Shown piece by piece: positions 1 to 64,000 of a stretch of 64,000 bases of DNA. Position 1 is the stretch's first letter. The number at the start of each line of letters is the position of its first letter. The position numbers were made by a program, and so were the translations under genes. A model generated the notes under the pieces. The model had not been told where the DNA came from. It ran no database searches and worked only from the letters and a program-made list of their open reading frames with translations. The stretch comes from Desulfovibrio sp. Marseille-P6017 (GTDB taxonomy: Bacteria; Bacillota_A; Clostridia; Peptostreptococcales; Peptostreptococcaceae), in assembly GCA_900604495.1 (NCBI GenBank), contig UWOR01000009.1:1-64000 (forward strand), given 5' to 3'.

Positions 1-2
1 AT

Positions 3-1393
3 TCACAAATGAATGAAATTATAAATTATTATACAGAAACACTGCTAAGTGCTGGTATTGTAGATAATTCTATTTCAATATATTTATATAATAAATATTT
101 ATTAAGTGATAATGACTATATAAAGAATTTAGAAAAAAATATTAATTATATAATTGTAGATAGTCTAGAAAGTTGTAGTAGTGCAGAGGTTGATTTTATA
201 GATATAGTATCATCTTTTGCTAAAGATAGTTATGTTTACTTCAATAGTAGTAGAGATTATTCCTCATTTAATAATATAGATATGGAATATATAAGAGAGA
301 AAATAATAAAAACTTTTATAAATGCAAAAGTAGAAAATACAAATGAATTAGTCGGTAACATAAATCTTGAAGATTTATATTTGAAAAATGTTGATATTGA
401 ATTAAATCAAGGAAGTCAATTGTACAGTCAAATGATTCAAGAAGTTACAAATAAAATTATAGATCTGGTAAACAGCAATATTAAACCTAAAGATATAGTT
501 ATACTATCACCTATAAATAACAATATTTTAGACTACCAAGTAAAATATATATTAGATAAATATAATATTGGTGTAATAAATACAAAGAAAGATAAGAAAA
601 TTGTCGATTATCCATATGCAAATGCACTAATCGTAGCTGCATGTATATTTTATGATTATGAACAACTTATAAAGGAAGAAGAATATATAAGTTTTATAGA
701 GACAGTTTTTGAAACAAATAGAATACAAGCTTTAAAATATTTAGGGATAAAGAAAATAATGAAAATTATCAAGAATTAATAGAATATATAAAAAGATATA
801 AGTCAGAAAACATAAAGATATATGAATTTTTAATGAGATTTTATATAGATAAAATGTTGAGTTTAAAAGAAGGTAAATTAAATGTAAGAATATGTAGACA
901 TATTATACAAGAAAGTGAGATATTTACAGATAATATAAATCTACTAAATTTAGATAAAAATAAATCAAAAGAAAAAATATTTATAGATGTATTAAAAACT
1001 ACAATAAAAGATTACTATTTATCTAAGGAAATTCAAGATATTAAAGAAAGTAATAAAATCATAATATCTACTCCATATTCTTATATAACATCTAATTTAG
1101 ATAGAAAAGTTCAATTATGGGTAGATATAGGAAGTAATGCTTGGAATATGAAAATTGAAAAAGATATAAGTAATGTAATCGTACTAAGAAAATCTTATAA
1201 TGAAAATAAAATTTATACTGATGATATGGAAGAAGGATATAAAAAGTACTATCTATATAATATGATCTATAATTTATTAGATAGTGCTAAAAAGGTATAT
1301 GCGTATAAAAGTGATTATACTGTAAATGGATATATGCAAGAAAGTATACTATATAGTCTCTTATTAAAACTTGTAGATAAAGGAGGTGAGTAG
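3..1393 (+). pseudogene. AddB/UvrD-like helicase-type protein, 5'-partial and split by a -1 frameshift
   Basis: The reading frame is open to the window edge and the ATG at 9 has no ribosome binding site, so the gene probably starts upstream. The frame runs to a stop at 777-779, but homologous-looking coding sequence continues in the -1 frame from about 713-737 through 1393 without a gap. The join lies between a -1 frame stop at 710 and the frame-0 stop. It includes T TTA AAA at 731-737, a canonical-type -1 slippery heptamer. The visible protein resembles the C-terminal helicase half of degenerate UvrD/AddB proteins (the KPKDIVILSP segment; the STPYSYITSNLDRKVQLWVDIG segment, like helicase motif V). 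No Walker A is visible in this part. It lies directly upstream of a UvrD helicase and a RecB-type nuclease, suggesting one complex. A sequencing indel, a true mutation or programmed shifting are all possible. The family assignment is inferred. Confidence 0.6.
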
Positions 1394-1394
1394 T

Positions 1395-3602
1395 TTGAAT
1401 AAAATAAATTATAGAGAAGATCAAATCCCTATAATAAATTATAAATCAGGGACTATGGCAGTACCTGCAGTACCTGGAGCAGGTAAAACTTTTATTGTCA
1501 CAAATTTAGTTGCGAAATTGTTAGAAGAAAACTTAAATGAAAAAGGTAAAATATTAATACTTACATATATGAATAGTGCGGTAAATAACTTTAAAGGAAG
1601 AATTAAAAAAATATTAGAAGAAAAAGATATTCAAAAACATAATTTATATGAAGTTATGACTATACATAGTTTAGCAGTAAAGATTATAAAAGAAAAACCT
1701 GAGATAATAATGTTAAGTGATGAATTTAATATAGCAGATGACTTACAAAAAAATATAATACTTACTGAATGTATAAACCGATATAGATTAAGTGGTGGGG
1801 AAAAGATATTTAACTTTTTTTTAAAAGAACAAAAAAGTGAACGCTGGAGAGACATAAGTTTAGAAAATTGGGATAGAGGTTTTTATGATTTAATTGGAAA
1901 CGCAATAAGTGAATTAAAATATAAAGATATAACACCAGATAAATTAGAAGAAAATATATCTAGTGATTATAAAGGAATGCTTAGGATAGTACTTCCAATA
2001 TATAAGGAATATGATAGAAAATTAAAACAACAAGGATTATTAGATTATGATGATATTTTAGTTTTAGGATATAAAGCTTTAAGCATAGATGATGATTTAA
2101 GATCTAAATTTCAAAATAAATATACATATGTATTTGAAGATGAATGTCAAGATTCAAATGAGATACAAGGAAAAATTATTAAACTAATATGTGAAAAGAA
2201 TAATAACTTAGTTAGAGTTGGAGATATAAATCAAAGTATAACTGGTACTTTTTCATCAGCAGACCCAAAGTATTTTAAAAACTTTATAGACAATGCAGAT
2301 TATTGCTATAGAATGGATATGTCTAATCGAAGCTCTAAGGACATACTTGATTTGGCAAATGAATTAGTAAGTTATGTAACTAAAGAATTTAATCAAGTTG
2401 AATGTAGAGAAGCATTAGAGGATATGAAAATAAAGACTGTTCCTGAAAATAAAGGATACAAAGAAAATCCTAAACCAGAGAATTATACTATAAATGCTAT
2501 AAAGTATGAAACTTGGAAAGAAGAAATAATTAAAACAGTAAGATTTACTAAAAATATAAAGCATAAATATCCGGACAAAAGCATTGGTATATTGGTTCCT
2601 TTTAATGACCATGTAAGTCAAGTTGGAAGAGAGCTAGAAAATGTAGGTTTAGAGTTTGAGGAATTAGGACCAAACTCAAGTAATAAAAGAAAAACTTTGA
2701 ATAATATAGGATATATAATTGATTTTGTTTTAAATTGTGATAATATAAATAAGCTTATAACAGTATTAGATAAAGCGTTTATACACAGTGATAATGAACT
2801 GTGTAAGAAAGATTTTATAGAAATACTAAAAAAATATAATACAGAAGAGCTTATATATAATGAAGAAATTCAATCTAATTTAATTTTAGATACACATGGA
2901 GAAATATTTAAAGGTTTTAAATATGGTGTAGATTCATTAAAAGAAATTTTAGCATACCCCATAGTAAGATTAGACTTATTTATATTGTTTATAGGTGAAA
3001 AATTAAACCTTGAACAAGAAGATAGGGCAATAGTTGATTATATATCATTTTATGTTAAATTTTTAATATCGGAAAATATTAATACAAATCTTCAAGACGT
3101 ATATAACATAATAGTAGATACAAGAAATAAAGTTTTTTCTCATATAATAGAAGTCGTATATGAGATAAATGGATATGAACCATCTCCGGGTAGTATAACT
3201 GTATGTAACTATCATAAATCAAAAGGACTAGAATGGGATTGTGTATTTTTATTAGGATTAAGCGAGTTTAATTTTCCTGATAACGTTAATCAAAAGTTCC
3301 AATGTGAAAAATGGTACTTGAAGGATAAATATAAAAATCCTGAAGCTATAATAAAGAAAGAAATAGATGCTATTATAGAAGGGTACAATGGTATAGATTA
3401 TGAATATCAAACTAAAATAAACATAATAAATGAAAAGATAAGATTATTATATGTTGGAATAACAAGAGCTAAGGAAATGCTTATAATGTCTACATGTTCA
3501 TTTAAGGATGAAGTTGATGTAGGTAATGAAAGAAAAAGGCAAAATCCATGCATATATTTATGGAAGCTAAATAATTATATAAAGTTAAAAAGAGGGAAGT
3601 GA
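1395..3602 (+). CDS. UvrD/Rep-family superfamily 1 DNA helicase
   Basis: Predicted ATP-dependent 3'-5' DNA helicase/translocase of about 735 residues. Visible motifs: Walker A VPGAGKT near residue 25-32, motif II FEDECQDS (DECQ in place of the usual DExQ variants), motif III VGDINQSI, a motif V region with HKSKGLEWD, and motif VI LLYVGITRAKE. All ATPase motifs look intact. I choose TTG at 1395: AAGGAGGTG at 1379-1387 sits about 8 nt upstream, whereas the GTG at 1386 lies inside that Shine-Dalgarno sequence. It starts 1 nt after the preceding gene and 5 nt before the nuclease gene, so translation is probably coupled. The trio looks like a second AddAB-like helicase-nuclease placed just before addBA. 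The role in DNA repair or restriction of foreign DNA is inferred. Confidence 0.85.
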   Translation: MNKINYREDQIPIINYKSGTMAVPAVPGAGKTFIVTNLVAKLLEENLNEKGKILILTYMNSAVNNFKGRIKKILEEKDIQKHNLYEVMTIHSLAVKIIKEKPEIIMLSDEFNIADDLQKNIILTECINRYRLSGGEKIFNFFLKEQKSERWRDISLENWDRGFYDLIGNAISELKYKDITPDKLEENISSDYKGMLRIVLPIYKEYDRKLKQQGLLDYDDILVLGYKALSIDDDLRSKFQNKYTYVFEDECQDSNEIQGKIIKLICEKNNNLVRVGDINQSITGTFSSADPKYFKNFIDNADYCYRMDMSNRSSKDILDLANELVSYVTKEFNQVECREALEDMKIKTVPENKGYKENPKPENYTINAIKYETWKEEIIKTVRFTKNIKHKYPDKSIGILVPFNDHVSQVGRELENVGLEFEELGPNSSNKRKTLNNIGYIIDFVLNCDNINKLITVLDKAFIHSDNELCKKDFIEILKKYNTEELIYNEEIQSNLILDTHGEIFKGFKYGVDSLKEILAYPIVRLDLFILFIGEKLNLEQEDRAIVDYISFYVKFLISENINTNLQDVYNIIVDTRNKVFSHIIEVVYEINGYEPSPGSITVCNYHKSKGLEWDCVFLLGLSEFNFPDNVNQKFQCEKWYLKDKYKNPEAIIKKEIDAIIEGYNGIDYEYQTKINIINEKIRLLYVGITRAKEMLIMSTCSFKDEVDVGNERKRQNPCIYLWKLNNYIKLKRGK

Positions 3603-3607
3603 TTTAA

Positions 3608-4330
3608 ATGAATAAAAATTTACAGTATTTAATATATAGTCAAAACTCTATAAATACATATAAATCATGTCCTCTAAAATTTAAGTATAAGTATATTGAT
3701 AATATTAATTGGAAATTTGATGATTTTACATCAGAGGAATATTATAAAAGCTTAAAATCAGGACGAGAATTTCATTTATTATGCGAAAGATATTTTAGTA
3801 ATATTCCGTTAGGGGAAATTGAAAGTGAGAAGTTTAATAAATGGATTAAAAAAATAAAAGATCTAATTCCAATATCAAAAGATTATATATATTTACCAGA
3901 ATATGAAATAAGATATAAGCTAAATGGAAATGAAATACAGGCAAAGTATGATTTAATTATAATAGGAAAAAATAGTATAGATATATGGGATTGGAAGACG
4001 GAATCAAAACAAATTGATTATAAGAATGTAGAACAAAGAATGCAGACAATGGTATATTTAAGTTTAGCAAAGGAAGTTATACCAAAGTTATTTGATTTAA
4101 ATATAGAACTAGAAAATATAAAAATGTATTATTACCAACCTGAGTTTGATTATGAACCAATAATTATTAAATATAATGAAGAAAATCATAAAAAGTATAT
4201 TAAAAAGATAAGTGAATATATAGAGATTATAAAGCGAACTAACTATGATGGTAATGATGGTGATATAACTATAGAAAAAAATAAAAGGCATTGTAACTAT
4301 TGCGAATTTGACAAGCTTTGTAATAAGTAA
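3608..4330 (+). CDS. RecB/Cas4-like PD-(D/E)XK nuclease with Fe-S cluster ligands
   Basis: 240-residue nuclease of the PD-(D/E)XK (PDDEXK_1) superfamily. Visible active-site pattern: GxxxH-like motif around G52-H56, D115, then D128-W-K130 (the DWKTES stretch) and Q146xxxY150. Four cysteines, C21 in CPLKF plus C229, C232 and C238 at the C-terminus, match the split 4Fe-4S arrangement of Cas4 and the AddB nuclease domain. ATG start with GAAGTGATTTAA upstream, 5 nt after the helicase stop. It probably cuts DNA unwound by the neighbouring helicase. There are no Cas genes or CRISPR repeats in the window, so a Cas4 role in spacer acquisition is unlikely. Confidence 0.82.
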   Translation: MNKNLQYLIYSQNSINTYKSCPLKFKYKYIDNINWKFDDFTSEEYYKSLKSGREFHLLCERYFSNIPLGEIESEKFNKWIKKIKDLIPISKDYIYLPEYEIRYKLNGNEIQAKYDLIIIGKNSIDIWDWKTESKQIDYKNVEQRMQTMVYLSLAKEVIPKLFDLNIELENIKMYYYQPEFDYEPIIIKYNEENHKKYIKKISEYIEIIKRTNYDGNDGDITIEKNKRHCNYCEFDKLCNK

Positions 4331-4344
4331 CGCAGGAGGTAAAA

Positions 4345-7300
4345 ATGGGACTTAAGTTTATATTAGGTAGAGGAGGCAGCGGAAAGTCTACCTATATGCT
4401 AGAAGAAATAAAGAAGAAAGCTCAAGAAAATGAGGTAACTCCGATAATAATGCTAGTTCCAGAACAATATACCTTTGAAATGGAAAGAAGAATGAGTAAC
4501 TTATTTTCAGGAGATGAAAAAGATAAGTATTTAAGAGCAAGAGTATTGAGTTTTAAGACCATGAGTAATATAGTCTTTTCTCATGTTGGAGGATTAACAA
4601 ATGTTAATATAAATTCAAGTGGAAAGGCTATTATTACTAGCAATGCTATAGAAAGTGTAGCAAAAGAATTAAATATATTTTCAAAATCAGCTACTCAATC
4701 AGGTTTTATAAGCTCAATAGTAGATATGATATCTGAACTTAAACAATATAATATAAGTCCAGAAATACTTGAGCATGTAAGTGCTGACGTTGAAAATGAA
4801 ACTTTAAGTTTAAAGCTAAAAGATATAAGTAAAATATATGAGGCATTTGAAAGTAAATTACATGAAAAATATGTAGACTCTCAGGATATGATTAATTTAT
4901 TAGCTGATAAGATAGAGTCATGTACATACTTTGATGGATGTTATATTTATATAGATGAATTCACAGGTTTTACACCTAATCAATACAGAGTATTAAAAAG
5001 TTTACTGCATAAAGCTAAAGAAGTAAATATGTCTCTTACATTAGATAGTGTACCAAATTTTTCATACAATAAAACTGATGCATTTTCTAGAACAAAATTT
5101 ACCTATGAAAGATTAAATAAACTTGCATTAGAAGAAAGTGTAAAAATACATACACCTATAAATATAAATAATAGTATTATTCCTAGGTTTAATGGAAATA
5201 AAGAATTACATCACTTAGAAAGATACTATAATGCTTATCCATATAAGATATATGAGGATGAAACAAATAATATACAAATAAAAGAGTTTAATAACTTATA
5301 TTCAGAAGTTGAAGAAATAGCAAAAGAAATAATTCACTTGGTAAGAGATAAAAAGGTTAGATATAAAGATATAACTATAGCAACTAGAGATTTAAATAGA
5401 TATGATTTTTTAGTACATTCTATATTTAATGAATATGATATACCTAATTTTATAGATAAAAAAAGGGAAGCTAAAAGTAATCCAATAATTGTTCTTATAA
5501 TATCGGCTCTTGAAATGAAAAATAGAAGATATAGCTATGAAACTATGTTTAGATATCTAAAGAGCGGTCTTTTAGGTATAGATAATAATGATATAAGTTT
5601 ACTAGAAAATTATGTTCTTGCTAACGGAATTAGAGGTAAAAAGTGGTTTGAAGAAAAGTGGAATTATAGAATAAATGGAAACTATAACACAGAAGAAACT
5701 GATTATGAAATAGCTTTAAAAGAGAGAATAAATCAAATTAAAGATAAAGTTATTTACCCTATAATGAAGCTTCAAGATAAGCTATTAGGAAGAAAAACTG
5801 TAATAGAGTTATGCCAATATATATATGAATTTTTATTAGATATAAATATCCCAATTACTATAGAAAAAATGATATTAAATTTCAAAGATAAAGGTGAATT
5901 AGATATAGCTAATCAATATTCTCAAGTTTGGGATATTGTGGTGGATATACTTGATCAAATGGTTGAAATAATGGGGAATGAAAAAAAATCATTGGATGAA
6001 TTTATAAGACTTATAAGTTTAGGATTTGATGAATATGAGCTAGGACTAGTTCCTCCAAGTATAGATCAAGTTCTTGTAAGTAGTGTAGATAGGATGAAAA
6101 ACCCTAATACAAAATACTTATATTTAATAGGTACTACAGATGGAATATTTCCTCTTATATCAAAGGATAGTGGATTATTAAGTGATAATGATAGAGAAGA
6201 CTTAGGACAAAAAGGAGTTCAAGTTGATATAGATAGTAAAACTAGGACTTTTGAAGAACAGTTTTTAGTTTATAAATCACTTACTTCTACTATGGAAAAC
6301 TTAATTGTAACTTATCCAATATCTGACCATGAAGGTAAAACTTTAAGGCCATCAGTTATAGTTTCTAGATTAAAGAAAATATTTCCTAAAATAAATAATA
6401 AAAGTTATTTATTAGAAGAAGATATAAATAGTAATCAAGAGATATTAAATAGTATAACTGTGAAAGCTCCTACATTTAATAAACTAATAAATGAAATAAA
6501 AGAATTTGAAGAATCTAAAGAAATAAAAGATATTTGGCTAGATGTATATAGATATTTTATACAAGACGATGAATATAAGGGTATTTCAAGGAAAGTTATA
6601 TCAGGATTAAGTTACACAAATCAGGTAGAAAAGGTAGAAGAAGAAAAAATTAAAAGATTATATCAAAATAATTTATTAAGTGTATCAAGAGTTGAAAAGT
6701 ACTCTCAATGTCCATTTGCATATTTTATACAGTATGGTCTTAAAGCAAAGGAAAGAAAAGAGTATTCATTTACTGCTCCAGACTTAGGAAACTTTATACA
6801 TAATATATTAGAGAGTTTTTCAAAATCATTAGCAAAAGATAATCTACATTGGGAAGATGTAGATATTAATTATATAAAAAATAAAGTATCTATATTAGTT
6901 GATGAGATTATAGATAAAATACCTGGATATATATTAAATAGTTCAGAAAGATATAAATATTTAGCATTTAGATTAAAAAATATGTTAATAGCAGCCTTAA
7001 ATGTAATAGCAGAACAAATAAAGCAAGGATCATTTGAACCTAGTGATTATGAAGTTGAATTTGGTATAAATGGAAAATATCCGCCGATAAAGTTAGTATT
7101 AGATAATGGTGAATGTATTAACTTAATAGGTAAAATAGATAGAGTAGATGAATTTGAAGAAAATGAAGATAAGTATATAAGAATAGTTGATTATAAATCA
7201 GGTAATAAGTCAATTAGCTTAAGTGATATATATTATGGTTTACAGTTGCAATTATTAGTTTACTTAGATGCAATACTTGAAAGTGCAAGTAAAGGTCATG

Positions 7301-7800
7301 GAAATCTAAGTCCAGCTGCTATTTTGTATTGTAGGATAGATAATCCAATAGCTAAGTTCAATGAGGATAAAGATGATGAAGAAGTAAGAGAAGCAATTCT
7401 TAAAGATATGAGGATGAAGGGCCTAATAATAAAAGATGCTCATATTATAAAAGAAATGGATAAATCATTAGCAGATGGAGAACGAAAATCATCTCTTGTT
7501 ATACCGGCTAATTTAACTAAGGATGGAAATATTGGAAAAAATACAAATGGTGTTACTTATGAAGAATTTGATATTCTAAGAAAATATGTAAAAAGCACAG
7601 TTAAAAATATATGTACAGAAATGATGAGTGGAAATATACATATTGGACCTTATAAAAATAAAAATGGAACATCTTGTGATTTCTGTAGCTATTCGGCGAT
7701 TTGCCAATTTGATACTACAGTTAGAGATAATAAGTATAGAATACTAAATAATAAAGATAACGATGAAATTATTAAATTAATGAAGGGAGAGTGTGATTAA
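4345..7800 (+). CDS. addB: ATP-dependent helicase/nuclease subunit B
   Basis: AddB subunit (1151 aa, normal family length) of the AddAB double-strand-break resection enzyme, which processes DNA ends and recognises Chi before RecA loading. N-terminal Walker A GRGGSGKST near residues 8-16. The C-terminal nuclease domain has DYKSG near residue 949 and split Fe-S cysteines: CPFAYF near 789 and the CDFCSYSAIC group near 1111-1120. RBS AGGAGGT lies before the ATG at 4345. The stop overlaps the addA start by one base (TAATG), indicating translational coupling. Confidence 0.97.
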   Translation: MGLKFILGRGGSGKSTYMLEEIKKKAQENEVTPIIMLVPEQYTFEMERRMSNLFSGDEKDKYLRARVLSFKTMSNIVFSHVGGLTNVNINSSGKAIITSNAIESVAKELNIFSKSATQSGFISSIVDMISELKQYNISPEILEHVSADVENETLSLKLKDISKIYEAFESKLHEKYVDSQDMINLLADKIESCTYFDGCYIYIDEFTGFTPNQYRVLKSLLHKAKEVNMSLTLDSVPNFSYNKTDAFSRTKFTYERLNKLALEESVKIHTPININNSIIPRFNGNKELHHLERYYNAYPYKIYEDETNNIQIKEFNNLYSEVEEIAKEIIHLVRDKKVRYKDITIATRDLNRYDFLVHSIFNEYDIPNFIDKKREAKSNPIIVLIISALEMKNRRYSYETMFRYLKSGLLGIDNNDISLLENYVLANGIRGKKWFEEKWNYRINGNYNTEETDYEIALKERINQIKDKVIYPIMKLQDKLLGRKTVIELCQYIYEFLLDINIPITIEKMILNFKDKGELDIANQYSQVWDIVVDILDQMVEIMGNEKKSLDEFIRLISLGFDEYELGLVPPSIDQVLVSSVDRMKNPNTKYLYLIGTTDGIFPLISKDSGLLSDNDREDLGQKGVQVDIDSKTRTFEEQFLVYKSLTSTMENLIVTYPISDHEGKTLRPSVIVSRLKKIFPKINNKSYLLEEDINSNQEILNSITVKAPTFNKLINEIKEFEESKEIKDIWLDVYRYFIQDDEYKGISRKVISGLSYTNQVEKVEEEKIKRLYQNNLLSVSRVEKYSQCPFAYFIQYGLKAKERKEYSFTAPDLGNFIHNILESFSKSLAKDNLHWEDVDINYIKNKVSILVDEIIDKIPGYILNSSERYKYLAFRLKNMLIAALNVIAEQIKQGSFEPSDYEVEFGINGKYPPIKLVLDNGECINLIGKIDRVDEFEENEDKYIRIVDYKSGNKSISLSDIYYGLQLQLLVYLDAILESASKGHGNLSPAAILYCRIDNPIAKFNEDKDDEEVREAILKDMRMKGLIIKDAHIIKEMDKSLADGERKSSLVIPANLTKDGNIGKNTNGVTYEEFDILRKYVKSTVKNICTEMMSGNIHIGPYKNKNGTSCDFCSYSAICQFDTTVRDNKYRILNNKDNDEIIKLMKGECD

Positions 7801-10800
7801 TGAGTTCTCCTAAATGGACAATAGAACAACAATCAGTTATAGATAGTAGAAATTGTAATCTTTTAGTTGCGGCCGCTGCAGGTTCAGGAAAAACAGCAGT
7901 ATTAGTTGAGCGTATAATACAAATGATAACTGATAAAGATAATCCGATTGATATAGATAAATTACTAGTAGTTACATTTACCAATGCAGCTGCATCTGAA
8001 ATGAGAGAAAGGGTGGGAGATGCAATAGGTAAAGCCCTTGATGAACATCCAGAGAATACTAATTTACAAAATCAACTTGTACTTTTAAATAAGGCAAGTA
8101 TAACGACTATACACTCATTTTGTTTAGAAGTTATAAAATCTAATTTTCATAGGATAAACTTAGATCCTAACTTTAGAATAGGAGATACTACTGAGTGTAC
8201 AATATTAAAAACTGAAGCCTTAGAAGATGTATTTGAAGAATTGTATAAGGAAAAGGATTTAGGATTTTTAAATTTAGTAGAAAGCTATGCTGAGAAAAGA
8301 GGAGATAATGAACTTCAAAACATTATTCTTAGCATATATTCATTTGCTATGGCATCTCCTTATCCAAGTGAATGGTTAATTAAATCAGCAGAAGATTTTA
8401 ATATAGATGATAATTTTGAATTTGAAAAATCAGCATGGGCTAAATCTATACTAGATACAGTTAGAATAGAAGTTAGTGGAATAGAAGTTAGTATGAAAAA
8501 AGCTTTAGAAGAAGTTGAAGATATTTTAGAATTAGAAACATTTACAGATAAATTAAGAATAGAATATCTAAAAGTAAAAGATTTACTTAAAGCTTGTAAT
8601 ACATCATGGAATGAAACTTATACAAGAATGTCTTCTATGACTTTTGAAAACTATGTAAAGGGAGTAAAGAGGATTCCAAAAGATGCTCCAATATATATAA
8701 AAGAAGCTAAAGATAAAGCTAAATCAATAAGAGACAAGGCAAAGAAGTCATTAGAAGATATAATACAGAGCAGTTTTTATAAGGATACAGAAAGCATAAT
8801 TGAAGAGATAAAATATTTGTATCCGATAGTAAAATCTATTTCTAGTACAATAATTAAATTTGAAGAAGAGTATTCTAAGAGAAAAAGAGAAAAGGGAATA
8901 ATCGATTTTAATGATATTGAGCATTTTGCTTTAAAAATATTAACTCAAAGAGATGAAAATGGAAAAATACTAACAGATGAGTTTGGTAATTCTATTCCAT
9001 CAGAGATAGCATTAGCATATAGAGATAAATTTTATGAGATATTTATAGATGAATATCAAGATAGTAACCTAGTACAAGAAGTATTACTTAGTACAATAGC
9101 AAAAATACAAACTCCAAACAGATTTATGGTTGGTGATGTTAAACAAAGTATATATAGATTTAGACAAGCAAAACCTGAAATATTTCAAGAAAAATATGAA
9201 ACTTATGGAGTAAATGAAGGAAGCTTATATAGAAAAATAATGTTATACAAAAACTTTAGAAGTAGAGCTGAAGTTTTAGATTCTGCTAACTATATTTTTG
9301 AAAATATAATGAGTAAAAATATAGGTGAAATTGAGTATACAGAAAAAGAAAGGTTAAACTTAGGTGCTAATTTTAAGGAAAATAATGATGAAAATATAAT
9401 AGTAGGTGGTCCAACTGAAGTACATATAATTCAAAAAAGCAAGGTTGAAGATTTAGATGATAATACAGAAGAAAAACAAGATGAAGAAGAAATAGATAAT
9501 ATACAATTAGAAGCTAGAATGGTAGGAAAAATCATAAAAGATTTGATGACACCTAATAAAGATGGAAAAATTCAAATGATTTATGATAAAAAAATAGATT
9601 CTTATAGAAGAGTAGAATTTAAGGATATAGTAATACTTCTTAGAGCAACATCTGCGTGGGCTCCTGTATTTGCAGATGAACTTATGAATATGGATATACC
9701 AACTTATGCTGATATAGGCGTTGGATATTTTGATACAATAGAAATAAAAACAATGATATCTCTTCTACAAGTTATAGATAATCCTCTTCAAGATATTCCA
9801 TTGTTGGCAGTATTAAAATCACCTATGTTTGGTTTTACACCAGAAGAGTTAATAGATATAAGATTAGAAAATAAAGAAAAATCATTTTATGAAGCTTTAG
9901 AAGACTTTTCATATGAAAGGGTATTAGAAGTAAACAATGATGAAGATCAAGTTATAAATTTAGGAAAAGTATATGAAGAACTAGAAGATATACATACAAT
10001 TAAAGACTTTAATACATTTAGTAATTTTGGAGATTTTAATGAACTTGGTCAAATAGACTTAGATATACAATCTGGTGAAATAAATGAAATAAGTTATGAT
10101 AATAAGGTGTTTAATTTATCAGAAAATCCTCAAATAAGAAAAGCTCAAGAGTTTTTAATTAAGTTAAAAGATTTTAAGGAAAAATCATTATATATGAGTA
10201 CTGATGAATTTTTATGGTATTTATATACAAAAACAGGATATTATGCATATGTAGGAGCACTGCCAAGTGGAAGCCAAAGACAAGCAAACTTAAAGATATT
10301 ATTTGAAAGAGCTAAGCAATTTGAAGAAACAAGCTTTAAAGGTATATTTAATTTTATAAACTTTATAAGTAAATTAAAAAAATCTAATACAGATATGGGA
10401 AGTGCTAAAACCCTTGGAGAAAATGCAGATGTTATTAGAATAATGAGCATACATAAAAGTAAAGGATTAGAATTCCCTGTTGTCATATGTAGTGGTATGG
10501 GAAAGAATTTTAACACTCAAGATTTTAAGAAAAATATACTGTATCATCATTCATTAGGATATGGACCACAACTTGTAGATTTTGAAAGAAGAATATCTTT
10601 TCCAAGTATAGCAAAGGAAGCATTGAAAAATAAGATCAATATAGAAAATTTATCAGAAGAAATGAGAGTACTATATGTTGCTTTTACTAGACCAAAGGAA
10701 AAACTTATAATTACAGGTTCTACTAAAAAAATAGAAGATAGCATAAAAAAATGGTCATCAGAATTAGACAGTTCTAAAACAATTTCTCAGTACTCTATTT

Positions 10801-11774
10801 TAAAAGGAAAGAACTTTTTAGACTGGATAATGCCTTCTATACTAAAACATAGAGATTTAGAAAATATAAGAGATGCTATAAATGTAAATATTGAACATAT
10901 AGAAGATCATCCGTCAAAGTGGAGAACAAAGTTATGGTATAAGGAAGATATTTTAATTGATAAAAAAGATGAGGAGAACGAAAATAGTATAGAATGTATA
11001 CTTGAAAACTTAAACTTAGATGAATTTAGTACAGAATATTATGAGCAAATAAAAGAAAAATTAAATTATCAGTATCCATATAAATTCAGTATAACTAAGC
11101 CAGCAAGTATATCAGTTACAGAAATTAAAAAAGTTCAAAATACTTATGAAGAAGATTTTTCACAAAGTTTATTTTCACAAAGAACAGTACTTAAAAAGCC
11201 ATTATTTATTCAAGAAAGTCAAGAAAAGGATAAAATAACTGGAGCGGAAAGAGGTACAATTGTTCATTTAATAATGCAAGTATTAGATTTAAATAAGATA
11301 AGTAACATAGATGATATAAAGAAACAAATAGAAGGATTTATAAAAAAAGGTATAATAACACAGAAACAATCTATGGTATTAAATCCATTTAAAATATATA
11401 AATTTTTTAAATCTGATATAGGACAACGAATGCTAAAATCAGAGTTTATAAAAAGAGAACAGGCTATATATACTCAAATAAAAATGAAAGATGTATATAT
11501 TTTTGAAGCAGAATTACAAAAAGATGATAGCATATATGATAGTGAAACTTTAATGCTAAGAGGTATAATAGATGCTTACTTTGAAGAAAATGGAGAGATA
11601 GTATTGATAGATTATAAGACTGATTTTGTAAATGATGAAAACAAAGAAATCGTAGTAAATAGATATAAAAAGCAATTAGACTTATATTCAGAAGCTCTAG
11701 AAAAGCTTACAGGAAAAAAAGTTAAAGAAAAATGTATTTATCTATTTGGAATAGATAAAGCAGTATCTTATTAA
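7800..11774 (+). CDS. addA: ATP-dependent helicase/nuclease subunit A
   Basis: AddA subunit (1324 aa), the UvrD-family 3'-5' helicase plus nuclease of AddAB. Visible: Walker A AAAAGSGKT near residue 23-32, FIDEYQDSN Walker B near 415, HKSKGLEFPVV motif V, RVLYVAFTRPKEKL motif VI, and a C-terminal RecB-type nuclease motif IDYKTDF near 1270. It follows addB with a one-base overlap; sbcD begins 20 nt later behind AAAGGAG. A UvrD-like insertion rich in acidic residues near 545-560 is not unusual for the family. Confidence 0.97.
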   Translation: MSSPKWTIEQQSVIDSRNCNLLVAAAAGSGKTAVLVERIIQMITDKDNPIDIDKLLVVTFTNAAASEMRERVGDAIGKALDEHPENTNLQNQLVLLNKASITTIHSFCLEVIKSNFHRINLDPNFRIGDTTECTILKTEALEDVFEELYKEKDLGFLNLVESYAEKRGDNELQNIILSIYSFAMASPYPSEWLIKSAEDFNIDDNFEFEKSAWAKSILDTVRIEVSGIEVSMKKALEEVEDILELETFTDKLRIEYLKVKDLLKACNTSWNETYTRMSSMTFENYVKGVKRIPKDAPIYIKEAKDKAKSIRDKAKKSLEDIIQSSFYKDTESIIEEIKYLYPIVKSISSTIIKFEEEYSKRKREKGIIDFNDIEHFALKILTQRDENGKILTDEFGNSIPSEIALAYRDKFYEIFIDEYQDSNLVQEVLLSTIAKIQTPNRFMVGDVKQSIYRFRQAKPEIFQEKYETYGVNEGSLYRKIMLYKNFRSRAEVLDSANYIFENIMSKNIGEIEYTEKERLNLGANFKENNDENIIVGGPTEVHIIQKSKVEDLDDNTEEKQDEEEIDNIQLEARMVGKIIKDLMTPNKDGKIQMIYDKKIDSYRRVEFKDIVILLRATSAWAPVFADELMNMDIPTYADIGVGYFDTIEIKTMISLLQVIDNPLQDIPLLAVLKSPMFGFTPEELIDIRLENKEKSFYEALEDFSYERVLEVNNDEDQVINLGKVYEELEDIHTIKDFNTFSNFGDFNELGQIDLDIQSGEINEISYDNKVFNLSENPQIRKAQEFLIKLKDFKEKSLYMSTDEFLWYLYTKTGYYAYVGALPSGSQRQANLKILFERAKQFEETSFKGIFNFINFISKLKKSNTDMGSAKTLGENADVIRIMSIHKSKGLEFPVVICSGMGKNFNTQDFKKNILYHHSLGYGPQLVDFERRISFPSIAKEALKNKINIENLSEEMRVLYVAFTRPKEKLIITGSTKKIEDSIKKWSSELDSSKTISQYSILKGKNFLDWIMPSILKHRDLENIRDAINVNIEHIEDHPSKWRTKLWYKEDILIDKKDEENENSIECILENLNLDEFSTEYYEQIKEKLNYQYPYKFSITKPASISVTEIKKVQNTYEEDFSQSLFSQRTVLKKPLFIQESQEKDKITGAERGTIVHLIMQVLDLNKISNIDDIKKQIEGFIKKGIITQKQSMVLNPFKIYKFFKSDIGQRMLKSEFIKREQAIYTQIKMKDVYIFEAELQKDDSIYDSETLMLRGIIDAYFEENGEIVLIDYKTDFVNDENKEIVVNRYKKQLDLYSEALEKLTGKKVKEKCIYLFGIDKAVSY

Positions 11775-11793
11775 AACTTAAAGGAGAATATAA

Positions 11794-13011
11794 ATGAAAT
11801 TTATACATACATCAGACTGGCATTTAGGTAAAAGTTTAGAAGGTCACTCTAGAATAGAAGAGCAAGAAAAATTTTGTGATGATTTTGTGAATATAGTAAA
11901 TGCCAATGATATAGATTTAGTTATAATAGCAGGAGACATATATGATACGTCAAATCCTCCAGCACAGGCAGAAAAATTATTTTATAAAACAGTATCAAGA
12001 TTAGCTAATAATGGGGAAAGATGTGTTTTGATAATAGCAGGAAACCATGATAATCCAGAGCGATTAGCTGCAATAACTCCATTAGCTCATGAACAAGGTA
12101 TAATAGTTTTAGGATATCCATTAAGTTCAACAGAAAAGTCAAAATATAAGGGATTTGAGATTTTAGAAGCAAAAGAAGGTTGCTTAAAAATAGAAGTAAA
12201 TGGCGAAGAAAAAGCAACTATAATTACATTACCTTATCCAAGTGAAAAAAGGTTAAATGAGGCAATTGGAACTCCAAGTAGTGATGAAGAAGCTCAAAAA
12301 ACTTACTCAGAGAGGGTCGGTCAAATATTTAGAGATTTAGAAGAAAATTTTGAAGATGATACTATAAATTTAGCTGTATCCCATATATTTGTAGTGGGTG
12401 GAGAATGTACAGATTCAGAAAGACCAATACAACTAGGTGGAAGTTTGCTAGTAGAAAAGAAAGATTTACCAACTAAGGCACAGTATATAGCATTAGGTCA
12501 TTTGCATAAACCTCAAAAAGCATCACATAGATTAAATGCTTATTATTCTGGTTCTCCATTGCAATACAGCAAAGATGAAAGAAGTTATGCTAAGGGAGCT
12601 AATATAGTGGAATTAAAAGCTGGGGAAAGTCCAGTTATACAAAGTATATATTTTAAAGATTATAAGCCAATAGAAGTATTTAAATGTGATGGAATAGAAG
12701 AGGCAATTAAGATATGTGAGGATAATAAGGATAGAGATATTTGGTCATATTTTGAGATAAAGACAGAACATGTAATAAATCAATCAGATATAAAAAAAAT
12801 GAAGGAACTTCTAGATGATATTATAGAGATTAGACCTATAATAATATCTGATTATGAGGAAGAAGAAATTGATGTAAAAGAAAAATCTATGGGAGAATTA
12901 TTTAAAGAATTTTATCAATTTAGTACAGGTTTTGAGCCTAGAGGGGAACTTATGGATTTATTTTTAGGCATAATAAGTGAAGAAGGTGATTTAGAAAATG
13001 AGACCAATTAA
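11794..13011 (+). CDS. sbcD: Exonuclease SbcCD subunit D (Mre11-like nuclease)
   Basis: 405-aa calcineurin-type metallophosphoesterase, the nuclease subunit of SbcCD that opens hairpins and protein-blocked DNA ends. Metal ligands visible: D8 and H10 in SDWHLG, D48 in AGDIYD, N84-H85 in AGNHD, and a C-terminal GHLHKP motif. RBS AAAGGAG before ATG 11794. The last 14 nt overlap sbcC, the usual sbcD-sbcC coupling. Confidence 0.96.
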   Translation: MKFIHTSDWHLGKSLEGHSRIEEQEKFCDDFVNIVNANDIDLVIIAGDIYDTSNPPAQAEKLFYKTVSRLANNGERCVLIIAGNHDNPERLAAITPLAHEQGIIVLGYPLSSTEKSKYKGFEILEAKEGCLKIEVNGEEKATIITLPYPSEKRLNEAIGTPSSDEEAQKTYSERVGQIFRDLEENFEDDTINLAVSHIFVVGGECTDSERPIQLGGSLLVEKKDLPTKAQYIALGHLHKPQKASHRLNAYYSGSPLQYSKDERSYAKGANIVELKAGESPVIQSIYFKDYKPIEVFKCDGIEEAIKICEDNKDRDIWSYFEIKTEHVINQSDIKKMKELLDDIIEIRPIIISDYEEEEIDVKEKSMGELFKEFYQFSTGFEPRGELMDLFLGIISEEGDLENETN

Positions 13012-16000
13012 GTTAAAGTTAAGTGGGCTTAATAGTTATGTTGAGGAGCAAATTATAGATTTTGAAGAACTTATAGATAGAGGTCTATTTGGTATATTTG
13101 GGAATACAGGAAGTGGAAAATCTACAATTTTAGATGCTATAACTATAGCTATGTATGGAAATATATCAAGAAATACTAAAGAGTTTATAAATAGTGCATG
13201 TAAAGAAGCCGTAGTAACTTATGAATTTGAAATAGGAAGTAAAAATAATAAGAGAAGATATGAGGTAAGTAGAGTTATAGGGAGAAGCAAGGCTGGCGGA
13301 ACAAAAACTACTTATGCTAGATTAATAGAGAAACAAAAAGATAAAACAGAAGTTATACTTGCTGATAAAGCTAAGGATGTAAATGATATGATTGCTAAAG
13401 TTGTGGGACTTACGGCTAATGATTTTACAAGATCTGTTGTTTTACCTCAAGGTAAATTTAATGAGTTTTTAAAACTAACAGGCTCAGATAGAAGAGATAT
13501 GTTAGAAAGAATATTTAATCTTGAAAAATATGGTAGAGGGCTTATAGATAAAGTTAGAAAAAGAAAGAATGAGAAGAACCTTGAATTAAGAGATTTAAAT
13601 ACAAAAATGAGTCAATTTGAAGGTGTTAGCATAGAGTTATATGATAATACATTAAAAGAGTTAGAAGAACTAAAATTAAGTGCAAAAGATAATGATAAAA
13701 AACTAGATTTAGCTCAAAAACAATATGAAGAAAGTAAAGAGGTTTATGAAGAACAAATTAAATTAGAAAGTTATGAATCTAGAAAGAAAGATTTAGATTT
13801 AAAGAAAAAAGATATACAAGATAAAAAAATTCAATTAGAGAATGCAGAGAATGCAGAAAGAGTAAATCCTAAAATATATGAAGTACAAGAATTAGATAAA
13901 AAAATAAATGATGACTCGATAAAGATAGAAGAAATAGAAAAAAAATTATGTATTTATAATCAAGAGCTTGCTATCACAAAAAATAGATATGAAGAAGCAT
14001 ACAAATCTAAAAATGAAGAAATGCCTAGGCTTGCTGAATACAGAGAAAAATTTAATAATGCAATAAAAATAGAAGAAGAATTAAATATAATAAACAAAGA
14101 AATTAAGGATATGAAAGAAAAAGGTATTGCATTAAGTAAGGAAAAGAAATTATCTGAAATAAATAAAAAGGATATAGAAGCTAATAAAGATGTAATAATT
14201 AAAAATATTAAAGATAAAGAAGAAAAATTAAATAAATTAAAAATAAGTGCAGAGCTAAAACAAAAAATATTTTTAGCATATGAATATGAAAAAGAATATT
14301 CAAAGGTTGAATATGAAAAATCACAAAAAGAAGATAAATTAAACTATTTAACTAAAGATTTAGATGATTTAAATTTAAAAAGTAAGTATATAGAAAGAGA
14401 TAGATTAACCATAAGTACTAAGTTAGATGAATTACTTAATTCTCAAGAATTGCTATTAAAAAAATGTCCAGGAACTAATGATGGTATTTTATCAAAGAGT
14501 GAACATGTAAGTGATTTAAGAAATAAGCTAACTATATTAAAAGAAAATGAATCTAAAATGAAAATCTTACAAGACGAGATAAATGCTATTTTAGAAAAGA
14601 AATATAATAATAGCAGAGAAATTGCAGTTGTAACTGATAGATTAGAAGTTAACAAAAAAGAAATACAAGATTTAGAAAAAGAAATAGATAGACTTAAATA
14701 CTTAAACTTAGCATTAGAACTTAGAAAAGAATTAAAGTCAGATATGCCATGTCCAGTATGTGGATCAACACACCATGAGCATATAGAATCTTCAAGTAAA
14801 GATGACGAAATAGAATTTTTAAAGAGTAAGTTAGAAAAACATATTGAAATTGATAATCTGACAAAAGCTAATTTAGAGGAAATGAATTTAAAAAATGGAG
14901 AATATATTTCTATTGAAAAAATAAAACTAAAAGAATTAGCTGAGGTAAAAGGCAAAGTAGGAGAGTTAACTTCTATAGAGGTATCGTCTAGACTAGAATC
15001 AGAAAATAGAATATTAGAATTACTAAAAAGTAATGTTCAAAAATGGAATGAAGATAAAGAAAATATGGAAGTTAGAATTAATAAATTAAAGGAAGAAAAA
15101 AGTAAGATAGAAAAGGACGAAATTAAGATACAAGAAGAAATAAATAGTTATAAAAAATCTATAAAAGAAATAAAACTAAATTTAGAAGATATTGAGCTTA
15201 AGTATAAAAAGATTAAAGCTGAATATTTAAACTTAAAAGCTATTGTAAAAGTATCTAATTTAAGTACAAAAGTAGAAGAAATAAATTCTAATGAGAAAAT
15301 AATGGAAGAAGTAAATGCTGAGTATACACAATTAGTAAGTGAAAAAGAAAGAATAGAATTAGAGATAAAAGTCTTAGATGATAAAATACATAAAACTGAA
15401 TTAGAACTTATAACAGCTAGAGAACTATATTCTGAAAAATGTAGATTTAGAGATGGAAAACAAGCGGACTTTATTTCTATAACTAAGGGAGAATCACCTA
15501 AAGAGTCATTAGAAAAAATTGAAGTATATGCAAAAAAAATCAGTAAATTAGAAGAAGATTTAAAAAGCAAGTTAGAAACACAAAGAATTGAATATGAAAA
15601 ATGTTTAGGCGATAAAAAGAATATAGAAGGTAGTTTGAAAACTGCAAAAGATCAATATAAAATACAAGAAGAAACATTAAATCAGTTATTAAGTGAAAAT
15701 AAATTTGAAAGTATTTATGCTGTCAGAAGATGTTTGCTTGAATATGAACATAAAAAAAGATTATCAGAGGAAATAGGAGAGTACGAAGAAGAACAAAAAC
15801 TATTAAGTTCTAAGATAGAAGATTTAAAACATAAGTTATCTGGAAGACGTATTAAAAAAGAAGAATTTGAAGATTTAAAAAATAAAATCTATCTACTAAG
15901 AGTAGAAAGTGGAGAATTATCAAAAGAAATAGGAGCAAAACAAAATATATTAAGTAGATTAAAAGATTCATTAGATAAAGTAAAAGAAATTACAAAAGAC

Positions 16001-16528
16001 TTAAGAAAAACACAACATAAAGTTGATCTATTAGATGATTTAGACAAGATTGTACAGGGTAATAGATTTGTTGAATATGTGGCGACAAATCAATTAAAGT
16101 ATATAGCTCTTGAAGCATCAAAAAGACTAGAATCTATAACTAAGGGTCGATATGCACTAGAAATAGATCAAAAATTAAATTTTGTTATGAGAGATAATTT
16201 TAATGGAGGAGAAAGAAGAAGTGTAGATACTCTTTCAGGAGGAGAAACATTTTTAACTTCATTATCACTGGCACTTGCATTATCATCACAAATACAATTA
16301 AAAGGTAGATCACCATTAGAATTTTTCTTCTTAGATGAAGGTTTTGGTTCATTAGATAATGAATTATTAGATATAGTTATGCAATCATTAGAAAGACTAC
16401 ATAGTGATAAGCTAAGTGTAGGAATTATAAGTCATGTTGAAGATTTGAAAAATAGGGTACCTGTAAAGCTGGTAGTTTCACCAAGTGAAGCAGGCTCAGG
16501 ATCAAAAGTAAAAATAGAATATAGTTAA
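12998..16528 (+). CDS. sbcC: Exonuclease SbcCD subunit C (Rad50-like ATPase)
   Basis: 1176-aa SMC-family ATPase. N-terminal Walker A GNTGSGKST near residue 36. Two long coiled-coil arms flank a zinc hook CPVC at about C585 and C588. The C-terminal half holds the LSGGE signature and the Walker B/D-loop segment FFLDEGFGSLD near 1110. It partners SbcD to tether and cut DNA ends. ATG 12998 lies inside the end of sbcD. It is the last gene of the repair cluster; the next gene is convergent. Confidence 0.96.
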   Translation: MRPIKLKLSGLNSYVEEQIIDFEELIDRGLFGIFGNTGSGKSTILDAITIAMYGNISRNTKEFINSACKEAVVTYEFEIGSKNNKRRYEVSRVIGRSKAGGTKTTYARLIEKQKDKTEVILADKAKDVNDMIAKVVGLTANDFTRSVVLPQGKFNEFLKLTGSDRRDMLERIFNLEKYGRGLIDKVRKRKNEKNLELRDLNTKMSQFEGVSIELYDNTLKELEELKLSAKDNDKKLDLAQKQYEESKEVYEEQIKLESYESRKKDLDLKKKDIQDKKIQLENAENAERVNPKIYEVQELDKKINDDSIKIEEIEKKLCIYNQELAITKNRYEEAYKSKNEEMPRLAEYREKFNNAIKIEEELNIINKEIKDMKEKGIALSKEKKLSEINKKDIEANKDVIIKNIKDKEEKLNKLKISAELKQKIFLAYEYEKEYSKVEYEKSQKEDKLNYLTKDLDDLNLKSKYIERDRLTISTKLDELLNSQELLLKKCPGTNDGILSKSEHVSDLRNKLTILKENESKMKILQDEINAILEKKYNNSREIAVVTDRLEVNKKEIQDLEKEIDRLKYLNLALELRKELKSDMPCPVCGSTHHEHIESSSKDDEIEFLKSKLEKHIEIDNLTKANLEEMNLKNGEYISIEKIKLKELAEVKGKVGELTSIEVSSRLESENRILELLKSNVQKWNEDKENMEVRINKLKEEKSKIEKDEIKIQEEINSYKKSIKEIKLNLEDIELKYKKIKAEYLNLKAIVKVSNLSTKVEEINSNEKIMEEVNAEYTQLVSEKERIELEIKVLDDKIHKTELELITARELYSEKCRFRDGKQADFISITKGESPKESLEKIEVYAKKISKLEEDLKSKLETQRIEYEKCLGDKKNIEGSLKTAKDQYKIQEETLNQLLSENKFESIYAVRRCLLEYEHKKRLSEEIGEYEEEQKLLSSKIEDLKHKLSGRRIKKEEFEDLKNKIYLLRVESGELSKEIGAKQNILSRLKDSLDKVKEITKDLRKTQHKVDLLDDLDKIVQGNRFVEYVATNQLKYIALEASKRLESITKGRYALEIDQKLNFVMRDNFNGGERRSVDTLSGGETFLTSLSLALALSSQIQLKGRSPLEFFFLDEGFGSLDNELLDIVMQSLERLHSDKLSVGIISHVEDLKNRVPVKLVVSPSEAGSGSKVKIEYS

Positions 16529-16529
16529 T

Positions 16530-16567
16530 AAAAAAAGTGGCATCTACAAGGGGGAATTGTAGATGCC
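16530..16567 (-). terminator. Rho-independent terminator with C5 loop
   Basis: Ten-base-pair stem 16539-16548 / 16558-16567 (GGCATCTACA) with loop AGGGGGAAT on the + strand, that is, a C5 loop on the minus strand. On the minus strand it is followed by ACTTTTTTTATT, so it terminates leftward transcription. The + strand side lacks a T tract, though the hairpin could also stop or protect the sbcC transcript. Confidence 0.75.
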
Positions 16568-16658
16568 TATATTATATATACTTATTAGGGGGAGAGATAT
16601 ATAATTTCCGCTCTCACATATAATTATTTACAATTTTAAAATTTATATACATGTTTAT

Positions 16659-16700
16659 AAAAAAAGCCACCTAAACAAGGGGGGGGAAAGAATAGGTGGC
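16659..16700 (-). terminator. Rho-independent terminator with C8 loop
   Basis: Stem GCCACCTA 16666-16673 / TAGGTGGC 16693-16700. Read on the minus strand it is followed by seven T residues (16659-16665). The loop carries eight consecutive C on the minus strand (G run 16679-16686 on +). It lies downstream of the reductase-like gene that ends at 16881 and is the first of two tandem terminators for it. The stretch 16568-16658 between them holds a further G5 run at 16588-16592 and no gene that I can support. Confidence 0.78.
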
Positions 16701-16880
16701 TTAAGTTTAAGGGAAAGAAATTATTATTTTTAACCGCTCATTTTAGAATATTAACAGGAGTTTTGATATTCATGCTATTTACTTTTCTTAAGAGAAACTC
16801 TTTTAAGTTCCTCTTGATATATTATATGCGCATACTGAAAAAAGTGACATAAAATGTAATAAAAATTAAAAAAAATATAT

Positions 16881-17555
16881 TTAGTGTAGAAAACTGTCGG
16901 GATTGATAATAGATTTAAATTCATCAAATCCAATTCTATCTATATAAGCACCTAATCTTTCTTTACCTTTTGCATTTTTAGCGTATGTTTTTACAATTTT
17001 ATCTACAATGTCTAAGACATTTTCATCAGGTACATTCATTATTAATCTATTTCCTAATCTAGGTATAGTTCCACCTTTACCTCCTACAAAAACAGTCCAT
17101 CCTTTAGGCATTCCCATTAAACCTATATCACGAGTATGGTTATCAGCACAGCTATTAGGACATCCACTAACACCAATCTTTAACTTATTTGGCAAATTCA
17201 TGCCATGATATCTATTATCTAAATCTAATCCTAATTTTACGGAATCTCTAAATCCTCTTTTACAAAAAGTTGTACCAGGACAAGTTTTTATACTTCTAAC
17301 GCATAGTCCAATTGCAGCACCAGGTTTCATTCCTAAATCAGCCCATGCACTATCTATATCTTCTTCTTTTAAACCAACTAATGCTATACGTTGTGCAGCA
17401 GTAACCTTTATAGCATCAACATTATACTTATCTGCAACATCAGCTAATTTTCTTAATTGATCAGAACTTATTAAACCAGCAGGAACGTGAGGTGCTATAG
17501 CATAAGTAGATTTATCTCTTTGTAAAACAGCACCTTTATCTAGTAAGTCATTCAT
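16881..17555 (-). CDS. Small nitrite/sulfite reductase-like siroheme and 4Fe-4S domain protein
   Basis: 224 aa. It carries the siroheme/4Fe-4S signature C92-x5-C98 (TCPGTTFC) and C132-x3-C136 (GCPNSC), as in NirB and sulfite reductases. It consists of one ferredoxin-like half plus one catalytic-type half only, far shorter than NirB or CysI. Such stand-alone clostridial proteins have an unclear substrate; nitrite, sulfite or an electron-transfer role are possible. ATG start with GAGGTAAT upstream on the minus strand. It is single-gene, with two terminators downstream and a divergent neighbour upstream. Confidence 0.8.
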   Translation of the reverse strand: MNDLLDKGAVLQRDKSTYAIAPHVPAGLISSDQLRKLADVADKYNVDAIKVTAAQRIALVGLKEEDIDSAWADLGMKPGAAIGLCVRSIKTCPGTTFCKRGFRDSVKLGLDLDNRYHGMNLPNKLKIGVSGCPNSCADNHTRDIGLMGMPKGWTVFVGGKGGTIPRLGNRLIMNVPDENVLDIVDKIVKTYAKNAKGKERLGAYIDRIGFDEFKSIINPDSFLH

Positions 17556-17734
17556 TTTATTACCTCCAGATGTTATTTTTATATGATATAACTTATTATT
17601 AGTAATTATTAATTTTTTATAAATGAAATAATAATTTTTACTTAGCGTACATATAAGTAATTATATAAAATGAAAAACATTTTAAATTGCTAAGAGGGCA
17701 TAATATTATGGAATAATCTTATATGAATTGTACT

Positions 17735-17764
17735 GTTTCCAAAAAATATATATTTGTGTTATAA
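17735..17764 (+). promoter_or_regulatory. Probable sigma-A promoter with extended -10
   Basis: TATAAT at 17759-17764 is preceded by TG one base earlier (TGTTATAAT), an extended -10. A weak -35 candidate TTTCCA lies 18 nt upstream. It lies about 55 nt before the CorC-family start. The rest of the 17556-17800 divergent region holds an imperfect inverted repeat (CTTAGC at 17641, GCTAAG near 17690) of unknown role. Confidence 0.5.
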
Positions 17765-17819
17765 TTAATACTAACATTATACTAAATATAAAAAACAGAA
17801 ATTAGGAGTGTGGTTAAGG

Positions 17820-19076
17820 TTGGATTCGACCAGTAGTAGTAATTTGATTCAAATAGTATTATTAGGGATATTATTAGTAAGTTCAGGATTTTTCTCAGCA
17901 TCAGAAACTGCTTTAATGTCTTTAAGTAAAATAAGAATTAGGTATATGAAAGAGGAAGGGGTTAAGGGTGCTAAATTAGTAGGTTCCCTAATAGATAATC
18001 CTAATAATCTTTTAACATCTATACTAGTAGGAAATAATGTTGTAAATATAGCAGCAACATCTATATCAACATCATTATTTATGTCTTTATATGGAGATGG
18101 TGGTGTACCTATAGCAACTGCAGTTATGACTATATTAGTACTAATATTTGGAGAAATTACTCCAAAAACTATAGCAGCTAACAATACAGAGAAAGTTGCA
18201 CTTGTAGTTTCAAAACCAATAAAAACTACAATAGTAATTTTAAAGCCTATAGTATGGATATTTAATCTTATAACAAAGGTAATATTTAAAGTTCTTGGTG
18301 TCCAAGATAAGGGTATTCAGCCATACATAACAGAAGAAGAATTAAAAACTATGGTAAATGTAAGTCACGAAGAAGGAGTACTTCAAATGGAAGAAAGAGA
18401 AATTATAAATAATGTATTCCAATTTGGTGACATGCAAGCTAAAGAAGCTATGGTTCAAAGATTAGATATTATAGCTATAAATGCAGAGGATACCTACGAT
18501 GAAATCATGGATTTATTTAAGAATGAAAAATTAAGTAGATTGCCTGTATATGAAGAGTCTATAGATAATATAATAGGAATTCTTAATATAAAGGATGTTG
18601 TTTTCTTAGAAGACAATGAAATCGAAAAATTTAATATAAAAGATTATGTAAGAGAAGCATTTTTCACATATGAATTTAAGAAAATAACTCAACTTTTAGA
18701 AGAAATGAAGAAAGAAAAAACTCAAATGGCTATAGTAGTAGATGAATATGGCGCAACAGCAGGTTTAATAACAGTAGAAGATTTAGTTGAAGTAATAGTC
18801 GGTGATATAGATGATGAGTATGATGAAGAAGATGATGAGATACAAGTAATAAAAGAGGATGAATATATAGTTGAAGGAAGTACTAAAATAACAGATGTAA
18901 ATGAAATGATAGGAACTAAGTTAGAGTCAGAAGAATTTGATTCTATTGGTGGTTTTATAATAGGTCATTTAGGTCGTATTCCAGATGAGAGTGAAGTTGT
19001 TGAAGTAGATAATATAAAACTATGTATAGAAAGCCTTGATAAAAACAGAATAATGAAAATAAGAATATTCACATAA
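17820..19076 (+). CDS. HlyC/CorC (CNNM/DUF21) family CBS-domain membrane protein
   Basis: Membrane protein of about 418 aa: N-terminal DUF21/CNNM transmembrane domain (starting LIQIVLLGILLVSSGFFSASETALMSL), paired CBS domains (about 195-330), and a C-terminal CorC/HlyC transporter-associated domain rich in acidic residues. Family members act in Mg2+/Co2+ efflux or cation homeostasis; the substrate here is inferred. A GTG at 17808 overlaps the only Shine-Dalgarno-like AGGAG (17804-17808), so TTG 17820 (11 nt spacing) is the better start, although the spacing is long. It is monocistronic with a terminator directly downstream. Confidence 0.88.
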   Translation: MDSTSSSNLIQIVLLGILLVSSGFFSASETALMSLSKIRIRYMKEEGVKGAKLVGSLIDNPNNLLTSILVGNNVVNIAATSISTSLFMSLYGDGGVPIATAVMTILVLIFGEITPKTIAANNTEKVALVVSKPIKTTIVILKPIVWIFNLITKVIFKVLGVQDKGIQPYITEEELKTMVNVSHEEGVLQMEEREIINNVFQFGDMQAKEAMVQRLDIIAINAEDTYDEIMDLFKNEKLSRLPVYEESIDNIIGILNIKDVVFLEDNEIEKFNIKDYVREAFFTYEFKKITQLLEEMKKEKTQMAIVVDEYGATAGLITVEDLVEVIVGDIDDEYDEEDDEIQVIKEDEYIVEGSTKITDVNEMIGTKLESEEFDSIGGFIIGHLGRIPDESEVVEVDNIKLCIESLDKNRIMKIRIFT

Positions 19077-19081
19077 ATAAT

Positions 19082-19112
19082 AAAACACTGCAATTAAGCA
19101 GTGTTTTATTTG
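19082..19112 (+). terminator. Rho-independent terminator
   Basis: Stem AAAACACTGC 19082-19091 with GCAGTGTTTT 19098-19107 and loop AATTAA, followed by ATTT. Follows the CorC-family gene. Confidence 0.85.
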
Positions 19113-19161
19113 TATATGATGATAATTTTAAGTGTATAATTAAGTAAAAGGGGGTTATTAA

Positions 19162-20214
19162 ATGAATGTTTTAAATAGAGATTTTTTAATAAAGTTAAAG
19201 AATAATTCAATTTTTTTTATTATATATAGTTTATGTTTTATATTTATATACAAAACATTTCCTTACATAGCTCCATTTTTTATTGGATTAATAATAGCGC
19301 TTATAATTAATCCAATATCCCAAAAGCTTAAAGAGAGATTAAATATAAATAAAGGGATATCTACTCTTATATTAAGTTTTTTCGGTGTAGCTATAGCCAT
19401 TGGAATTACTACAGCAATGGCCATTTCAGGGACTAAACAATTAATAATTTTTTTAAATCATATAGATACAAACTATAATGATATTAATAATATGATAATT
19501 ATGTTAATGAATAAGGCAAGTGATTATCTAGAGAATTTTAAAGAAATATCAAACATCAATATTGAGGATATGATGAGTAAGTACAGTTCTGAGTTAGTTG
19601 GGGTAATAAAAAGTTGTTTAAGTAACATAATAAATTTTGCTGGGTCAATACCATACATAGTTATATTAATTATAACTTTATTTATATCTACCTACTTTAT
19701 TGCAAAAGATATAGATAAAATAGAAGATGGCTTTTATAGCATGTTTACAGATAATGCAAAAGTTAAAGTAAAAAATATAAAAAAAGAAATTAGATTATCC
19801 ATATTAGGTTATATAAGGGCATATGTAATACTTATAGGAATAACTTTTTTAGTTATATGGGGAAGCTTTAGCTTCTTTGGAGTAAAATATGGATTTATAT
19901 TAGGTGTAATAGGTGGATTACTTGATTTAATTCCCTTTTTAGGTATTGTAGTTATTTTTGTACCAGTTATAATATACAACTTAGTGATAGAAAATTATTT
20001 TGTAGCAATATCCATAAGCATCGTATTTTTAGCGTTATCTATAGTAAGACAAATTCTTGAGCCTAAGTTAGTTTCTACTCACATAGGATTAAATCCATTA
20101 TCTACAGTAATTGCTATATTTATAGGAGTGCAAGTAAAAGGAGTAATTGGAATAATATTTTGTTTAGGGTTAGTAGCTATGCATGATATTTTAAAGAAGG
20201 TTGAAATTTTATAA
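19162..20214 (+). CDS. AI-2E/PerM-family membrane protein, YtvI-like
   Basis: 350-aa polytopic protein of the AI-2E transporter (UPF0118) family. About seven hydrophobic segments: three near the N-terminus, one near 165-180, and a C-terminal group including GFILGVIGGLLDLIPFLG, a family hallmark. Size and sequence are closest to the sporulation membrane protein YtvI, but assignment within the family is by resemblance only. RBS AAAGGGGG before ATG 19162. Peptidase T follows 41 nt later, possibly co-transcribed. Confidence 0.78.
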   Translation: MNVLNRDFLIKLKNNSIFFIIYSLCFIFIYKTFPYIAPFFIGLIIALIINPISQKLKERLNINKGISTLILSFFGVAIAIGITTAMAISGTKQLIIFLNHIDTNYNDINNMIIMLMNKASDYLENFKEISNINIEDMMSKYSSELVGVIKSCLSNIINFAGSIPYIVILIITLFISTYFIAKDIDKIEDGFYSMFTDNAKVKVKNIKKEIRLSILGYIRAYVILIGITFLVIWGSFSFFGVKYGFILGVIGGLLDLIPFLGIVVIFVPVIIYNLVIENYFVAISISIVFLALSIVRQILEPKLVSTHIGLNPLSTVIAIFIGVQVKGVIGIIFCLGLVAMHDILKKVEIL

Positions 20215-20255
20215 TAAAGTAAAGTATAAAATAACATAAGAAAGAAGGCGTTTAT

Positions 20256-21479
20256 ATGAGAGAAAAAATAACAGAAAGATTTTTAAAGTATGTAAAGTTT
20301 GATACTACAGCTAATCCTAAAAATTCAGCTTGTCCTTCATCAGAGGGTCAAAGAGTATTTGCACAAAGTTTAGTTGAAGAATTAAAAAATTTAGGATTAG
20401 AAGATGCTAATTTAGATGAAAATAGTTATGTAATGGCAACATTAAAAGGGAATGTAGATGATGTTGATACAATAGGATTTATATCTCATTTAGATACAGC
20501 ACCAGATATTACAGGTAAAAATGTTAATCCAAGGGTGATAAAAAATTATGATGGTAAAGATATTGTTTTAAATGAAGAACTTAATATTGTTACATATATA
20601 AAAGATTATCCAGAACTTGAAAGTTTAAAAGGTCAAGATATTATAGTGACAGATGGTACAACATTACTAGGAGCTGATGATAAAGCTGGAGTAACAGCTA
20701 TTATGAGTGCTGTAGAATACTTAGTCAATCATCCAGAAATTAAGCATGGGGATATAAAAATAGGATTTACACCAGATGAAGAAGTTGGTAGAGGTGCAGA
20801 CTTATTTAATGTAGAAAAATTTGGAGCAAAGTATGCCTATACAATAGATGGAGGTGCTGAAGGAGAACTTGAATATGAGAACTTCAACGCAGCAGGAGCT
20901 ACAATAAAGATACAAGGAAGAAACGTTCATCCAGGATCAGCTAAAGATAAAATGATAAATGCTCTTCATATAGCTTGTGAAATAGCAGATTCTTTTCCAA
21001 AAGAAGAAAGACCTGAGACTACAGAACACTATGAAGGCTTTTATCATTTAAACGATATAAATGGTAGTGTTGAAGAAGCTACTATGATATATATAATAAG
21101 GGATCATGATAAAGTAAAATTTGAAGCTAGAAAACAATATATGATTGATGTTATTGAAAAATTAAATATTAAGTATGATAATAGAATAAATTTAGATTTA
21201 AAAGATCAATACTATAATATGAAGGAAAAAGTTGAGCCAGTAATTTTTATAGTAGATATAGTTAAACAGTCAATGGAAGATCTAGGAATAATACCTAATA
21301 TAGTACCTATAAGAGGAGGTACTGATGGAGCAAGATTATCTTATGAAGGACTTCCTTGTCCAAACATATTTACAGGAGGTATAAATTTTCACAGTAAAAA
21401 TGAATGTGTATCTATAGATGCAATGGAAAAATGTACAAGGTTAATTACAAAAATAGCTGAAAGCTATACAAAGAGATAA
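20256..21479 (+). CDS. pepT: Peptidase T (tripeptide aminopeptidase)
   Basis: 407-aa M20 metallopeptidase removing N-terminal residues from tripeptides in the cytoplasm. Zinc-site elements visible: SHLDT, GADDKAG, TPDEEVGRGAD, a DGG segment and a C-terminal FHSKNE. Full length for PepT. RBS AAAGAAGG before ATG 20256. A strong terminator follows. Confidence 0.95.
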   Translation: MREKITERFLKYVKFDTTANPKNSACPSSEGQRVFAQSLVEELKNLGLEDANLDENSYVMATLKGNVDDVDTIGFISHLDTAPDITGKNVNPRVIKNYDGKDIVLNEELNIVTYIKDYPELESLKGQDIIVTDGTTLLGADDKAGVTAIMSAVEYLVNHPEIKHGDIKIGFTPDEEVGRGADLFNVEKFGAKYAYTIDGGAEGELEYENFNAAGATIKIQGRNVHPGSAKDKMINALHIACEIADSFPKEERPETTEHYEGFYHLNDINGSVEEATMIYIIRDHDKVKFEARKQYMIDVIEKLNIKYDNRINLDLKDQYYNMKEKVEPVIFIVDIVKQSMEDLGIIPNIVPIRGGTDGARLSYEGLPCPNIFTGGINFHSKNECVSIDAMEKCTRLITKIAESYTKR

Positions 21480-21480
21480 A

Positions 21481-21522
21481 AAAAAGCAAGTATAAATAGT
21501 AATATTTATACTTGCTTTTTTA
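21481..21522 (+). terminator. Rho-independent terminator after pepT
   Basis: About 17-bp stem formed by 21482-21498 and 21503-21519 (AAGCAAGTATAAATA arm), closed by a short loop and ending in T6. Confidence 0.88.
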
Positions 21523-21639
21523 TGTAAATTTATATAATAAACAAAATATAATGAAAATTATTGTATAAATGCACAATTAATATACATACACATTGATTTA
21601 TAATTGTATTTAGGAATAGAGAATAAAAGGGAGGTACAT

Positions 21640-22489
21640 ATGAATCAGTTTGTTAACTTATCAGATGGATTATTAATTCCAAAGTTAGGACAAGGTACTT
21701 GGTACTTAGGAGAAAATAAAAGAAAAAGATGAAATAGAGAGTATAAGAATAGGCATTGAAAATGGAATGACTTTAATAGATACTGCAGAGATGTATGGAG
21801 AAGGATTAGCAGAAGAATTGGTTGGTAAAGCAATAAAAGGATATGATAGAGAAAAATTATTTTTAGTATCTAAAGTATATCCTCATAATTCAGGAAAAAA
21901 TAGAATTTTTAAAAGTTGTGAAGAAACTTTAAAAAGAATGAATGTAGATTATTTAGATTTATATTTACTACATTGGAGAGGAAATGTACCTTTAAGTGAA
22001 ACTGTGGAGTGTATGGAAGAGTTAGTATCGAAAGGAAAGATAAAACGTTGGGGAGTATCAAATTTTGATTTAGATGATATGATAGAACTTATGAACATAC
22101 TAAATGGAAATAATTGTGCGATAAATCAAGTATTATATCATTTAGGGTCTAGAGGTATATAGTATAGTTTATACCCTTGGATGATGGAACGAAATATACC
22201 AATAATGGCATATTGTCCAATGGCTCAAGCAGGAAGGCTTAGAAAGAACATAAATAGTAATCCTATGCTTAAAGAGATTGCAAATAGTCATGGATTAAGC
22301 ATTATTGAATTACTTCTTTGTTTTGTATTACAAAAGAATCAAATAATTGCAATTCCAAGAACTAGTAATCCGTAGCATGCACTTAAAAATTCTAAAGTTA
22401 AAAATATTATATTAACTAAAGAAGAGTTAGATATTATGGATAAAGAATTTCCAGCTCATAATAGGAAAGTTTATCTAGATATAGTATAG
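21640..22489 (+). pseudogene. Aldo/keto reductase, inactivated
   Basis: A recognisable aldo/keto reductase (about 280 aa when restored) with three disruptions. Frame 1 from ATG 21640 (RBS GGGAGGT) reads LIPKLGQGTWYLGENK, then meets a stop near 21730. The rest continues in the +1 frame from about 21722, consistent with one extra A in the A-rich run 21712-21727. The second frame has in-frame TAG at 22160-22162 (inside RGI-YSLYPW) and at 22373-22375 (SNP-HALKNS). Both are one base from a sense codon (AAG or GAG). Active-site elements DTAEMYGEG and LLHWRG are still present, so decay looks recent. Confidence 0.88.
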
Positions 22490-22657
22490 AATATTTTAAA
22501 GAGATATAATTGGTATCATAGCTTACACATACTATTATTAAATGTTAATAATAGGTTGCTTATTGAATATAGAAATGTATCAATATGTAATATTTTGTCA
22601 TATTTATATAGTATATTAGTGCTTACTAATATATAAAGGTTAAAAAGGAATGATTGT

Positions 22658-23599
22658 ATGACAGAAATAGGTAAACTTATAAATCTTATTAACTTTAATA
22701 AAGAAAATGAAGTTAAAAGTTTAGGGTACTCTATATCATATGGTATAAATTTAGTTAATGCTACTAATATGTGGAGTAAAGGATATACAGGAAAAAATGT
22801 AATCATAGCGGTAATAGATACTGGATGTGATAAAGATCATCCAGATTTAAAAGATAGAATAGTTGAAGGAAGAAATTTTACTACTGATGATGGTGGAAAT
22901 CCAGATATATATACCGATTATGATGGTCATGGAACTCATGTTTCAGGGATAATAGCAGCTAATAACTCAAAAAATGGAGTAGTTGGTGTAGCACCAAGTG
23001 CGAAGTTAATGATTTTAAAGGCTTTAGCAAAAGGCGGTGTAGGTCAGTACTCATGGATAATAGATGCTATAGATTATGCAGTATCTAAAAAAGTAGATAT
23101 CATATCTATGTCATTAGGTGGACCCAATGATGTACCTCAATTACATCAAGCAATTATTAATGCGATTAATAATAATATATTGGTAGTGTGTGCAGCAGGT
23201 AATAGTGGTGATAATTCTGCACTAACCGATGAATTGGATTATCCTGGTGCATATGAAGAAGTAATAGAAGTAGGAGCTATAGATATGAATAAAGTCCCTG
23301 CATATTTCAGTGATTCTAACAAGGAATTAGATGTAATAGCACCAGGTGTAAGTATATTATCAACATACAAAAACCAATCATATGCAACTCTAAGTGGAAC
23401 TAGCATGGCTGCACCATATGTTTCTGGAAGTTTGGCATTAATAATTGAATGGTCAACAAATGAATTTGGAAGAAAACTTAGTGAACCAGAGCTATATGCT
23501 CAACTAATAAAGATGACAGTAAGTATCAATTACCCGAGAAGTATGCAAGGAAATGGATATGTGTATTTAAATCCATATATAGTTACTAGAAAAATATAG
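22658..23599 (+). CDS. Intracellular subtilisin-like serine protease (S8)
   Basis: 313-aa subtilase with the full catalytic triad: D54 in AVIDTGCDKDHPD, H91 in YDGHGTHVSG and S249 in SGTSMAAP. There is no signal peptide and only a short (about 25-residue) N-terminal extension, as in intracellular subtilisins (Isp) that turn over cytoplasmic protein. The short extension may occlude the active site until cleaved, as in Isp enzymes (inference). RBS AAAAAGGAATG before ATG. It is monocistronic with a terminator shared with the convergent neighbour. Confidence 0.9.
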   Translation: MTEIGKLINLINFNKENEVKSLGYSISYGINLVNATNMWSKGYTGKNVIIAVIDTGCDKDHPDLKDRIVEGRNFTTDDGGNPDIYTDYDGHGTHVSGIIAANNSKNGVVGVAPSAKLMILKALAKGGVGQYSWIIDAIDYAVSKKVDIISMSLGGPNDVPQLHQAIINAINNNILVVCAAGNSGDNSALTDELDYPGAYEEVIEVGAIDMNKVPAYFSDSNKELDVIAPGVSILSTYKNQSYATLSGTSMAAPYVSGSLALIIEWSTNEFGRKLSEPELYAQLIKMTVSINYPRSMQGNGYVYLNPYIVTRKI

Positions 23600-23611
23600 G
23601 CTTAAATAAAA

Positions 23612-23649
23612 TAAGTGGCAATGGTGTAGCTACACTATTGCCATTTTTC
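23612..23649. terminator. Bidirectional terminator between convergent genes
   Basis: Nearly self-complementary arms TGGCAATGGTGTAG 23616-23629 and CTACACTATTGCCA 23630-23643, followed by T5 on the + strand and flanked by A-rich sequence on the other side. Confidence 0.78.
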
Positions 23650-23663
23650 ATATAAATATAAAT

Positions 23664-24224
23664 TTATAGCTCTATAATATTTCCTGTGTTTAAATCTATA
23701 AAATTGAAATCTAACTCTAATTCATCTTCATTAGAGTTAATTATTTCAATTGTAGCAACTGAATGAGTTCCGTCTTTAGGGATAGATGTGCTTCCAGGGT
23801 TTAACACCATTAAAGATTCATCAAAGAATAACTCTTTAACATGAGTATGTCCTAGAATTAGTATATCAGCCCCCATGTTTTTAGCTTTTTTTATAGTTTC
23901 TTCTTTAGAATCTAAATAACCATGAGTTAATAGAATTCTTATTTCTCCAAATTGACTCATCACATAAGGACTTTGGATAGGATGATTAATAACCATTTGA
24001 TCTACATCAGCTTCACAGTTACCCTTAGTTAGAAGGATGTTATCTAAATTATTTAATTTTTCAATAACTCCCTTAGGATTGTAGTCTTTAGGTAAATCAT
24101 TTCTAGGTCCATGATAAAGTATATCACCACCATGTAAAAGAATATCACAATCAGATAATGCTTTTACAGCTTTTTCAAAATAATATAAACTTCCATGAGT
24201 ATCACTCATTATACCAATTTTCAT
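23664..24224 (-). CDS. YfcE-type metallophosphoesterase
   Basis: 186-aa calcineurin-like phosphodiesterase. Metal-site motifs in order: MSDTHG near the N-terminus, LLHGGDI, TKGNCE, LTHGY and ILGHTHV. Length and motif order match the YfcE/MJ0936 phosphodiesterase group acting on small phosphodiesters in vitro; the cellular substrate is unknown. RBS AGGAGGG on the minus strand (24229-24235). It lies 20 nt downstream of nadK and is probably co-transcribed with it. Confidence 0.9.
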   Translation of the reverse strand: MKIGIMSDTHGSLYYFEKAVKALSDCDILLHGGDILYHGPRNDLPKDYNPKGVIEKLNNLDNILLTKGNCEADVDQMVINHPIQSPYVMSQFGEIRILLTHGYLDSKEETIKKAKNMGADILILGHTHVKELFFDESLMVLNPGSTSIPKDGTHSVATIEIINSNEDELELDFNFIDLNTGNIIEL

Positions 24225-24244
24225 TATAAACCCTCCTATGTATA

Positions 24245-25045
24245 TTATAAGAATTTTTCAGATACTCTACTCCAAAATTCATAATTAGACATTCTAAGTA
24301 ATCTGATTTTTATATCAGATGCAAAAACTTGTATATCTGAAATTTGATTAAATCTATGTTCTACTCCATCAACTACAATTAATATAGAATCTTCAAATCT
24401 ATATTCAGGTGCAATTTTTATTATAGAGTCAATTGAAAATATAATACTTGATGTAAAACATCTATATGCATTAGTGTTGATTGGATAAAGTGGAGTTAAT
24501 TGCATTAACTCTATGCTAGTATCAACTATGCTTCCACCAGCTGCATAGTTATAAGCAGTAGAACCTGTAGGTGTAGATACTATCATTCCATCACCACTAA
24601 AATTTTGTATATGTCTATCATTAACTTTTAGATTAAGATGTATAGTTCTTGATTTATCACCTTTTACAACTACTTCGTTAATAGCGAAAACATCACAGCA
24701 ACTTTTATTAGTACATACACTAGCCTGAATAACGGGTACTTCCTCAATAATATAATCCATATGTAGATAATCCTTGATGAATTTATCTATATTTTCTGGC
24801 GATATTTCAGGGAAGAAGCCAAGATGACCAGTATTTATTCCGACAATAGGAACTTCAGGAAAATCAAAGTCGTGAACTGTTTTTAAGAAAGAACCATCAC
24901 CGCCTATTGATATAATAAGTTCTGTGTCAGGATGAAAATCATAGTATACATTAAATCCAGCCTTAATAAGTTTTTCTTTTAATAAATCTCTAGTCTCAAT
25001 AGATTTATGTACTTGATTTGAGTTTATAGTTATAATTCTTTTCAT
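24245..25045 (-). CDS. nadK: NAD kinase
   Basis: 266-aa ATP-NAD kinase making NADP+. Visible: the GGDGSFL nucleotide motif (SIGGDGSFLKTVH) near residue 47-55, GINTGHLGFFPE, and the second conserved block FSGDGMIVSTPTGSTAYNYAAGGSI. Full length. ATG start with GAGGTGGAAAG upstream on the minus strand. The downstream phosphoesterase follows after 20 nt. Confidence 0.94.
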   Translation of the reverse strand: MKRIITINSNQVHKSIETRDLLKEKLIKAGFNVYYDFHPDTELIISIGGDGSFLKTVHDFDFPEVPIVGINTGHLGFFPEISPENIDKFIKDYLHMDYIIEEVPVIQASVCTNKSCCDVFAINEVVVKGDKSRTIHLNLKVNDRHIQNFSGDGMIVSTPTGSTAYNYAAGGSIVDTSIELMQLTPLYPINTNAYRCFTSSIIFSIDSIIKIAPEYRFEDSILIVVDGVEHRFNQISDIQVFASDIKIRLLRMSNYEFWSRVSEKFL

Positions 25046-25134
25046 CTTTCCACCTCTTTATACTTTGTATTATAACATAACTTGTAGATTTAATAGGAAA
25101 GATAATAAATTAACATAAATTGTAAAGTAAATTA

Positions 25135-25175
25135 TTGACACTTACGTATATACAGTATATATTGTATATATACAG
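25135..25175 (+). promoter_or_regulatory. sigma-A promoter with overlapping GntR-type palindromic operator
   Basis: TTGACA (25135-25140), exactly 17 nt, then TATATT (25158-25163). An inverted-repeat tract of GTATATAC-type half sites spans 25146-25175, covering the -10. That placement fits autorepression by the adjacent YtrA-type GntR protein. The promoter is read directly; the regulator-operator pairing is inferred. Confidence 0.75.
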
Positions 25176-25213
25176 TAGGTGCTCTTTAAGAAGTTATTGA
25201 GAAAGGATAGGTT

Positions 25214-25585
25214 ATGAAAATTATAATTAGTAATTCATCAGATACTACAATTTATGGACAAATTGTAAATCAAATAAAAGAAGCTATAATATCTAATGAA
25301 TTAAAATCAGGATATTTACTTCCATCTATAAGGGCTTTAGCAAAAGATTTAAATATAAGTGTAATTACAACAAAAAGAGCTTATGAAGAATTACAAAAGC
25401 AAGGGTTTATAGATATAGTTCCTGGTAAAGGAACTTTTGTAGCATGTTTTAGTAAAGATATTATATATGAAGAAAAAATGAAAGAAATAGAACTTAAAAT
25501 AGAAGAAATTATTGAAATTTCAAAGATTATAGATGTTTCAAGAGAAGATATAATAGAAATATTTAATTGCATATATGAGGGGTGA
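25214..25585 (+). CDS. GntR-family regulator, YtrA subfamily
   Basis: 123-aa regulator: winged helix-turn-helix in residues about 8-75 (IKEAIISNELKSGYLLPSIRALAKDLNISVITTKRAYEELQKQGFI, the GntR signature) plus a short C-terminal helical dimerisation tail typical of YtrA, with no ligand-binding domain. It is the first gene of an ABC transporter operon behind a strong promoter. RBS GAAAGGATAGG before ATG. The ABC gene RBS is inside its 3' end. YtrA-type proteins in Bacillus repress transporter operons induced by cell-wall antibiotics; the inducer here is unknown. Confidence 0.92.
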   Translation: MKIIISNSSDTTIYGQIVNQIKEAIISNELKSGYLLPSIRALAKDLNISVITTKRAYEELQKQGFIDIVPGKGTFVACFSKDIIYEEKMKEIELKIEEIIEISKIIDVSREDIIEIFNCIYEG

Positions 25586-25589
25586 ATTT

Positions 25590-26444
25590 ATGATTAAAAT
25601 TAAAAATTTAAATAAAAATTTAGGTGGATTTAAATTAAGTAATATAAACTTAGAATTACCTAAGGGATATATAATGGGCTTGGTTGGTCCTAATGGATCA
25701 GGGAAAACAACTTTAATTAAAATTATAATGGGGCTTATAGAATATGATAGTGGAGAAGTAAGTATATTTGATAAGAGAATGGATGAATATCCAGAAGATA
25801 TAAAAAATAAAGTTGGTTTTGTATATGATAGGTTAAATTTTTACCCAGAGCTTAGTGTAAAAGATTTTAGAAATATATCGAAATATTTATATAAAGAATT
25901 TAATCAGGTTAAGTTTGATAATTATTTAAAAAAATTTAATATTAATCCTAAAGTAAAGATAAAAAATTTATCAAAAGGGCAAAGTGCAAAATTAATGTTA
26001 GCTAATGCATTAAGTCATAATGCAAAATTATTAATTTTAGATGAACCAACTTCTGGTCTAGATCCAGTTGTTAGAAAAGAAGTACTTACATATATTCAAG
26101 AATTTATAGAGGCAGAAGATACTAGTGTTCTTATTTGTACTCATAATACTGAAGAATTAGATAAAGTAGCAGACTATATTACTTTTATAGATAATGGAGA
26201 AATTGTGCTTAGTAAAGATAAGGAATGTTTACAAGATGAATATAGAGTGTTAAGAGCAAGTAGAGAAGATTTATGTAAAATAGAAAAAGTTGTAAATATA
26301 AATCATCAAAAATACTATAGTGAAGCTTTAGTAAGAGTAGATAATGATGAAGATTATAAAGAAATACTTAAATATGTAGATGTAGATAATATAAAAGTCC
26401 CAAACATAGAAGATTTTATGTATTACTATACTAAAAAAGTGTAA
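25590..26444 (+). CDS. ABC transporter ATP-binding protein (YtrB-like)
   Basis: 284-aa single nucleotide-binding domain: Walker A GPNGSGKTT near residue 36, signature LSKGQ near 130, Walker B LLILDEPTSGLD and the switch HNTEE. I choose ATG 25590 because GAGGGGTG (25577-25584) is 5 nt upstream, while ATG 25575 has no RBS. It overlaps no coding sequence but starts 4 nt after the regulator stop. It energises the two permease units encoded next; exporter polarity is inferred from the absence of a binding protein of the uptake type. Confidence 0.93.
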   Translation: MIKIKNLNKNLGGFKLSNINLELPKGYIMGLVGPNGSGKTTLIKIIMGLIEYDSGEVSIFDKRMDEYPEDIKNKVGFVYDRLNFYPELSVKDFRNISKYLYKEFNQVKFDNYLKKFNINPKVKIKNLSKGQSAKLMLANALSHNAKLLILDEPTSGLDPVVRKEVLTYIQEFIEAEDTSVLICTHNTEELDKVADYITFIDNGEIVLSKDKECLQDEYRVLRASREDLCKIEKVVNINHQKYYSEALVRVDNDEDYKEILKYVDVDNIKVPNIEDFMYYYTKKV

Positions 26445-26463
26445 CTTAGAAAGAGGAGATAAA

Positions 26464-27108
26464 ATGTTTGATTTAATAAGAAAAGATATTTTAGTTTTAA
26501 TAAAATCAGATAAGTTATTTTTAATTAGATATGTATTAACCGTACTTTTAATATATACAATATTAAATCCGATTTCATATTATTTATCTAGTATTTTTTT
26601 AAGCTATGTAACTTTAATAAGTACATTTTCCTATGATCAAGAAAATGATTCTAGTAGATTTATTATGAGCATGCCTATAAATAAGGAGAATATAGTTTAT
26701 TCAAGATATATATTAAGCTTGATATTTATTTTTATAAGTACAGTTATAAATAATACTCTATTTGAAATACTTTTAGGTAAGATATATAGAGGACCAGTTT
26801 TCAATGATGTACTTATATGCTTAATTTTATATTTACTTACTGTATCACTTATATTGCCGCTACATTTTAAATTTAAAAATAAAAGGATAGTTAATGTAAT
26901 ATGTATCTTTTTATTTTTAATAATATTGTTAAAAGTCGGTAAATTTTTAAATTTGATTGTAGATACGGCATCAAATAATGTAAATAATTTTTTCGATTTA
27001 TATAATTTAAGTTTTATATCGATAGGTATTTTTATAGTATCAATGACTTTATCTTTAATTATTGTTAAAAATAATAAAGGAGGTAAAAGTTATGAAGAAG
27101 TTTACTAA
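26464..27108 (+). CDS. ABC-2-type transporter permease, first copy
   Basis: 214-aa protein with six predicted hydrophobic segments and an N-terminal MFDLIRKDILVLIKSDK cytoplasmic start like other YtrC/D or lantibiotic-type permeases. It contains the family-like motif FIMSMPINKENIVYSRYILS. It is clearly paralogous to the permease at 27663 (shared TILNP, YSxYxLS, YRGPVxNDxLI). RBS AGAGGAG. The last 17 nt overlap the next gene. Confidence 0.85.
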   Translation: MFDLIRKDILVLIKSDKLFLIRYVLTVLLIYTILNPISYYLSSIFLSYVTLISTFSYDQENDSSRFIMSMPINKENIVYSRYILSLIFIFISTVINNTLFEILLGKIYRGPVFNDVLICLILYLLTVSLILPLHFKFKNKRIVNVICIFLFLIILLKVGKFLNLIVDTASNNVNNFFDLYNLSFISIGIFIVSMTLSLIIVKNNKGGKSYEEVY

Positions 27109-27661
27109 AGTAAGTATATGTATAATAGTATCAATTTTACTTTTTATAGGAATTAATAAGTTAATATTTAATAAAAGGGTTGGTATTGAAGATTATAAAA
27201 TAACTAATCCTATGTATACATATTTGCAATTAGATAAGTATAAAAAAACAGACAATGGAACAGTTTTAAGATTAAAAGTAAAAAATAGTAGTAATTATAC
27301 ATATAGGCTAGAGGATGCAAGTCTTGTAATTTGGTCATGCAATAGATCAGAAAATGGAAATGCTATAAATTCTAGAGAAGCTTTTAGAATAAACAGAATT
27401 GAATATGGAATAAATGATGATATTAGATGGAAAGGTATAGAACCAAAAGGTGAAAGTTATATAGAATTCTTATTTCCTAAAGGTATGAGTATTGATGAAA
27501 GATTTATTGATTTAGAATCTACAGCATTTGAATATAAAGGTAGTTTTATAAAAGAGCTTCCATTACTTGATGATGCATATACAACAGTTGGTTTAGAAGA
27601 ACAATATGATTCCATTCAAAGATTGGATAAAGATTTTTACAAAAATCTAAAGGGGGAATAA
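27092..27661 (+). CDS. Membrane-anchored extracytoplasmic protein of the ABC operon, first copy
   Basis: 189 aa with one N-terminal signal anchor (KVSICIIVSILLFIGINKLIF) and an outside beta-rich domain. I choose ATG 27092 because AAAGGAGG lies at 27077-27084; an upstream TTG at 27062 is unsupported. The domain repeats in the C-terminal half of the next gene: both have an LKVKNSS or IKISNNS segment, PKGxSxxE or LKPKGLKFEES, and a YKGSFIKELP or YKAKFIVNIP ending. The function is unknown; it may be an accessory/sensing part of the transporter. Confidence 0.8.
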   Translation: MKKFTKVSICIIVSILLFIGINKLIFNKRVGIEDYKITNPMYTYLQLDKYKKTDNGTVLRLKVKNSSNYTYRLEDASLVIWSCNRSENGNAINSREAFRINRIEYGINDDIRWKGIEPKGESYIEFLFPKGMSIDERFIDLESTAFEYKGSFIKELPLLDDAYTTVGLEEQYDSIQRLDKDFYKNLKGE

Positions 27662-27662
27662 G

Positions 27663-28905
27663 ATGTTTAATTTAATAAAAAAAGATATAATGACTACTAT
27701 CATATCAAATAAAAAAGCATATTTAGAATATTTGTTTATACTAATATTTATGTATACTATTTTAAACCCCTTATCATATTTTTCGGTAAATATAATTATA
27801 AGTTATTTGATATTAATAAATTCTTTTAAAAATGACAATGAAAATGAAGCGGGTAATTTTATTTTAAGTATGGGAGTTAGTAAAGAAAATATAGTTTACT
27901 CTAAATATTTGCTTAGTTTTATTTTGATTATTGTGACGAGTATATTAAATTCTGTAATAACATGGGTATTGGGAGGAATATTTTATAGGGGACCTGTATT
28001 AAATGATATTTTAATCTCCAACATTATTTATCTATTTATTATATCAATAATACTTCCTATAATTTTAAATTTGAGTATAAAAACTAAAAAATTATATATG
28101 GATTATTTCTTTAATGCTAGGATTTATATTATTTATATTGTTAACTTTAATTTCAGATAAAATTCATAATGATATTAATGGAAGTATTGTATATTATGAA
28201 TTTTCAGGACCATTTAAAAGTATATTTGAATATATTACATATGAACTTAATATAAAATATATAAATTTATATACCTTAGCATTTATAGCTAGCTTGCTTT
28301 TCGTGTTATCAATGTATATATCAATAAGAATTGTTAAAGGAAAAAGAATTATAGATTTTAAAAAGTTCTTTATTACAGCTTTAATATTAGTTGTTATATT
28401 TGAAGGTTATATATTTATAAATAATAATATATATGAGAATATAGTGCACATTGATGATTATGATATTGAAAATTTTGTAGACATTGAAATGGAGCTTGAT
28501 GGATATAAAGACACAGCAGAAGGAACTCTTATTAAAATAAAAATTTCAAACAACAGCAGGTATATATGTATACTAGATGACATTACTTTAAACTTTGGAA
28601 AAGATATAGAATATGAAGATGGAAGTCTTTCCTTTGCTCCAATTATTAGTTTAGATTACTATGAACAAGACTTAAAAAGTAACAACTTAATGAAAGATGG
28701 AATTGACCCTTTTAAAGATGAATATATAAGTTTCTTAAAACCTAAAGGACTTAAATTCGAGGAGAGTTCTTTTGATTTTAACAATGTTAATATAGATTAT
28801 AAGGCTAAATTTATTGTAAATATACCAATAATAAATATACTTATGACTATTAGTTCTACTGGAGGAAGTTATAATATTGAGTATATAAATTCTTATACAG
28901 AGTAA
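27663..28905 (+). pseudogene. Second permease copy fused to the exoprotein domain, frameshifted
   Basis: The first 150 residues (27663 to about 28110) match the upstream permease. The frame then ends at 28160, but the permease continues in the +1 frame from about 28105 (MLGFILFILLTLISDK), followed by a last membrane segment and then, in the same frame, an anchor and an exoprotein domain like the preceding gene, to 28905. There is no ribosome binding site before the internal ATG at 28114, so the second part is unlikely to be a separate gene. One extra base around TTTCTTTAATG would explain the break. When restored it would be a permease-exoprotein fusion of about 410 aa. Confidence 0.72.
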
Positions 28906-29016
28906 AATGAGGCAATAGCAACATATGCAACTATGGGTTTACAAAAAAGCAACTATTAAATTATAGATAAAAACCTTTATACGATATATAATTTTTATTG
29001 AAAAGAGGTGAGTATA

Positions 29017-29451
29017 TTGAATTTAGGAGAAAATTTAAAAAAACTTAGAAAAGAAAATAATTTATCTCAAGAACAACTAGCTGAGAAACTAAATATATCT
29101 CGCCAGGCTATATCTAAATGGGAGTCAGGTAAGACATATCCGGATATAGAAAATCTTATATTACTTAGAAATATATTTAAAACAACATTAGATGAATTAA
29201 TAATAGGCGATAGTCTAAGTGAAGATAAAATACATGATGTTAAATCAGAACAATTAAAAAAACACAATAAAGATGATATAGAACAAGATGATTTATCTGT
29301 TGATTTAGTTATTGGAGGTAGTATAATAGGAACAATATTAGGGACTATAACGGGTAACTATATGTGGTCAATGTTAGGTTTTGTAGGATTAGGAATAGGA
29401 TTTATAATAGAGGCGCTAAGAAAAAACTTTAATAGTGGAATTAAAAACTAG
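29017..29451 (+). CDS. XRE-family regulator with C-terminal membrane segments
   Basis: 144 aa: Cro/C1-type helix-turn-helix (residues about 4-58, LSQEQLAEKLNISRQAISKWESGK), a polar linker, and two hydrophobic segments (LVIGGSIIGTILGTITGNY, MLGFVGLGIGFIIEAL), so the DNA-binding domain is probably membrane-tethered. TTG 29017 is preferred: AGAGGTG (29004-29010) precedes it, whereas GTG 29008 lies within that site. The downstream hairpin suggests a single-gene unit. The target is unknown. Confidence 0.87.
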   Translation: MNLGENLKKLRKENNLSQEQLAEKLNISRQAISKWESGKTYPDIENLILLRNIFKTTLDELIIGDSLSEDKIHDVKSEQLKKHNKDDIEQDDLSVDLVIGGSIIGTILGTITGNYMWSMLGFVGLGIGFIIEALRKNFNSGIKN

Positions 29452-29455
29452 AGAG

Positions 29456-29508
29456 AAATAGTGTAGTTTATGAAATTATATTTAATTTTAATAGACTACA
29501 CTATTTTT
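29456..29508 (+). terminator. Probable terminator with large loop
   Basis: Arms AATAGTGTAGT (29457-29467) and ACTACACTATT (29495-29505), then TTT. The loop of about 27 nt is large but AT-rich. Confidence 0.6.
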
Positions 29509-29581
29509 ATATTTAAGGAATGTATATAATAAGCCTTTAGGGTATATTAAAAATAAATTAATTAAAAGTAAAGGAGAAGAC

Positions 29582-30742
29582 ATGGACAACAAAGGAATTA
29601 TAAAAATATTAACTTTTAATTTTTTAGCTATGGGTATATTTAATATTGCTCATCCGGTTACACCTACACTTATAAATGTATTAGGTCTTCCAACATACAC
29701 CTTTGGCATATTTTATTCAACTATGGCTATAGCTCAGTTTGTTATGGCACCTATTTGGGGATCTATATCAGATAATAAAGGAAGAAAGAAAATACTTATA
29801 ATGGGACTAATTGGATATGGTATAAGCCAATTAGGATTTGGTTTTTCTACAAATGAATGGATAATACTCGTATTTAGAATTTTAGCAGGAGGATTATCAG
29901 TAGGGTACATAACAGTTTCTACAGCATATATAACAGATGTATCTAGTAAAGAAGATAGAATAAAGTATCTTTCATATAATGCAGCAGCAAGCTCTATAGG
30001 AGGTTCTTTAGGTGCTTTAGTTGGAGGGTTTATAGGCATTTATGGATATAAAAATGCATTTTTTGTGCAATTTTTACTATCTATAATATTATCACTATTG
30101 ATATGGTTATGGATTAAAGAGACTATATGTGAAAAAAATTATAATTATAAGGTTTACCTAGGTCATCTAAAATTAAATAAAAACTTAATAGACTTAAAAT
30201 CACCAATAGGAGTTATGATGGTAGTTATGGCTTTAATCACCATAACAACAACATCTTATAGTTCTAGTATAAATTATTTTTTAGAAGATGTTGCAAGTGT
30301 TCCGACAACAGTTAATGGAATTGTTATGGCAATCGCAGGTATAATTGCACTAATTATGAATATATTTATAAATCCACTTTTAAGTAAATATTTTAAAGAT
30401 GTAAAAATTCTTATAACATCTTTATTTGTAGCTGGAGTATCTATAATTTTATTTACCTTGATGAATGGGTATATAGTATTAGTATTTTTATCTATATTTA
30501 TAGCATCAAGTGCACTTGTTACACCTATACAGCAAAGCATGGTTTCTAAGATGGCTAAGGATAACCATGGAGAGGTTATGGGAATTCAAGGTTCATTTAA
30601 AGCTTTAGGTATGGTTACAGGTTCATTGATATCGGGGTTTATATTTGATTATGGTAATAAATTACCATTTGTAATGGGTGGATTATCTTGTCTAATTGCA
30701 TTTATGATATGTTTAAGAGTCAAATTTAACATAGAGGATTAA
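29582..30742 (+). CDS. Major facilitator superfamily transporter
   Basis: 386 aa, twelve hydrophobic segments, with the loop 2-3 motif GSISDNKGRKKILIMG near residue 59-75 (GxLaDrxGrkxxl), typical of MFS drug exporters of the TetA/MdtG-like DHA1 group. RBS AAAGGAG before ATG 29582. The substrate cannot be predicted. Flanking terminators indicate a monocistronic unit. Confidence 0.9.
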   Translation: MDNKGIIKILTFNFLAMGIFNIAHPVTPTLINVLGLPTYTFGIFYSTMAIAQFVMAPIWGSISDNKGRKKILIMGLIGYGISQLGFGFSTNEWIILVFRILAGGLSVGYITVSTAYITDVSSKEDRIKYLSYNAAASSIGGSLGALVGGFIGIYGYKNAFFVQFLLSIILSLLIWLWIKETICEKNYNYKVYLGHLKLNKNLIDLKSPIGVMMVVMALITITTTSYSSSINYFLEDVASVPTTVNGIVMAIAGIIALIMNIFINPLLSKYFKDVKILITSLFVAGVSIILFTLMNGYIVLVFLSIFIASSALVTPIQQSMVSKMAKDNHGEVMGIQGSFKALGMVTGSLISGFIFDYGNKLPFVMGGLSCLIAFMICLRVKFNIED

Positions 30743-30749
30743 TATTAAA

Positions 30750-30787
30750 ATAAAGTATACTTAGAAATTTTTAAGTATACTTTATTT
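30750..30787 (+). terminator. Rho-independent terminator after the MFS gene
   Basis: Stem AAAGTATACTTA (30752-30763) with TTAAGTATACTTT (30771-30783), then ATTTATT. Confidence 0.8.
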
Positions 30788-30877
30788 ATTATGTAAATAA
30801 ATTTTAAAACATATTATCTAATATCATAAAATAGTGTAAAATATATAATGTTATAAAACTTGAGAGTAGGTGTAAAT

Positions 30878-31780
30878 TTGTTTAGAAAAGAAGCACAAAA
30901 ATATAATCTTATATCATACACTAGTGATGAAGATTTAACTTTAAAGGAAATATTATTAGATAAACTAAACTTTTCAGTGAGGTCTTTATCAAAGATGAAA
31001 AGAGAAAAAACTGTTTTAGTAAATGGGACATTTAAAAAGCCTAGTGAAAAAGTATTAAAAGGTGATTTAATAGAAGTTCAAATAGATGAGGATATGGCTA
31101 ATTTTGAACCACAAGATTTAAATTTAAGCATCATATATGATGATTTTGATATAATAATGGTAAATAAACCACCATTTATGGTAGTTCATCCCACAAAAAG
31201 CCATTTTGATAAAACTATTGCAAACGGAGTAACTGACTATATAATAAAAAAGAAAGAAAAGGCAAAGGTAAGATTTGTAAATAGATTGGATATGAATACA
31301 TCAGGACTTGTTATAGTTGCTAAAAATGCATATGCACATCATGTTTTATCCAAAGATATGAGTGATGATAAGGTTGAAAAAACGTACATAACAGTGGTTA
31401 AGGGAATTGTCGAATCTGATGAAGGAACAATAAACCAACCTATATATAGACCTACTGAAGATAGTATAAAAAGAGTTGTGGATGAAAGAGGACAAGATTC
31501 TGTAACTCATTATAAAGTACTAGAAAGATTGAATGATGCTACTGTTTTAGAGGTAAAATTAGAAACTGGTAGAACCCATCAAATAAGAGTTCATATGAAT
31601 TTTATTGGTCATGGAATAATAGGGGATGAGTTATATGGATATGTAGATGAAGCTTTAATAAATAGACAAGCACTACATGCATATAGCTTAAAATTTATGC
31701 AACCAAGAACTAAGGAAATATTAAACTTTAAAGCAGATATTCCAGATGATATGAAAAAATTAATAGAAAAATTAAAATAG
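30878..31780 (+). CDS. RluA-family RNA pseudouridine synthase
   Basis: About 300 aa: N-terminal S4 RNA-binding domain (LDKLNFSVRSLSKMKREKTVLVNG), then the catalytic domain with NRLDMNTSGLVIVAK, carrying the catalytic Asp of RluA enzymes, and RTHQIRVHMNFIGHGIIGDELYG. It converts uridine to pseudouridine in rRNA or tRNA; the exact site cannot be told. TTG 30878 is preferred (GTAGGTG about 5 nt upstream) over TTG 30860, which has no RBS. The nucleoid protein gene follows after 12 nt. Confidence 0.9.
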   Translation: MFRKEAQKYNLISYTSDEDLTLKEILLDKLNFSVRSLSKMKREKTVLVNGTFKKPSEKVLKGDLIEVQIDEDMANFEPQDLNLSIIYDDFDIIMVNKPPFMVVHPTKSHFDKTIANGVTDYIIKKKEKAKVRFVNRLDMNTSGLVIVAKNAYAHHVLSKDMSDDKVEKTYITVVKGIVESDEGTINQPIYRPTEDSIKRVVDERGQDSVTHYKVLERLNDATVLEVKLETGRTHQIRVHMNFIGHGIIGDELYGYVDEALINRQALHAYSLKFMQPRTKEILNFKADIPDDMKKLIEKLK

Positions 31781-31792
31781 AGGTGAGAGAGT

Positions 31793-32797
31793 ATGATAAT
31801 ACATAAGTTTATAATACACGTATTAGATAAAGATAATGAAGCTCCAATATTAAATGACTATGAGGGAAGAGTTAGTCCAGAAGTAGATAAATTTTTCCAA
31901 AAAGTTATGAATAGAGTTGCTAAAGATGATGATTTAAGAAAAGCTGTATTCAAAAACTATAATGATAATTTAATAAAAAACTGTTGTGAGCAAATTATAT
32001 ATGATGAAAATACATTTTTACAAAATTCAAAAGAAATAGCAGCATACCTTTTTGATGTTATGAAAATTAATGCAGAGATAGATTCTTGTGATTTAGCAAT
32101 ATGTTTATATACTGTAAAAGATGAAAAATATGTAGGTATAGTTAAATTAGATTATAAGAGACTTTATACTCACTCAATAGAATTACTAGATGATAAATTT
32201 AATATTCAAATGGTAAGTAATGAAATTGGAATACCGGAAACTGGTAGACAAAAGCAGGCTGCAATAGTTGGAACTAGTGGTATAAATGATGAATATCAAT
32301 TAAGAGTATTAGATAAGGATGCAGAAAAAGAAGGTAGTGAGTCTAAGTTTGTATCTGAATTCTTAGGTGCTTCGAAGATAGATGATGATAAGTATAAAAC
32401 TAAAGTATTTAAAAATACAGCTGAAAATTGGATAACAAATGCGTTAAGCAATGATATAAAGAAAGCTGAAGATGTAAGAAGCGTACTTAATTATACTTTA
32501 AAAGAAAATCAAGAAGTTAATGTTAAAGATTTTATTGAGAATAATATAAAAGATGAAGAATTAAAAGAAAGTTTTAAAGAGCACATGGATGAAAAAGGCT
32601 TAGAAGAAAGCTTTAATATAGATAAGAAATGGGTAGAGAAGAAGCTTAAAAAGAGAAGTATAAGAACCGATAATGGATTTGATATAAAAGGAAATTTATC
32701 TGATTTTGAAGATCCTATGAAATATAGTGTAAGACAAAATGAGAATGGTACTATAGATATAGTAATAAAAAATGTAAACTTCTATGAAGAAAAATAA
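31793..32797 (+). CDS. Nucleoid-associated protein (NdpA family)
   Basis: 334 aa, full-length relative of the 37-kDa nucleoid-associated protein family (NdpA/YejK). N-terminal MIIHKFIIHVLDKDNEAPILND and the central FVSEFLGAS block are family-like. It is thought to bind DNA in the nucleoid; the precise role is unknown. RBS AGGTGAGAG. Likely co-transcribed with the pseudouridine synthase, with a shared terminator. Confidence 0.85.
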   Translation: MIIHKFIIHVLDKDNEAPILNDYEGRVSPEVDKFFQKVMNRVAKDDDLRKAVFKNYNDNLIKNCCEQIIYDENTFLQNSKEIAAYLFDVMKINAEIDSCDLAICLYTVKDEKYVGIVKLDYKRLYTHSIELLDDKFNIQMVSNEIGIPETGRQKQAAIVGTSGINDEYQLRVLDKDAEKEGSESKFVSEFLGASKIDDDKYKTKVFKNTAENWITNALSNDIKKAEDVRSVLNYTLKENQEVNVKDFIENNIKDEELKESFKEHMDEKGLEESFNIDKKWVEKKLKKRSIRTDNGFDIKGNLSDFEDPMKYSVRQNENGTIDIVIKNVNFYEEK

Positions 32798-32800
32798 AAA

Positions 32801-32842
32801 AATAATGGCATATATCAAAATATTGATGTATGCCATTATTTT
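32801..32842. terminator. Bidirectional terminator
   Basis: Long stem around AATAATGGCATA and TATGCCATTATT closed by an AATA-type loop, with T7 on the + side and A-rich sequence (T on the minus strand) on the other. It separates two convergent genes. Confidence 0.85.
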
Positions 32843-32843
32843 T

Positions 32844-34472
32844 TTATAAGACCCTTTTTGCATGTAAGTAAACATTATTCCAATATGTATTATTTATTTT
32901 AGTTATTTGAACATTTTCTCCTGGTTTAGGAGCATGTATCATTTCGTTATTTCCTATATAAATTCCAACATGGCTAACATTACCTGTACCATTAGTACTT
33001 GAAAATATTAAATCTCCAGGTTGTAAATTTGATTTGCTAATAGTAGTTCCAACTTTAGATTGATCACTAGATGTTCTTGGTAAAGATATATTTGCTGCAT
33101 TTTTGTAAACATAGCTAGTTAATCCAGAACAATCAAATGAGTTAGGTCCAGTAGCTCCCCAAACATAAGGTTTACCTATTTGTTGTTTAGCTAAATTAAT
33201 AACTGCATCAATTTTATTTGATGTAGAAGTATCTTCTGATGGAGTGTTAGTTGAATTATTTGAAGATGACGAATTAAGATCAATGTATTGAGAGCTAACC
33301 CAACCATTAGAACCATTAGAAAGCTTAACTTTATACCACCCATTAGAACTACTTATAATTTCAACTGTACTACCTTTAGATAAACTACCAATAATAGAAT
33401 AGTTAGTACCAGCACCACTTCTAACATTTAAAGAAGAAGTATTAACAGTACCTATTTTACCCGCAACAGAAGTATCTTCTGATGGAGTGTTAGTTGAATT
33501 ATTTGAAGATGACGAATTAAGATCAATGTATTGAGAGCTAACCCAACCATTAGAACCATTAGAAAGCTTAACTTTATACCACCCATTAGAACTACTTATA
33601 ATTTCAACTGTACTACCTTTAGATAAACTACCAATAATAGAATAGTTAGTACCAGCACCACTTCTAACATTTAAAGAAGAAGTATTAACAGTACCTATTT
33701 TACCCGCAACAGAAGTATCTTCTGATGGAGTGTTAGTTGAATTATTTGAAGATGACGAATTAAGATCAATGTATTGAGAGCTAACCCAACCATTAGAACC
33801 ATTAGAAAGCTTAACTTTATACCACCCATTAGAACTACTTATAATTTCAACTGTACTACCTTTAGATAAACTACCAATAATAGAATAGTTAGTACCAGCA
33901 TCACTTCTAACATTTAAAGAAGAAGTATTAACAGTACCTATTTTACCCGCAACAGAAGTATCTTCTGATGGAGTGTTAGTTGAATTATTTGAAGATGACG
34001 AATTAAGATCAATGTATTGAGAGCTAACCCAACCATTAGAACCATTAGAAAGCTTAACTTTATACCACCCATTAGAACTACTTATAATTTCAACTGTACT
34101 ACCTTTAGATAAACTACCAATAATAGAATAGTTAGTACCAGCACCACTTCTAACATTTAAAGAAGAAGTATTAACAGTACCTATTTTACCCGCAACAGAA
34201 TTATTATTTTTATCAACGTATTGAGAACTAACCCAACCAGTAGAACCATTAGAAAGCTTAACTTTATACCACCCATTAGAACTACTTATAATTTCAACAC
34301 TATTTCCCTTATATAATTTTCCTATTATAGAGTAGTTAGTACCAGCGCCACTTCTAACATTTAAAACAGATGTATTTATAATGCCCATGTCAGAAGCATT
34401 AGCCTCAGTTGAATTTATAGCTAAAACTGCAGACGTAACTGCCATAGACATTATTAAATTCTTTTTTATCAT
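32844..34472 (-). CDS. Secreted SH3b-repeat NlpC/P60 cell-wall endopeptidase
   Basis: 542 aa. N-terminal signal peptide (MIKKNLIMSMAVTSAVLAINSTEANAS), five bacterial SH3 domains with the TSSLNVRSGAGTNYSIIG pattern, Ser/Asn/Thr-rich linkers, and a C-terminal NlpC/P60 catalytic domain with the Cys in FDCSGLTSY and His in VSHVGIYIG. It would cut stem peptides in peptidoglycan outside the cell. Four SH3-linker units are an almost exact 81-residue tandem repeat (see the repeat entry). RBS GGGAGGAT on the minus strand. The copy number of SH3 units is probably variable between strains. Confidence 0.93.
   Translation of the reverse strand: MIKKNLIMSMAVTSAVLAINSTEANASDMGIINTSVLNVRSGAGTNYSIIGKLYKGNSVEIISSSNGWYKVKLSNGSTGWVSSQYVDKNNNSVAGKIGTVNTSSLNVRSGAGTNYSIIGSLSKGSTVEIISSSNGWYKVKLSNGSNGWVSSQYIDLNSSSSNNSTNTPSEDTSVAGKIGTVNTSSLNVRSDAGTNYSIIGSLSKGSTVEIISSSNGWYKVKLSNGSNGWVSSQYIDLNSSSSNNSTNTPSEDTSVAGKIGTVNTSSLNVRSGAGTNYSIIGSLSKGSTVEIISSSNGWYKVKLSNGSNGWVSSQYIDLNSSSSNNSTNTPSEDTSVAGKIGTVNTSSLNVRSGAGTNYSIIGSLSKGSTVEIISSSNGWYKVKLSNGSNGWVSSQYIDLNSSSSNNSTNTPSEDTSTSNKIDAVINLAKQQIGKPYVWGATGPNSFDCSGLTSYVYKNAANISLPRTSSDQSKVGTTISKSNLQPGDLIFSSTNGTGNVSHVGIYIGNNEMIHAPKPGENVQITKINNTYWNNVYLHAKRVL
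33225..34200 (-). repeat. Four-copy 243-bp near-perfect tandem repeat inside the NlpC/P60 gene
   Basis: The same segment starts at 33241, 33484, 33727 and 33970, an exact 243-bp (81-codon) period. By eye the copies are identical except for T instead of C at 33901, which changes one Gly to Asp in NVRSDAGTNY. Each unit is one SH3 domain plus its Ser/Asn/Thr linker. A fifth, diverged SH3 unit lies closer to the signal peptide (34201-34390). Confidence 0.97.
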
Positions 34473-34617
34473 TTAATATCCTCCCATATAAAATTACCTA
34501 AATAAATGGTTAAAAATGTAATTTACAATATAAATATAACATTAATTAAACATTTATGTAAATATAATGAAAAAACAACATGGAAAAATATTGAAATTAT
34601 CGTGTTGAAATACAAGC

Positions 34618-34646
34618 ACTTAGATACAGTAGATAGCATATATATA
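34618..34646 (+). promoter_or_regulatory. sigma-K-like promoter (partial match)
   Basis: AC 34618-34619, 17 nt, then CATATATAT at 34637. The CATA half of the CATAnnnTA consensus matches and the last two bases do not. It lies about 40 nt before the first tiny membrane-protein gene. Confidence 0.4.
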
Positions 34647-34684
34647 TTAGAGAAATTATATATACATACTTAAGGAGGTAAAAT

Positions 34685-34906
34685 ATGAGCCAAATAAGTG
34701 ACCTTGTAAGAGGTTTTGATTTTATTGATGACAACCCAATGATATTATTTTTAATATTTGGTGTAGTAATATTTTTTGCACTTTCAGGTAATAATTGTGG
34801 TGATTTTTTCGAACAAAACAATGTTTTGATATGGATTGTATTAATAGTGTTTGTTTTATTTTTATTAAATAATAATTCTGATGATGATTGTGATTGCTGT
34901 TATTAA
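34685..34906 (+). CDS. Tiny membrane protein with Cys/Asp tail, paralogue 1
   Basis: 73 aa: a polar start, a hydrophobic segment (PMILFLIFGVVIFFALS), a short polar turn with NNCGDFFEQNN, a second hydrophobic segment (VLIWIVLIVFVLFLL), and the tail NNNSDDDCDCCY. It shares the layout, the V/A-L/W-IWI second-segment start and the Cys/Asp tail with the genes at 35836 and 36201. RBS AAGGAGGT. It is monocistronic between a sigma-K-like promoter and a terminator. I do not recognise a characterised family. A late-sporulation, spore-surface role is inferred from the promoter and Cys content. Confidence 0.75.
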   Translation: MSQISDLVRGFDFIDDNPMILFLIFGVVIFFALSGNNCGDFFEQNNVLIWIVLIVFVLFLLNNNSDDDCDCCY

Positions 34907-34942
34907 AAAGATATTTAATCTTATATTTTTATTGAAATATAA

Positions 34943-34983
34943 AAAAACCTTTTAATTAAATTATTAATTAAAAGGTTTTTTTA
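34943..34983. terminator. Bidirectional terminator
   Basis: Stem AAACCTTTTAATTAA with TTAATTAAAAGGTTT, followed by T7 on + and flanked by A7 on the other side. It serves the tiny gene (+) and acpP (-). Confidence 0.88.
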
Positions 34984-34989
34984 TGTAAA

Positions 34990-35217
34990 TTACTTGTTTT
35001 CTTCTATATAGTGGCATATATCACCTATAGTTTTCATGTTTTCAGCTTCTTCATCAGGTATATCTATACCAAACTCGTCTTCAATGGCCATTATAACTTC
35101 AACGGCATCTAAAGAGTCTGCATCTAAGTCTTCTTTTAGAGAAGTTTCTAATGTTAGTTCATCTACATTATCTATACCTAATTGATCGGCAATTATATCT
35201 CTTATTTTTTCAAACAT
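34990..35217 (-). CDS. acpP: Acyl carrier protein
   Basis: 75 aa, full-length ACP with the phosphopantetheine attachment Ser35 in [10 protein letters not shown] and acidic helices. It carries growing acyl chains in fatty-acid synthesis. Start at 35217 (RBS AGGAGGTC immediately upstream on the minus strand); an upstream in-frame extension to 35346 has no RBS. It stands alone, away from any fab cluster in this window, so it may be a second or specialised ACP. Confidence 0.93.
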
Positions 35218-35359
35218 GATTAGACCTCCTAAACGGTTTCTTAATTTTAATTGTAGTTTAATATAATATGAAAATTTTTTCAATATGCAATTAATAAAAA
35301 GTAATAAAGTTTTAAAATATGAATATAAATTATACAAATATAACATAGGAGGAATTGTT

Positions 35360-35791
35360 ATGAAGTATATAGGACTAGTATTATCATCTATATGTGTTTT
35401 TATTATCGTATTAGCAAATTTATACTATAACTCTATAACATTAGATATGCAAAAGATGAAAAATTACATAGTTGAAAGTAATAGGGTATTATCAGATGTA
35501 ATTGAAAAAGAGGATGTAGTACAAGATAATAAAGATGAATACATATCAAGATTAATTAGCTTAAAGAAAGGAATAGAGAACTCTAAGACATCGTTTTTAA
35601 TTAGCGACTATAAAAGCTATAGAATAAAATCAATAGACAGTTTAATATATAGTATCTCAAACTCTAAAGAAAAGGAAAAATATTTAAGTGATGTAGACAA
35701 ATACAATAAACTTAGTGAGGAAGAGTTAAATAAACTAATAAATAAAACTTTTATAGAAGTAACTTATTTGTCAGCTAAAACATATATTTAG
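35360..35791 (+). CDS. Hypothetical membrane-anchored protein
   Basis: 143 aa: an N-terminal transmembrane segment ([23 protein letters not shown]), then an entirely hydrophilic, mostly helical domain rich in Lys, Ser and Glu. No known motif. ATG 35360 is supported by AGGAGG at 35347; an in-frame upstream ATG at 35285 is not. A sigma-K-like promoter for the next gene lies in its last 30 bases. Confidence 0.7.
35762..35790 (+). promoter_or_regulatory. sigma-K-like promoter inside the 3' end of the preceding gene
   Basis: AC 35762-35763, 17 nt, CATATATTT at 35781-35789 (one mismatch to CATAnnnTA). It drives the tiny gene at 35836. Confidence 0.5.
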
Positions 35792-35835
35792 TTAAAGCAA
35801 AATTTAACCTTTTACTTATTAAGGAGGGAAAGGTC

Positions 35836-36039
35836 ATGGCGAAACTAGAAGATACTTTATCTCGCTTTTTGGGAGGCAATGATGGCCTTTTTAGTGGAGG
35901 GGTATTATTAATAATTGTTATAGTATTTTTATTGATTGGAACAGATTTATTAGATGACTTTTTTGATGATGATAGTGTATGGATTTGGATAATTTTAATA
36001 ATTCTATTGTTATTTAATTTTGATGATAATTGTTGCTAA
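35836..36039 (+). CDS. Tiny membrane protein with Cys tail, paralogue 2
   Basis: 67 aa: MAKLEDTLSRFLGGNDGLFSGG head, hydrophobic VLLIIVIVFLLIG, acidic turn DLLDDFFDDDS, hydrophobic VWIWIILIILLLF, tail NFDDNCC. The head (LxRxxGG), turn and CC end match the next gene strongly, indicating tandem duplication. RBS AAGGAGGG. Terminator at 36055-36082. No known family recognised. Confidence 0.75.
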   Translation: MAKLEDTLSRFLGGNDGLFSGGVLLIIVIVFLLIGTDLLDDFFDDDSVWIWIILIILLLFNFDDNCC

Positions 36040-36054
36040 TTTAATAATTTATTT

Positions 36055-36082
36055 AAAGAAATCGATTAGATTTCTTTTTTTA
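36055..36082 (+). terminator. Rho-independent terminator
   Basis: Stem AAAGAAATC (36055-36063) with GATTTCTTT (36069-36077), then a T tract. Confidence 0.78.
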
Positions 36083-36121
36083 TTGCCTTTAAATAAATAT
36101 AAAAATATTAGACAAAATGTA

Positions 36122-36149
36122 ACAATTTAGTATTATAAATCATATTATT
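36122..36149 (+). promoter_or_regulatory. sigma-K-like promoter
   Basis: AC 36122-36123, 17 nt, CATATTATT 36141-36149 (eight of nine positions fit CATAnnnTA). About 50 nt before the tiny gene at 36201. Confidence 0.55.
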
Positions 36150-36200
36150 CATTAAATAGGTAAATAAAAACCTATAAAAATTAACACAGGGGGTATAAAG

Positions 36201-36422
36201 ATGTCTAGTCAAGATAAATTAACTCGTTTATTTGGAGGTTGCTTTGGAGACGGATTATTTGGAGGTGGAGGAATAATATTAATAATATTATTAGTGATAC
36301 TTTTATTAGGAGATGACTTATTAGATTTTATATTCTGTGAAGATAATGCTTTAATATGGATAATATTAATAATATTAGTCATAAGCAATCTTGATTTTGA
36401 TGGCGGATGTGGATGCTGCTAA
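36201..36422 (+). CDS. Tiny membrane protein with GCGCC tail, paralogue 3
   Basis: 73 aa: head KLTRLFGGCFGDGLFGGGG, first hydrophobic segment IILIILLVILLLG, acidic turn DDLLDFIFCEDN, second hydrophobic segment ALIWIILIILVI, tail DFDGGCGCC. Closest in layout to paralogue 2. The Gly-rich head and CGCC tail suggest disulfide cross-linking. RBS AGGGGGT. Its own promoter and terminator make it a single-gene unit. Confidence 0.75.
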   Translation: MSSQDKLTRLFGGCFGDGLFGGGGIILIILLVILLLGDDLLDFIFCEDNALIWIILIILVISNLDFDGGCGCC

Positions 36423-36424
36423 TT

Positions 36425-36459
36425 AAAAAAAGGAGGGGTCAAGTGATGACCTCTTTTTA
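36425..36459 (+). terminator. Rho-independent terminator
   Basis: AGGAGGGGTCA pairs imperfectly with TGACCTCTTT around loop AGTGA, followed by T's. It is flanked by A7 upstream. Confidence 0.7.
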
Positions 36460-36494
36460 TTGTATATAAATAAACTATATATTAAAAAATGATA

Positions 36495-36521
36495 ACACTT
36501 TTTTGATTATTGCATAGTATA
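36495..36521 (+). promoter_or_regulatory. sigma-K-like promoter (full -10 match)
   Basis: AC 36495-36496, 16 nt, CATAGTATA 36513-36521, a complete CATAnnnTA match. Confidence 0.62.
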
Positions 36522-36592
36522 TAAAAGAAGTGCTATTACTTTGACAACTTAGTACTTACATAATTATAACCGATAAGTAAGGGGGAGGTTGT

Positions 36593-36826
36593 ATGAGTAG
36601 TAAATTAAGTAGATTATTTGAAACTATGGGATGCGGTGGAGGAGGATGGTGGATAATTATATTATTCTTCTTATTCTTAGCGTTCCAAGAATGTTGGGCT
36701 GAAATATGTATAACAGACTGGATTCCATTCCTAATCCTATTACTAATTGTTTGTTCATGTAATGGGATAGGTTGTGGCGATGATTTTGGATGTTTAGATA
36801 ATAGTAATTATGATTGTAACTGCTAA
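36593..36826 (+). CDS. Tiny Cys/Trp-rich membrane protein, paralogue 4
   Basis: 77 aa: head SSKLSRLFETMGCGGGG, hydrophobic WWIIILFFLFLAF, turn QECWAEICITD, hydrophobic WIPFLILLLIVCSC, and a Cys/Asp/Gly tail ending DCNC (eight Cys in total by eye after the head). The WWIIxLFFLFLAF and WIPFLIxLLIxCSC blocks recur in the next two genes, so 4-6 form a second subgroup. RBS GGGGGAGG. Strong terminator downstream. Confidence 0.76.
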   Translation: MSSKLSRLFETMGCGGGGWWIIILFFLFLAFQECWAEICITDWIPFLILLLIVCSCNGIGCGDDFGCLDNSNYDCNC

Positions 36827-36832
36827 ATATAT

Positions 36833-36872
36833 AAAAATTATGGAGCTATGAAAATAGCTCCATAATTTTTAT
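36833..36872 (+). terminator. Rho-independent terminator
   Basis: Long perfect stem AAAAATTATGGAGCTAT with ATAGCTCCATAATTTTT around loop GAAA. Confidence 0.9.
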
Positions 36873-36951
36873 ATACAATTTATTTTGAATAAGAAAATTT
36901 ATATTAAATTACTAAAAAAGTATTTAATAAAAAATACCATTAAATATTATC

Positions 36952-36977
36952 ACAAATAATACAACCTGCATATTATA
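36952..36977 (+). promoter_or_regulatory. sigma-K-like promoter (full -10 match, 15-nt spacing)
   Basis: AC 36952-36953, 15 nt, CATATTATA 36969-36977. The -10 is perfect; the spacing is one short of the usual range. Confidence 0.5.
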
Positions 36978-37022
36978 TGTTAAGAGCGAAAGCTCAATAT
37001 ATCAACAGGAGGTAACATAAAG

Positions 37023-37202
37023 ATGTTAGAAAGACTTTTTGGAGACGGTGGATTTTTTGGAGCAGGAGCATGGTGGATAATAGTATTATTCTTCTTATTC
37101 TTAGCATTTGGTGATAGCTGGGTAGATATAGATATAATGGCTTGGATACCATTCTTAATAGTTCTATTAATACTTTGCAGCTGTGGTGGAATGTTTGACT
37201 AG
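37023..37202 (+). CDS. Tiny Trp/Cys membrane protein, paralogue 5
   Basis: 59 aa, easily missed because of its size: MLERLFGDGGFFGAGA head, WWIIVLFFLFLAFG, turn DSWVDIDIMA, WIPFLIVLLILCSCGG, end MFD. Compared with paralogue 6 it lacks the GGCGC tail and stops right after CSCGGMFD. RBS AGGAGGT (37007-37013) with 9-nt spacing. About two thirds of positions match paralogue 6 by eye, including the long WWII block, so duplication is recent. Confidence 0.75.
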   Translation: MLERLFGDGGFFGAGAWWIIVLFFLFLAFGDSWVDIDIMAWIPFLIVLLILCSCGGMFD

Positions 37203-37206
37203 AGTA

Positions 37207-37233
37207 ACATTTTAGATAGAATTTCATACAATA
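37207..37233 (+). promoter_or_regulatory. sigma-K-like promoter (full match)
   Basis: AC 37207-37208, 16 nt, CATACAATA 37225-37233, just after the previous stop codon. Confidence 0.62.
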
Positions 37234-37325
37234 AAGTATTAGGTGGTTAGATAAAAGTCATATGACCCTAGCCATTAATTAAGCTTATAGTTTAATTAAA
37301 ATTTTTTAAATGGGAGGACTTTGTT

Positions 37326-37520
37326 ATGTTCAGTAGATTATTTGGAGATGGTGGATGTTTTTCAGGAGCATGGTGGATTATAGTTCTATTCTTCTTATTC
37401 TTAGCATTTGGTGATTGTTGGGAAGATATAGATATAATTGCTTGGATTCCATTCTTAATCTTATTATTAATAACTTGCTCTTGCGGTGGATTCTTCGATG
37501 ATGGAGGATGTGGCTGCTAA
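37326..37520 (+). CDS. Tiny Trp/Cys membrane protein, paralogue 6
   Basis: 64 aa: MFSRLFGDGGCFSGA, WWIIVLFFLFLAFGDCWEDIDIIA, WIPFLILLLITCSCGGFF, tail DDGGCGC. Two hydrophobic segments separated by an acidic turn predict a membrane hairpin with both ends, including the Cys tail, on the same side. RBS GGGAGGA. Terminator at 37543-37575. No characterised family recognised. Confidence 0.76.
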   Translation: MFSRLFGDGGCFSGAWWIIVLFFLFLAFGDCWEDIDIIAWIPFLILLLITCSCGGFFDDGGCGC

Positions 37521-37542
37521 AATAGAAATTAATTAATCTAGG

Positions 37543-37575
37543 AGTGTTGGTATAATATACCAGCACTTTTGTTTT
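37543..37575 (+). terminator. Rho-independent terminator
   Basis: Stem AGTGTTGGTATA with TATACCAGCACTT, then TTGTTTTT. Confidence 0.78.
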
Positions 37576-37757
37576 TATAAGATATTATTTATAATACTGA
37601 GGGAATATTACATAAATAAATTTATAATATGGGAAAATATGAATGAAAACATATTTATAAAAAAAAAACTTTGTGGTAGAATTAATAGTTAACTAGTAAA
37701 TATTTAATTTTGAATATTCGCATTTAATTTAAATAAATTTAAGATAGGAGGCTTTAT

Positions 37758-38771
37758 ATGAAAAGTAATATAACAATAAAAGATGTAGCAAAAAAAGCGG
37801 GCGTATCAATATCCACTGTATCAAGAGTTATAAATGATTCAAAGCCGGTAACAGATGAGGTAAAACAAAAAGTTCTAGATGTAATAAAAGAAACTGGATA
37901 TATTCCAAATCCATTAGCTAGAAGTTTAGTAACTAAAAAAAGTCAATTAATAGGAGTAATAATCCCAGAGGTGTCAGATTCCTTTGCAAATGAAATACTA
38001 AATGGAGTAGAAGAAATTGCAAAAATGTATGATTATGAGATACTTTTAGCTAATACATATTCAGATAAAGAGCAGGAGCTAAAGAGTATAAATCTATTAA
38101 GAGCCAAGCAAGTTGAAGGTATTGTAATGATATCATGGAAAGTAGAAGAAGAGCATGTTGATTATATGCAAAGATGTGGAATACCAGCATGCTACATAAG
38201 TAAGACTGCAAGAGATTATGATATATATACTGTAAGTACAAGTAATATAGATGCTACGTATGATATGACAAAATACCTTTTAGATAAAGGTCATGAAAAA
38301 ATAGCATTTATTATGACTAGTCAAGATGATACTATACTAGAAAGAGAAAGACTGACTGGGTACGAAAAAGCACTAAGTGAAAGAAATATTAATTTAAATG
38401 AAAAATTAATAAAACATGGAACTACTACTTATGAAGGTGGTTATAAAAGTATGAAAGAAATGCTAGAAGAGGGAATTATACCTCATGCGGCATTTGTAAC
38501 AGGGGATGAGGCTGCTATAGGAGCTATAAATGCTATTTGTGATGCTGGATATAGAGTTCCAGAAGATATATCTGTAGCTGGATTTAATGATGTAAAGATA
38601 GCTAAGATGTATAGACCTAAATTAACAACAGTACATCAGCCATTATATGATATGGGGGCAGTTGCTATAAGAATGGTTATAAAGATGATAAATAAAGAAG
38701 AATTAAATGAAAAGAAAATAGAATTACCATATAGAATAGAAGAAAGAGAAAGTGTTATCGAAAGAAGATAA
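37758..38771 (+). CDS. LacI-family transcriptional regulator
   Basis: 337 aa: N-terminal LacI helix-turn-helix (TIKDVAKKAGVSISTVSRVINDS, residues 5-27), hinge helix NPLARSLVTKKS, and a periplasmic-binding-type ligand domain. The core resembles CcpA/RegA-type regulators. The ligand is unknown and no sugar operon is adjacent. RBS AGGAGGC. Monocistronic, with a terminator at 38774-38813. Confidence 0.92.
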   Translation: MKSNITIKDVAKKAGVSISTVSRVINDSKPVTDEVKQKVLDVIKETGYIPNPLARSLVTKKSQLIGVIIPEVSDSFANEILNGVEEIAKMYDYEILLANTYSDKEQELKSINLLRAKQVEGIVMISWKVEEEHVDYMQRCGIPACYISKTARDYDIYTVSTSNIDATYDMTKYLLDKGHEKIAFIMTSQDDTILERERLTGYEKALSERNINLNEKLIKHGTTTYEGGYKSMKEMLEEGIIPHAAFVTGDEAAIGAINAICDAGYRVPEDISVAGFNDVKIAKMYRPKLTTVHQPLYDMGAVAIRMVIKMINKEELNEKKIELPYRIEERESVIERR

Positions 38772-38773
38772 TA

Positions 38774-38813
38774 AAAAAGCTAGGTTAAAATAATTTAACC
38801 TAGCCTTTTTTAT
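38774..38813. terminator. Bidirectional terminator
   Basis: Stem AGCTAGGTTAAA with TTTAACCTAGC(C), T6 on the + side and A-rich on the other. Shared by the LacI gene and the convergent Lys-rich gene. Confidence 0.85.
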
Positions 38814-39218
38814 TTAATTAGAAGGTGATTTTTTAGTTTTTTTAACAACTTTTTTTACTTTCTTAGTTTTTTTAGTCTTAGGGGCAACACTTCCATCAGA
38901 TTGCAATTCTTTAGAGTGTGAATTATTGGATTTTTTATGTTTTGTTTTTTTATGATCAAGTTTATCTTGAACTTCTGCTTCAGAAATTTTGTTCATAATA
39001 GTGTCTAATTTTTTTCTTTGGTTTTCATCTAGGAATGTTTTAAATTTAGAAATAACCTCCTCTTTCCCTTCTAATGTTTTTCCTATTTTAACCAATTCAT
39101 CAATAAGTTCATTTTCAGATTTTCCTTTATAGTCATTTGCAATTTTTTCGATTTTATCTTTATCAATATTTTTTTCTTTAGCCATTTGCTCTAGAGTTTT
39201 AGGATCTACTTTTTTCAT
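38814..39218 (-). CDS. Hypothetical protein with Lys-rich, histone H1-like tail
   Basis: 134 aa. The first 90 residues are a charged, probably helical domain (MKKVDPKTLEQMAKEKNIDKDKIEKIANDYKGKSENELIDELVKIGK...). The last 45 are almost all Lys, Ser, Thr, Val and Pro (PKTKKTKKVKKVVKKTKKSPSN), like bacterial histone H1-like tails that bind DNA or polyanions. No known family assigned. RBS AAAGGAGC on the minus strand. Confidence 0.72.
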   Translation of the reverse strand: MKKVDPKTLEQMAKEKNIDKDKIEKIANDYKGKSENELIDELVKIGKTLEGKEEVISKFKTFLDENQRKKLDTIMNKISEAEVQDKLDHKKTKHKKSNNSHSKELQSDGSVAPKTKKTKKVKKVVKKTKKSPSN

Positions 39219-39367
39219 AAATATGCTCCTTTCTATAATATCTATAGTCTATAATTCATATTATTTATATATAGAAATATTGTTAAAGTGGTGAGTATAA
39301 ATTTAAAATCTATAATAAATAAAATTTATTATAGATAATATATATGCAATTTAAATAAAAAAAAGTA

Positions 39368-39395
39368 ACAATAAGATCAAATAAAACATAGTTTA
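39368..39395 (+). promoter_or_regulatory. sigma-K-like promoter (full match)
   Basis: AC 39368-39369, 17 nt, CATAGTTTA 39387-39395, an exact CATAnnnTA, 38 nt before the TTG start of the next gene. The remainder of 39219-39367 shows no gene. Confidence 0.62.
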
Positions 39396-39433
39396 TATAT
39401 GAGGGAGTAGTATAGTTTAAGGGGTGACTTGTA

Positions 39434-40243
39434 TTGAATAATCTACTATTAATACTTGGAATGCTAGCATTAAGTAATGGTAACATATCATTATTTGATA
39501 ATAAAAATAAATCTAAAAAATCATCAGAAAGTAATTCCACTAGTAGGACGCCTAAAGTTAAAAATAAGAATAATCATAATTCTAATACTAAAATAAAAAG
39601 AAGAAGAAAACAAAATAATAATTCGACAAGTGATAATGACGATATATTTAAGTTTAATATGAATGATATAAGTAAGGGGTTAAAATTAATGGAATTAAGT
39701 GACGAGGATTTAGATAGAGGCATGGAAATCATAACTAGAACAAAAAAATACATGTCACGAGATGAAAAAAAAATTCTTATAAAAATAGAAAGCTTACTAG
39801 ATTTAGTAAAAGGAATTAAAAAATTAAGTGCTATAGATATATCTGATGATTTAGAAGAAAGTAATTTTTTTAGAACAATGGATGAAGAAGATAAAAAAAA
39901 TATGATGATAAGAGAAATTATAGAGGTTTTCCCAGAAAAAAGAAAAGAGTCTGTAGAAAAAGCTATTGATATAAAGAAAAAGATTGACTTATTTGCAGAA
40001 CTATTTTTACCTGATGATTTTGGAGAGGGTGGATTTAGCTTAAGTTCATTGGCTGATATAAATAACTTAGGAAGTATAAGTAATCTGAAATTATTAGGTA
40101 ATTTATTACGTGGTGATGATGATGGATTATCTTATGAAGATGAAGAAGATGATTATGATTTCGAAGAAGATAGTTACGAAGAATTTGATGAATATGAAGA
40201 TGAAGAACAATATGAATATATAGATACTGATGAAGACGATTAA
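39434..40243 (+). CDS. Hypothetical charge-segregated protein
   Basis: 269 aa. A hydrophobic start (NNLLLILGMLALSNG), a strongly basic low-complexity stretch (residues about 22-65, KIKRRRKQNNN), a helical middle (70-200), and an intensely acidic C-terminus (225-269, Asp/Glu/Tyr). TTG start behind AAGGGGTGAC. The sigma-K-like promoter suggests mother-cell expression, so a spore-coat or exosporium component is possible. No family recognised. Confidence 0.68.
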   Translation: MNNLLLILGMLALSNGNISLFDNKNKSKKSSESNSTSRTPKVKNKNNHNSNTKIKRRRKQNNNSTSDNDDIFKFNMNDISKGLKLMELSDEDLDRGMEIITRTKKYMSRDEKKILIKIESLLDLVKGIKKLSAIDISDDLEESNFFRTMDEEDKKNMMIREIIEVFPEKRKESVEKAIDIKKKIDLFAELFLPDDFGEGGFSLSSLADINNLGSISNLKLLGNLLRGDDDGLSYEDEEDDYDFEEDSYEEFDEYEDEEQYEYIDTDEDD

Positions 40244-40381
40244 TTTATAAAAAATTAAATCTAATCGTATGAATTACATAATATGGATAAGAAAGAAAAA
40301 GTAGGAATTAATTCACAATATTATTTAAATTACTATATAAAACCTCTTTTAAAATTTTTATATTTATTATATAATAATAAT

Positions 40382-40563
40382 ATAAATCCTGAAGCATTCG
40401 ATAAGGCTTTCTTAAATTCAACCGACAAAGTTTAAACGGGAGATCGAGTCTAAATCCAGCTAATATGCCCTAACATACATAGGGAAATTAAAAGTATTTA
40501 GCAGGTCACCCACCTGGGAGTATCTCGGGTCTGAATTTATGGGGCCACCGGTGTTTTGGGATT
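40382..40563 (+). ncRNA. Structured noncoding RNA (possible raiA-motif RNA; class not confirmed)
   Basis: A GC-richer island in an AT-rich gap, with TATAAT at 40370-40375 upstream and a terminator downstream. Nested complementarity: AATCC 40385-40389 with GGATT 40559-40563; TAAATTCA 40413-40420 with TGAATTTA 40532-40539; GAGAT near 40439 with ATCTC near 40522; CTAAAT near 40450 with ATTTAG near 40497; local hairpins CCCTA/TAGGG and CAGGT/ACCTG. No open reading frame of note. Size, architecture and placement with sporulation genes recall the raiA motif of Firmicutes; 6S RNA is an alternative. The class name is a guess. Confidence 0.7.
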
Positions 40564-40601
40564 AAAAAAAGTGTTGCTCTATAGCAACACTTTTTTATTT
40601 A
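40564..40601. terminator. Bidirectional terminator
   Basis: AAAAAAAGTGTTGCT with AGCAACACTTTTTT around loop CTAT. Ends the structured RNA and the convergent gene. Confidence 0.9.
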
Positions 40602-41612
40602 AAATCCTAAAATTCCTACATCATCTATACTTGTAAATACTGTATTAACGTTGTAAGGTAAATCATCTTTATAATTTGAAAAAAAGTTAGCTCTCATAAA
40701 ATCATTTTCAACACTATATTCATCAATTTCATGTTCACTCCAGCTTTTTCCTAAATCTTTAGAATAACTTGTATGTAATTTTCCAAAATTGACCCACATT
40801 AAATATAAAGTTGAATCTTTTTTTAAAAAAGAAGGATACATACATGTAGAAGGACCTGTTATATAAGTTGATATATCTGTATCAAATGAAGTATCATTTA
40901 AATAACCGTTTAAATATTTTACAGAGTATCCGTTATCTAAATTCTCACAGAATGTTAAGTGATAAAAATTCATGCTATCTTTCAATACATTTAAGTAAAT
41001 TTTATTTTTTCTAGAGTTAGTTATTTGAACAGGTGAGGACCATGTCAGTGTGCTTTTATTAAATCTAGATAAAAAAACTTCTTCAATTCCATTTACTAAA
41101 TTAAAATAAAATACGCTAGGGGAATCATAGCTCCAAATAACAATAAAATTATCTAAAATAATATGATTTATAAAATCTATCTTATTTTCAGTCCATACAT
41201 CATTATGTTTGAAATGATGAAATAGAGCACAAGTATTGGCAGAATTATGATTATAAACATAGTATAAAATATGTGTATCATTTCTGGTAATATTTATATA
41301 TGGGAAACAAATACCAAACTTTTTAGAATTGTATTTTAAGAGCTCTTTTTGCGTAAAATTAGAAGATCCACTTTGTGAAGTTAAAATTTTTAGAGCTCCA
41401 TCATTATAAATACCATATACATTATCAAATTTATCTAAATTAAAAAAGCAATTTGCAGAATCAATAGAATTATTACGTATCAATTTCTTTGAAAAAAGAA
41501 ACTCGTTATTTTTATCATAGTAATTATAAGATATATCTTTATCAAAGGTAATAAAAAACATATCCTTAGAAGAACGTCTAATTATTGTTGAGCATTTATT
41601 AATAAAACTCAT
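40599..41612 (-). CDS. Hypothetical beta-propeller/sialidase-fold-like protein
   Basis: 337 aa without signal peptide or membrane segments. Rich in Phe/Tyr/Asn and short beta-type repeats; SYSKDLGKSWSEHEID resembles an Asp-box (SxDxGxxW) as in sialidase/BNR propellers, and similar W-containing blades recur (STLTWSSPVQITNS). RBS AGGAGGTATAT on the minus strand. It lies next to a coat-like gene. The protein at 43060-43719 looks like a shorter relative. The function is unknown; a spore-surface role is inferred from context. Confidence 0.68.
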   Translation of the reverse strand: MSFINKCSTIIRRSSKDMFFITFDKDISYNYYDKNNEFLFSKKLIRNNSIDSANCFFNLDKFDNVYGIYNDGALKILTSQSGSSNFTQKELLKYNSKKFGICFPYINITRNDTHILYYVYNHNSANTCALFHHFKHNDVWTENKIDFINHIILDNFIVIWSYDSPSVFYFNLVNGIEEVFLSRFNKSTLTWSSPVQITNSRKNKIYLNVLKDSMNFYHLTFCENLDNGYSVKYLNGYLNDTSFDTDISTYITGPSTCMYPSFLKKDSTLYLMWVNFGKLHTSYSKDLGKSWSEHEIDEYSVENDFMRANFFSNYKDDLPYNVNTVFTSIDDVGILGF

Positions 41613-41715
41613 ATATACCTCCTACTTAATTTATAAGAAAATATTCACACTATATATATATTTACAAAAAAAAGTTTTATTCTACTTTATTGTTATCTTT
41701 AGGTTAAGGCAAGTC

Positions 41716-41743
41716 ACAAAAGATAGTTAAACTGCATAATATT
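41716..41743 (+). promoter_or_regulatory. sigma-K-like promoter
   Basis: AC 41716-41717, 17 nt, CATAATATT(A) at 41735-41744; eight of nine -10 positions match. About 57 nt before the coat-like gene. Confidence 0.55.
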
Positions 41744-41800
41744 AATTAGGCTAGTAAAGCCGAGGCATTGAGAAATCATTTAAGGGGAGGACAATGAGAA

Positions 41801-42997
41801 ATGCAAGATCTTAGAAAGAATAAAAGAAAAATGATTAATAAACATATGAATGCAGTCAACAACCCTGAAATAGAAGAAATGAGCGACGATTTAGAGAGGG
41901 TTTATAGACCAAAACACAGCGATAATTGTAATCCATGTCCAAAAGAATGCGAACATGAACATGAACACGAATGTGACTGTGAATGCGAATGTCATCATCA
42001 TCACCATCATCATGAAGATTGTGAACCATGTGAAGTTGAATCTGACAATTGTGTAAATAATCCTTGTTCTGAGGAATGTTGTACTCCAATAGTTCCATCA
42101 ACATTTTCAACTAGTAATAGTATACCAGTTGCTATTGAAACTAACAGAGTATTTGATAGTATAGTTTTCCAAACACTTACAGATGGAATGAGCTTACAAG
42201 GTCCATTGGTGTATGATATTGAAGTTGCTGAAGTTAGAGGTCCAGTTCCAAGAACAGGTCCAGTAAGTGTAACTATTGAAAAAGTATGTATGAACTACTG
42301 CTCAATAGATATAGAATCAGAAGATCCTAGATTAGAAGATTTTAACGTAGTTAAAACATGTTCAGATGATAGAGGGCTTTGTGATACAACTTTTGAATAT
42401 AAGGTATGTGGAGATACAAATACAACTTGCTGTGAAAAGAAAAAAGGTCAATCTGTTGCATATAAACAAAAAGGATTAGTTGCAACTGTAAAAGATTTGG
42501 TATTAGAACTAAGAGGTAAATGTGGATGTACAGAAATAATAGCATTGGCATATCCAGCAGTTAGAACTCCAAGTGGATGCTTACAAAGAGTTTCAGAAGT
42601 TCAATTCCCATATAATACGTTTGCAGCATCATGTTGTTTACCAGCTAGTGGAAGACCAGTTACATTAAGACAAGATTATCAAGTTAGTTTAACAGTTGAT
42701 TGTGTTGGAAAAGCATATTTATGTTTAGTAGAAGTTTCTGATTGTGAATGTTATTATAATTTAGATATACCTAATGGTATAGATGTGGTACTTTGCTTGC
42801 AAGAGGTTGTAAGTATATTAGTAAACGAGAGAATTGTTGTATTAGCATCACCAACTCAAGTTTCTCCGAGAGTTGTAGATAATTACTCTAAATTATGTGA
42901 CTTTACACAATGTGTAGATTCAGTTACATCTACACAATCAGGTGAATCTACAACATCAACAAATGGATGCAACACATGTAAAAAAACTTATAAATAA
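41801..42997 (+). CDS. His/Cys-rich putative spore coat or exosporium protein
   Basis: 398 aa. Residues about 45-90 are a Cys/His/Glu block with seven consecutive His flanked by CECEC and EDCEPCE, followed by more Cys pairs (NPCSEECC). The remainder (about 105-370) is a beta-rich domain with spaced Cys (VCMNYC, CGDTNTTCCEKKKG, CGCTE, CECYY), beginning ETNRVFDSIVFQTLTDG, and a Ser/Thr tail ending CNTCKKTYK. The composition fits disulfide- and metal-cross-linked coat proteins of Clostridia. RBS GGGGAGG. A sigma-K-like promoter supports mother-cell expression. The exact family was not established. Confidence 0.75.
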   Translation: MQDLRKNKRKMINKHMNAVNNPEIEEMSDDLERVYRPKHSDNCNPCPKECEHEHEHECDCECECHHHHHHHEDCEPCEVESDNCVNNPCSEECCTPIVPSTFSTSNSIPVAIETNRVFDSIVFQTLTDGMSLQGPLVYDIEVAEVRGPVPRTGPVSVTIEKVCMNYCSIDIESEDPRLEDFNVVKTCSDDRGLCDTTFEYKVCGDTNTTCCEKKKGQSVAYKQKGLVATVKDLVLELRGKCGCTEIIALAYPAVRTPSGCLQRVSEVQFPYNTFAASCCLPASGRPVTLRQDYQVSLTVDCVGKAYLCLVEVSDCECYYNLDIPNGIDVVLCLQEVVSILVNERIVVLASPTQVSPRVVDNYSKLCDFTQCVDSVTSTQSGESTTSTNGCNTCKKTYK

Positions 42998-43017
42998 ATT
43001 TGATAGTGTATAAATCA

Positions 43018-43050
43018 AATGGTGAACCTAATTTTAGGTTCACCATCTTT
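43018..43050. terminator. Bidirectional terminator
   Basis: Stem GGTGAACCTA 43021-43030 with TAGGTTCACC 43035-43044, loop ATTT. Short T-containing flanks on both sides. Confidence 0.75.
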
Positions 43051-43059
43051 GATATAATA

Positions 43060-43719
43060 TTATTTTTTATATTTTATACTATAACAATACTCAAATATAT
43101 CATCACGAATATTTGATTTACTTTGATTATTAGAAGTATAGTTAATATCTCTAAGTAATGTATTAGGGGTTAGCCATAATCTAGATTGACTATTAAATAT
43201 AATAGTATTATTATTAGACTCACCTCTAGTAGAAGTATTTAAAGCCTTATACTCAAAGACAATATTTGATAAATCATCTATGTTTAATTTATAAATATGT
43301 CCTTTATCTTTTACAATATTGTTGATATCATGCTTTGATATCTTAGTATTTCCTGGGCAAAAATTAAAATGTGATACTTTATAAATATTTTCATCAAGAG
43401 AGCTTTCTTCAACAACAAATAAGTTTAAGTAATTATTTATTATATAAAGTCTCATATCTTTAATATTTTTTGTATTATTAAATGCTTTACAGATAGCAGT
43501 TTTCTTCCAATATCCTCTATTATTATTAAAAAAGTGAATTAATCTTCCTGTTGTATCTATAGAACAAATATGAATTCTTTTTTGAGAATCAATATTTGCA
43601 CAATAAGTATAAATGTTATTTGATAATTTTTCAGTATGTTCATTTATATTTTTTATATAAAGTTTATCATTACTAGTATAAATATAAAAAGGTTTTATGT
43701 CAGAATTAGTTTTACTCAT
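43060..43719 (-). CDS. Hypothetical beta-rich protein downstream of the flippase
   Basis: 219 aa, no signal peptide. Repeated beta-type blades (KPFYIYTSNDKLYIKNINEH, IDSQKRIHICSIDTTGRLIHFFNNNRGYWKKTAI) suggest half of a propeller, similar in texture to the protein at 40599. Its ATG overlaps the flippase stop by 4 nt (ATGA) and AGGAGGAT precedes it, so the two are translated together. No characterised family. Confidence 0.65.
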   Translation of the reverse strand: MSKTNSDIKPFYIYTSNDKLYIKNINEHTEKLSNNIYTYCANIDSQKRIHICSIDTTGRLIHFFNNNRGYWKKTAICKAFNNTKNIKDMRLYIINNYLNLFVVEESSLDENIYKVSHFNFCPGNTKISKHDINNIVKDKGHIYKLNIDDLSNIVFEYKALNTSTRGESNNNTIIFNSQSRLWLTPNTLLRDINYTSNNQSKSNIRDDIFEYCYSIKYKK

Positions 43720-45053
43720 CTTATCCTCCTAATTTTAAGGTTTTTTATAGCATTAATTAAAACTACACTATGTAATATACAGGTAAATATAGAAACAGCA
43801 GTCATTATATATATGTAAGCGTATATATTTAAATTAGGTATTGGAAGCAAGAAGTAGAGAGCTATTAATTGAATAACCATTCCTAAAATCGTATTTACGC
43901 TAGATTCAAATTCTTTTCTTATAGAATGTAAAATACCTGAAAGAGTTTGGTTTAATGATAAAAATAAAGGAGCTAAGCACATTGATTTTAAGTAGTCTCC
44001 AGCTATTTTATTTTTAAATACAATTAAGCATATTTCTTCACCAAAGAAATAAAAAAGTAATGAAGATGAAATTCCAACAGCAATTGTAAGTAGTAATGAA
44101 TACTTTATTTTTTTAAAAACATTTTTATATTTGTTTAGTGCTATTTCTTGTGAGATACTGGGGATTAAATTTACAACTAATGCAGAGCCAACAGTAAATG
44201 GAAGATAAACAAATGGTATAACCATACCACTAATGATTCCATACATGCTTAAAGCACTTGAATAAGAAATACCTGCTAATACTAATCTAGATGGAACCAT
44301 CATTGAGCTTATAGATTGCAACAATACATTTGACATACGATTACATGTAATTGGTAAAGAAAACTTTAGAGTTTCTATTGAAGAATTAATGAAATCATTT
44401 ATATTTATTGTATAATTTTTTGATAAATCATTATTTTTATATAAGCATATGGTCATAAATAATACATTAGTACCTTCACCTATAGATATACCTAATAAAG
44501 CAATGTAACAATTAAATGCTTTATCCTTTATATACATACATAATAAACATACGAATAAAATTTTACTTACTTGTTCTAGAATTTGGCCTAATGCAGGTAT
44601 AGTAACTTTTTTTATTCCATAATAGTATCCTCTTATTATATTTGAAATAGTTATTATTACAACTGCAGGGCAGATTGAGAGTACAAATAAATTTAAATCT
44701 TTATCATTAAGCAATTTGAGAGAGATAAATTTACTACTGAAAGATATAAATAATGAAATTGCAAATGAAATTATAAATGCCACGTATAATGTAGATATAA
44801 ATAATGTATTTAATTCATGATTGTTTTTTAGTGCCTTTCTTTTAGCGACTAAACAACTAAGAGATGTAGGTATACCTGTTGTAGTAAGAGCTAAACAAAT
44901 CATTAAAAAATTAAATATCATGTGATATATACCTAAACCGGTTTCGCCCATAGTGTTGGATAAGAATATTTTATATAAAAAACCGAGAATCCTTACAATA
45001 AAATTTGATATGAATAATATAATCGTTGATAACAAGAGGTTAGGTATTCTCAA
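43716..45053 (-). CDS. SpoVB/MurJ-type polysaccharide (lipid-linked) flippase
   Basis: 445-aa MOP-superfamily membrane protein with 12-14 hydrophobic segments. N-terminal ISNFIVRILGFLYKIFLSNTMGETGLGIYHM is typical of the stage V sporulation protein B/RfbX group, which moves lipid-linked precursors across the membrane. TTG start at 45053, preceded by GGGGGTGAT on the minus strand. It is coupled to the 219-aa protein. A role in spore cortex or surface glycan is inferred. Confidence 0.87.
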   Translation of the reverse strand: MRIPNLLLSTIILFISNFIVRILGFLYKIFLSNTMGETGLGIYHMIFNFLMICLALTTTGIPTSLSCLVAKRKALKNNHELNTLFISTLYVAFIISFAISLFISFSSKFISLKLLNDKDLNLFVLSICPAVVIITISNIIRGYYYGIKKVTIPALGQILEQVSKILFVCLLCMYIKDKAFNCYIALLGISIGEGTNVLFMTICLYKNNDLSKNYTININDFINSSIETLKFSLPITCNRMSNVLLQSISSMMVPSRLVLAGISYSSALSMYGIISGMVIPFVYLPFTVGSALVVNLIPSISQEIALNKYKNVFKKIKYSLLLTIAVGISSSLLFYFFGEEICLIVFKNKIAGDYLKSMCLAPLFLSLNQTLSGILHSIRKEFESSVNTILGMVIQLIALYFLLPIPNLNIYAYIYIMTAVSIFTCILHSVVLINAIKNLKIRRIR

Positions 45054-45145
45054 TTAATCACCCCCCTTATGTTTAAATATATTCATAAGATAATTAAAAA
45101 ATAATTAATCTTTGTAAAATTTAATTTTTCCATTTCATCTAAACT

Positions 45146-45178
45146 TTGGTATTATATATACATACTATATAATGTATG
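45146..45178 (+). promoter_or_regulatory. Promoter with overlapping inverted repeat
   Basis: TTGGTA 45146-45151, 16 nt, TATAAT 45168-45173. An inverted repeat CATAC (45161-45165) / GTATG (45174-45178) brackets the -10, a plausible MocR/GntR autoregulatory site. The predicted RNA start (about 45180) falls inside the annotated coding start. Confidence 0.5.
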
Positions 45179-46606
45179 ATAGATGGTGATGATAATGGAA
45201 AATATATTTTAGATATAAATAATACCTCTAGTAAATACTTACAAATTTATAATCATATAAAGAATCTAATAATAGAAAAAAAAATAAAGGATTATGAAAA
45301 GTTACCACCAATAAGAAAATTAGCAAATAGTATAGGCGTGAATAATTCAACTATTGTAAAAGTATATGAATTATTAGAACATGAAGGATACATATATAAA
45401 GTAGTTGGAAGTGGAACTTTCGCATCTAATAGGAAATTTAAGAAAAAAACTACAGAGAAGGATATAATACATTTTGATAGTGGAAATCCATCAACAGATA
45501 TATTTCCAATAGATGACTTTAAAGAAGCTATAAACATGGCATTAATCAATGAAGGTTCATCAATTTTTGAGTATGATGAGGGTTTAGGAAGTGAAGACTT
45601 AAGAGAAAAAATAGCTGAATATTTAAATAAAAGGTCAATACAAACAAATAAAGATAGTATACAGATAATATCTGGAGCACAACAGGGAATTGATATAGTC
45701 TGTAAGGGGCTTATAAACTATTCAGATGTAGTTTTTGTGGAAGAACCAACATATAATGGGGCTATAGAAGTTTTTAAAAGTAGAGGTGCAAAGATAATAT
45801 CTATTCCTATGCTTGATGACGGAATTGATATTGGAATACTTAAGCTAAAGTTAGAAAAGATAAAACCAAAACTAATTTATGCAATGCCTAATTTTCAAAA
45901 TCCAACTGGGGTATCTTACTCTTCTTATAAAAAGAAAAAATTAATAGAATTAGCAGAAGAACATGATTTTTATATATTAGAAGATGATTTTATAAGTGAC
46001 TTTAATTTTGAATCAGAAGATAATAAGACTATTAGAAGTTATGATGATAAAAATAGAGTTATTTATATAAAAAGTTTTTCAAAAATACTTATGCCAGGTC
46101 TTAGAATTGGTATAGTTGAAATACCTAATGAGATTCAAAGAGAAATACTTTGGGCGAAATATTCTTCAGATATATCAACACCAGGACTTATACAAAAATC
46201 AATGTACTATTATATGGAATATTTTGATTGGGATAATTATTTAAAATCAATAGATAAAATATATAGTGAAAAATATAAAGCTGCTAAAAAGTTAATTGAA
46301 GATAATTTAAGTGATAAATTAAAATTAAGAAAATCTAATGGAGGTATAAACTTTTTTATAGAGTTACCGAGGGGATATTTATCCCAAGATTTTTATGAAT
46401 TTATGCTTGAAAAAGGTGTATCTGTAACTCCGGGGACTTATTTTTTTGACAATATAATAGATGATAGATTTTTTAGGATAAATATAGCAAATGCAAGTAT
46501 AGCAGATTTAGAAAAGGGAATATCTATAATAAGTGAAAATTTAGAAGAATTTTTTGATAGATTTAAAAACAAAATAGAGTTAAGAAGTAATAAAATATTT
46601 TACTAA
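45176..46606 (+). CDS. MocR-type regulator (GntR helix-turn-helix fused to PLP aminotransferase)
   Basis: 476 aa: GntR-type winged helix (residues about 18-85, KLANSIGVNNSTIVKVYELLEHEGYIYK) fused to a fold-type I aminotransferase domain (about 110-460) with the PLP Lys in SFSKILMPGLRIG and NFQNPTGVSYS. MocR proteins regulate vitamin B6, GABA or transporter genes. The start is uncertain: ATG 45176 has no RBS and lies only 3 nt after a -10 hexamer, yet no other in-frame ATG/GTG/TTG precedes the conserved region. The DUF896 gene follows 23 nt later. Confidence 0.85.
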   Translation: MIDGDDNGKYILDINNTSSKYLQIYNHIKNLIIEKKIKDYEKLPPIRKLANSIGVNNSTIVKVYELLEHEGYIYKVVGSGTFASNRKFKKKTTEKDIIHFDSGNPSTDIFPIDDFKEAINMALINEGSSIFEYDEGLGSEDLREKIAEYLNKRSIQTNKDSIQIISGAQQGIDIVCKGLINYSDVVFVEEPTYNGAIEVFKSRGAKIISIPMLDDGIDIGILKLKLEKIKPKLIYAMPNFQNPTGVSYSSYKKKKLIELAEEHDFYILEDDFISDFNFESEDNKTIRSYDDKNRVIYIKSFSKILMPGLRIGIVEIPNEIQREILWAKYSSDISTPGLIQKSMYYYMEYFDWDNYLKSIDKIYSEKYKAAKKLIEDNLSDKLKLRKSNGGINFFIELPRGYLSQDFYEFMLEKGVSVTPGTYFFDNIIDDRFFRINIANASIADLEKGISIISENLEEFFDRFKNKIELRSNKIFY

Positions 46607-46629
46607 CAGATAAAATTTAGGAGGCAAAA

Positions 46630-46839
46630 ATGTTTGATCAAAAGAAAATAGATAGGATAAATGAATTAGCTAAAAAAAATAAAAATGAAGGTTTAACTGA
46701 AGAAGAAAAGAAAGAAAGAGAAATATTAAGACAAGAGTACTTAGCTAACTTCAGAGCACATTTTAGATCAAGATTAGATAGTGTAAAGGTAGTATCACCA
46801 GAAGAATATGAAGAGCATATGAAAGCTAAAAAAAATTAA
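46630..46839 (+). CDS. UPF0291 (DUF896, YnzC-like) protein
   Basis: 69 aa, a two-helix protein with the family core INELAKKNKNEGLTEEEKKEREILRQEYLANFRAHFRSRLDSV. Function uncertain; YnzC in Bacillus is SOS-associated. RBS TAGGAGGC before ATG. Sits between the MocR gene and the aminopeptidase and may share their transcript. Confidence 0.92.
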   Translation: MFDQKKIDRINELAKKNKNEGLTEEEKKEREILRQEYLANFRAHFRSRLDSVKVVSPEEYEEHMKAKKN

Positions 46840-46872
46840 TATAGCTAAAAGGGTAAAAATAGGAGGGGTAAA

Positions 46873-48264
46873 ATGGAGATAAAATATGAAGCTAAAAATG
46901 CATGGAAAATTCATACAAAAAATAACACTTTAGAAGAGGTTATGAATTATAGTAAAGGATATATAGATTTTTTAAATAAGTCTAAGACTGAAAGAAGTTG
47001 TGCTAAAGAAATTATAAAGCAAGCTAAAGAAAATGGTTATATATCGTTAGAGGATGCTATTACTAGAGGTAGTATAAAATCAGGAGATAAAATATATGCA
47101 AATAATAAAGACAAAGGTGTTTGTTTATTTATAATAGGAAAAAATCCTCTTGAAAGAGGAATGAGGATAATAGGAAGCCATATTGATGCACCTAGAATTG
47201 ACTTAAAAGCAAATCCATTATATCAAGAAGCTAATTTAGGTTTATTGAAAACTCATTATTATGGAGGAATAAAAAAATACCAATGGTTAGCATTACCATT
47301 ATCTTTACATGGTGTAGTAATACTTAAAGATGGTAAGAAGGTTGATATATGCATAGGCGAAGATGAAGATGATCCTGTATTTTGTATAACAGATATTCTT
47401 CCACATTTATCATCAGATCAAAATCAAAAGAAAATATCTGAAGCTATAAAGGGTGAAGATTTAAATTTATTAATAGGAAGTATACCAACTGAAGAACAAG
47501 AAGGTATAGTTAATAATATATTAAACATATTAAATGAAAAATATGGGATGATAGAAGAAGATTTTTTAACAGCAGAATTTGAAATTGTACCTGCTGGAAA
47601 AGCTAGAGATTTAGGATTAGATAAATCTATGATCATTTCATATGGTCATGATGACAGAGTATGTACATACGCTGCTATAACATCTATATTTGATATAGAA
47701 GAAGTAGATTATACTGTAGTAACATTATGTGCAGATAAGGAAGAAGTAGGATCAAACGGTAATACTGGTATGCAATCTAGATTTTTTGAAAATATTATAG
47801 CAGAGCTTATAGAGTTAGAAGAAAACTATTCGGACTTAAAATTAAAAAGAGCTTTAGCCAAGTCTAAGGTATTATCGGCAGATGTTTCTGCTGCGTATGA
47901 TCCTAATTTTCCAAATGCATATGATAAAAGAAATTCTGCTTATGCAGGTAATGGAGTAGTTTTAATAAAATATACTGGTGCTAGAGGTAAAAGCGGATGT
48001 AATGATGCAAATGCAGAGTTTTTAGCAGATGTCAGAACTGTATTTGATAATGCAAATGTAATTTGGCAAACGGGTGAACTTGGAAAAGTTGACCAAGGTG
48101 GCGGTGGAACAATTGCTTATATGTTAGCAAACTACGGAGCTGAAGTAGTAGATTGTGGAGTAGGAGTTCTAAGTATGCATGCACCATATGAGGTTATATC
48201 AAAAGTCGACTTATATGAAACTTACAAAGGATACAAAGCATTTTTTGAAAAAATAAAATTATAA
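46873..48264 (+). CDS. M18-family aminopeptidase
   Basis: 463-aa metallo-aminopeptidase of the M18 (aspartyl/LAP4) family. Metal-site motifs GSHIDAPRID near residue 98, SYGHDDRVC, CADKEEVGSNG and a C-terminal SMHAPYE. It releases N-terminal residues from peptides in the cytoplasm as a large oligomer. RBS AGGAGGGG before ATG. A terminator shared with the convergent LysR gene follows. Confidence 0.92.
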   Translation: MEIKYEAKNAWKIHTKNNTLEEVMNYSKGYIDFLNKSKTERSCAKEIIKQAKENGYISLEDAITRGSIKSGDKIYANNKDKGVCLFIIGKNPLERGMRIIGSHIDAPRIDLKANPLYQEANLGLLKTHYYGGIKKYQWLALPLSLHGVVILKDGKKVDICIGEDEDDPVFCITDILPHLSSDQNQKKISEAIKGEDLNLLIGSIPTEEQEGIVNNILNILNEKYGMIEEDFLTAEFEIVPAGKARDLGLDKSMIISYGHDDRVCTYAAITSIFDIEEVDYTVVTLCADKEEVGSNGNTGMQSRFFENIIAELIELEENYSDLKLKRALAKSKVLSADVSAAYDPNFPNAYDKRNSAYAGNGVVLIKYTGARGKSGCNDANAEFLADVRTVFDNANVIWQTGELGKVDQGGGGTIAYMLANYGAEVVDCGVGVLSMHAPYEVISKVDLYETYKGYKAFFEKIKL

Positions 48265-48313
48265 AATAAAGAACTTTAAAATGAATTGATATTCATTTTA
48301 AAGTTCTTTATTT
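48265..48313. terminator. Bidirectional terminator
   Basis: Very long stem AATAAAGAACTTTAAAATGAAT with its complement ending TTCTTTATTT, loop TGA-T. Separates convergent genes. Confidence 0.9.
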
Positions 48314-49213
48314 ATCTATATTAAAATAATTATATAGTTCATTTATAAATCTATTTTCAAGTGGTGTAAGAACTTTTTGTTTAGAATATATAAAATAGAA
48401 ATTCCTATTAAATTTTATGTTTTTTAATCTATAGAAATTAAGCTTATTATCATTTATATAGTCTATAGCAGACATATACGACACAAAAGATACACCTAAT
48501 CCAAGTTTAACCATCTCCTTAATTGACTCATTTGATTCTACATGAGCAATAACATTTAAGTTATTATATGAAAAGTTATTTTCTTTTAATGTATCTAAAA
48601 TTAATCCTCTAGTAGCAGAACCATCTTTTCTCATAATAAATTTAAAGTTAGACAACTCATTAATACCAATGTATCCATTTTCATTTTTTACATTTAAATT
48701 TTTAGAAGTTATTAAAACTAGTTCATCATTTAATATTTTTATTGACTCAATTTGGGTATTACTCGGTTTAACTCCAACAAATCCAAAGCTAATTCTTTCA
48801 TTTAAAATTTCTGATATAGCATATTGTGAATCATAATGATTTATACTAAATTGTACATGTGGAAAATCATTTATAAATGATTTCATAAATCCAGGCAGTA
48901 TATAAGTTTCAGGAATAGAACTACAAGCTATATCAATTAAACCTTCTATTTTACCAGAGTATTCTTTTATGTCACAAATAGCTTGCTTACAATTATTAAG
49001 AATATATATAGCGTGTTTATAAAGTATCTCTCCAGACTCTGTAAGTTTAATTGTTTTATTATTTCTATTTAATAATACTGTATTTAATTCTTTTTCTAAG
49101 TTTTGAATATGAGAACTTACTGTAGGTTGAGTAAGAAACAATTCTCTGGCTGCTTTTGAAAAGCTTTCATGTTTAACAACTGATACAAAGACCTCAAGTT
49201 GTTTAAAGTCCAT
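48308..49213 (-). CDS. LysR-family transcriptional regulator
   Basis: 301 aa, standard LysR layout: N-terminal helix-turn-helix (FSKAARELFLTQPTVSSHIQNLEKELN, residues 18-45) and a periplasmic-binding-like effector domain. It resembles the LysR regulators associated with cysteine or selenium metabolism in Clostridia, but no such genes lie nearby. RBS AGGAGGT on the minus strand. Confidence 0.9.
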   Translation of the reverse strand: MDFKQLEVFVSVVKHESFSKAARELFLTQPTVSSHIQNLEKELNTVLLNRNNKTIKLTESGEILYKHAIYILNNCKQAICDIKEYSGKIEGLIDIACSSIPETYILPGFMKSFINDFPHVQFSINHYDSQYAISEILNERISFGFVGVKPSNTQIESIKILNDELVLITSKNLNVKNENGYIGINELSNFKFIMRKDGSATRGLILDTLKENNFSYNNLNVIAHVESNESIKEMVKLGLGVSFVSYMSAIDYINDNKLNFYRLKNIKFNRNFYFIYSKQKVLTPLENRFINELYNYFNIDK

Positions 49214-49397
49214 ATAAATACCTCCTGAGATTTAATATTAAATATATTATATCATAAGCAAAAAGCAATTAACCTTTTAAAATACATATAAAACTGCATC
49301 TTATTACAAAAATATTACAGATTAACAATACATATTATTAAATTTAGAAAAATGTTATATAATTTATACATAAATAATAGAAAAGGAGGTCTATAAG

Positions 49398-50126
49398 ATG
49401 AATTTAAAGAGATTAGTAGCAAGTTTCATTATCTCAAGTCTATTTTTGACGGGGTGTACAAATGATAGTGCAACAAAAACAGTAACTAATAGAGCTAAAC
49501 AACAGCAAACAATGACAAAAGTTCAAAATGATGTAAATGAGATAATGAATAAGGACTATAATTACGTTTTAAATAATATGGGAGCTCCTTATAGTACAAC
49601 TTATTGGATAGATAAATATAAAATAAATAATACTCAAACTATTGAAGAACTTAATGAAACTGGAATAGTTGGTTTGGTATATCCTAAATATACAGCAGAT
49701 AATGAATTAGAAGGAAGTGCTTTATATATAGAGTTAAATAATAATAAAGTAGTTGAAGTTCAAACATATGATTTCGGAACATATGAAGAAGATGAAGTAC
49801 TAGAAGATAGTAGTTTGATTGTAATGGATAAATATAGCAATGAAGGAATATTAGAATTAAGTGATATGGAAAGTATAAATTTAAATACGTTTGAAGGTAA
49901 TCCTGTAGATGAACTACATAAATATTTAAACTATATAACTCCAAATATTGATGCCTATGATATGGTAAGTAAGAGTAAATCTATAGAAGTATATAAGTTA
50001 ATACACAATAGCGTAAATACTAATAAAACATTAATGGTATTTTTAGATGATGGAAAAATTGAAAAGATAAACATAGTAGGAGATAGCTTCGTAATAAAAC
50101 AAGCTAGAGATTATTTTAACCAGTAA
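49398..50126 (+). CDS. Hypothetical lipoprotein
   Basis: 242 aa with a type II signal peptide ending LFLTGC (lipidated Cys about residue 20), then a soluble domain with no recognised family. Segment MNKDYNYVLNNMGAPYSTTYWID recalls the SmpA/OmlA-like small-protein inhibitor fold pattern, without proof. RBS AAAGGAGGT. Monocistronic with a terminator. Confidence 0.78.
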   Translation: MNLKRLVASFIISSLFLTGCTNDSATKTVTNRAKQQQTMTKVQNDVNEIMNKDYNYVLNNMGAPYSTTYWIDKYKINNTQTIEELNETGIVGLVYPKYTADNELEGSALYIELNNNKVVEVQTYDFGTYEEDEVLEDSSLIVMDKYSNEGILELSDMESINLNTFEGNPVDELHKYLNYITPNIDAYDMVSKSKSIEVYKLIHNSVNTNKTLMVFLDDGKIEKINIVGDSFVIKQARDYFNQ

Positions 50127-50160
50127 AAAGATTATAGCAAATGTATAATCTTTTTTTATT
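50126..50160 (+). terminator. Rho-independent terminator
   Basis: Stem AAAAGATTATA with TATAATCTTTT, loop GCAAATG, then T's. Confidence 0.85.
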
Positions 50161-50303
50161 GTCAATTGAAATATATAATTAATAATGTTTAATATGAAAA
50201 ATACAGGGTAGATATAAAATAAATCGAAAAAAATGCAAATAAATAAAAATAAAGTTAAAAAAAACTAAATATTATAAAAAAATAAAAAAGTTGATAAAAA
50301 TTA

Positions 50304-50357
50304 TTGACAATAAAATCTAACACTGATACTATGTAAAAAGAGTGAAAATGATTATCA
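50304..50357 (+). promoter_or_regulatory. Iron-regulated promoter: sigma-A hexamers plus Fur box
   Basis: TTGACA 50304-50309, 17 nt, TACTAT 50327-50332. A 7-1-7 Fur box TGAAAATGATTATCA lies at 50343-50357 (one mismatch to TGATAATnATTATCA), just past the expected RNA start, so Fur-Fe would block transcription. The 50161-50303 stretch before it holds no gene. Confidence 0.82.
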
Positions 50358-50416
50358 GTAAAACATGGAGATAGTGTTCAAGTAGATTGGATAATCACTT
50401 TAAATTAGGAGGAGTA

Positions 50417-51370
50417 ATGAAGAAGAGATATTTAATTTTAGCATTAATTGTTTTATCTTATATATCCTTATTTTTAGGAGCGAAAGACATAACATTAATA
50501 GATATATTTACAAAAGATCAGGATAAACTTATGGTATTTATGATAAGTAGAATTCCAAGATTAATAAGTATTCTAGTTGCCGGAATGGGAATGAGTATAG
50601 CAGGACTTATAATGCAGCAGATAAGTAAAAATAAGTTTGTATCTCCAACAACAGGAGCTACAATAGATGCAGCACAACTTGGAATAGTTATATGTATGTT
50701 ATTTATGCCAAAGGCATCAATGTTTTCTAAGACAATAGTAGCATTTATATTTTCACTAATAGGAACATTTATGTTTATGAGAATACTTGGAAAAATTCAA
50801 TTTAAAAATGTAATATTTGTTCCATTAGTAGGTATAATGTTTGGGAATATAATAGGATCTATAACAGATTTTATAGCATATAAATATGATCTTACACAAA
50901 ATGTAGGTGCATGGATGCAAGGTGACTTCTCCATGATATTAAAAGGGAACTATGAAATACTATACATAACGATACCTATGATAATAATAGCCTATGCATA
51001 TGCAAATAGATTTACTATCGCAGGTATGGGTGAAGATTTTGCTACTAATTTAGGTCTTAATTATAAGAAGGTAGTAAATTTAGGGTTAGTAATAGTTGCA
51101 TTAGTAACAGTATGTGTAGTTGTTACAGCAGGAAGTATACCATATATTGGTCTAATCGTACCGAATATAGTTTCATTATACAGAGGAGACAATATAAAAG
51201 AAAATATATGGCATACGGGATTATTTGGAGCAGTTTTTGTTCTAGCATGTGATATATTTGGAAGATTAGTTATATATCCGTATGAAATAACAATAGGATT
51301 AACAGTAGGTGTTATGGGAAGTATAATATTCCTTTACCTTTTATTAAGGAGGAATGTAAGTGCAGCTTAA
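50417..51370 (+). CDS. Iron-siderophore ABC transporter permease (YclN-like)
   Basis: FecCD-family permease of 317 aa with about nine hydrophobic segments. Contains RIPRLISILVAGMGMSIAGLIMQQISKN (family block) and IPYIGLIVPNIVSLYRGDN near 240. ATG 50417 with TAGGAGGAG upstream. It overlaps the second permease by 11 nt and forms a YclNOPQ-type iron importer (petrobactin-type in Bacillus; substrate here inferred). Confidence 0.9.
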   Translation: MKKRYLILALIVLSYISLFLGAKDITLIDIFTKDQDKLMVFMISRIPRLISILVAGMGMSIAGLIMQQISKNKFVSPTTGATIDAAQLGIVICMLFMPKASMFSKTIVAFIFSLIGTFMFMRILGKIQFKNVIFVPLVGIMFGNIIGSITDFIAYKYDLTQNVGAWMQGDFSMILKGNYEILYITIPMIIIAYAYANRFTIAGMGEDFATNLGLNYKKVVNLGLVIVALVTVCVVVTAGSIPYIGLIVPNIVSLYRGDNIKENIWHTGLFGAVFVLACDIFGRLVIYPYEITIGLTVGVMGSIIFLYLLLRRNVSAA

Positions 51371-52361
51371 TAGTGTAAATAAGAAGATAAATAAAAAAAC
51401 TAACAAAGTAAATTCGAGTTTAAATAAAACTCTATATATAATGGGAGCTTTAGTAATAGTATTTGCAACATTATTTTTATTCTACGGTATAGACATGAAT
51501 CATTTTGATTATGCAATATCAAAAAGAATACCTAAAATTATAGCAATAGTTTTAGGTGGTGGATGTATTGCATTTACAACAGTAGTTTTTCAAACTATAA
51601 CCAATAATCAAATACTAACACCTAGTGTACTAGGATTGGACTCATTGTATGTATTAGTACAAACAATAATTGTATTTGCATTTGGATCAACGAGTATATT
51701 TATAGTTAATAAAAGTTATAACTTTGTGATAAATGTGGTTATAATGGTGGGAGCATCAATACTTTTATATAAAATATTATTTGAAAAAGGAAAAAATGAT
51801 ATATTTTTCTTATTGCTTGTAGGTATGATATTTGGAACTTTATTTAAAAGTGGTTCTTCATTTATGCAAATGGTAATAGATCCAAATGAATTTTTAGCTT
51901 TACAAAGTAGTATGATAGCTAGTTTAAATAATATTAACACAGACGTACTTATGATATCGATGATAATGATTATTGCTATAGTACCATTTATATATGATGA
52001 TATAAAGTATTTAGATGTATTATCTTTGGGAAGAGAACAAGCAATAAATCTAGGCGTTGATTATGATTCATTAGTAAAAAAGATGATAATAGTGATTTCA
52101 GTACTAGTATCTATATCAACAGCTCTTATAGGGCCAATGACATTCTTAGGATTAATAGTTGCTAACGTTGCAAGAGAAGGTCTTAAGACTTACAAGCACA
52201 AATACTTAATTATAGGTTCAACTTTAATAAGTATGATAACTCTTGTGGGAGGTCAATTCTTTGTACAACATATATTTAGTTTTAACACAACTTTAAGTGT
52301 AATAATAAACTTTATAGGTGGTATTTACTTTATACAGCTTTTATTGAAGGAGAGTAAATAG
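51360..52361 (+). CDS. Iron-siderophore ABC transporter permease (YclO-like)
   Basis: Second FecCD permease, 333 aa. KRIPKIIAIVLGGGCIAFTTVVFQTITNN and IGPMTFLGLIVANVAREG match the family coupling regions. GTG start at 51360 with AAGGAGG 5' of it, inside the end of the first permease gene. The ATPase begins directly after its stop, indicating a coupled operon. Confidence 0.9.
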   Translation: MQLNSVNKKINKKTNKVNSSLNKTLYIMGALVIVFATLFLFYGIDMNHFDYAISKRIPKIIAIVLGGGCIAFTTVVFQTITNNQILTPSVLGLDSLYVLVQTIIVFAFGSTSIFIVNKSYNFVINVVIMVGASILLYKILFEKGKNDIFFLLLVGMIFGTLFKSGSSFMQMVIDPNEFLALQSSMIASLNNINTDVLMISMIMIIAIVPFIYDDIKYLDVLSLGREQAINLGVDYDSLVKKMIIVISVLVSISTALIGPMTFLGLIVANVAREGLKTYKHKYLIIGSTLISMITLVGGQFFVQHIFSFNTTLSVIINFIGGIYFIQLLLKESK

Positions 52362-53117
52362 ATGATAGAAATAAAAAATATTTTAAAAAAATATAAAGAT
52401 AGAAATGTTGTAGATAATGTTTCTTTCAATATAGAAAAAGGTAAAATAACTTCATTTATAGGTCCAAATGGAGCTGGTAAAAGTACAGTTTTAGGAATAG
52501 TTACTAGACTTATAAGTGGCGATGGTGGAGAGGTAGTTATTGAGGGTAAAAACTTAAGTGATTATCACACTAAAGAATTAGCAAAAAAAATAGCTATACT
52601 TAAACAATCAAATAATATAAGCTTAAAACTTACAATAAGAGAATTAGTTGGATTTGGAAGATTTCCACATAGTCAAGGAAACTTAAATGCTGAAGATGAA
52701 AAATATATTGATGAAGCTATAGAATATATGAAATTAACTGATATACAAGATAAGTACTTAGACGAATTAAGTGGAGGACAAAGACAAAGGGCATATATAG
52801 CTATGGTTATAGCTCAGAACACAGAGTATATATTACTTGATGAGCCTTTAAATAATTTAGATATGTCTCATTCAGTTCAAATGATGAAAGTTCTTAGAAA
52901 TCTTTGTGATGATTTGGGTAAAACTATCGTATTAGTCATGCATGACATAAACTTTGCATCATGCTATTCTGATAATATAGTTGCACTTAAAAATGGTAGG
53001 ATTGAAAAAGTTGGAAAAACAGAAGAGATAGTTCAAAAAGAAGTACTTGAAGACATATATGAAATGAATTTTGATATAAAAGAGATAAATGGAAATAAAA
53101 TATGTGTTTACTTTTAA
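52362..53117 (+). CDS. Iron-siderophore ABC transporter ATP-binding protein (YclP-like)
   Basis: 251 aa: Walker A GPNGAGKST near residue 35, signature LSGGQRQR near 135, Walker B YILLDEPLNNLD, switch MHDIN. FepC/FhuC-type ATPase. ATG 52362 directly follows the permease TAG. RBS AAGGAGAG. Followed by a hairpin before the binding protein gene. Confidence 0.93.
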   Translation: MIEIKNILKKYKDRNVVDNVSFNIEKGKITSFIGPNGAGKSTVLGIVTRLISGDGGEVVIEGKNLSDYHTKELAKKIAILKQSNNISLKLTIRELVGFGRFPHSQGNLNAEDEKYIDEAIEYMKLTDIQDKYLDELSGGQRQRAYIAMVIAQNTEYILLDEPLNNLDMSHSVQMMKVLRNLCDDLGKTIVLVMHDINFASCYSDNIVALKNGRIEKVGKTEEIVQKEVLEDIYEMNFDIKEINGNKICVYF

Positions 53118-53121
53118 TAAT

Positions 53122-53150
53122 ATAGGGCAATCTTAGTAAGATTGTCCTAT
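53122..53150 (+). other. Intercistronic hairpin between ATPase and binding protein genes
   Basis: TAGGGCAATCTTA pairs with TAAGATTGTCCTA with one mismatch. There is no T tract after it, so it is more likely an RNA-processing or attenuation element that sets different levels of importer and binding protein than a terminator. Confidence 0.6.
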
Positions 53151-53165
53151 AAAAAGAAAAATAAT

Positions 53166-53180
53166 TGAGAATGATTTTAA
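53166..53180 (+). promoter_or_regulatory. Weak second Fur-box-like site
   Basis: TGAGAATGATTTTAA matches the 7-1-7 Fur consensus at about 11 of 14 defined positions. It lies 60 nt before the binding-protein gene and suggests a separate iron-regulated start. Confidence 0.45.
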
Positions 53181-53239
53181 ATACTGAATTAGAAGTAAAC
53201 TCAATATACAATAAATTTATATAAAGAGAGGGAGATATT

Positions 53240-54187
53240 ATGAATAAAAAAGCAGCAATAATAGCAGGAGTTGCAATAATAGGACTAGTAGGAGCATTTG
53301 CATTAACTAAAAATAAAAATAATGTTACTCCAGATACAAATGTAGCAGCAGAAAGTACAATGACAATAACTCATGACTTAGGAGAAACAACAGTAGAAAA
53401 AAATCCTGAAAGAGTAGTAGTATTCGATATACCTACTTTAGATACAATGGAAGTTTTAGGAATAGACAATGTTGTTGGAGTTCCAACATCAACGTATCCA
53501 GAAAACTTATCAAAATATGACTCAGATGAATATGCAAAAGTTGGTACAGTTAAAGAAGTAGATTTAGAAGCTATAAAATCAGCAGATCCAGATTTAATAA
53601 TAATAGGTGGAAGACAAGCAGATTATTATGATCAATTAAGTGAGATAGCACCAACAATATCAGTATCAAAAGAAAATACTGATTATGTAGGAAGTGTGAC
53701 TGAAAATATAAATACTATAGCTGAATTATTTGAGGTGGAAGATAAAGCTTCAGAAGAATTAGCAAAAGTAAAAGAAAGATTAAATGAAGTTAAAGAATTA
53801 GTTAATGGTAAAGAAGCATTAACTGTTATGGTGAATGAAGGAAACTTAAGTGTTTATAGTGAAAACTCAAGATATGCTTTATTATATCAAGGTCTTGGAT
53901 TCAAAACAGCAGATGAAACGATAGAAGATTCAACTCATGGTCAAACAGTTACATTTGAATACTTAGCTGAACAAAATCCAGAATACTTAGTAGTTTTAGA
54001 TAGAGGAGCTGCTACAGGAGGAGAGTCAACAGCTGAAACAGTATTAGATAATGACATAGTTAAGTCTACTGATGCATATAAAAACGGAAAAATAATATAT
54101 TTAGATGCATATACTTGGTATATAAATGATGGTGGTCTTAACTCTATAAATATAATGATAGATGATATAGCAAATAATATAAAATAA
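53240..54187 (+). CDS. Iron-siderophore substrate-binding protein (YclQ-like), no lipobox Cys
   Basis: 315 aa class III periplasmic-binding-type protein with the family features NPERVVVFD near residue 55, ADPDLIIIGGRQADYYDQL and QNPEYLVVLDRG. The N-terminus MNKKAAIIAGVAIIGLVGAFALTKNKNN has a hydrophobic helix but no cysteine, so no lipobox, unlike known YclQ/CeuE lipoproteins. It would remain anchored by an uncleaved helix or be released. RBS GAGGGAG. Strong terminator downstream. Confidence 0.9.
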   Translation: MNKKAAIIAGVAIIGLVGAFALTKNKNNVTPDTNVAAESTMTITHDLGETTVEKNPERVVVFDIPTLDTMEVLGIDNVVGVPTSTYPENLSKYDSDEYAKVGTVKEVDLEAIKSADPDLIIIGGRQADYYDQLSEIAPTISVSKENTDYVGSVTENINTIAELFEVEDKASEELAKVKERLNEVKELVNGKEALTVMVNEGNLSVYSENSRYALLYQGLGFKTADETIEDSTHGQTVTFEYLAEQNPEYLVVLDRGAATGGESTAETVLDNDIVKSTDAYKNGKIIYLDAYTWYINDGGLNSINIMIDDIANNIK

Positions 54188-54198
54188 TAAAATTACTT

Positions 54199-54240
54199 AA
54201 AAAGTCAGTTTTAAGTTTAAACTTAAAACTGACTTTATTT
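54199..54240 (+). terminator. Rho-independent terminator of the iron operon
   Basis: Perfect palindromic stem AAAGTCAGTTTTAAGTTT / AAACTTAAAACTGACTTT (54201-54236), then ATTTAT. Confidence 0.88.
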
Positions 54241-54260
54241 ATAAAAATGGGAGATATAGT

Positions 54261-54584
54261 ATGTTTATAGAAACTAAAAAATTTACAGTAAAAAAGGGTT
54301 ATGCAGAAAACATAATTAATAAATTTTCAAGACCCAGAAATGAAGATGATACAAATGAAAGAAAAAAACCTCAAGGACTTATTGATGTTACAATAATGCA
54401 AAAGTTAAGAAAAGAAGAACATGAAGAAGTAATAGTTATGTTTAGATGGGAAAGTCAAGAAGATCATAAAAACTTTAAACTTAGCGATGCTCATAAAGAG
54501 GGTCATAAAAACAAAGGTGAAAAGCCAGACTTTATAATAAATGTAAGTGTAGATATGTATGATGTTAAGCATATAAATATGTAA
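54261..54584 (+). CDS. HmoA/IsdG-like antibiotic-biosynthesis-monooxygenase-fold protein
   Basis: 107 aa, ABM (dimeric alpha/beta barrel) fold: FIETKKFTVKKGYAENIINKFSRP at the start and VIVMFRWESQEDHKNFKLSDAHKEGHK, which contains the conserved Trp and His of haem-degrading IsdG/HmoA enzymes. Next to the siderophore operon, fitting haem-iron release; activity is inferred. RBS GGGAGAT. Its own terminator follows (54587-54620). Confidence 0.8.
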   Translation: MFIETKKFTVKKGYAENIINKFSRPRNEDDTNERKKPQGLIDVTIMQKLRKEEHEEVIVMFRWESQEDHKNFKLSDAHKEGHKNKGEKPDFIINVSVDMYDVKHINM

Positions 54585-54586
54585 TT

Positions 54587-54620
54587 AAAAAGAGATGATT
54601 ATTAGGAGTCATCTCTTTTA
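54587..54620 (+). terminator. Rho-independent terminator
   Basis: AAAAAGAGATGA pairs with TCATCTCTTTT around a TTATTAGGAG loop. Confidence 0.82.
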
Positions 54621-54710
54621 TATTGTGTAGATTTATTTTAGTTGGGTAATAAGTATATGATATACTAATTTTATAACAAAAATATATAATCATAGATAGG
54701 AGGAGTTAGT

Positions 54711-56408
54711 ATGATAAAAGATTTTATAAAATATTATGAACCATACAAGAAGCTTTTTTTCTTAGATCTTTTAGCTGCATTTTTATTTTCAGCATGTAAT
54801 TTAGTTTATCCAATGATAACTAGAGATATTATGAATGATGTTGTACCCAATAAAGATTTAAGAATGTTAATTATATTTGGTATAATACTTGCAGTTATAT
54901 TTATTTTCAAGGCAATATTAAATCATTTTATGCAATACTGGGGGCATGTGGTTGGAGTTAGAATGCAAGGGGATATGAGAAATTATGTATTTACTCACTT
55001 ACAAAAGTTACCTAATTCTTATTTTGATAATAATAAGACAGGTGTTACTATGTCTAGAATAATTAATGACTTAATGGAAGTATCAGAGCTAGCCCATCAT
55101 GGACCAGAAGATTTATTTATATCAGGAGTTATGCTTATTGGTTCTTTCTTTATACTTTTAAATATAAATGTAGGGTTAACTATTATTATATTTGCAATAC
55201 TACCACTATTAGTGTGGTTCGCAATTGCACAGAGAAAAAGAATGAATAAAGCATTTATGGAAACAAGAGTAAAGACTGGGGATGTTAATGCTACTTTAGA
55301 AAATAGTATAGCAGGGATGAAAGTTACTAAGTCTTTTTGTAATGAGAAAGAAGAATTAAAGAAATTCAACAATAGTAATAGTATATTTAAGATTGCTAGA
55401 GAGTCTGCTTATAAAGTTATGGCAGATTATTTCTCAGGAATGAACTTATTTATGGATATACTTGAACTTATAGCATTAATAGCAGGAGGATATTTCGCTT
55501 ATATAGGAAAGATAACTCTTGGAGATTTTACAGCATATTTATTATATGTAAAGATGTTTATTGAACCGATAAAAAAGCTTATTAACTTTACAGAACAATA
55601 TCAAAGTGGTATGACAGGATTTGAAAGATTTATGGAAATTGTTAATGAAGAAACAGAAAAAGAAGCTGAAAATCCTATAGAGTTAAAAGATGTAAAAGGA
55701 GATATAAACATTGAAAATATATCTTTTACTTATGAAGATAAAAAAGAAGTATTAAAAGGATTAAATTTAAATATAGAAGCGGGAAAAACCGTAGCACTAG
55801 TTGGACCATCAGGTGGAGGAAAAACTACTTTATGTAGTTTAATACCAAGATTTTATGAATTTGAACAAGGTGATATAAAAATAGATGGAATAAGTGTTAA
55901 AGATGTAAGTTTAAAATCATTAAGAAAAAATATTGGAGTAGTTCAGCAAGATGTATTTTTATTTACGGGAACTATAAAAGATAATATTATTTGTGCTAAG
56001 CCAGAGGCCAATGAGGATGAGATTATAGAAGCTGCAAAAAAAGCTAGAATACATGAGTTTATTGAAAGTCTACCAGAAGGATACGATACTTATATAGGAG
56101 AAAGAGGTGTTAAATTATCTGGAGGGCAAAAGCAAAGAATTTCTATATCAAGGATATTCTTAAAGAATCCACCAATAATTATACTTGATGAAGCAACTTC
56201 AGCTCTTGATAATGTTACTGAAAGAGAAATTCAAGCATCTTTAGAAGAGTTAAGTAAAGATAGAACTAATTTAGTAGTAGCTCATAGATTATCTACTGTA
56301 AGAAATGCTGATGAAATTGTTGTTTTAACTAATAATGGAATTGCAGAAAGAGGAACTCATGAAGAATTAATAAATAAAGGTGGAGTTTATAGTAAACTTC
56401 ATAGATAA
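54711..56408 (+). CDS. ABC transporter, fused permease and ATP-binding protein
   Basis: 565-aa half-transporter: six transmembrane segments in residues about 18-300, then a nucleotide-binding domain with Walker A GPSGGGKTT near 365, signature LSGGQKQR, Walker B IIILDEATSALD and H-loop AHRLST. MsbA/LmrA/YknU-type exporter acting as a homodimer unless a partner exists elsewhere. RBS AGGAGG before ATG 54711. Monocistronic with terminator 56413-56448. Substrate unknown. Confidence 0.93.
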   Translation: MIKDFIKYYEPYKKLFFLDLLAAFLFSACNLVYPMITRDIMNDVVPNKDLRMLIIFGIILAVIFIFKAILNHFMQYWGHVVGVRMQGDMRNYVFTHLQKLPNSYFDNNKTGVTMSRIINDLMEVSELAHHGPEDLFISGVMLIGSFFILLNINVGLTIIIFAILPLLVWFAIAQRKRMNKAFMETRVKTGDVNATLENSIAGMKVTKSFCNEKEELKKFNNSNSIFKIARESAYKVMADYFSGMNLFMDILELIALIAGGYFAYIGKITLGDFTAYLLYVKMFIEPIKKLINFTEQYQSGMTGFERFMEIVNEETEKEAENPIELKDVKGDINIENISFTYEDKKEVLKGLNLNIEAGKTVALVGPSGGGKTTLCSLIPRFYEFEQGDIKIDGISVKDVSLKSLRKNIGVVQQDVFLFTGTIKDNIICAKPEANEDEIIEAAKKARIHEFIESLPEGYDTYIGERGVKLSGGQKQRISISRIFLKNPPIIILDEATSALDNVTEREIQASLEELSKDRTNLVVAHRLSTVRNADEIVVLTNNGIAERGTHEELINKGGVYSKLHR

Positions 56409-56412
56409 TTAT

Positions 56413-56448
56413 AATAAAGCTAGCAAAATTTGCTAGCTTTATTATTTG
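56413..56448 (+). terminator. Rho-independent terminator
   Basis: AATAAAGCTAGCAAA pairs with TTTGCTAGCTTTATT. Confidence 0.85.
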
Positions 56449-56560
56449 AAAGACTTAAAAATATATTTAAATTAGGATAGACTTTTGTTAAAAAATAATA
56501 TAAAGTTTAGGAATATTGATTTAGACTAAAGATATATCATAAAAATAAAGGAGGTGCTAG

Positions 56561-57313
56561 ATGTATATAGATTTCCATAATCATATAGATTTTTATAGTA
56601 AGGATAAAGTCAATGAAGTAATAAATATTATAAATAAAGAAAAAATAATAACTATAGCTTGTGCAATGGATGAAAAAAGTTATATAGAAAATATTGGATA
56701 CTCAAATAAAAGTGATTATATAATACCTATATTTGGTATACATCCTAGTAAAGTTAAAAATAATAAATTTAATTTTGATAAAATAGAAAATTATATAAAA
56801 TATGCCCCTTTGATCGGAGAAATAGGCCTTGATTTTTATTGGGTAGAAGAAAAAGAAACTTATTTAAATCAAATTGAGGTATTTGAGTATTTTTTACAAA
56901 CTGCTAAAAAATATAATAAATATATAAATGTACACACTAAGGGGGCAGAGGAATTAGTATTAGATTATATAAAAAAGTATGATGTGTCAGAACAAACTAT
57001 AATACATTGGTACTCAGGAGAAGAAAAAACTTTAGAAAAGTTAATAGATATAAAGTGTTTGTTTACTGGAAGTGTTGATTTAGGGTACAGCGATAAAACT
57101 AATGAGATAATAAAGAAAATTCCAATAAACCAATTATTAGCAGAAACTGATGGACCAACTGCATTACAGTGGGTAAATAATATTTATGGAATGCCAGATG
57201 AAATAAAGAAAGTATATAAAAAAATAAGTGATATTAAAAATGTTGAAGTTGAAGAATTTAAAGAGCACTGTAGCAAAATACTAAAAGAAATAACAAATTT
57301 TAACAAAAAGTAG
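56561..57313 (+). CDS. TatD-family metal-dependent hydrolase/DNase
   Basis: 250 aa. Metal ligands H6 and H8 in DFHNHID, Glu in GEIGLDFYW, His in NVHTKGA, His in TIIHWYSG, and Asp in AETDGP. Standard TatD-type phosphoesterase fold acting on DNA or RNA ends. RBS AAAGGAGGT before ATG 56561. Followed by the TPP riboswitch region without a clear terminator. Confidence 0.88.
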   Translation: MYIDFHNHIDFYSKDKVNEVINIINKEKIITIACAMDEKSYIENIGYSNKSDYIIPIFGIHPSKVKNNKFNFDKIENYIKYAPLIGEIGLDFYWVEEKETYLNQIEVFEYFLQTAKKYNKYINVHTKGAEELVLDYIKKYDVSEQTIIHWYSGEEKTLEKLIDIKCLFTGSVDLGYSDKTNEIIKKIPINQLLAETDGPTALQWVNNIYGMPDEIKKVYKKISDIKNVEVEEFKEHCSKILKEITNFNKK

Positions 57314-57363
57314 CGCAAGTTATTAAAGAATGATACAATTAATATAGAAAATAAAAAATACAT

Positions 57364-57440
57364 ACAGGGGAGCTAATTTGCTGAGAGGAGATTAAAATCT
57401 CGACCCTTAACCTGATTTGGGTAATGCCAACGTAGGTAGG
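57364..57440 (+). promoter_or_regulatory. TPP riboswitch (THI element)
   Basis: Classic landmarks in order: GGGGAGCT, GCTGAGAGGAG, GACCCTT, ACCTGATTTGGGTAATGCC, then CAACGTAGG. A T-tailed hairpin follows at 57487-57521, so thiamine pyrophosphate most likely causes early termination. It precedes the thiamine-binding protein and ABC transporter genes. Confidence 0.97.
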
Positions 57441-57486
57441 ATGTTAATTATAGTGATTAATAATATAAATTATTATATTTTATTAT

Positions 57487-57521
57487 AAAAAGTCTTATCT
57501 TAATGATAGGACTTTTTTTAT
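57487..57521 (+). terminator. Riboswitch expression-platform terminator
   Basis: AAAAAGTCTTATC pairs with GATAGGACTTTTT (loop TTAAT), followed by further T's, between the riboswitch and the first gene's RBS. Confidence 0.88.
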
Positions 57522-57545
57522 TAAAAATTAAAAGGAGGAAATAAA

Positions 57546-57842
57546 ATGGTAATAGCAGATATAGCAGTAGTACCTTTAAGACCTTATAGAGGAGAAGAAG
57601 AAATGTATAAGGTTGTAGATGCATGTATAGAATGCATAGAAGAAAGTGGATTAAAATATGAAGTTGGTGCAAATAGTACAACTATAGAGGGAGATTTTGA
57701 AGACATCTTTAAAATAATTCAAAAGGTACATAAGTTACCTTTTGAACTTGGGTGCGAAAGAGTTATAACTACTGTTAGGATAGACGAGAAAGCAGGAGGA
57801 ATAACAATTGAAGACAAGCTTAAAAATCATAGACAAAAGTAA
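57546..57842 (+). CDS. Thiamine-binding protein, YkoF/MTH1187 family
   Basis: 98 aa, a single MTH1187/YkoF-type ferredoxin-like domain (VIADIAVVPLRPYRG start, YEVGANSTTIEGDFEDIFKIIQKVH middle), which binds thiamine or its hydroxymethylpyrimidine part. RBS AAAGGAGGA before ATG. The last 35 nt overlap the permease gene. Controlled by the TPP riboswitch. Confidence 0.92.
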   Translation: MVIADIAVVPLRPYRGEEEMYKVVDACIECIEESGLKYEVGANSTTIEGDFEDIFKIIQKVHKLPFELGCERVITTVRIDEKAGGITIEDKLKNHRQK

Positions 57843-58572
57843 AAATTATATCTACCCAATATTAACATTTATAACAATATTAATTATTTGGCAATTAGTT
57901 GTTGAATACAAAGAGATACCTCAATACATACTGCCAACGCCAATAGATATTATTAACGTATTTATTAATGACTATCAAGTTTTATTTGCTAATATAAAAG
58001 TTACTTTATATGAATCTATATGTGGTTTCATTTTGGCTTTAGTTAGTGCAATGTTTTTAGGAGTAATTATGGACTTTGTAAGTATAATAAGAAAATGCTT
58101 ATACCCTATATTATTAGTTTCCCAAACTATTCCAACTATAACCATTGCACCACTTTTAATAATCTGGTTTGGATTTGATACTTTACCTAAAATATTAATG
58201 GTCAATTTAACTTGTTTCTTTCCAATACTTATAAACTTTGTAGATGGATTAGAAAATATAGATAAAGATTATCTAAATCTATTTGAAACTATGAAAAGTA
58301 CAAAATTAAAAACTTTTATTCATTTAAAACTTCCAATGTCTTTAGATAAATTATTTTCAGGAGTGAAAATATCAGCAACATACATGGTTGTATCAGCAAC
58401 TGTTGCAGAGTGGCTTGGAGGAACAGAAGGTTTAGGAGTATACATGGTAAGGTCAAAAAGTGCATATGCACTTGATAAGGTATTCGCATCAACAATTATA
58501 GTTGTAATACTTAGTTTAATATTCGTGGGAATAGTAGATATATTAAGAAAAGTAATAATAAGACATAAATAA
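57808..58572 (+). CDS. ABC transporter permease for a thiamine precursor (ThiX-like)
   Basis: 254 aa, six hydrophobic segments, BPD_transp_1/SsuC-type permease with the EAA-like loop ETMKSTKLKTFIHLKLPMSLDKLFSGVKIS. TTG start at 57808, with AGGAGGA (57794-57800) 7 nt upstream inside the preceding gene, hence an unusual 35-nt overlap. RBS GGAGGAG for the next gene follows its stop. Confidence 0.9.
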   Translation: MKTSLKIIDKSKNYIYPILTFITILIIWQLVVEYKEIPQYILPTPIDIINVFINDYQVLFANIKVTLYESICGFILALVSAMFLGVIMDFVSIIRKCLYPILLVSQTIPTITIAPLLIIWFGFDTLPKILMVNLTCFFPILINFVDGLENIDKDYLNLFETMKSTKLKTFIHLKLPMSLDKLFSGVKISATYMVVSATVAEWLGGTEGLGVYMVRSKSAYALDKVFASTIIVVILSLIFVGIVDILRKVIIRHK

Positions 58573-58587
58573 TCAGGAGGAGATAAG

Positions 58588-59592
58588 ATGAAATTAAAAA
58601 GAATGATGTCACTAGCTTTAATTAGTACATTAAGTTTAGGAGTACTTTCAGGTTGTACAAAAAATAAAGAAGCAAAAAGTGAAAATGAATTACAAGATGT
58701 TACGATGGTCTTAGACTGGACACCTAATACTAATCATACTGGATTATATGTAGCGTTGGAAAAAGGTTACTTTAAAGACGAAGGATTAAATGTAAAAATA
58801 GTTCAACCATCTGATGGTGGATCAGCTACTTTAGTTGCAACTGGAAAAGCGGATTTTGGGATTAGTTATCAAGAAGAAGTTACTTATGCTAAGACAAGTA
58901 AAGATCCATTACCAATAAAAGCAATAGCAACAGTTATACAACATAATACATCAGGGTTTGCATCTTTAAAGAGTAAAAATATAACTTCACCAAAAGACTT
59001 TGAAGGAAAAACTTATGGAGGATGGGGATCTCCATCAGAAGATGCAATACTTGATGCTGTTATGAAAAAAGAAAATGTAGACTTTTCTAAACTAAAAGTT
59101 TTAGATGTTGGAGAAGATGATTTCTTTACAGCAGTAAATAACAGTGTAGATATGATGTGGATATTTGAAGGTTGGACAGCAATAGAAGCTAAGCAAAAAG
59201 GTATAGATTTAAATTATATATCATTAAGAGATTTAGATGAAAGATTAGATTATTATACTCCAGTTATAATATCTAATGAAACTATATTAAGTGAAAATCC
59301 AGAACTAGCTAAAAAGTTTTTAAATGCTACATCAAAAGGATATAATTATGCTGTAGAAAATCCAGAAGAATCAGCAAAAATCTTAGTAAAGCATGCATCT
59401 GAAATAGATGAAACCTTAGCTATAGAAAGTCAAAAATTCTTAGCAAATGAATATATAAGTGATGCAAGTAGATGGGGAGAAATGAAGGATAGTGTATGGA
59501 ATAATTACACAGAATTTTTAAGAGAGTACAATTTAATAGAAAAGGATTTGAAAGCAAGTGATGCATATACCAATGAATTCTTACCAGAATAA
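58588..59592 (+). CDS. Thiamine-precursor ABC transporter substrate-binding lipoprotein (ThiY-like)
   Basis: 334 aa. Type II signal peptide with lipobox LSGC (Cys about residue 23), then an NMT1/THI5-like domain: [30 protein letters not shown] and [16 protein letters not shown]. It captures hydroxymethylpyrimidine-type precursors for salvage; the exact ligand is inferred. RBS AGGAGGAG. The gene overlaps the ATPase start. Confidence 0.94.
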
Positions 59593-60295
59593 CAAAGCAA
59601 AGCTAATATTAAAAAATGTAAGTAAGAGTTATGATAATTTATTAATATTAAAAAATATAAGCATAGATATAAAAGAAGGGGAATTGATTACTTTATTAGG
59701 TCCAAGTGGAAGTGGTAAAAGTACAATATTTAATATAATAACAGGTATTACTAAAATGGATAGTGGAGATATGCACATAGATGGTAAAATAAGTTATATG
59801 CAACAAAAGGATTTATTATTGCCATATAAGAACATTATTGACAATGTATCTATTCCCTTAATTATTAATAAGAATAAAAAAGGTCAGGCCAGAAATATAG
59901 TGAAACCTTATTTTAAAGAATTTGGTTTAGAAGGGTATGAGTTTAAGTTTCCCAGTGAATTATCTGGTGGAATGAAGCAAAGGGCTAACTTTTTAAGAAC
60001 TTTTATAAATAGTAAAGATTTAATGTTGTTAGATGAACCGTTTGGAGCACTTGATTCTATAACTAAGTCGAATATGCAAAAGTGGCTACTTAATGTTAGA
60101 AAAAAGTTTAACTCAACAATTATGCTTATAACTCATGATATAGAAGAAGCAATCACTTTATCTGATAGGATATACGTTATTTCTGAAAAGCCAGCAAGTA
60201 TTAAAGCTGAATTTATATTAAATAATAAAAATAAATATAAGTTTGGCAGTGATGATTATATAAAATTAAAAAAAGATATATTGAATTTACTTTAG
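59558..60295 (+). CDS. Thiamine-precursor ABC transporter ATP-binding protein (ThiZ-like)
   Basis: Up to 245 aa. Walker [10 protein letters not shown] near residue 49, signature LSGGMKQR, Walker [14 protein letters not shown]-loop THDIEEA. SsuB/TauB-type ATPase. Start is uncertain: GTG 59558, ATG 59561 and ATG 59573 are all in frame inside the end of the binding-protein gene and none has a clear RBS (AAAGGA lies 11 nt before 59558). Last gene of the riboswitch operon. Confidence 0.9.
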
Positions 60296-60338
60296 AAAAT
60301 AGCTTAGATATATAGTTGTATATCTAAGCTATTTTTAT
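60296..60338 (+). terminator. Rho-independent terminator of the thiamine operon
   Basis: Stem AAAATAGCTTAGATATA with TATATCTAAGCTATTTTT. Confidence 0.9.
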
Positions 60339-60421
60339 TAAAAGAGTAATGTGAGAATATTAAAGTGTAAAAATGGATAAATTATACTTGTCAATATCAT
60401 TCAAAGTTTCAGGAGGCATTT

Positions 60422-60604
60422 ATGGACAATAATAAAAATAGAATGAAAGACAGACCAAAATCTAATGCAGAATTAAGAAAAATGTATTTCGAGCATGGCT
60501 CTGAAATCGGAGTAAAAGATGGCGAAAAAATAGGGGCAAGAAATTGCGGCACTAATAAAACTAAGAGTGAAAAACTATATCACAAAGTGAAAAAAGATGA
60601 TTAA
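60422..60604 (+). CDS. Small hydrophilic hypothetical protein
   Basis: 60 aa, highly charged, no hydrophobic segment: residues 10-30 RPKSNAELRKMYFEHGSEIG, then GEKIGARNCGTNK. RBS AGGAGGC before ATG and a terminator at 60614-60649 support a real gene. No family recognised; it could be a small spore or stress protein. Confidence 0.68.
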   Translation: MDNNKNRMKDRPKSNAELRKMYFEHGSEIGVKDGEKIGARNCGTNKTKSEKLYHKVKKDD

Positions 60605-60613
60605 TCAACCTAA

Positions 60614-60649
60614 ATAAGAAGTGGCAATATAGCTACTTCTTATTTTTTT
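60614..60649 (+). terminator. Rho-independent terminator
   Basis: AATAAGAAGTGGC pairs with GCTACTTCTTATT (one G-T pair), then T's. Confidence 0.82.
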
Positions 60650-60724
60650 ATAAAAGTATTTTTATTATATAATTGAAGTACTATAATGGAATTAAACAAG
60701 TACTTTAAATAAGGAGAAATTTAA

Positions 60725-61414
60725 ATGAATATAAATAATATAGAAAATACAATAGATTTAAGAAAGAAAATAATAGAAAAATCATCTGAATTATTTTTAA
60801 CTCAAGGGTATAATAAGACTACAGTTAGAAAGATAGCAGATGATTGTGGAATAGGAAGAGGACATCTATACTATTATTTTAAAAAGAAAGAAGATATACT
60901 ACTTTTTATATACAGAGATTTTTTAGAAAAAATATATGAGTATATAAATAATAATAATGATATTGGCAGTAATACTATGGTTAGATATGCAGTTAGTCAG
61001 TATTTATATACATATATAATAGTAAGTTCACATTCATTATTTAGAATATATATAGAAGCATCTAAGGTAGACGTAATAAGAAAAGAATATGTGAGTATAT
61101 TGATAGACTTATTTAATAAAAAAGGATTAAATAAAGAATTTGAATTTGATGAAGAAGATATATACTTAAGTATGACTATTGGATGTGCAGGAGAAAGTGA
61201 ACTTCTAAATAGGTATTATGAGAAAGATTGTAGTTTAACTTTAGATGATATAGTAAATAGTACAATAATGACTAGATTATTACTACTTAACATTGATTAT
61301 AATAAAATTAATAATATAATAGAAGAAGCTATAAAAATAATCAATAATTTAGACCTAGATAATATCAAAAGTATAAGTGAAATAAAAACATTTTGGTCTA
61401 AATATATACAGTAA
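60725..61414 (+). CDS. TetR-family transcriptional regulator
   Basis: 229 aa. N-terminal TetR helix-turn-helix (FLTQGYNKTTVRKIADDCGIGRGHLYYYFKKKEDIL, residues about 24-60) with an all-helical ligand domain. RBS AAGGAGA before ATG. The phosphoesterase gene begins 15 nt after its stop and is probably co-transcribed; a downstream MMPL transporter is another possible target. Confidence 0.9.
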   Translation: MNINNIENTIDLRKKIIEKSSELFLTQGYNKTTVRKIADDCGIGRGHLYYYFKKKEDILLFIYRDFLEKIYEYINNNNDIGSNTMVRYAVSQYLYTYIIVSSHSLFRIYIEASKVDVIRKEYVSILIDLFNKKGLNKEFEFDEEDIYLSMTIGCAGESELLNRYYEKDCSLTLDDIVNSTIMTRLLLLNIDYNKINNIIEEAIKIINNLDLDNIKSISEIKTFWSKYIQ

Positions 61415-61429
61415 AAGAGAGGTAAAAGT

Positions 61430-62302
61430 ATGATTAAAGAATTACTAATAGGAAGCTCCCTTCTATTAGGAGGATACACTTTTTTTAGATTTGAGAATAA
61501 ATCATTAGAGAAAGTGGAATATTTTATAGAAAATGAAAAAATTCCAAGGGAGTTTGATAACTTTAATATAGTTCAAATTAGTGATTTACATAATATGAAA
61601 TTTGGAGAGAATAATTGTAAGCTGTTACAATATGTAGACGAATTGTGTCCAGATATCATAGTAATAACAGGAGATTTAGTAGATGGAGAAAAATCAAATT
61701 TTAATGTTGCTCTTAATTTAATAGATGATCTATCTAAGAAGTATAAAGTATATCATATAATAGGAAATCATGAACAAAAGGCTTTAATAAAGAGGTATAG
61801 AGATAAGTATAAAGAGTATTTTAGTGAATTAGGTAAGAAAAATATTATAAATTTAAATAATGAACATATTGAGATAAATCGTGGAAATAGTAGCATAAAT
61901 TTATATGGATTAGTAGTTCCACTAAGTTGTTATAGATACTTATTTGAGAAAAAAGATAATATTAATATAGATAAAAAATATGTTGAAAAATTACTAGGAC
62001 CTATAAATAAAGGTAAGTATAATATATTATTAGCTCATACTCCTTTTTATTTTAATGAATACGCAAAATGGGGTGCAGATTTAATTCTAGCTGGGCATGT
62101 CCATGGAGGAATAATAAGGTTGCCTTTTTTAGGTGGATTGCTATCTCCAAATAGAGAATTTTTTCCTAAGTATGACTTAGGGAAATATGAGTATAATAAT
62201 TCAGAAATGGTATTAACTAAAGGACTAGGAGGTTCAAAAGTGTTAGTTAGAGTAAACTGTAGACCAGAGTTAGTCAAAATAATACTTAAGAGTAAAGAAT
62301 AA
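61430..62302 (+). CDS. Membrane-anchored metallophosphoesterase (YkuE/YaeI-like)
   Basis: 290 aa: an N-terminal hydrophobic anchor (LLIGSSLLLGGYTFF) and a calcineurin-like domain with ISDLHN, TGDLVDG, GNHE, LLAHTPF and AGHVHGG. It resembles YkuE/LpxH-like enzymes acting on membrane-associated phosphodiesters. RBS AGAGGT before ATG 61430. Confidence 0.88.
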   Translation: MIKELLIGSSLLLGGYTFFRFENKSLEKVEYFIENEKIPREFDNFNIVQISDLHNMKFGENNCKLLQYVDELCPDIIVITGDLVDGEKSNFNVALNLIDDLSKKYKVYHIIGNHEQKALIKRYRDKYKEYFSELGKKNIINLNNEHIEINRGNSSINLYGLVVPLSCYRYLFEKKDNINIDKKYVEKLLGPINKGKYNILLAHTPFYFNEYAKWGADLILAGHVHGGIIRLPFLGGLLSPNREFFPKYDLGKYEYNNSEMVLTKGLGGSKVLVRVNCRPELVKIILKSKE

Positions 62303-62389
62303 AAAGTTTATTAAATAATAAAATTAAATAATAAAATTTGAAAATAGAAATTGATAATAAAAGGATATAATGGTGAGTATATATAGAAT

Positions 62390-62432
62390 AGTAAAGCGAT
62401 GAATTAAGATAGAATTCATCGCTTTACTTTAT
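62390..62432 (+). terminator. Rho-independent terminator
   Basis: AGTAAAGCGATGAATT pairs with AATTCATCGCTTTACT around AAGATAG, then TTATT. Separates the phosphoesterase from the MMPL gene. The stretch 62303-62389 shows nothing else. Confidence 0.88.
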
Positions 62433-62505
62433 TATAGAATACATTTTATTAAATTTGTATAATGACATTAAGTTAGGGGTGAAATACAATGTATTTATAA
62501 ATTAC

Positions 62506-62519
62506 TTAGGCATGCCTAA
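62506..62519 (+). promoter_or_regulatory. DtxR/MntR-type palindromic operator candidate
   Basis: Perfect 14-bp palindrome TTAGGCATGCCTAA, whose half site TTAGGC/GCCTAA resembles DtxR-family metalloregulator boxes. It lies between a TATAAT at 62458-62463 and the RBS of the MMPL gene. Confidence 0.5.
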
Positions 62520-62535
62520 AATAGGAGGGAGAAAT

Positions 62536-64000
62536 ATGTACAGGTTAGCAAAACAGATAGCTAGTCATAGAAAACTTATAATATTCATAGCTTTAATTTT
62601 ATTAATTCCATCATTATTTGGATATATAAAAACAAATATAAACTATGATATATTAAGTTACTTGCCAGATAGTAGTTCAACTATAAAAGCTGAAAAAATA
62701 TTAAAAGAAGATTTTGGATCAGGGTCACTATCTATGCTTATTGTAGAAGGTATGGAAGATAAAGACGTTGCAAAATTAAAAGAAAAAGTTTCAAAAGTTG
62801 ATGGTGTAAATAGTGTATTATGGATAGATGATTTTATGGACTTATCAGTACCTAAGGAAATTATACCCAAAGATATGGTTAATTTTTTATACAATGGTGA
62901 TAAGTCTACTATGATGGTTATTAATTTTGAAGATGGTTCAGCCAGTACAAAAACTATGAATGCTATAGATGATATAAGACGTATAGCAGGTAAACAGACA
63001 TTTTTAAGCGGTATGGCAGGAATAGTTAAGGATACTAAAGATATATCAGAACAAGAGATGCCGATGTATGTTATATTAGCAGGAATAGTAACTACAATAA
63101 TATTATGTTTTGCATTAGAGTCTTATATAACACCATTTATATTCATTGGAAGTATTGCTTTAGCAATAATATATAATTTTGGTACAAATATAATATTTGG
63201 AGAAATTTCATACATAACAAAAGCATTAACTGCAATACTACAGCTTGGAGTAACTATGGATTATTCTATATTTCTTTTACATAGATACGATGAGGAATTA
63301 GAATTAACAGACGATAGAATCGATGCAATGTCAAAAGCAATTGTAAATACAGCTAAATCAGTATTTGGTAGTTCAATAACTACCGTAGCAGGTTTTTTAG
63401 CTCTATGTGCAATGGATTTAACTCTAGGTAAGGATATAGGATTAGTAATGGCAAAAGGTGTTATTATAGGCGTTATATGTACAATAACCATATTACCTGC
63501 ATTTATACTTACATTCGATAAATTAATTCATAAATATAAACATAAAAGTTTATTACCTACATTTGAAAAAACATCAAATTTTATAGTTAAAAATTATAAA
63601 AAACTTGCTATTTTATTAGTAATTGTATTTATACCTGCCTTTATAGGGAATCAAAAAGCAGAAGTTTATTATAATTTAGATGAAAGTTTACCAGATAACT
63701 TAGACTCAATAGTAGCAACTAATAAATTGAGAACAGATTACAATATGAATAGTACAGATATAATCCTAATAGATAAGTCGATGAGTTCTTATGAAAAGTC
63801 AAATATGGTAAAAGAAATTGAAGATTTAGATGGAGTAAATTTAGTATTAGCATTAGAAAAATACTTAGGACCGGGGGTATATGAAGATATACTACCAAGT
63901 GAGATTTTAGATCAATTAATTTCTAATGGATACGAGGAGATTATAGTTAACTCAGAATACAAAGCTGCATCTCCAGAATGCTCAGAACAGTTAAAAGAAA
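62536..64000 (+). CDS. MMPL/RND-family transporter, 3' end beyond the window
   Basis: At least 488 aa, open to the window edge. Layout: one transmembrane segment (KLIIFIALILLIPSLFGY), an outside domain starting INYDILSYLPDSSSTIKAEKILKEDFG, a block of about five membrane segments including LGVTMDYSIFLLHRYDEE, the MMPL-type proton-relay/DYS motif, then the second outside domain (about 375 onward), with the last segments missing. RBS AGGAGGGA before ATG 62536. Such proteins export lipids or drugs in Firmicutes; substrate unknown. Confidence 0.9.
   Translation, partial: MYRLAKQIASHRKLIIFIALILLIPSLFGYIKTNINYDILSYLPDSSSTIKAEKILKEDFGSGSLSMLIVEGMEDKDVAKLKEKVSKVDGVNSVLWIDDFMDLSVPKEIIPKDMVNFLYNGDKSTMMVINFEDGSASTKTMNAIDDIRRIAGKQTFLSGMAGIVKDTKDISEQEMPMYVILAGIVTTIILCFALESYITPFIFIGSIALAIIYNFGTNIIFGEISYITKALTAILQLGVTMDYSIFLLHRYDEELELTDDRIDAMSKAIVNTAKSVFGSSITTVAGFLALCAMDLTLGKDIGLVMAKGVIIGVICTITILPAFILTFDKLIHKYKHKSLLPTFEKTSNFIVKNYKKLAILLVIVFIPAFIGNQKAEVYYNLDESLPDNLDSIVATNKLRTDYNMNSTDIILIDKSMSSYEKSNMVKEIEDLDGVNLVLALEKYLGPGVYEDILPSEILDQLISNGYEEIIVNSEYKAASPECSEQLKE

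Follow-up and report, generated by a model that had tools for sequence, protein, structure and literature searches.

A conserved array of small two-segment hydrophobic proteins, most with Cys-rich tails, and its probable place in late sporulation

The window, which is the whole 64,000-nucleotide stretch of DNA that was analysed, carries an array of six tiny genes whose products share an architecture of two hydrophobic segments and very probably serve sporulation under the control of sigma-K. The encoded proteins form two families, group 1 and group 2, both occurring in an identical set of 53 genomes among the 71 searched from one bacterial family. The overall reading, in which the proteins are sigma-K-dependent membrane hairpins that tie the outer forespore membrane to the Cys-rich coat or exosporium, is plausible, although we hold it with slightly more doubt than confidence. 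The link to sporulation, made in the original prediction, is right and is already published in part, for the Clostridioides difficile genes. New here are the pairing of the two families, the conserved paralogue types, the head-biased charge, the arrays that occur without CdeC, and a promoter-proximal hairpin.

Array genes, neighbours, and distribution

All six of the predicted genes, of 59–77 aa, are found as ORFs with ATG starts and, as judged by eye, ribosome sites of the GGAGG or GGGGG type. The array and its neighbours are arranged as follows.

34685..34906, + strand: gene 1 (group 1), 73 aa, Cys-rich end DCDCCY
35360..35791, + strand: conserved neighbour, a protein of 143 aa whose N-terminus carries a hydrophobic segment, C. 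difficile CD1063 by gene order
35836..36039, + strand: gene 2 (group 1), 67 aa, C. difficile CD1063.1 by gene order
36201..36422, + strand: gene 3 (group 1), 73 aa, tail GCGCC
36593..36826, + strand: gene 4 (group 2, "first" type with a long Cys tail), 77 aa
37023..37202, + strand: gene 5 (group 2, tailless "middle" type), 59 aa, C. difficile CD1063.2 by gene order
37326..37520, + strand: gene 6 (group 2, "last" type with a CGC tail), 64 aa, C. difficile CD1063.3 by gene order
37758..38771, + strand: conserved neighbour, LacI-family regulator
41801..42997, + strand: CdeC, exosporium morphogenetic protein (NF052417, E = 1.1e-151)

Two hydrophobic segments are seen in each of the six proteins, and a Cys-rich tail is present in five, as had been described; the exception is gene 5, which ends in ...CSCGGMFD. 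Gene 6 matches 325 protein clusters at E ≤ 0.01 (the best 120 of the 325 being listed), and gene 3 matches nine at the same threshold, including the window's own. Among 70 group-2 cores, pN equals or exceeds pS in 0 of 2415 pairs. These matches and substitution ratios indicate that the array ORFs are real genes, conserved and under selection, and the same two lines of evidence rule out a chance-ORF reading. A counterpart of gene 1 is present at only 5 of 35 loci.

The two subgroups recognized earlier, genes 1–3 and genes 4–6, correspond to the group 1 and group 2 families, for which a profile comparison gives a probability of 87% over 22 hydrophobic columns, from few sequences, so that the two may or may not share an ancestor. 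Several similar copies are found per genome among the 71 surveyed, and the conserved paralogue types comprise a long-tailed first, a tailless middle, a short-tailed last, and an unlinked copy. SpoIVA is encoded in 54 of the 71 genomes, including all 53 with the array families, and both groups are absent from the 17 genomes that lack it. Both are also absent from one SpoIVA-bearing genome (G032, 1.8 Mb), which counts against the main reading. The wider search, run with group 2, yields no member outside the 53 genomes among 393 genomes sampled at the order level and 391 at the class level, and gene 6 as a query has no relative in phage records, plasmid records, or IMG/VR contigs. The genomes searched yield relatives in SpoIVA-bearing members of a single bacterial family, and the homologues are not confined to non-spore-formers or phages, the pattern that had been named as refuting.

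The original prediction could not name the family, and no Pfam, NCBIfam, or PHROGs family matches above cut-off; the C. difficile genes, however, have locus tags and published expression data. A search of solved structures returns a single match (E = 0.24), taken as chance. The Bacillus YjcZ type consists of tiny one-segment sporulation proteins. The array proteins are similarly tiny, hydrophobic, and sporulation-linked, but have two hydrophobic segments and Cys tails, and no Pfam match to the YjcZ-type family is found for 27 related proteins (set A5) at E ≤ 0.1 or for the six window proteins at E ≤ 1.

Of the 45 CdeC-bearing genomes, 32 have CdeC on the contig of the array and within ~15 kb of it (counted by eye). 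Since eight genomes have arrays without any CdeC match and two others place CdeC 84–104 kb away, CdeC is not a general partner of the array. Similar to the array, the exosporium morphogenetic proteins CdeC and CdeM are sigma-K-controlled (CD1067 and CD1581; available part of PMC3789822) and Cys-rich (available part of PMC6101409). Unlike the array proteins, CdeC is 398–405 aa long and constitutes its own family, NF052417, a profile that none of the six array proteins matches at E ≤ 1. The Cys-rich shell proteins ExsY, CotY, and CotZ share with the present proposal the Cys cross-linking of spore surface layers, but the available part of PMC6101409 describes no membrane hairpins for them, and they show no family match to the array proteins.

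Expression signals and C. difficile counterparts

A sigma-K-like motif, AC-N14–17-CATAnnnT[A/T], based in part on PMC3789822, was scanned within 150 bases upstream of each start. It is found at five of the six window genes (1000 shuffles: mean 0.29, maximum 3), and in a strict form at three of six (mean 0.15, maximum 2). Sigma-70-type sites show no excess (37 observed, 30.9 expected). Terminator-like hairpins are located 3′ of five of the six genes, by consensus scan for genes 3, 4, and 6 and by folding alone for genes 1 and 2. The elements are listed below.

34937..34986, + strand: strong hairpin in the interval from gene 1 to the convergent ACP gene (fold z −7.1 for 34907–34990)
35762..35789, + strand: sigma-K-like promoter of gene 2, motif, overlapping the 3′ end of the upstream ORF
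36055..36077, + strand: terminator-like hairpin after gene 2 (fold z −2.3; missed by a GC-based scan)
36122..36149, + strand: sigma-K-like promoter of gene 3, motif
36430..36458, + strand: terminator-like hairpin after gene 3, consensus scan and folding
36495..36521, + strand: sigma-K-like promoter of gene 4, strict match, CATAGTATA
36828..36875, + strand: terminator-like hairpin after gene 4, consensus scan and folding
36952..36977, + strand: sigma-K-like promoter of gene 5, strict match, CATATTATA
36984..36995, + strand: GAGC-GAAA-GCTC hairpin directly 3′ of the gene 5 promoter
37207..37233, + strand: sigma-K-like promoter of gene 6, strict match, CATACAATA
37539..37571, + strand: terminator-like hairpin after gene 6, consensus scan and folding

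Because the pattern was drawn up after the upstream regions of the window had been viewed, the relatives provide a fairer test. With relatives assigned by best hit, the motif is present for gene 2 in 9/15, gene 3 in 13/14, gene 4 in 15/18, gene 5 in 13/22, and gene 6 in 8/27, the last two counts taking in unlinked copies. It precedes CdeC genes in 5/5 cases and 16 of 23 array genes at five loci from CdeC-less genomes. Among control genes the counts are 0/16 for ACP, 0/11 for RluD, 0/13 for the nucleoid-associated protein, 0/7 for MATE, 0/5 for MocR, 1/15 for LacI, and 3/12 for the membrane protein. Gene 1 has no such motif, either in the window or in five relatives (0/5). The loose promoter pattern is observed in only 3 of 16 unlinked copies; re-reading 15 of them (L012 excluded) reveals an exact CATAnnnTA 48–60 bases upstream in 14 and one mismatch in the L034 copy, with a CAAA-type −35 in 13 of the 15 (by eye) that resembles the one upstream of the CD1063.2 counterpart in C. 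difficile.

Most of the genes had been assigned their own promoter and terminator, an assignment that stands except that gene 1 lacks the motif and gene 5 the downstream hairpin (fold z −0.6). The further claim, of one transcription unit per gene, has its weakest case in genes 5 and 6, since gene 5 has no terminator-like hairpin and the C. difficile counterparts of this pair form an operon according to the part of PMC3789822 available. The promoter-proximal hairpin of gene 5 types, scanned with a minimum stem of four pairs (a five-pair minimum scores gene 5 types 0), has a stem of four pairs and occurs almost only at array-type genes.

The window and the C. difficile locus L030 share the order ACP, membrane protein (143/141 aa), array, LacI, basic protein (134 aa in the window, readable as 146 aa in C. 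difficile), acidic protein, and CdeC, and the identities are 63% for gene 2, 75% for gene 5, and 80% for gene 6. CD tags were given to the genes of L030, itself unannotated, by gene order, a mapping supported by the 405-aa CdeC and the 146-aa reading of CD1065. CD1063.1–CD1063.3 are likewise flanked by the CD1063-like membrane protein and the LacI gene, belong to the same sequence families, and are sigma-K-controlled in print. L030 differs in gene number, with a single group-1 gene and a linked pair from group 2 separated by 34 bases, whereas the window has three of each and longer gaps.

We take cd630_10631, by its name, to be CD1063.1. Its expression rises upon overexpression of WalR-D54E but not of WalR (PMC9210968, in the part available), hinting at expression outside sporulation. 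In the accessible part of PMC3789822, CD1063 is a sigma-E gene, and CD1063.1, CD1063.2, and CD1063.3 are sigma-K-regulated genes of unknown function with mapped sigma-K promoters. Relative to wild type, expression in the sigE and sigK mutants is given there as 0.17 and 0.21 for CD1063.1 and as 0.01 and 0.04 for both CD1063.2 and CD1063.3. In the spore proteome of the same source, CD1063.1 is marked + and CD1063.2 and CD1063.3 are marked −. The absence of the latter two counts against the main reading; tiny hydrophobic proteins are easily overlooked. A literature search by topic yielded nothing usable on the array proteins, and the available part of PMC12570504 does not mention them. The predicted mother-cell, sigma-K-type expression agrees with these C. 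difficile data, with the motif in relatives, and with a presence that tracks SpoIVA; confidence in sigma-K itself is slightly reduced because PMC6232153 names CD1063A–C as sigma-E genes, which are still mother-cell genes.

Topology and candidate functions

A Cys falls within the last two residues in 16/16 first, 18/18 last, 16/16 unlinked, and 1/1 unclassed group-2 proteins and in 5/19 of the middle type, and within the last three residues in 36/37 group-1 proteins. A CSC motif stands at the end of the second hydrophobic segment; the middle type retains little besides it and is ill-suited to simple cross-linking, which counts against the main reading. Lysine and arginine are concentrated in the head, with 98 of 105 positions in 70 group-2 proteins and 62 of 63 in 31 of the 37 group-1 proteins, a few heads being overlong in these counts since starts were assigned mechanically. 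With positive charges nearly all in the head, both ends are predicted to lie on the mother-cell side. The two segments and the charge asymmetry are those of two-helix membrane proteins, insertion being a prediction, and a hairpin with both ends inside is somewhat more probable than not. The earlier proposal of membrane hairpins with thiols on one side is favoured by charge placement, but the structure models are of low confidence (gene 6, helices 16–27 and 37–53, pLDDT 64; gene 3, helices 24–45 and 50–66, pLDDT 56). Group 2 has a short first hydrophobic segment of only ~13–15 residues, which counts against the main reading.

On that reading, the array would supply small membrane proteins of two segments each, which the mother cell produces under sigma-K at a late stage of sporulation. 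Each would insert as a hairpin, most likely into the outer forespore membrane; its head and its tail would both remain in the cytoplasm of the mother cell, and its acidic turn would reach the far side. Disulfides could then join the Cys-rich tails and CSC to each other and to Cys-rich coat or exosporium proteins, of which CdeC, where present, would be an example, leaving the outer forespore membrane or its remains tied to the shell. Such disulfide anchoring is possible, though we lean somewhat against it. The conservation of long-tailed, tailless, and short-tailed paralogues suggests a mixed assembly, in which tailless members may fill the sheet and tailed members form the outward links.

Alternatively, the proteins may lie outside any bilayer, as insoluble disulfide-rich packing of the coat or exosporium that renders the spore surface water-repellent. 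Late mother-cell expression, the spore association of CD1063.1 (PMC3789822, in part), several alike copies per genome, and a mean Cys content of 9.0% in group 2, close to the 9% that the available part of PMC6101409 gives for CdeC, would all suit such a filler, but the two hydrophobic stretches, the head-bound K/R, and the acidic turn look like membrane topology signals, and purifying selection on core residues exceeds what a filler should need; we regard it as a serious but unlikely alternative. Metal-binding or redox-buffering membrane peptides (for Zn, Fe, or Cu, or as a thiol sink) that protect the spore of an anaerobe are improbable: the CxC, CGC, and CC tails of the first, last, and unlinked types are suggestive, but tail spacing varies, the middle type keeps little but CSC, and His, at 0.0% of group-2 residues, is almost absent beside Cys.

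A slimmer chance attaches to holin-like peptides that permeabilise membranes to aid mother-cell lysis or spore release. PHROGs offers no fitting family, its best match (E = 0.21) being to one of unknown function, the Pfam holin match of gene 5 (E = 0.37) falls far under cut-off, the proteins are net acidic with conserved Cys tails, and CD1063.1 is found with the spore, although late mother-cell expression (both from the available part of PMC3789822) and multiple small two-segment hydrophobic proteins would fit such a role. Tiny hydrophobic ORFs in tandem also recall type I toxins or bacteriocin-like peptides, an explanation that is most improbable given the conserved place, the limitation to SpoIVA-bearing genomes among the 71 searched, the sigma-K-like promoters, and the finding of no gene 6 relative in phages, plasmids, or IMG/VR.

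Implications for the spore envelope

Extending the membrane-hairpin reading, the array might constitute a family-wide, mixed scaffold of tiny membrane-embedded hairpins with thiol tails, which is more widespread than CdeC and welds the shell to the outer forespore membrane. A subset of its genes would bear, at the mRNA 5′ end or close to it, a dedicated hairpin (alternatively an operator) that is hardly used elsewhere. We consider this extension doubtful.

The array represents family-wide, sigma-K-type proteins in two groups that occur together in each of the 53 genomes with either and are unnamed in the domain libraries searched, and it illustrates how annotation leaves tiny hydrophobic spore proteins without names. 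If the array anchors the shell, a membrane-derived layer may hold coat and exosporium together; even if the proteins are not anchors, the array is a compact marker of sporulation capacity in this bacterial family.

Organization and conservation of the array

The six open reading frames lie in the window exactly at the coordinates originally predicted, and the proposed division into two subgroups also held, with genes 1–3 constituting group 1 and genes 4–6 constituting group 2. In the alignment of all six proteins, the invariant positions are limited to M, R, W-I, and one D column. Group 2 is better conserved than group 1, with 17 invariant columns in a 36-sequence alignment, nearly all of them inside WWIIVLFFLFLAF and WIPFLILLLI. 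Among the matches listed for gene 6, the top-ranked one with a name is a Romboutsia protein (91%), which makes Romboutsia or a near relative the probable source of the window. Selection was assessed on 70 cores of 34 codons, comprising window genes 4–6 and the group-2 genes of the related loci L001–L035 and leaving out genes too near a contig start. These cores have a median pS of 0.53 and pN of 0.13, and pN equals or exceeds pS in none of the 2415 pairs.

The 35 loci were obtained from a contig scan with the gene 6 alignment and are labelled with genera of the Peptostreptococcaceae or, loosely, as Clostridium MAGs and isolates. Locus maps display a recurrent order: a pseudouridine synthase and a nucleoid-associated protein come first, then gene 1, an ACP on the opposite strand, and a membrane protein; genes 2 and 3 follow, then between two and four group-2 genes, and finally a LacI regulator. 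The following neighboring features are observed in the window, which also encodes the exosporium morphogenetic protein CdeC:

32844–34472, minus strand: gene for a 542-aa protein, between the nucleoid-associated protein gene and gene 1
34990–35217, minus strand: ACP-like gene, within the conserved block
40383–40566: 6S RNA (RF00013, 93.9 bits), between the LacI regulator and CdeC
40599–41612 and 43060–43719, minus strand: two open reading frames (337 and 219 aa) beside CdeC

A gene 1 counterpart is present in five loci only, and the ACP gene is found in all 15 loci that extend upstream of gene 2. The Terrisporobacter locus L010 has no LacI match in its flank on the locus map. In four loci of Intestinibacter or Terrisporobacter type (L010, L014, L019, and L023), approximately 4.2–4.6 kb lie between the counterparts of genes 2 and 3. 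Standalone group-2 copies occur in 16 of the 35 loci; in the three examined in full (L016, L017, and L025), this copy precedes an ~500-aa protein, with a 116-aa open reading frame in between in L017. The 542-aa protein contains repeats with almost the same DNA sequence, appears by eye to be SH3-like with an NlpC/P60-like end, and has no match at the corresponding place in related loci. The two frames flanking CdeC have matches in L001, L006, and L008 and none in the C. difficile locus, L030.

In L030, the ACP gene is followed by one for a 141-aa protein and then by a single group-1 gene and a pair of group-2 genes with a 34-base gap; beyond them lie LacI, a reading frame that can be taken as 146 aa, the gene for an acidic protein, and that for a 405-aa CdeC. 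This order matches the published CD1063, CD1063.1, CD1063.2–CD1063.3, and CD1064 to CD1067, the tags being assigned by order and length on an unannotated locus. The article texts give 146 aa for CD1065 (PMC6232153) and 405 aa for C. difficile CdeC (PMC6101409).

Paralogue types, promoters, and a hairpin at the message start

The 70 group-2 proteins, with one left unclassed, fall into types that differ in their tails. First members (the type of gene 4) have a long Cys tail, averaging 16 residues (range 4–25), with Cys within the last two residues in 16/16. Last members (the type of gene 6) and unlinked copies have short Cys tails, with Cys at this position in 18/18 and 16/16, respectively. Middle members are nearly tailless (2–3 residues), and five of 19 have Cys within the last two. 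Type labels cluster on a tree, with eight changes versus a mean of 39.7 for shuffled labels, on few columns and with good support for 13 of the 66 inner branches. Because middle members recur nearly tailless and the labels cluster, the tailless gene 5 (37023–37202) is a conserved type and not an exception.

Promoters were sought with the pattern AC-N14-17-CATAnnnT[A/T], which follows the sigma-K consensus. An AC −35 element described for sigma-K promoters is in keeping with this pattern (text of PMC3789822). The pattern is found upstream of five of the six window genes; in relatives it is common 5′ of CdeC and the array genes, and housekeeping neighbors do not share this. With starts set mechanically, so that some distances are off, 48 of 64 linked genes carry it when more than 60 bases separate them from a preceding array or membrane-protein gene, or when none precedes. 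At shorter gaps the count is 7/21, all seven being gene 2 counterparts; its absence from all 11 short-gap group-2 genes is expected if these ride on an upstream promoter. Exact CATAnnnTA lies at −48 to −60 in 14 of the 15 unlinked copies examined.

Genes of the gene 5 type and many of the unlinked copies have a GAGC-loop-GCTC hairpin directly after the −10 element, represented in the window by the following feature:

36984–36995: short palindrome, after the sigma-K-like −10 element of gene 5

All 26 hairpin elements in the window and the 35 loci precede a group-2 gene. Their stems are GAGC:GCTC (18), GAGT:ACTC (6), and mispaired GAGC:ACTC (2), such that one pair changes on both sides between the first two forms. 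A scan of 71 genomes gave 66 occurrences of the pattern, spread over 43 of them, and two of the reversed pattern. By eye, 64 of the 66 precede a group-2 gene: 62 lie just upstream of a listed match, one (G057) precedes a gene identified by inspection, and one (G070) is followed by the beginning of such a gene where the contig ends; those in G034 and G041 do not. In the same scan, the pattern is absent from the eight array genomes lacking CdeC; three genomes with both an array and CdeC (G026, G027, and G031) lack it as well. The window hairpin folds at −6.1 kcal/mol (z −4.2), and those of two relatives give z of −2.4 and −1.8. The element may stabilize a long-lived mRNA or may act as an operator.

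Distribution with sporulation genes and CdeC

Of the 71 genomes in the family to which G001 belongs (R. lituseburensis, the genome of L018), 53 carry group 2, and the same 53 carry group 1. The sporulation marker SpoIVA is found in 54, including all 53 array genomes; the only SpoIVA genome without an array is G032 (1.8 Mb). Both groups are absent from all 17 genomes of the family without SpoIVA, many of which probably constitute one related group rather than 17 independent losses. Group 2 was detected in 53 of 393 sampled genomes of the order, the same 53, and in 3 of 391 sampled from the class, all within the 53, in searches that distant homologues could escape.

A CdeC match is present in 45 of the 71 genomes, all with arrays. 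By eye from coordinates, its distance within one contig is ~15 kb or less in 32 of these genomes and 84–104 kb in two, and eleven have it on a different contig; in five loci it is inside the fetched stretch. CdeC is not required for the presence of the array, since eight genomes without a CdeC match (G013, G014, and G061–G066) each have three to five group-2 matches and one group-1 match. In five such loci (L036 and L038–L041), the order runs from the membrane protein through a single group-1 gene and several of group 2 to LacI, with the sigma-K-like motif at 16 of 23 marked genes.

In the text of PMC3789822, expression of CD1063.1–CD1063.3 is lowered in sigE and sigK mutants and their sigma-K promoters are mapped; CD1063.1 is marked spore-associated, CD1063.2 and CD1063.3 are not so marked, and CD1063 is a sigma-E gene. 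That of PMC6232153, citing earlier work, instead places CD1063A–C among sigma-E genes. Counting against a purely sporulation role, cd630_10631 is reported to be up on overexpression of WalR-D54E (log2 2.18) and not of WalR (−0.07) (text of PMC9210968).

Predicted topology and possible function

Basic residues are confined almost entirely to the head of these proteins. In the 70 group-2 proteins, K/R total 98 in the head, none in either hydrophobic segment, three in the turn, and four in the tail. In 31 of 37 group-1 proteins, the other six being impossible to split by region, there are 62 in the head, one up to the second segment, and none after it; mechanically set starts make some heads too long and somewhat inflate the head counts. 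In the window's six proteins, every K/R is at residue 10 or earlier. Under the positive-inside rule, head and tail are predicted to lie in the mother-cell cytoplasm and the acidic turn across the membrane. In AlphaFold models, which are of low confidence, both groups show two hydrophobic helices.

The best reading is that these proteins would form hairpins in a mother-cell membrane, with their thiols directed toward the compartment in which coat and exosporium are assembled. Closest to it in weight is a hydrophobic shell material that does not insert into the membrane, whereas holin-like proteins, metal-binding proteins, or a toxin array are less likely. Array proteins match no family above cut-off in Pfam, NCBIfam, or PHROGs, and a search of article main texts for the C. 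difficile tags yielded no study of the proteins themselves. They are very probably spore-type proteins under sigma-K, with an unusual build that combines a predicted membrane hairpin with a Cys tail.
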